A DNA stretch of 12,584 nt, taken from the NCBI GenBank assembly GCA_027067895.1, contig JAMOUY010000085.1:1-12584 (forward strand), given 5' to 3'. The translations under genes and the position numbers were made by a program. The stretch comes from Acidobacteriota bacterium. GTDB lineage: Bacteria; Acidobacteriota; Holophagae; Thermotomaculales; Thermotomaculaceae. Of the stretch, positions 1 through 12,584 are shown in pieces; positions within the stretch are counted from its first letter, which is position 1, and the number at the start of each line of letters is the position of its first letter. Under the pieces are notes generated by a model that was given only the letters and a program-made list of their open reading frames with translations, was not told where the DNA came from and searched no databases.

Positions 1-143
1 CTCTTTCAACGTTGAAAAGGAAGTTGAAAAAAATCAAATAATCGGTTCATTTTGAGCCTATAAGCTTTGCTGCGATAGTGTTTTCTGACCCGATTTTTAA
101 ATGCCGTGTTTTGGTTTACCCTTTAAAATCAACAAATTGTATA
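1..143. other. Upstream leader, possibly holding the tail of a preceding gene
   Basis: No clear gene is visible. An open frame enters from the left edge and stops with TGA at 53-55, ending in residues NQIIGSF. A second frame also runs in from the edge and stops at 39-41. Either could be the last codons of an upstream plus-strand gene, but the stretch is too short to decide. Positions 4-17 (TTTCAACGTTGAAA) form a perfect 14-bp palindrome that may be coincidental. No terminator hairpin with a T-tract is seen before the promoter at 144. Confidence 0.3.
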
Positions 144-160
144 TTGGCAAGTTTTTTGCT
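144..160 (+). promoter_or_regulatory. Sigma-54 (RpoN)-type -24/-12 promoter
   Basis: The sequence TTGGCAAG-TTTT-TTGCT matches the RpoN consensus TTGGCACG-N4-TTGCW at all but one position. The GG (146-147) and GC (158-159) doublets are separated by exactly the required 10 bases. Predicted transcription start is near 171, giving a leader of about 22 nt to the ATG at 193. A TATAAT at 162-167 also exists, but its best upstream partner (TTGTAT, 137-142) is 19 bp away, so a sigma-70 reading is weaker. If correct, the three-gene signalling operon needs an enhancer-binding activator, which is not encoded in the window. Confidence 0.6.
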
Positions 161-192
161 TTATAATTGGCAAAAGTCAGGCAGAGGTTTAA

Positions 193-1302
193 ATGAAAAG
201 AATTCTTATTATTGATGATGAACAAATGGTTGTCAAATCCTTAAAAGAAGGGTTGAAAAAATATGAGAAAAATTTGTTTGTAACAGATATTGCTTTTGAC
301 GCTTCCTCTGCAATGGATTTAATTAGACAAAACACTTACCATATTGTGGTTTCAGATATTAGGCTGCCTGATAAAAGCGGGGTTGAAATATTTTGGGAGT
401 TGAAAAAGATACAGCCTGCGTGCAAATTTATTGCCATAACCGCATTTTCCGATCCGGAAGTGAAAGAGAAGGTTGAGAAATTGGGGGCGCTGAAATATTT
501 GGAAAAACCTTTTGATTTTAAGGAGTTTGAGGAATTAATTTTGGATTGTTTTGAAGAAAAGGCATTTTCGGATACGGACGAGTTGACCGAATTAATTGAA
601 TTTACCACTTTGCTTCAATTGATAAATATGGAGAAAAAAAGCGTAATTGTTTGGTTGACGCTTGGGAAGAAGAAAGGCTACGTGGCTTTTGAAAACGGGG
701 AAATCGTTGATGCGAAATTCGGTAAATTAAGGGGTGTGGAGGCGGCTAATTATTTGATAATGCAAAATAGGGGTAAGGTGAAAATTGAGAAGGGCAAAAA
801 AGTAAAGGAAAAAACGGTGGATATTCCTTTTATGACTTTGCTGTTAAATGCCGTTAAATCAAAAGACGATTTAAACAGAGAAAAAGAAGAAAATAAAACT
901 GATAAAGAAAGCAAGAAAACTCCGGAATTTTGCGATTTGTTTAAGCGGTTGTTTGTCGATTTTCAAAAGAAGTATGAAGGGGTTGAGCAATTTGCTCTTT
1001 TGGATAAATCAACCAAGAAATTGGTTTGTTTTTCGGATAACAACGGCAAGCCCGCTTCGATTTTTAAAAACAAATTATTGCCTCTCTGGCTTAAATTGGA
1101 AGGGTTTTTTCGAAAAAAATTAAAAATAGGGGTCAATTCTTTTGAACTGTTTTTTGACAAGAAGGTATTTGTTTTGAAAAATGTCAAATTATTTGACTCT
1201 GAATTTGTTTTTGTTGTACAATTGAACAAGCAGATCAATGTTGTAATGGTTAAACAGGGTCTGAGAAAATTTCTTGATAATTTTTATCGGGAATTTTATT
1301 AA
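193..1302 (+). CDS. Response regulator: REC + PATAN (DUF4388) + C-terminal domain
   Basis: The protein has 369 residues. Residues 1-120 form a canonical receiver domain: acidic pocket D8/D9, phosphoacceptor D55 (motif SDIRLPD), T83 and K105 (EKPFD). All are intact, so it should accept phosphate from a histidine kinase. Residues about 134-200 resemble a PATAN/DUF4388 domain (FTTLLQLINMEKKS, then GYVAFENGEIVDAKFG), a module commonly fused to receivers in environmental bacteria. A lysine/glutamate-rich linker (about 222-245) leads to a C-terminal domain (246-369) with the pattern GVEQFALLDKSTKKLV, which I read as a divergent roadblock/longin fold by inference only. There is no DNA-binding or AAA+ domain, so output is probably by protein contact. 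The start is supported by AGAGG at 183-187. It is the first gene of an operon with the roadblock protein and kinase, and the histidine kinase at 2417-4030 is the nearest possible partner. Confidence 0.88.
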   Translation: MKRILIIDDEQMVVKSLKEGLKKYEKNLFVTDIAFDASSAMDLIRQNTYHIVVSDIRLPDKSGVEIFWELKKIQPACKFIAITAFSDPEVKEKVEKLGALKYLEKPFDFKEFEELILDCFEEKAFSDTDELTELIEFTTLLQLINMEKKSVIVWLTLGKKKGYVAFENGEIVDAKFGKLRGVEAANYLIMQNRGKVKIEKGKKVKEKTVDIPFMTLLLNAVKSKDDLNREKEENKTDKESKKTPEFCDLFKRLFVDFQKKYEGVEQFALLDKSTKKLVCFSDNNGKPASIFKNKLLPLWLKLEGFFRKKLKIGVNSFELFFDKKVFVLKNVKLFDSEFVFVVQLNKQINVVMVKQGLRKFLDNFYREFY

Positions 1303-1311
1303 AAATTTTTT

Positions 1312-1319
1312 GGGAGGTG
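1312..1319 (+). promoter_or_regulatory. Shine-Dalgarno that decides the start of the roadblock gene
   Basis: GGGAGGTG lies 3 to 10 nt before ATG 1323. A longer reading from GTG at 1317 would put the start codon inside this ribosome binding site, so ATG 1323 is preferred. Confidence 0.8.
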
Positions 1320-1322
1320 TAT

Positions 1323-1685
1323 ATGGCAATATCGGAAAAATTGAAAGCTTTGGAAGATGTAAGAGGATTTGTTGGTGCGGGAGTTTTTACTCCTTCTGGG
1401 GAAATGCTTGACGGCAACGCCGAAATTTCCGGTTTAAAAATGGAAGTTATCGGCTCTCTTTTGAATGACGTTTTGCTGGAAGCACAGGAGATGACTGAAA
1501 AAGCGGGCTTTGGCCATTCCGATTTTATTCAGATTAACTCTGATATGGGAATGATGCTTGCTAAATGTACAAAAGTTGGAGATATTCATTTTCATACCGT
1601 TATATTTTTAAAATCCGATGGCAACGTAGCAATGGCAAAAATGAAACTTACAAGTGTTTGTGAGGCATTAGTAGAGGAATTCTAA
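1323..1685 (+). CDS. Roadblock/LC7 domain protein
   Basis: This 120-residue single-domain protein is the usual size for the roadblock/LC7 (MglB-like) family. It shows the family pattern: an N-terminal helix, a first strand pair around RGFVGAGVFTPSGEML, a central helix (VIGSLLNDVLLEAQEMTE), and strands around FIQINSDMGMMLAKC and DIHFHTVIFL, then a C-terminal helix. Roadblock proteins are dimeric cytoplasmic scaffolds or regulators, typically of small Ras-like GTPases. No GTPase gene is adjacent here. The gene lies 20 nt after the response regulator and its stop overlaps the ribosome binding site of the kinase gene, so the three are probably co-translated. I infer a regulatory or scaffolding role in the same pathway. 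The fold is assigned from pattern alone; the partner is unknown. Confidence 0.75.
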   Translation: MAISEKLKALEDVRGFVGAGVFTPSGEMLDGNAEISGLKMEVIGSLLNDVLLEAQEMTEKAGFGHSDFIQINSDMGMMLAKCTKVGDIHFHTVIFLKSDGNVAMAKMKLTSVCEALVEEF

Positions 1686-1688
1686 GGC

Positions 1689-2420
1689 ATGAAATTTAAA
1701 CCCTTAGAGGTTTTAAAAGAATATGGCGGTACCAAAGTTACTTTTGGAAAGGATTTGGATACCGGAGTATATTTGGTTGAAAAAAGAGTTACAACCAAAG
1801 ACTCGTTTGTAAAAACGTTGTTTGAAAATGAAAAAGATGTTTTGAAGCGCTTACGCCATTCAAACATTATTAAGTTTTTGGGAGAGGGGGGCGACTCCCT
1901 TTCCTTTTTTATTGAGTATGCCCCGTTAAAAAATTTGAAAAATTTTCTTCAAAGCCATAAGGATTTTAATGGAAAAAGGTATTTTATTAAACAGATTATT
2001 GATGCCTTAATTTATATTCATGATGCGGGCTATGCCCATAACGATATAAATCTTACAAACATTTTGGTAATTAACACAAACAAATGCAAACTTTCTGATT
2101 TTGCATTTGCTGGGAAAATCGGAGAACCTGTTTTCCCCGACAGGCCGGTAGGTGTCTGCATTGGAACAAGTTCATACAAAACAGTTGATAACGAGATTCA
2201 TTCGGTTAAAAACGATATCTTTGCCTTTGGAAAAGTTCTTTATGAAATTTTAACCAATGATTTTGACAATAGAAATTTAAAATTGATTGATTTTTCAAAT
2301 GTAAACAATGACGCTTTAAAAGTTGTTATTGAAAAGTGTTTAAACGCTGAATACAATTCTATTGGCGAAACCTATGCAGAATTGAGAAAAGCCACAAAAA
2401 ATTTTGTTGAGTGTTGCTAA
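1689..2420 (+). CDS. Small eukaryotic-like (Hanks-type) protein kinase with altered motifs
   Basis: The 243-residue protein is a bare kinase domain without membrane segment or sensor region. Visible motifs are a degenerate glycine loop (about 13-20), a probable ATP-binding lysine K32, helix-C glutamate E48 (FENEKDVLKRLRHSNII), the catalytic loop HNDINLTN with D119 and N124, the metal-binding D137 in SDFAF, GTSSY (159-163) in place of the GT..Y/APE segment, and DIFAFG (176-181). Three departures from the family stand out: HRD is HND, the catalytic-loop lysine is N121, and DFG is DFA. The core acidic residues and asparagine remain, so it may be a weak kinase or a regulatory pseudokinase. ATG 1689 follows TAAGG, which overlaps the roadblock stop. 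Its stop codon overlaps the convergent histidine kinase gene. The substrate is unknown; the response regulator and roadblock protein are the obvious candidates. Confidence 0.82.
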   Translation: MKFKPLEVLKEYGGTKVTFGKDLDTGVYLVEKRVTTKDSFVKTLFENEKDVLKRLRHSNIIKFLGEGGDSLSFFIEYAPLKNLKNFLQSHKDFNGKRYFIKQIIDALIYIHDAGYAHNDINLTNILVINTNKCKLSDFAFAGKIGEPVFPDRPVGVCIGTSSYKTVDNEIHSVKNDIFAFGKVLYEILTNDFDNRNLKLIDFSNVNNDALKVVIEKCLNAEYNSIGETYAELRKATKNFVECC

Positions 2421-4030
2421 ATAGGAAAATAAATTTTAAAAACCGTACCCTTTCCTTTTTCGCTTTCAAGGAAAATTTCACCGTTATACGATTCCACAAT
2501 GCCGTGCACTATTGGAAGCCCCAAGCCAGTCCCATGTCCTTTTGTTGTGAAATACGGTTCAAAAATTTTGTTTCTTATTTCTTGGGATATTCCTTTTCCG
2601 TTGTCTTTAATTGTCAGTTGAATGTATTCTTTGTTTTTTATTAAATGAATTCCGGGATATTTTTCCAAAAAATTATCTGTAATGAAAATCTTGCTAACCG
2701 ATATTTCTATTTCTCCTTTTTTGTTTTCTATTGCTTGTATGGCGTTGTTGCAAATATTCATAAATACTTGATGAATTTCCGCCTCGTTTCCCCAGATAAA
2801 ATATTTTGATTCGGGAATGTTGATTTTTAGGGTAATGTTTTTGGGTGTTGCCGATTTAAGTAATTTTATGCTGTTTTTTATAGTTTCGTTAAAGTCTATT
2901 AATTTTCTTTCATTATTCGTTTTCTTTGCGAATGAAAGAATTTTTTTAACCACATCGCTTGCCGTTTCGGATGCTATTTTAATGTTTTCAATAAGAGAAT
3001 GAAGTTCGGGATTGTCTTTGGAATAAAGCATTGCCAAATTGGTATTCATTAAAATTGTAGCAATAATATTGTTAAAATCATGCGCCATTCCCCTTGCAAG
3101 CGTTGCCAATGCTTCCATTTTTTGGGCATGCCTTAGTTTTTCTTCTAAAACTGTTTCTTTTGTTATATCTCTGGCAATTTTGCAAAATTTAACAATTTCT
3201 CCTTCTGTGTTTTTTATTGGGTAAATAATTGCTCTTTCTGTGTATAATTCGTTGTTCTTTTTTTTGTTTACAATATTGTTTTCCCATTTTTTACCGCTTT
3301 TAATGGTTTCCCACAGGTTTTTGTAGAATTCTTTTGTATGTTTTCCGCTTTTAAGGATTCTTGTGTGTTTTCCTAAAACCTCTTTTTTGGAATAGCCGGT
3401 TGTTTTTTCAAATTGAGGGTTTGTATATTCTATTGTCCCGTTGATGTCTGTGAGGACAAAAATTTCTTGTGCCTGTTCAATCATTGACGCCAATTCCGAA
3501 ATTTCCTTAAAATTTGTCCGAATTGTTTCCAAAAATTCCGATTGCATTATTTCGATTTCGGCAAGTTTGCTTGTTGTCTCAATAAGTTTTATTTCTATTT
3601 TTTTTAGTTTTTTTTCTTTTTGGATTGTAATACCGCATAATACAAAAATTGAAGAGGAAGCAATTGATATGGTTTTCAAAAAAAGGCTTTTTATGTTTAA
3701 TTCTTCATGAATAAATTTTGCCAAATTTTTTTTGGTTAAAAGTTGGTTTGGTTTTGTTTTATGGCTTTCAAAAAAATTTTTTTTGTTTTTTATTTGAGGC
3801 ATGAAAATTTCATTACAATTTTCGGAAAGTTGTTCTTTTGTTTGTTTTAAAGAAGTTTGAGAGTTGTTTTCCCATAATGCAATTATTTTGTTTTTCTTCA
3901 ACTTTGGATTGAATTCAAAAATAATGCATAAATCCAAATTTAGAGTTTTTCCCAAATCTTTTGTGATGTGTTTCATTATTTGCTTTTTGTTTTGTTTTTT
4001 TAAGTGTTTCTCAATCTCTTTTTCTCTCAT
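2417..4030 (-). CDS. Soluble sensor histidine kinase (GAF-like, PAS, HisKA, HATPase)
   Basis: The protein has 537 residues and no transmembrane helix, so it is a cytoplasmic sensor. Residues about 14-140 look like a divergent GAF domain, followed by a coiled coil (137-180) and a PAS/PAC domain (about 182-292; IFVLTDINGTIEYTNPQFE, then a GYS motif). The dimerisation helix carries the phosphoacceptor H317 in GMAHDFNNI, typical of NtrB-like kinases. The ATPase domain has an N-box (N425/N429), G1 DNGKG (476-480), the F-box IFEPYFTTK and G2 GHGTGLGL (498-505), all intact. It ends right after the ATPase domain, so it has no receiver and needs a separate response regulator. The convergent regulator at 193-1302 is the nearest choice, by inference from position. 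ATG 4030 is preceded on the minus strand by AAAGG with a 5-nt spacer. The bound ligand is unknown. The gene is markedly richer in AT than the operon to its right. Confidence 0.9.
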   Translation of the reverse strand: MREKEIEKHLKKQNKKQIMKHITKDLGKTLNLDLCIIFEFNPKLKKNKIIALWENNSQTSLKQTKEQLSENCNEIFMPQIKNKKNFFESHKTKPNQLLTKKNLAKFIHEELNIKSLFLKTISIASSSIFVLCGITIQKEKKLKKIEIKLIETTSKLAEIEIMQSEFLETIRTNFKEISELASMIEQAQEIFVLTDINGTIEYTNPQFEKTTGYSKKEVLGKHTRILKSGKHTKEFYKNLWETIKSGKKWENNIVNKKKNNELYTERAIIYPIKNTEGEIVKFCKIARDITKETVLEEKLRHAQKMEALATLARGMAHDFNNIIATILMNTNLAMLYSKDNPELHSLIENIKIASETASDVVKKILSFAKKTNNERKLIDFNETIKNSIKLLKSATPKNITLKINIPESKYFIWGNEAEIHQVFMNICNNAIQAIENKKGEIEISVSKIFITDNFLEKYPGIHLIKNKEYIQLTIKDNGKGISQEIRNKIFEPYFTTKGHGTGLGLPIVHGIVESYNGEIFLESEKGKGTVFKIYFPI

Positions 4031-4328
4031 ACCGACCTTTCATTTATTGTTGTTTGTTTAACGGTAAATTTGTTTCCCGAGGTTATGGTGTTTTTAATTT
4101 CTTTCTCTCTGAAATTGCAAATATTTTCCGATGGAAACTGATAAATTGATTTTTCTAAAACAAATAAAAATTTAAGATAAAAGATTAAAAAAAAATTTGT
4201 ATGCGCAGAACGTTTGACCTTGTTGAAAGTTACTATAAAACTAACCTGATTCATAATTTTCATATTTTCTCCACAAAGACTATAAAATGATAATTCTTTA
4301 TACAGTTTATAGTAAACGCATTGGTTTA

Positions 4329-4348
4329 TCAATAAAAATTTTTATTGA
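4329..4348. promoter_or_regulatory. 20-bp perfect palindrome over the -35 box
   Basis: TCAATAAAAATTTTTATTGA is a perfect inverted repeat with no spacer, and its last four bases are the first four of the -35 hexamer TTGACT. The placement suits a dimeric regulator that would block or help polymerase binding, different from the TetR sites downstream. In sequence this AT-rich, chance remains possible. Confidence 0.35.
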
Positions 4349-4372
4349 CTTTATTTTTTCGCATACTATAAT
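4345..4372 (+). promoter_or_regulatory. Sigma-70-type promoter of the tetR/acyl-CoA operon
   Basis: A -35 box TTGACT (4345-4350) and a perfect -10 box TATAAT (4367-4372) are separated by 16 bp. Predicted start is near 4379, inside the first TetR operator copy, with a leader of about 44 nt. This is the only strong housekeeping promoter seen ahead of the eight-gene operon; the tight spacing downstream suggests it drives all of it. Confidence 0.75.
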
Positions 4373-4373
4373 T

Positions 4374-4411
4374 AAACCAAACAGTCGGTTTTTAAACCAA
4401 GTGGTCGGTTT
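4374..4411. promoter_or_regulatory. Tandem TetR-type operator (two copies, 20-bp period)
   Basis: Two copies of an 18-bp imperfect palindrome lie at 4374-4391 (AAACCAAACAGTCGGTTT) and 4394-4411 (AAACCAAGTGGTCGGTTT). Each has AAACC and GGTTT arms around eight bases, and the two differ only at positions 8 to 10. The copies repeat every 20 bp, about two helical turns, so bound dimers would lie on the same DNA face. They cover the predicted transcription start and end just before the ribosome binding site GGAGG (4414-4418). TetR regulators of fatty-acid genes often use sites with ACCGAC/GTCGGT cores, so autorepression by the adjacent gene is the natural reading. Confidence 0.7.
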
Positions 4412-4422
4412 TTGGAGGTTTT

Positions 4423-5022
4423 ATGGGGATAAATAAAACTATTCAATCTATTCGTATTTCTCAAATTGTTGAAGCGGCGGTTGAGATAATTGCGGAAAAG
4501 GGGATAAAGGAAACCACTCTTGACGCTGTCGCCAAAAAGGCGGGGCTGTCAAAGGGCGGGCTTATTCACTATTTCCCTACTAAAAAGGCTTTAATTGAAA
4601 CCGTTGTAAAAGAGTTTTTTGCAAGAATTTTTCAAAGAGGGAAAGAGATAAGGGATTCTTTCAGCGACCCTTACGACCAGTTAGTCTCTTTTGTATGGCT
4701 TTATGACAGAGACGACCGGGACAACTTTAACGGTTACAGAATGTTTTTTGAAATTATGGCAGTTGCCTCAATGAATGAAGAATACAGGCAGGTTTTTCAT
4801 CAATGGGTTAACGGCTGGGTTGAATTGTTAAAGGCGTCTATTGAAAAGGGCGTGGAAAAGGGCGATTTCAAGGTGGAAGACTCTGAAAGTGCGGCTAAAA
4901 CAATTTCCGCAGTGTATCAGGGAGTTGCTTCAAGATGGTTTTTGGACCCTGAAAATCACTCTGACGAATGGGCTAAAAGCACGGTTAAAAACTTAATAAA
5001 ATTTGTCGTATCCAAAAAATAA
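4423..5022 (+). CDS. TetR-family transcriptional regulator
   Basis: The 199-residue protein is the normal length for the family. The N-terminal DNA-binding domain (about 10-57) has the classic helix-turn-helix TLDAVAKKAGLSKGGLIHYF followed by the conserved K(T/K)KAL stretch. The remainder (60-199) is the all-helical ligand-binding and dimerisation domain, which is divergent in this family and does not reveal the ligand by eye. It is the first gene of the operon and stands behind the tandem operators, so it probably represses its own transcription. Inducers of relatives placed with acyl-CoA genes are often acyl-CoAs; that is inference here. The start is fixed by GGAGG at 4414-4418. Confidence 0.92.
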   Translation: MGINKTIQSIRISQIVEAAVEIIAEKGIKETTLDAVAKKAGLSKGGLIHYFPTKKALIETVVKEFFARIFQRGKEIRDSFSDPYDQLVSFVWLYDRDDRDNFNGYRMFFEIMAVASMNEEYRQVFHQWVNGWVELLKASIEKGVEKGDFKVEDSESAAKTISAVYQGVASRWFLDPENHSDEWAKSTVKNLIKFVVSKK

Positions 5023-5033
5023 GGGAGGTAATT

Positions 5034-5429
5034 ATGGCAGTTTTTGAATCCACGGAAAAAATGTATGAGGTTTTGGGGGAATTGTTTAATGTTTTGCTTT
5101 CTGACGAAAAAGTGGGTCCTAAGTTTAAAGAACAAAATATTGCAATTCGTTTTGTAATGACAGACCCGAAGGGAGAGATTTGGCTTCTTCCCGACGCAAC
5201 CGTTGTATGCGGAGTGCCCGAGGGAGTGAAAGAGACGATAACAATGAGTTTAAGCGGAGATACCGCACACAAATTTTGGCTTAAAAAAATATCAATGCCT
5301 GTTGCCCTTGCGAGGGGATTGATTAAAGCGAAAGGTCCTTTGCCCAAGGTTTTGAAACTTCTGCCTTTGCTTAATCCCGCTTACAAGGCTTATCCGGAAA
5401 TAGCCAAAAAGCACGGTCTTGAAGTTTAG
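5034..5429 (+). CDS. SCP2 sterol-binding domain protein
   Basis: This 131-residue protein is about the size of a single SCP2 domain. The C-terminal part shows the SCP2 pattern, with an SGDTAHKFWLKK segment followed by MPVALARGLIKAKGPLPK and a terminal hydrophobic helix (LKLLPLLNPA). SCP2 domains form a hydrophobic tunnel that binds acyl-CoAs, sterols or other lipids. There is no signal peptide, so it should act in the cytoplasm, perhaps presenting an acyl substrate to the enzymes encoded downstream. It starts 11 nt after tetR with GGGAGG at 5023-5028. In many organisms an SCP2 domain is fused to or paired with an SCPx thiolase; here both occur as separate proteins in one operon. The family call is by pattern, moderately sure. 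Confidence 0.75.
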   Translation: MAVFESTEKMYEVLGELFNVLLSDEKVGPKFKEQNIAIRFVMTDPKGEIWLLPDATVVCGVPEGVKETITMSLSGDTAHKFWLKKISMPVALARGLIKAKGPLPKVLKLLPLLNPAYKAYPEIAKKHGLEV

Positions 5430-5437
5430 GGGGAATT

Positions 5438-6118
5438 ATGGCTGTTGAAAGAGCGATAAAACAGTTTGAAAGGGACAGAAAAGAGGCGGCGAGAATTGCC
5501 GCAAGGCTTCTTCTTGCTTCCGGGACAACTTCGCCGAGAGTCGGGGGAGTAAGGGAATGCACTTTTCATATTATTGAGGATGACTGCGATATTGAGGACA
5601 TTTGCCATAAAATAGAAACAATGGCAGACGACAACAAGGCGTGGAAATTTTTCAAAAGAGACGCGCAGATGCTGAGGGATGCCGATTTGATAATTTTAAT
5701 CACTTCTCTTCGTTCCCTAACCGACCCGTCGGATATTAACTGCAATATGTGCGGGTTTTTGACTTGCGAGTATATGCAGGAGAGGGAAAAGTTTAAAAAG
5801 GAAGACAAATCAATCGCGTTTACAGGGCCTCTCTGTACATTCAGAGCGGCAAATGTTGCCTATGCGTTAAATGGCATTGTCTCTCTTGCAAGGCAGTTGG
5901 GAATAGACTTTGGTGTTTTCTGGTCTGCCGGGCTTGCAGGTATGAGATTGGGGATGTTGCCCCATGATACGGGTTTTGCCGTAGGAGTCGGCATAAGCGT
6001 TACCGAAAAATCACCGTTCAGGGATATTCCCATTGACTATGACAAGTATAATGACAGAACTATGAAAGACAGGATTATTAACAGGCTGTGGCCTCAATTC
6101 CGTTCAATTTATTCGTAA
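5438..6118 (+). CDS. DUF2148 iron-sulfur (ferredoxin-domain) protein, paralogue 1
   Basis: The 226-residue protein belongs to the DUF2148 family of uncharacterised proteins with a ferredoxin-like domain. Four cysteines are placed to hold an Fe-S cluster: C102, C105 and C110 (CNMCGFLTC) and C133 (GPLC). The following segment (about 137-195, rich in Ala and Gly, including DTGFAVGVGISV) matches the family's C-terminal core. Other cysteines (C41, C50, C56) are not part of the family motif. No signal peptide or membrane helix is seen. The biochemical role of the family is unknown. It lies between the SCP2 and second DUF2148 genes, with its ribosome binding site (AGGGGG) overlapping the SCP2 stop codon, so production is probably coupled. 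A redox role with the acyl-CoA dehydrogenase is my inference from context. Confidence 0.8.
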   Translation: MAVERAIKQFERDRKEAARIAARLLLASGTTSPRVGGVRECTFHIIEDDCDIEDICHKIETMADDNKAWKFFKRDAQMLRDADLIILITSLRSLTDPSDINCNMCGFLTCEYMQEREKFKKEDKSIAFTGPLCTFRAANVAYALNGIVSLARQLGIDFGVFWSAGLAGMRLGMLPHDTGFAVGVGISVTEKSPFRDIPIDYDKYNDRTMKDRIINRLWPQFRSIYS

Positions 6119-6128
6119 GAGGTGCGTT

Positions 6129-6776
6129 ATGGCAAAAAAGAAAATGGAAGATTTGGTAAAAGCGGGGCTTGAAAGAGCGGTTGAACTAATGGTGCTTGCC
6201 GCAAACAATGCTTGGCATTTCGGAGGGAAACACACACTTGAAGCCGTGTTGTTAGATGATGAAGAAATGGAAGAAATGGCAAATTACGCATTGTCCTTGG
6301 GGGATATGTCCCCTCTTGCCGCAAGGGACGGAAGGTTTGCCCTTGAATTAATGAAAGAGCCTTGGGCTGTGATAATTTTCGGGGATAATAGAAAGTCACC
6401 GTTTAATTATGACTGCGGTGCGTGCGGTTTTAGAACGTGCAAAGACTTGAACAAAGCGGAAACGGTTGAGAGTTTAACCTCAAACGGGCCCGCATGCGTT
6501 TTCAAAACCTTGAATTTGAATATGGCAGCCAACGCCGCTGCCGCAACCGCTTGGAGGCTCGGGCTTCATTGCAGGGTTTTTTCAACCCTTGCTTTTGCGG
6601 CAAAGGCTTTGGGCTATATGGAAAGCGACATAGTTGTCGGGGTTGCGGTAAGCGCGGCTAAGCAAGACCCGTTTTTTGACAGACATAAATTCTGGACAAA
6701 AGAGGAATGGGAAAGAATTTTCAACAAAGAGTTTCCCACCTTTAACAGAGGCTTTATCGGAGCGATTGAGGAATAG
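6129..6776 (+). CDS. DUF2148 iron-sulfur (ferredoxin-domain) protein, paralogue 2
   Basis: The 215-residue protein is a second DUF2148 member. The cluster motif is clearer here: C96, C99 and C104 (DCGACGFRTC) and C123 (GPAC). The spacing is C-x2-C-x4-C-x18-C, compared with x22 for the last gap in the upstream copy. The conserved tail is also visible (LGYMESDIVVGVAVSAAKQDPFFD). The two copies align along their whole length but are strongly diverged, so the duplication is old and the pair may form a heterodimer. GAGGTG at 6119-6124 and a 10-nt gap from the preceding gene support the start. No partner enzyme is known for the family. The position directly before the acyl-CoA synthetase and dehydrogenase suggests a role in that pathway. 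Confidence 0.82.
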   Translation: MAKKKMEDLVKAGLERAVELMVLAANNAWHFGGKHTLEAVLLDDEEMEEMANYALSLGDMSPLAARDGRFALELMKEPWAVIIFGDNRKSPFNYDCGACGFRTCKDLNKAETVESLTSNGPACVFKTLNLNMAANAAAATAWRLGLHCRVFSTLAFAAKALGYMESDIVVGVAVSAAKQDPFFDRHKFWTKEEWERIFNKEFPTFNRGFIGAIEE

Positions 6777-6784
6777 GGGGAAAT

Positions 6785-8386
6785 ATGGGAAAAGCGCACT
6801 TAAATCAGGTAATAACCTCACACTTAATTGAGTATCAGGCAGACAGGTTCCCCGATAAAGAAATTCTTGTTTTTGAGCAGGGAGATTTTGGAGAGCGTGT
6901 TTTTACTTATTCCGATTTGCACACTTTGGGAAACAGGCTTGCATCTTATTTTGTTGAAAAAGGGATAAAAGAAGGGGACGCGGTTATTGTTTATATGTGG
7001 AACAGGCCGGAAACGGTTTTGTCTTTTATTGCCGCTTCAACGATAGGAGCGATTGTTGTTCCCGTTGACCCGAGGGCAAGGGGAGACAGACTTAGATATT
7101 TTATTGAACACGTTAATGCAAAGGCTGTTCTTCTTTCTTCGGAAACGTTGAAAAACTTTAAGGAAATCAAAAACAAAGTTCCGTTTGTTGAAACGGTTGC
7201 CGTTGCATATCAAAAGGATTTTCCCGTTGAGGTTGAGAAAGATTTTGATAATCTTAACGAAATTTTGGAAGACAAGGGATTAAAAACAATTCCTCAGTCA
7301 ATCTTTGACGTAAACAAGGTTTTTCAGATAATCTTTACTTCCGGCACCACAGGCAACCCGAAAGGGGTGATAATTAAGCATCAGAGAATAGGGCTTTACA
7401 ACCTTTTGAGGCAGTTGGCGTGGAAATACAAAAAGGACGATATTCTTTACACAGGCCTTTCACTTTCTCATGCAAACGCCCATGTTGTTACTCTTTTTCC
7501 CGCTCTTTACGGCGGAATAAAGGCTGTTTTCAGCCCAAAATTCACAAAGTCAAGAATTTGGGATATTTGCAGAAAATACGGATGCACCTCTTTTTCCCTT
7601 TTAGGCGGAATGGCGGCTGGAATTTTTGCCGAGCCTGAAAAGGATAATGACAGAGACAATCCGGTAAAGGTTGTAATTAGCGCAGGTATGCCCAAGGCGA
7701 TTTGGAAATCTTTTGAGGATAGGTTTGACGTTAAGGTACACGAATGGTACGGTTCTGCCGAAGGCGGATTTGCTCACAACCCGCCGGGAAAGGGGCCTGT
7801 GGGAAGTTTCGGAAAACCGCTTCCCGGCATAATGCAGTTTAAGGTTGTTGACGAAAACGACAATCCCCTTGGGGCAAACGAAGTGGGTGAATTGATTATC
7901 AAAAATTTAAGGGGAGAAACAAAGGTTGAATACTACAAAAATCCCGAGGCTTCCGCCGAAAAGACAAAAGGGGGCTGGCTTAGAACCGGGGATATGGTTC
8001 ATTACGATGACAAAGGCTGGTATTACTTTGATTTTAGAAAAGGGACAGAATTAAGGCGAGCGGGAGATTTTATTCAGCCCGAATACCTTGAAGCGGTTAT
8101 GTCAAAACACCCGGAAATTTCCGAAGTATGCGTTTTCGGTATTCCTGCCGAAAGCGGGGCGCCGGGAGAAAGCGACATAGTTGCCGCCATAAAATTGTTT
8201 GAAGGCAAAACTATTGACGTTCAGTCTGTTTTTGAGTTTTGCAAACAGAATTTAGAGGCGAATTTTGTCCCGCTTTATATCTGGATTGTTGACGAAATTC
8301 CGAAAACCCCTTCCGAAAAACTTTTAAGAAGGGTGTTAAAGGAAAATTTTGATAAGAATAATAAAAATGTTTTTAGAAAAAGTTAG
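6785..8386 (+). CDS. AMP-forming acyl-CoA synthetase
   Basis: The 533-residue protein is a full-length member of the ANL adenylate-forming superfamily. It would activate a carboxylic acid with ATP and ligate it to CoA. Motifs: P-loop TSGTTGNPKG (185-194), A5 motif WYGSAEGG (321-328), GWLRTGD (397-403), the hinge region around R418, and a C-terminal PKTPSEKLLRR with the likely catalytic lysine K512. The hinge is unusual: the common DR pair reads FR (417-418) and the usual GeN reads GDF (427-429). The overall style resembles crotonobetaine/carnitine and medium-chain fatty-acid CoA ligases, but the acid substrate cannot be read by eye. The start follows AGGGGGAAA, which overlaps the stop of the upstream gene. 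It should supply the CoA thioester for the dehydrogenase and thiolase. Confidence 0.9.
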   Translation: MGKAHLNQVITSHLIEYQADRFPDKEILVFEQGDFGERVFTYSDLHTLGNRLASYFVEKGIKEGDAVIVYMWNRPETVLSFIAASTIGAIVVPVDPRARGDRLRYFIEHVNAKAVLLSSETLKNFKEIKNKVPFVETVAVAYQKDFPVEVEKDFDNLNEILEDKGLKTIPQSIFDVNKVFQIIFTSGTTGNPKGVIIKHQRIGLYNLLRQLAWKYKKDDILYTGLSLSHANAHVVTLFPALYGGIKAVFSPKFTKSRIWDICRKYGCTSFSLLGGMAAGIFAEPEKDNDRDNPVKVVISAGMPKAIWKSFEDRFDVKVHEWYGSAEGGFAHNPPGKGPVGSFGKPLPGIMQFKVVDENDNPLGANEVGELIIKNLRGETKVEYYKNPEASAEKTKGGWLRTGDMVHYDDKGWYYFDFRKGTELRRAGDFIQPEYLEAVMSKHPEISEVCVFGIPAESGAPGESDIVAAIKLFEGKTIDVQSVFEFCKQNLEANFVPLYIWIVDEIPKTPSEKLLRRVLKENFDKNNKNVFRKS

Positions 8387-8394
8387 GAGGGGAT

Positions 8395-9630
8395 ATGTCC
8401 TATCTTGAATTAAATTTGGAATTAACCGAGGAGCAGGAAGCACTAAAAAAAGAGGTTCATAAATTTGCCGTGGAAGTACTGCGTCCCGCTTCTTTGAAAC
8501 TTGATAAAATGACACCTGAGGAAGTTATTGCGGAAGGTTCGCTATACTGGGACGTAATGAAAAAAATGTATAGTCTGGGTTATCATACGGTTCATATTCC
8601 CGATGAGTACGGCGGAATGGGGTTGGACCCTCTTTCTCAGCATATTTTTTGGGAAGAATTGTCATACGGAAGCGTAGGTTTTGCAGTATCTTTGGGAGTT
8701 AGCCTTTTTGCACCCTTTTTGGCCTCTATGCTTCCGGAAGACAAAATAGTTGAAGAGATTATAAAGCCTTTTGCGGAATGTGATGACGCATCTATTGTTG
8801 GGTGCTGGGCAATAACCGAGCCTAACCACGGAAGCGATATTTTAACTCCGGGAATGGAACATTTTAGAGACCCGAAAATTCATCAGCAGGTTACCGCTTA
8901 TAAAAAGGGGGACAGATGGATTTTAAACGGACAGAAGTCCGCATGGGTGTCAAACGGTCCCGTTGCAACTCAGGCTTTGTTATTCGTAAACATAGACAAA
9001 TCCATGGGAATGGCCGGCGGTGGAATTTGTATTGCGGATTTAACTCAAAAAGGTGTTCAAAAAGGCAAGCCTCTTGACAAAATGGGACAGAGGGAACTGC
9101 CTCAGGGGGAAATTTACTTTACCGATGCGGAAGTGCCGGAAGAGTTTATGATGGTAGACCCTGACAGTTATGAATTTATGACAGACGTTGTATTGGCGGA
9201 AGCAAATATGCACATGGGGGCGTTTTTTACCGGGCTTGCTCAGGCGGCTTACGATTTGACTTTGAAATACTGTACCGAGAGAAAGCAGGGCGGGAAATAC
9301 CTTATAGAACACAACACTGTGAAAGAAAAACTGTTTCACATGTTTACCAAAATTGAAACCGCAAGGGCTTATTCCCGCGCTGTAATGGTTTATAACCTGA
9401 ATACCACGCCGCCTGTTGCGAAATTCAGTTTATCTTCAAAAGTTTACTGCACTCAGGCTGCGTTTGACGTCTGCAACGAAGCGGTTCAACTTTTCGGCGG
9501 ATACGGCTTAACCAAAGAGTATGAAATAGAAAAGTTTTTTAGAGACGCAAGGGCTGGAATGATAGAAGACGGTTCAAACCACGTTCTTGCCATAAGTGCG
9601 GGAAATATGATTATGAAAGAGGTACTTTAA
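8395..9630 (+). CDS. Acyl-CoA dehydrogenase family flavoprotein
   Basis: The 411-residue protein has the usual length and fold markers of the FAD-dependent acyl-CoA dehydrogenase family. These are an N-terminal helical domain, the flavin and substrate motif WAITEPNHGSD (138-148), KSAWVSNG (181-188) and the C-terminal LFGGYGLTKEYEIEKFFRDA (367-386). It would introduce a double bond into an acyl-CoA. In place of the usual YEGT around the catalytic glutamate of MCAD-type enzymes the sequence is IEDGSNH (390-396). By alignment the base is D392, or E391 if it is shifted by one. No electron-transfer flavoprotein gene is in the operon. AGGAGGGG at 8386-8392 sets the start, and the stop TAA shares one base with the thiolase ATG, implying translational coupling. 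Substrate unknown; a branched or cyclic acyl-CoA is possible. Confidence 0.92.
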   Translation: MSYLELNLELTEEQEALKKEVHKFAVEVLRPASLKLDKMTPEEVIAEGSLYWDVMKKMYSLGYHTVHIPDEYGGMGLDPLSQHIFWEELSYGSVGFAVSLGVSLFAPFLASMLPEDKIVEEIIKPFAECDDASIVGCWAITEPNHGSDILTPGMEHFRDPKIHQQVTAYKKGDRWILNGQKSAWVSNGPVATQALLFVNIDKSMGMAGGGICIADLTQKGVQKGKPLDKMGQRELPQGEIYFTDAEVPEEFMMVDPDSYEFMTDVVLAEANMHMGAFFTGLAQAAYDLTLKYCTERKQGGKYLIEHNTVKEKLFHMFTKIETARAYSRAVMVYNLNTTPPVAKFSLSSKVYCTQAAFDVCNEAVQLFGGYGLTKEYEIEKFFRDARAGMIEDGSNHVLAISAGNMIMKEVL

Positions 9631-10862
9631 TGGCCTATATCGCAGGTTCAGGAATGATAAAATTCGGGAAATATCCCGACGAAACCGTGAGGACAATGGC
9701 TGTAAAAGCGGTTGAACTTGCTTTAAAAGACGCAGAAATTGAAAAAAACGACATAGAATATGCGTATTTTTCCAACACGTTTTGGGGAATGTTTTCCAAC
9801 CAGCACTGCATAAAAGGGGAAGTGGTTCTGCGCTCTATGGGAATGGCGGATATTCCTGTGGTAAATGTTGAAAACGCATGCGCAGGGGGAATTACCGCTT
9901 TTCACATGGCTTATCTGACTGTTTTGTCCGGGCAGGCGGATGTGGCGCTTGCCGTAGGTTCCGAAAAAATCACTTCGGAAGACAAAATGAAATCCCTTTC
10001 CGCTTACGCTTCCTGCATGGATATGGAAAGGTTTAAAAACCACATGAAAGAGATTTTGATTTTGCAGAAAAGTTTTAAAAACCTTGTTATTCCCGAAAAT
10101 GCGCAGAATACGGGCGGACGTTCTGTTTTTATGGACGTTTACGCGGTAGGGGCAAGGTGGCATATGGATAAATACGGCTCAACACAGGAGCAGTTGGCGG
10201 TAATTGCCGCAAAAAATCACTGGCACTCTTCAATGAATCCCCTTGCTCAATACCAAATTCCCATGACGCCTGAAATGGTGCTTAAAGACCAAATTGTTGT
10301 GTGGCCTTTAACCCGTTCAATGTGTGCCCCCGTGGGAGACGGAGCGGCGGCATGCGTCATTGTTTCCGAAAGGTTTTTGAAAAAACACGGCAAAAAAAGA
10401 GCGGTGAAAATCAGAGCATCGGTTTTGGGACAGGGAAGAGACAGAAAGATTGACGATGAGGATTTAGGCAAAAGGCTTGGAAAAGTCGCTTACGAAAAGG
10501 CGGAAATTTCCCCAGACGATATTGACGTTGCCGAATTGCACGATGCAACCGCGTACGGGGAATTGCATCAAAGCGAAAATTTGGGATTTTGCAAAGAAGG
10601 AGAAGGGGGGATAATCGCCGAAAGGGGAGAGACGAAATTAGGCGGAAGAATTCCCATAAACACAAGCGGAGGCCTTGAATCAAGGGGACATCCCATCGGC
10701 GCTTCCGGGCTTGCGCAAATCCATGAACTTGTTTTGCAGTTAAGGGGTGAGGCAGGTAAAAGGCAGGTTGAGGGAGCAAGAATTGCCCTTGCGCAAAACG
10801 GCGGAGGGAACATAGGACTTGAAGAGGCAGTAATGGGGATTGCGATTTTGGAAAAAGTTTAA
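9630..10862 (+). CDS. SCPx-type thiolase / lipid-transfer thiolase
   Basis: The 410-residue protein is of the thiolase superfamily. The nucleophile is C84 in ENACAGG, with the HDA motif (H304 in ELHDATAYGE) and GHPIGASG containing H354. The final signature that carries the second cysteine (CxG) in degradative thiolases reads QNGGGN (389-394), so N390 stands where Cys would be. This is the pattern of the SCPx/non-specific lipid-transfer thiolases, which act on branched or sterol-like 3-ketoacyl-CoAs. Some relatives need a small DUF35 partner; none is in the window. The start ATG overlaps the dehydrogenase TAA by one base (TAATG), and AAAGAGGT at 9616-9623 serves as ribosome binding site. It probably cleaves the 3-ketoacyl-CoA made from the dehydrogenase product. 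Whether it works in the breakdown or condensing direction is not shown. Confidence 0.88.
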   Translation: MAYIAGSGMIKFGKYPDETVRTMAVKAVELALKDAEIEKNDIEYAYFSNTFWGMFSNQHCIKGEVVLRSMGMADIPVVNVENACAGGITAFHMAYLTVLSGQADVALAVGSEKITSEDKMKSLSAYASCMDMERFKNHMKEILILQKSFKNLVIPENAQNTGGRSVFMDVYAVGARWHMDKYGSTQEQLAVIAAKNHWHSSMNPLAQYQIPMTPEMVLKDQIVVWPLTRSMCAPVGDGAAACVIVSERFLKKHGKKRAVKIRASVLGQGRDRKIDDEDLGKRLGKVAYEKAEISPDDIDVAELHDATAYGELHQSENLGFCKEGEGGIIAERGETKLGGRIPINTSGGLESRGHPIGASGLAQIHELVLQLRGEAGKRQVEGARIALAQNGGGNIGLEEAVMGIAILEKV

Positions 10863-10884
10863 TGATTTTTAAAAAGAGGAGAAA

Positions 10885-11640
10885 ATGAGTAAAACGATTT
10901 TAATAACAGGCGCCGCTTCCGGAATAGGGGAAGCGGCTGTCCGCCTTTTTAGCGATAAAGGCTGGAAAATTATCGGCATAGACGTAAGCGAAGAAGGATT
11001 AAAAAAAGTTAAAGAAAGATGCGCAGAGGCTTTTGTCTGCGATGTTTCCGAAAAAAAAGAGGTTGAGGCTGTTGCCGAAAATTTGAAAAGCCAAGGAATT
11101 GTTTTGGACGCATTGTTCAACTGCGCGGGAATTTTGAGAATGGGACTTTTTTACCAATTGGATGTTGACAGTCAATTAAAAATAGTTGACGTAAATTTAA
11201 AGGGAATTGTAAACTGCACGCATCTGTTTTTCCCGTTGATGAAAGAAAATTCCGCCATTGTCAATATGTCTTCACTTTCCTCTCTTTACGGCACTCCCGA
11301 GTTGGCGGTGTATTCGGCAACAAAAAGCGCTGTAAAAACGTTAACCGAGGCTTTGAATATTGAGTTTGAGCCAAAGGGAATTTATGTTTGCGATATAATT
11401 GTTGACTATGTGAAAACACCTATGGTTTTGGATGCGGAATACAAAGCCACAAGCGTAAGAAGGTTGGGAGTAACTGTTAGCCCGGAAAAGGTTGCGAAAA
11501 AAGTATTTTCAGCGGTAAATTCCGGCAGAAGGGTTCACCATTACGTTGGAATAAAAGCCAAACTGATAACCTTTTCGGCAAAACTTTTCCCTTTTGCTTC
11601 CAAACTGTTTGCCAAAATTCTGGCTTTTAAGAAAAGATAG
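10885..11640 (+). CDS. Short-chain dehydrogenase/reductase (SDR)
   Basis: The 251-residue protein is a classical SDR. The nucleotide-binding loop is TGAASGIG (8-15), with D33 after the second strand favouring NAD(H) over NADP(H). Further markers are D53, the NCAG motif (79-82), N104, the serine of NMSS (127-130), and the catalytic Y143 and K147 in YSATK. It would interconvert an alcohol and a ketone, possibly a 3-hydroxyacyl-CoA step between dehydrogenase and thiolase; that is inference. The last 30 residues form a hydrophobic/basic helix (KLITFSAKLFPFASK and onward, ending AFKKR) that may tether it to the membrane. It starts 22 nt after the thiolase with AAGAGGAG upstream. Its stop lies one base from the stop of the convergent UDP-glucose dehydrogenase. 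It is probably the last gene of the operon. Confidence 0.9.
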   Translation: MSKTILITGAASGIGEAAVRLFSDKGWKIIGIDVSEEGLKKVKERCAEAFVCDVSEKKEVEAVAENLKSQGIVLDALFNCAGILRMGLFYQLDVDSQLKIVDVNLKGIVNCTHLFFPLMKENSAIVNMSSLSSLYGTPELAVYSATKSAVKTLTEALNIEFEPKGIYVCDIIVDYVKTPMVLDAEYKATSVRRLGVTVSPEKVAKKVFSAVNSGRRVHHYVGIKAKLITFSAKLFPFASKLFAKILAFKKR

Positions 11641-11641
11641 T

Positions 11642-12584
11642 TTATTTCTGTAAAACCGGTTTTCTGCCTATGGAAAAGTAGTTGAATCCCTTTTCTTGCA
11701 TGTGCTCGGGTTTATAGATATTTCTTCCGTCAAAAATTGTTTTGTCTTTCAGGGATTTTTTCATTTTTTCAAAATCCGGTTTTCTGAATTCAAGCCATTC
11801 GGTAACAATTACAAGCGCATCGGTGTCTTTCAATGCCGAGTATTGGTTGTCGCAGAATGTTATTTTGTCGGAAATTCCCATTGAAGAGAAAATTTTCTTT
11901 GCGTTTTCCATTGCCACAGGGTCGTATGCCTTGATTTTTGCTCCCTTTTCTGTAAGCCCTTTGATTATGTCTATTGCCGGCGCTTCCCTCATATCGTCGG
12001 TGTTGGGTTTAAAGGAAAGTCCCCAAATTGCAAAGGTTTTTCCGTCAATGTTTCCGTTGTAAAAGTTAAGGATTCTGTCAACCATGATTTTTCTTTGCTG
12101 TTTGTTAACCTTTTCAACCGCCTCAATAACGCTTAATTTGTGGCCGTATTCCTCTCCGGTTTTCAAAATAGCCTTAACGTCTTTTGGAAAGCACGAGCCT
12201 CCGTATCCCACTCCGGGAAAGAGGAATGCAAGCCCGATTCTTGAATCTGTGCCTATTCCCACTCTGACTTTTTCAATATCCGCGCCTACTTTTTCGGCAA
12301 GGTTTGCCAAGTCGTTCATAAAAGATATTCTTGTGGCAAGCATAGAGTTTGCCGCATACTTTGTCAATTCCGCGCTTACGTTGTCCATTAAAATAATTCT
12401 CTCCCTCTTTCTTACAAAGGGCGAGTATAGGTCAACCATTATGTTTCTTGCCTTTTCGCTGTTTGTTCCTATTACAATTCTATCCGGTTTTAAAAAGTCT
12501 TGAACCGCAGCGCCCTCTTTCAAAAATTCCGGGTTTGAGACGACATCAAATGGATGGTTTGTGATTTTGCCTATCTCTTCCTTA
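11642..12584 (-). CDS. ugd: UDP-glucose 6-dehydrogenase, N-terminus beyond window
   Basis: The 313 visible residues are the C-terminal part; the frame is open to the window edge and reads KEEIGK...SNPEFLKEG, a conserved stretch inside the family, so the true start lies outside. The enzyme oxidises UDP-glucose twice with NAD to UDP-glucuronate, a precursor of surface polysaccharides. Key features of the visible part are the conserved SNPEFLKEG, the active-site lysine and asparagine in AELTKYAANS (about K75 and N79 of the fragment), and the catalytic cysteine in GVGYGGSCFPKD (about C131 of the fragment). The C-terminal UDP-binding domain begins with GLSFKPNTDD. A start at TTG 12523 would cut into this conserved stretch and is not real. 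The gene is not functionally tied to the operon it faces. Confidence 0.9.
   Translation of the reverse strand, partial: KEEIGKITNHPFDVVSNPEFLKEGAAVQDFLKPDRIVIGTNSEKARNIMVDLYSPFVRKRERIILMDNVSAELTKYAANSMLATRISFMNDLANLAEKVGADIEKVRVGIGTDSRIGLAFLFPGVGYGGSCFPKDVKAILKTGEEYGHKLSVIEAVEKVNKQQRKIMVDRILNFYNGNIDGKTFAIWGLSFKPNTDDMREAPAIDIIKGLTEKGAKIKAYDPVAMENAKKIFSSMGISDKITFCDNQYSALKDTDALVIVTEWLEFRKPDFEKMKKSLKDKTIFDGRNIYKPEHMQEKGFNYFSIGRKPVLQK

Follow-up and report, generated by a model that had tools for sequence, protein, structure and literature searches.

The window analysed here, a 12,584-nt stretch of DNA from an Acidobacteriota bacterium (contig JAMOUY010000085.1), carries eight open reading frames at positions 4423–11640 of the forward strand, all of which were confirmed; every feature described below lies on this strand. 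In order, they encode a TetR-family regulator, an SCP2-like protein, two DUF2148 proteins (here DufA and DufB), an acyl-CoA ligase, an acyl-CoA dehydrogenase (ACAD), an SCP2-type thiolase and a short-chain dehydrogenase (SDR). The intergenic gaps are 11, 8, 10, 8, 8, −1 and 22 nt, the negative value being a 1-nt overlap of the ACAD and thiolase genes; the tightly packed, eight-gene transcription unit of the preliminary description, with its gaps of 8–22 nt and single overlap, therefore stands. Pfam matches to TetR_N, DUF2148 (twice), AMP-binding, acyl-CoA dehydrogenase, thiolase and adh_short likewise uphold its gene identities, except that the SCP2 label is weaker, the window's SCP2-like protein having no Pfam match at 1e-3.

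The TetR gene (4423–5022; PF00440, E 6.3e-15) is preceded by two operator-like boxes, AACCAAACAGTCGGTTT at 4375–4391, a presumed TetR site, and AACCAAGTGGTCGGTTT at 4395–4411, 20 bp after the first. Just upstream of these lies a sigma-70-like promoter, TTGACT-16-TATAAT (4345–4372; 11/12 match), the best of 15 promoter-like matches, a number that shows no excess over shuffled sequence (mean 13.6, s.d. 3.1). A reading of the eight genes as a single transcription unit, with a promoter-like site and operator-like boxes in tandem at its head, is supported at the sequence level. The box is also found upstream of tetR in loci L003, L004, L005 and L104, so that, with the window, 5 of 42 upstream regions carry it; L057 and L059 have one different-looking match each, and the other 35 have none, the pattern not being found outside the window's own family. 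By eye, diverged boxes are visible in L006, L056 and L105, which give no pattern match. The 20-bp spacing recurs at the cassette of three genomes (G124, G212 and G276). With up to one mismatch allowed, boxes 1 and 2, both exact, are the sole matches in the window's own genome, where a reversed control pattern gives two matches (and one in G124); G276 has two extra one-mismatch matches outside its cassette. A regulon search with the boxes, covering the own genome and two congeners with one mismatch allowed, matched the cassette alone and returned no hydratase or other pathway gene. Among related loci with room for it, 37 of 61 have a TetR gene.

The SCP2-like gene (5034–5429) encodes a presumed lipid-binding protein. 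PF02036 matches 15 of 18 members of its family at E ≤ 1 (best 1.9e-5), the window protein being among the three that do not match, and the family profile finds a fatty-acid-binding protein in the PDB at E 0.0014 and SCP2 chains only at E 0.21–0.25. The AMP-forming ligase (6785–8386; PF00501, E 1.2e-70) has PDB sequence relatives that include FadD13 and FATP2 and are led by oxalate-CoA ligases (E 2e-44); as the nearest ligase structures by sequence, the latter do not suggest a bulky acid. The ACAD (8395–9630) has the Pfam ACAD domains but not the catalytic Glu in a YEGT-type motif that marks the classical enzymes. Instead, Asp392 (9568–9570) occupies the column of the residue that we take to be the catalytic Glu of 4l1f and 1ukw, and it is preceded by Glu391 rather than Tyr; this E-D pair is invariant in 55/55 ACADs. 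The replacement of Tyr by Glu is no simple enlargement of the pocket and counts against the preferred reading given below.

In the thiolase (9630–10862, identified by Pfam), Cys84, His304, His354 and Asn390 are invariant in 52–55 sequences. Its best PDB match is SCP2-thiolase type 1 (6hsj, E 1.3e-60), whose HDCF lies opposite the HDAT motif that contains His304; HDAT is present in 52 of 54 relatives, the other two giving no pattern match. We therefore call the enzyme SCP2-thiolase-like. The DUF35-dependent thiolases and aldolases (BbsAB, archaeal acetoacetyl-CoA thiolase, Sal/Shy and Ltp2/ChsH2) belong to the same superfamily. PMC12329534 places the catalytic Tyr of the aldolases in a YD-motif, YDxF/Y; the cassette thiolase has His of HDAT in place of the Tyr, so it lacks the hallmark of the Sal/Ltp2 steroid retro-aldolases. 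Unlike the DUF35-dependent systems, the 69 type-1 cassette loci described below contain no match to three DUF35 queries at E 1e-5. The SDR (10885–11640; PF00106, E 7e-42) has orthologues in one cluster of 19 rows, and other lineages carry other SDR types. Epimerase-type extended SDR clusters occur downstream in 22 loci (four Pfam-scanned), and the two scanned with NCBIfam gave weak OleD matches.

DufA (5438–6118) and DufB (6129–6776) are 25% identical, and both match PF09918 (E 3.5e-18 and 1.2e-20; 65.8 and 73.7 bits against a curated cut-off of 25). The ferredoxin-like cysteine motif noted earlier for DUF2148 is present in both. In DufA it spans Cys102–Cys133 (CX2CX4CX22C; 5741–5836) and its cysteines are invariant in alignment A3; in DufB it spans Cys96–Cys123 (6414–6497), with cysteines invariant in the 89-row alignment A5. 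Each segment is a presumed [4Fe-4S] site; CX2CX4C is found in 69/69 DufA and 68/68 DufB sequences, and all four cysteines are invariant in DufA, DufB and single DUF2148 proteins. The FeS profile PF04060 matches 51 of 89 members at E ≤ 1 (best 1.4e-4); for the window's DufB the match covers 14 residues only (E 0.0033; 17.5 bits, cut-off 23).

AlphaFold2 models of both proteins (pLDDT 82.5 for DufA and 86.2 for DufB) adopt the FMN nitroreductase fold with the four-cysteine segment inserted. This predicted fold would be shared with iodotyrosine deiodinase, NfsB, the FbiB C-terminal domain, the enone reductase CLA-ER and cyclodipeptide oxidase. Foldseek TM-scores are modest, at 0.38–0.61 among the matches listed. 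The structures matched by DufB include 9exv, a flavin-dependent filament that oxidises cyclodipeptides, and 4qlx, which is CLA-ER, an enzyme whose substrate is a fatty-acid enone. By sequence the link is not significant: profile–profile alignment (hhalign) with four nitroreductases gave probabilities of 0.4–2% (E 0.025–0.16), PF00881 (nitroreductase) was matched by only 2 of 89 members (best E 0.13), and PDB sequence searches gave nothing with DufA and one chance match with the A3 profile. In contrast to the nitroreductases, DufAB has the inserted cysteine segment, consists of two dissimilar chains from adjacent genes, sits in an acyl-CoA operon and extends at the C-terminus beyond single DUF2148 proteins.

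The models suggest an enzyme more readily than a simple ferredoxin, so the plain electron carriers or sensors first envisaged for the DUF2148 pair give way to putative FMN-type proteins. In nitroreductases, which are dimeric, FMN sits between the two subunits, from which we infer that DufA and DufB may form a heterodimer with FMN and one [4Fe-4S] cluster per subunit. The FMN binding is predicted from the models, and the proline of the TAPK-type motif, retained by singles and by DufA (there as SPR), is missing from DufB. Both points would fit a non-redox DufAB, as a structural subunit, regulator or degenerate nitroreductase within a complex. We regard this as improbable, given the invariance of the four cysteines in both subunits and in singles and the high conservation of DufA.

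DufA is 54–86% identical across 69 loci in named genomes, which were collected by scanning for two peptide patterns of DufA, EKSPFRDI and RLWPQFRS; the set thus covers subfamily A only, and the conserved C-terminus in 69/69 arises partly by selection. The SCP2-like gene adjoins DufA in all 69, and DufB does so in 68/68 loci with room. On the same basis the ligase is nearby in 61/61, the ACAD in 56/56 and the thiolase in 50/51, so the DUF2148 pair is indeed a constant part of an acyl-CoA module, as had been claimed. Gene order is collinear in 54/54 complete loci, making the unit more than chance. (Motif counts are restricted to sequences without internal stops in which the column is filled, so the totals vary, with 54–57 ACADs and 52–55 thiolases.) In a second branch, with DufA-like proteins only 24–26% identical, the same seven gene families occur in a different order. 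Cassette titles span Acidobacteriota, Desulfobacterota-type Deltaproteobacteria, Spirochaetes, Chloroflexi and Bacillota; NCBI titles file several Deltaproteobacteria MAGs under Myxococcota, making those phylum labels loose, and the fetched genomes partly overlap (L006 with G013; L123–L125 are already among the 69). The distribution is patchy.

Five clusters of unannotated ORFs run mostly antisense to cassette genes, with 40 of 47 members more than half overlapped. Recent horizontal transfer, considered from the composition of the window (cassette GC 40–46% against 30–38% in the four genes to its left), was set aside: the contrast is absent in the congener L104, and a quick tree groups the window with four Acidobacteriota rows (SH-aLRT 100). 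A link to aerobic life was also set aside. The COX1 family is present in 21 of 47 genomes tested, weak evidence because this family also contains nitric oxide reductases and bins may be incomplete.

The neighbourhood comparison proposed in the preliminary description separates DUF2148 pairs from singles, and its outcome is not the one named there as refuting, in which pairs would mostly stand away from acyl-CoA genes. Among loci sampled from the phylum of Desulfosarcina, ligase, ACAD or thiolase genes are found no more than 5 kb from 16 of 20 pairs but from 0 of 20 singles (25 single loci above cut-off, 20 fetched; a weak partial match in G337, at E 9e-4 and below cut-off, was dropped); for some loci of both kinds the contig ends inside the 5-kb flank. 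The four pairs without such relatives are L113, L115, L118 and L121, the last three on contigs of at most 6.1 kb. The single DUF2148/COG4739 proteins ('uncharacterized ferredoxin-like protein') belong to the same Pfam family and have the four cysteines of DufA and DufB; they differ in standing away from acyl-CoA genes, in lacking the C-terminal extension and in a DNRI motif absent from DufA and DufB. Such stand-alone genes would be expected if the pair were an incidental neighbour of acyl-CoA genes, an explanation that the conservation of the cassette contradicts and that we consider negligible. A DUF35-type gene is close to five of the 20 pairs (L112, L113, L115, L117 and L122; Pfam-confirmed for L112 and L117).

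DufAB might alternatively take up electrons from the cassette ACAD, close to the carrier role first envisaged, as an ETF-like bridge of flavin and Fe-S from FADH2 to ferredoxin or quinone. The constancy of the ACAD in type-1 loci would agree with this role, as would its presence in those four divergent Acidobacteriota sets that have enough contig to contain it (L096–L099). ACADs 45–48% identical to that of the cassette, with the same Asp, stand beside four type-3 pairs (L112, L116, L119 and L120), and Fe-S plus flavin suits conversion between two- and one-electron transfer. However, ETF-alpha is encoded in 40/40 cassette genomes tested (40 of the 69 loci taken), which rules out replacement of ETF as a necessity, and several divergent pairs lack an ACAD relative in the surrounding 5 kb (for instance L111, L114 and L122, as well as L117, whose flanks are short). 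Thus, the ACAD need not have an acceptor of its own. It would also be odd for one genome to carry six diverged pairs if the pair were a generic carrier, and we judge the bridge unlikely.

Peroxisomal beta-oxidation of branched-chain and bile acids uses a very-long-chain acyl-CoA synthetase, ACOX, MFE-2 and SCPx. The cassette shares with it a ligase, a flavin dehydrogenase, an SDR, an SCP2-type thiolase and an SCP2-like protein; it differs in being bacterial, in its separate chains, in the added DUF2148 pair and in giving no match to the one hydratase query used. That query, an enoyl-CoA hydratase as distinct from the MaoC type, found no relative at E 1e-5 in the 69 loci, so the route is either incomplete there or differs from beta-oxidation; one 3-hydroxyacyl-CoA dehydrogenase query gave a single match, 9 kb away in L044. 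The lack of a match to this hydratase query could instead reflect a biosynthetic module, in which the thiolase condenses acyl-CoAs, the SDR reduces and ACAD and DufAB reduce double bonds; the product would be a long or branched lipid of an unusual kind, to which the SCP2-like protein binds. The conserved SCP2-like gene, the downstream Epimerase-type SDRs, two of them with weak OleD matches, and the HDAT of the thiolase are consistent with such a module. Yet a ligase that uses ATP to activate free acids, together with a local TetR gene, better fits a response to external acids, the HpaB, AFOR and acetoacetate decarboxylase genes near the pairs of one genome look catabolic, and the distribution is patchy; synthesis seems to us a rather doubtful explanation.

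Our preferred reading, held at slightly less than even confidence, is that the operon encodes a TetR-linked module for acyl-CoA redox chemistry in which DufAB acts on a CoA-bound intermediate. The SCP2-like protein would present an acid that is bulky and hydrophobic and probably has a branched or cyclic structure, and the ligase would activate this acid; the ACAD, with an Asp base and no preceding Tyr, would dehydrogenate the acyl-CoA, the SDR would interconvert hydroxy and keto groups, and the thiolase would form or cleave a C–C bond. DufAB would then be an FMN/[4Fe-4S] ene-reductase or dehydrogenase working directly on the CoA-bound intermediate and trading single electrons with ferredoxin. 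FadH, the 2,4-dienoyl-CoA reductase, is an FMN/4Fe-4S ene-reductase auxiliary to beta-oxidation, a single chain with the old-yellow-enzyme fold. The role of DufAB may be analogous to that of FadH with an unrelated fold; the likeness is one of role only.

That the gene set recurs across phyla suggests that acyl-CoA metabolism includes a redox enzyme not yet described, which on the models may be a heteromeric FMN/[4Fe-4S] oxidoreductase for bulky acyl-CoA substrates. That the system is previously undescribed agrees with the open-licence PMC literature, where no paper was found for DUF2148, COG4739 or PF09918, 'uncharacterized ferredoxin-like protein' gave unrelated titles only, and no title or abstract opening among the matches listed describes the cassette. 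More speculatively, and with no great confidence, DufAB could be the founding member of a class of acyl-CoA oxidoreductases that are heteromeric, have the nitroreductase fold with FMN and [4Fe-4S], and couple CoA-ester redox directly to ferredoxin, possibly bifurcating between the two unlike flavin sites, and the cassette could be an undescribed bulky-acid pathway of several phyla, in largely anaerobic groups.

DUF2148, a domain family without assigned function, can thereby be given a predicted fold, a probable set of cofactors and a pathway context that stays constant, which together make its function directly testable, and the named gene cassette can now be searched for in metagenomes. If the proposal is true, DufAB would add a type of redox enzyme to those with which bacteria, here with titles from five phyla, break down (or make) lipid-like or cyclic acids.

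Eight close-packed genes occupy positions 4423–11640 on the forward strand, with intergenic gaps of, in order, 11, 8, 10, 8, 8, −1 and 22 nt, in agreement with the tight spacing and single 1-nt overlap noted in the preliminary description; we read them as one regulated unit. Pfam matches bear out its labels for TetR, the two DUF2148 proteins (DufA and DufB), AMP-ligase, acyl-CoA dehydrogenase (ACAD), thiolase and short-chain dehydrogenase (SDR), while the SCP2 label is weaker. The protein in question, 131 residues long and encoded between tetR and dufA, itself matches no Pfam model at 1e-3, but an SCP2 match at E ≤ 1 was obtained for 15 of 18 scanned relatives, the best at 1.9e-5. DufA and DufB share 25% identity and represent two separate subfamilies.

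Upstream, a promoter-like TTGACT-16-TATAAT pattern (4345–4372, forward strand) is followed by two 17-bp boxes, spaced 20 bp (4375–4391 and 4395–4411), which are presumed TetR sites. Among 42 upstream regions examined, the box was present in the window and in L003, L004, L005 and L104, and diverged forms could be made out in L006, L056 and L105; among the remaining 34, L057 and L059 each held one different-looking match and 32 held none. Genome scans allowing one mismatch located boxes at this operon only, in its own genome and in two congeners, and found none in G228, which belongs to the family but lacks a DUF2148 match. A reversed control pattern gave two matches in the own genome, as many as the real boxes, both of which are exact.

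The operon is flanked by a response regulator with DUF4388, a 122-residue protein with no Pfam match and a Ser/Thr-kinase-like protein (193–2420, forward strand), convergent with a PAS histidine kinase (2417–4030, reverse strand). These genes have a lower GC content than the operon and look like a separate signalling group. On the other side, a UDP-glucose 6-dehydrogenase-type gene (11642–12523, reverse strand), truncated by the window edge and with matches beginning near profile position 155, converges on the SDR gene with 1 nt between them. The source bin is 1.81 Mb and 83% complete. Its DufA shares 83% identity with the Thermotomaculum hydrothermale protein, and in a quick tree built from five proteins and 62 rows the window falls with the four Acidobacteriota rows (SH-aLRT 100).

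Scanning named genomes yielded 69 DufA loci, 54–86% identical to the query, and the conserved neighbourhoods of DUF2148, ACAD and thiolase genes that the preliminary description proposed to search for were found across them. DufA is adjoined by SCP2 in 69/69 loci and, where contigs leave room, by DufB in 68/68; ligase (61/61), ACAD (56/56) and thiolase (50/51, the exception being L030) accompany them, and a TetR gene occurs in 37 of 61. The order SCP2-DufA-DufB-ligase-ACAD-thiolase is kept in all 54 complete loci. Record titles place these loci in Acidobacteria, Desulfobacterota-type Deltaproteobacteria, Spirochaetes, Chloroflexi/Dehalococcoidia and Bacillota/Syntrophomonadaceae. The SDR type varies by lineage: the window SDR sits in a cluster of 19 rows, a second classical cluster covers 19 loci (upstream in position in L053), and two clusters of the Epimerase/3Beta_HSD type cover 22, with Pfam run on the window SDR plus one, one and four members of those groups. 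In L019, L032, L011 and L027 an extended SDR of this Epimerase/3Beta_HSD type lies downstream of the thiolase gene; the two scanned with NCBIfam weakly resemble OleD. We found no mention of DUF2148, COG4739 or PF09918 in open-licence full-text literature (subscription journals lay outside this scope) and, among the open-licence matches listed, no description of the cassette in titles or the opening parts of abstracts.

In 297 Acidobacteriota genomes DUF2148 occurs in 15, comprising five A/B pairs, six singles and four divergent pairs. The divergent DufA proteins are 24–26% identical to that of the window, and in L096 and L098 SCP2, ACAD, ligase, DufA', DufB', thiolase and SDR genes lie together in an order unlike the window's; L097, L099 and L100 are consistent with this set as far as their contigs extend. 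L110, which comes from the Desulfosarcina widdelii phylum, shows the same set in a third order. Thus, the association has outlived both rearrangement and great divergence. DUF2148 matches occur in 4/101 Chloroflexota genomes, where the only pair is that of the sample's centre genome itself, and in 16/80 Spirochaetota genomes, with four pairs, centre genome included; so few matching genomes indicate that the system is patchy.

Among 148 genomes of the D. widdelii phylum, 37 match; the pairs number 20, spread over 13 genomes, and 25 singles score above the cut-off. The preliminary description would have been contradicted by pairs lying mostly away from acyl-CoA genes. In the fetched regions (20/20 pairs, 20/25 singles), 16/20 pairs but 0/20 singles have a ligase, ACAD or thiolase relative no more than 5 kb away (tblastn E ≤ 1e-5; Fisher p 1.5e-7), although the pairs are non-independent, six coming from G411 and two each from G377 and G337, and the genomes of L123–L125 being already among the 69. 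The singles (L126–L145), which lack acyl-CoA relatives in their vicinity, retain a strong DNRI motif as well as an end of the K-FDR type.

The partner enzymes give some indication of the substrate. In alignments, ACAD Asp392 occupies the column of the YEGT-type Glu of 4l1f and 1ukw, and Glu391 stands at the Tyr position of that motif; both are invariant in 55/55 ACADs. The Asp is retained in ACADs of divergent cassettes and in those beside type-3 DUF2148 pairs, L112 and L116 among them, as IEDG, VEDG or IADG, and more distant ACADs of the same loci have IWTG, IREG or IFAG. According to PMC11659651, loss of that Tyr in known ACADs accompanies alpha- or beta-substituted substrates, its replacements there being Phe, Leu, Val or Gly, unlike the Glu391 of the cassette. 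The nearest relative of the thiolase is SCP2-thiolase type 1; the cassette enzyme retains Cys84 and two His but has HDAT in place of HDCF, and it lacks the catalytic-motif Tyr of steroid aldolases (PMC12329534). PDB relatives of the ligase are headed by oxalate-CoA ligases, with FATP2 among them, and are indecisive. The substrate suggested by the SCP2-type partners and by the ACAD motif is a bulky, hydrophobic acid.

G411 (8.9 Mb) carries six diverged DUF2148 pairs on six contigs, and their neighbours, listed for the fetched regions only, differ among themselves: thiolase, ligase and FAD_binding_4 with CCG proteins (L111); DUF35, thiolase, ACAD, ligase and HpaB (L112); hydratase, SDR and DUF35 (L113); ligase, aldehyde:ferredoxin oxidoreductase, 3-hydroxyacyl-CoA dehydrogenase and acetoacetate decarboxylase (L114); DUF35 on a short contig (L115); and ACAD and SDR (L116). 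DUF35-type genes lie near 5/20 pairs (L112, L113, L115, L117, L122), adjoining the divergent DufB in the last three; three DUF35 queries, and one enoyl-CoA hydratase query, had no match in the 69 cassette loci. Proteins with no Pfam match near pairs in L113 (10189–11490) and L116 (12420–13208) have N-terminal regions that look similar by eye. L122 (6104–6631, reverse strand) and L117 (4711–5244, forward strand) each have an ordinary nitroreductase gene next to the pair.

The preliminary description had proposed DufAB as possible electron carriers or sensors. That they form an ETF-like acceptor for the cassette ACAD appears less likely than a role as enzyme, as ETF is present in 40/40 cassette genomes tested and a generic carrier would hardly be needed as six pairs in one genome, whereas a substrate-facing enzyme might be. 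That the cassette is a biosynthetic module we consider slightly less likely again. The six diverged pairs and the ubiquity of ETF in the genomes tested therefore lead us to favour, tentatively, DufAB as a predicted heteromeric FMN/[4Fe-4S] oxidoreductase, which would act on a CoA-bound intermediate and be linked to ferredoxin.
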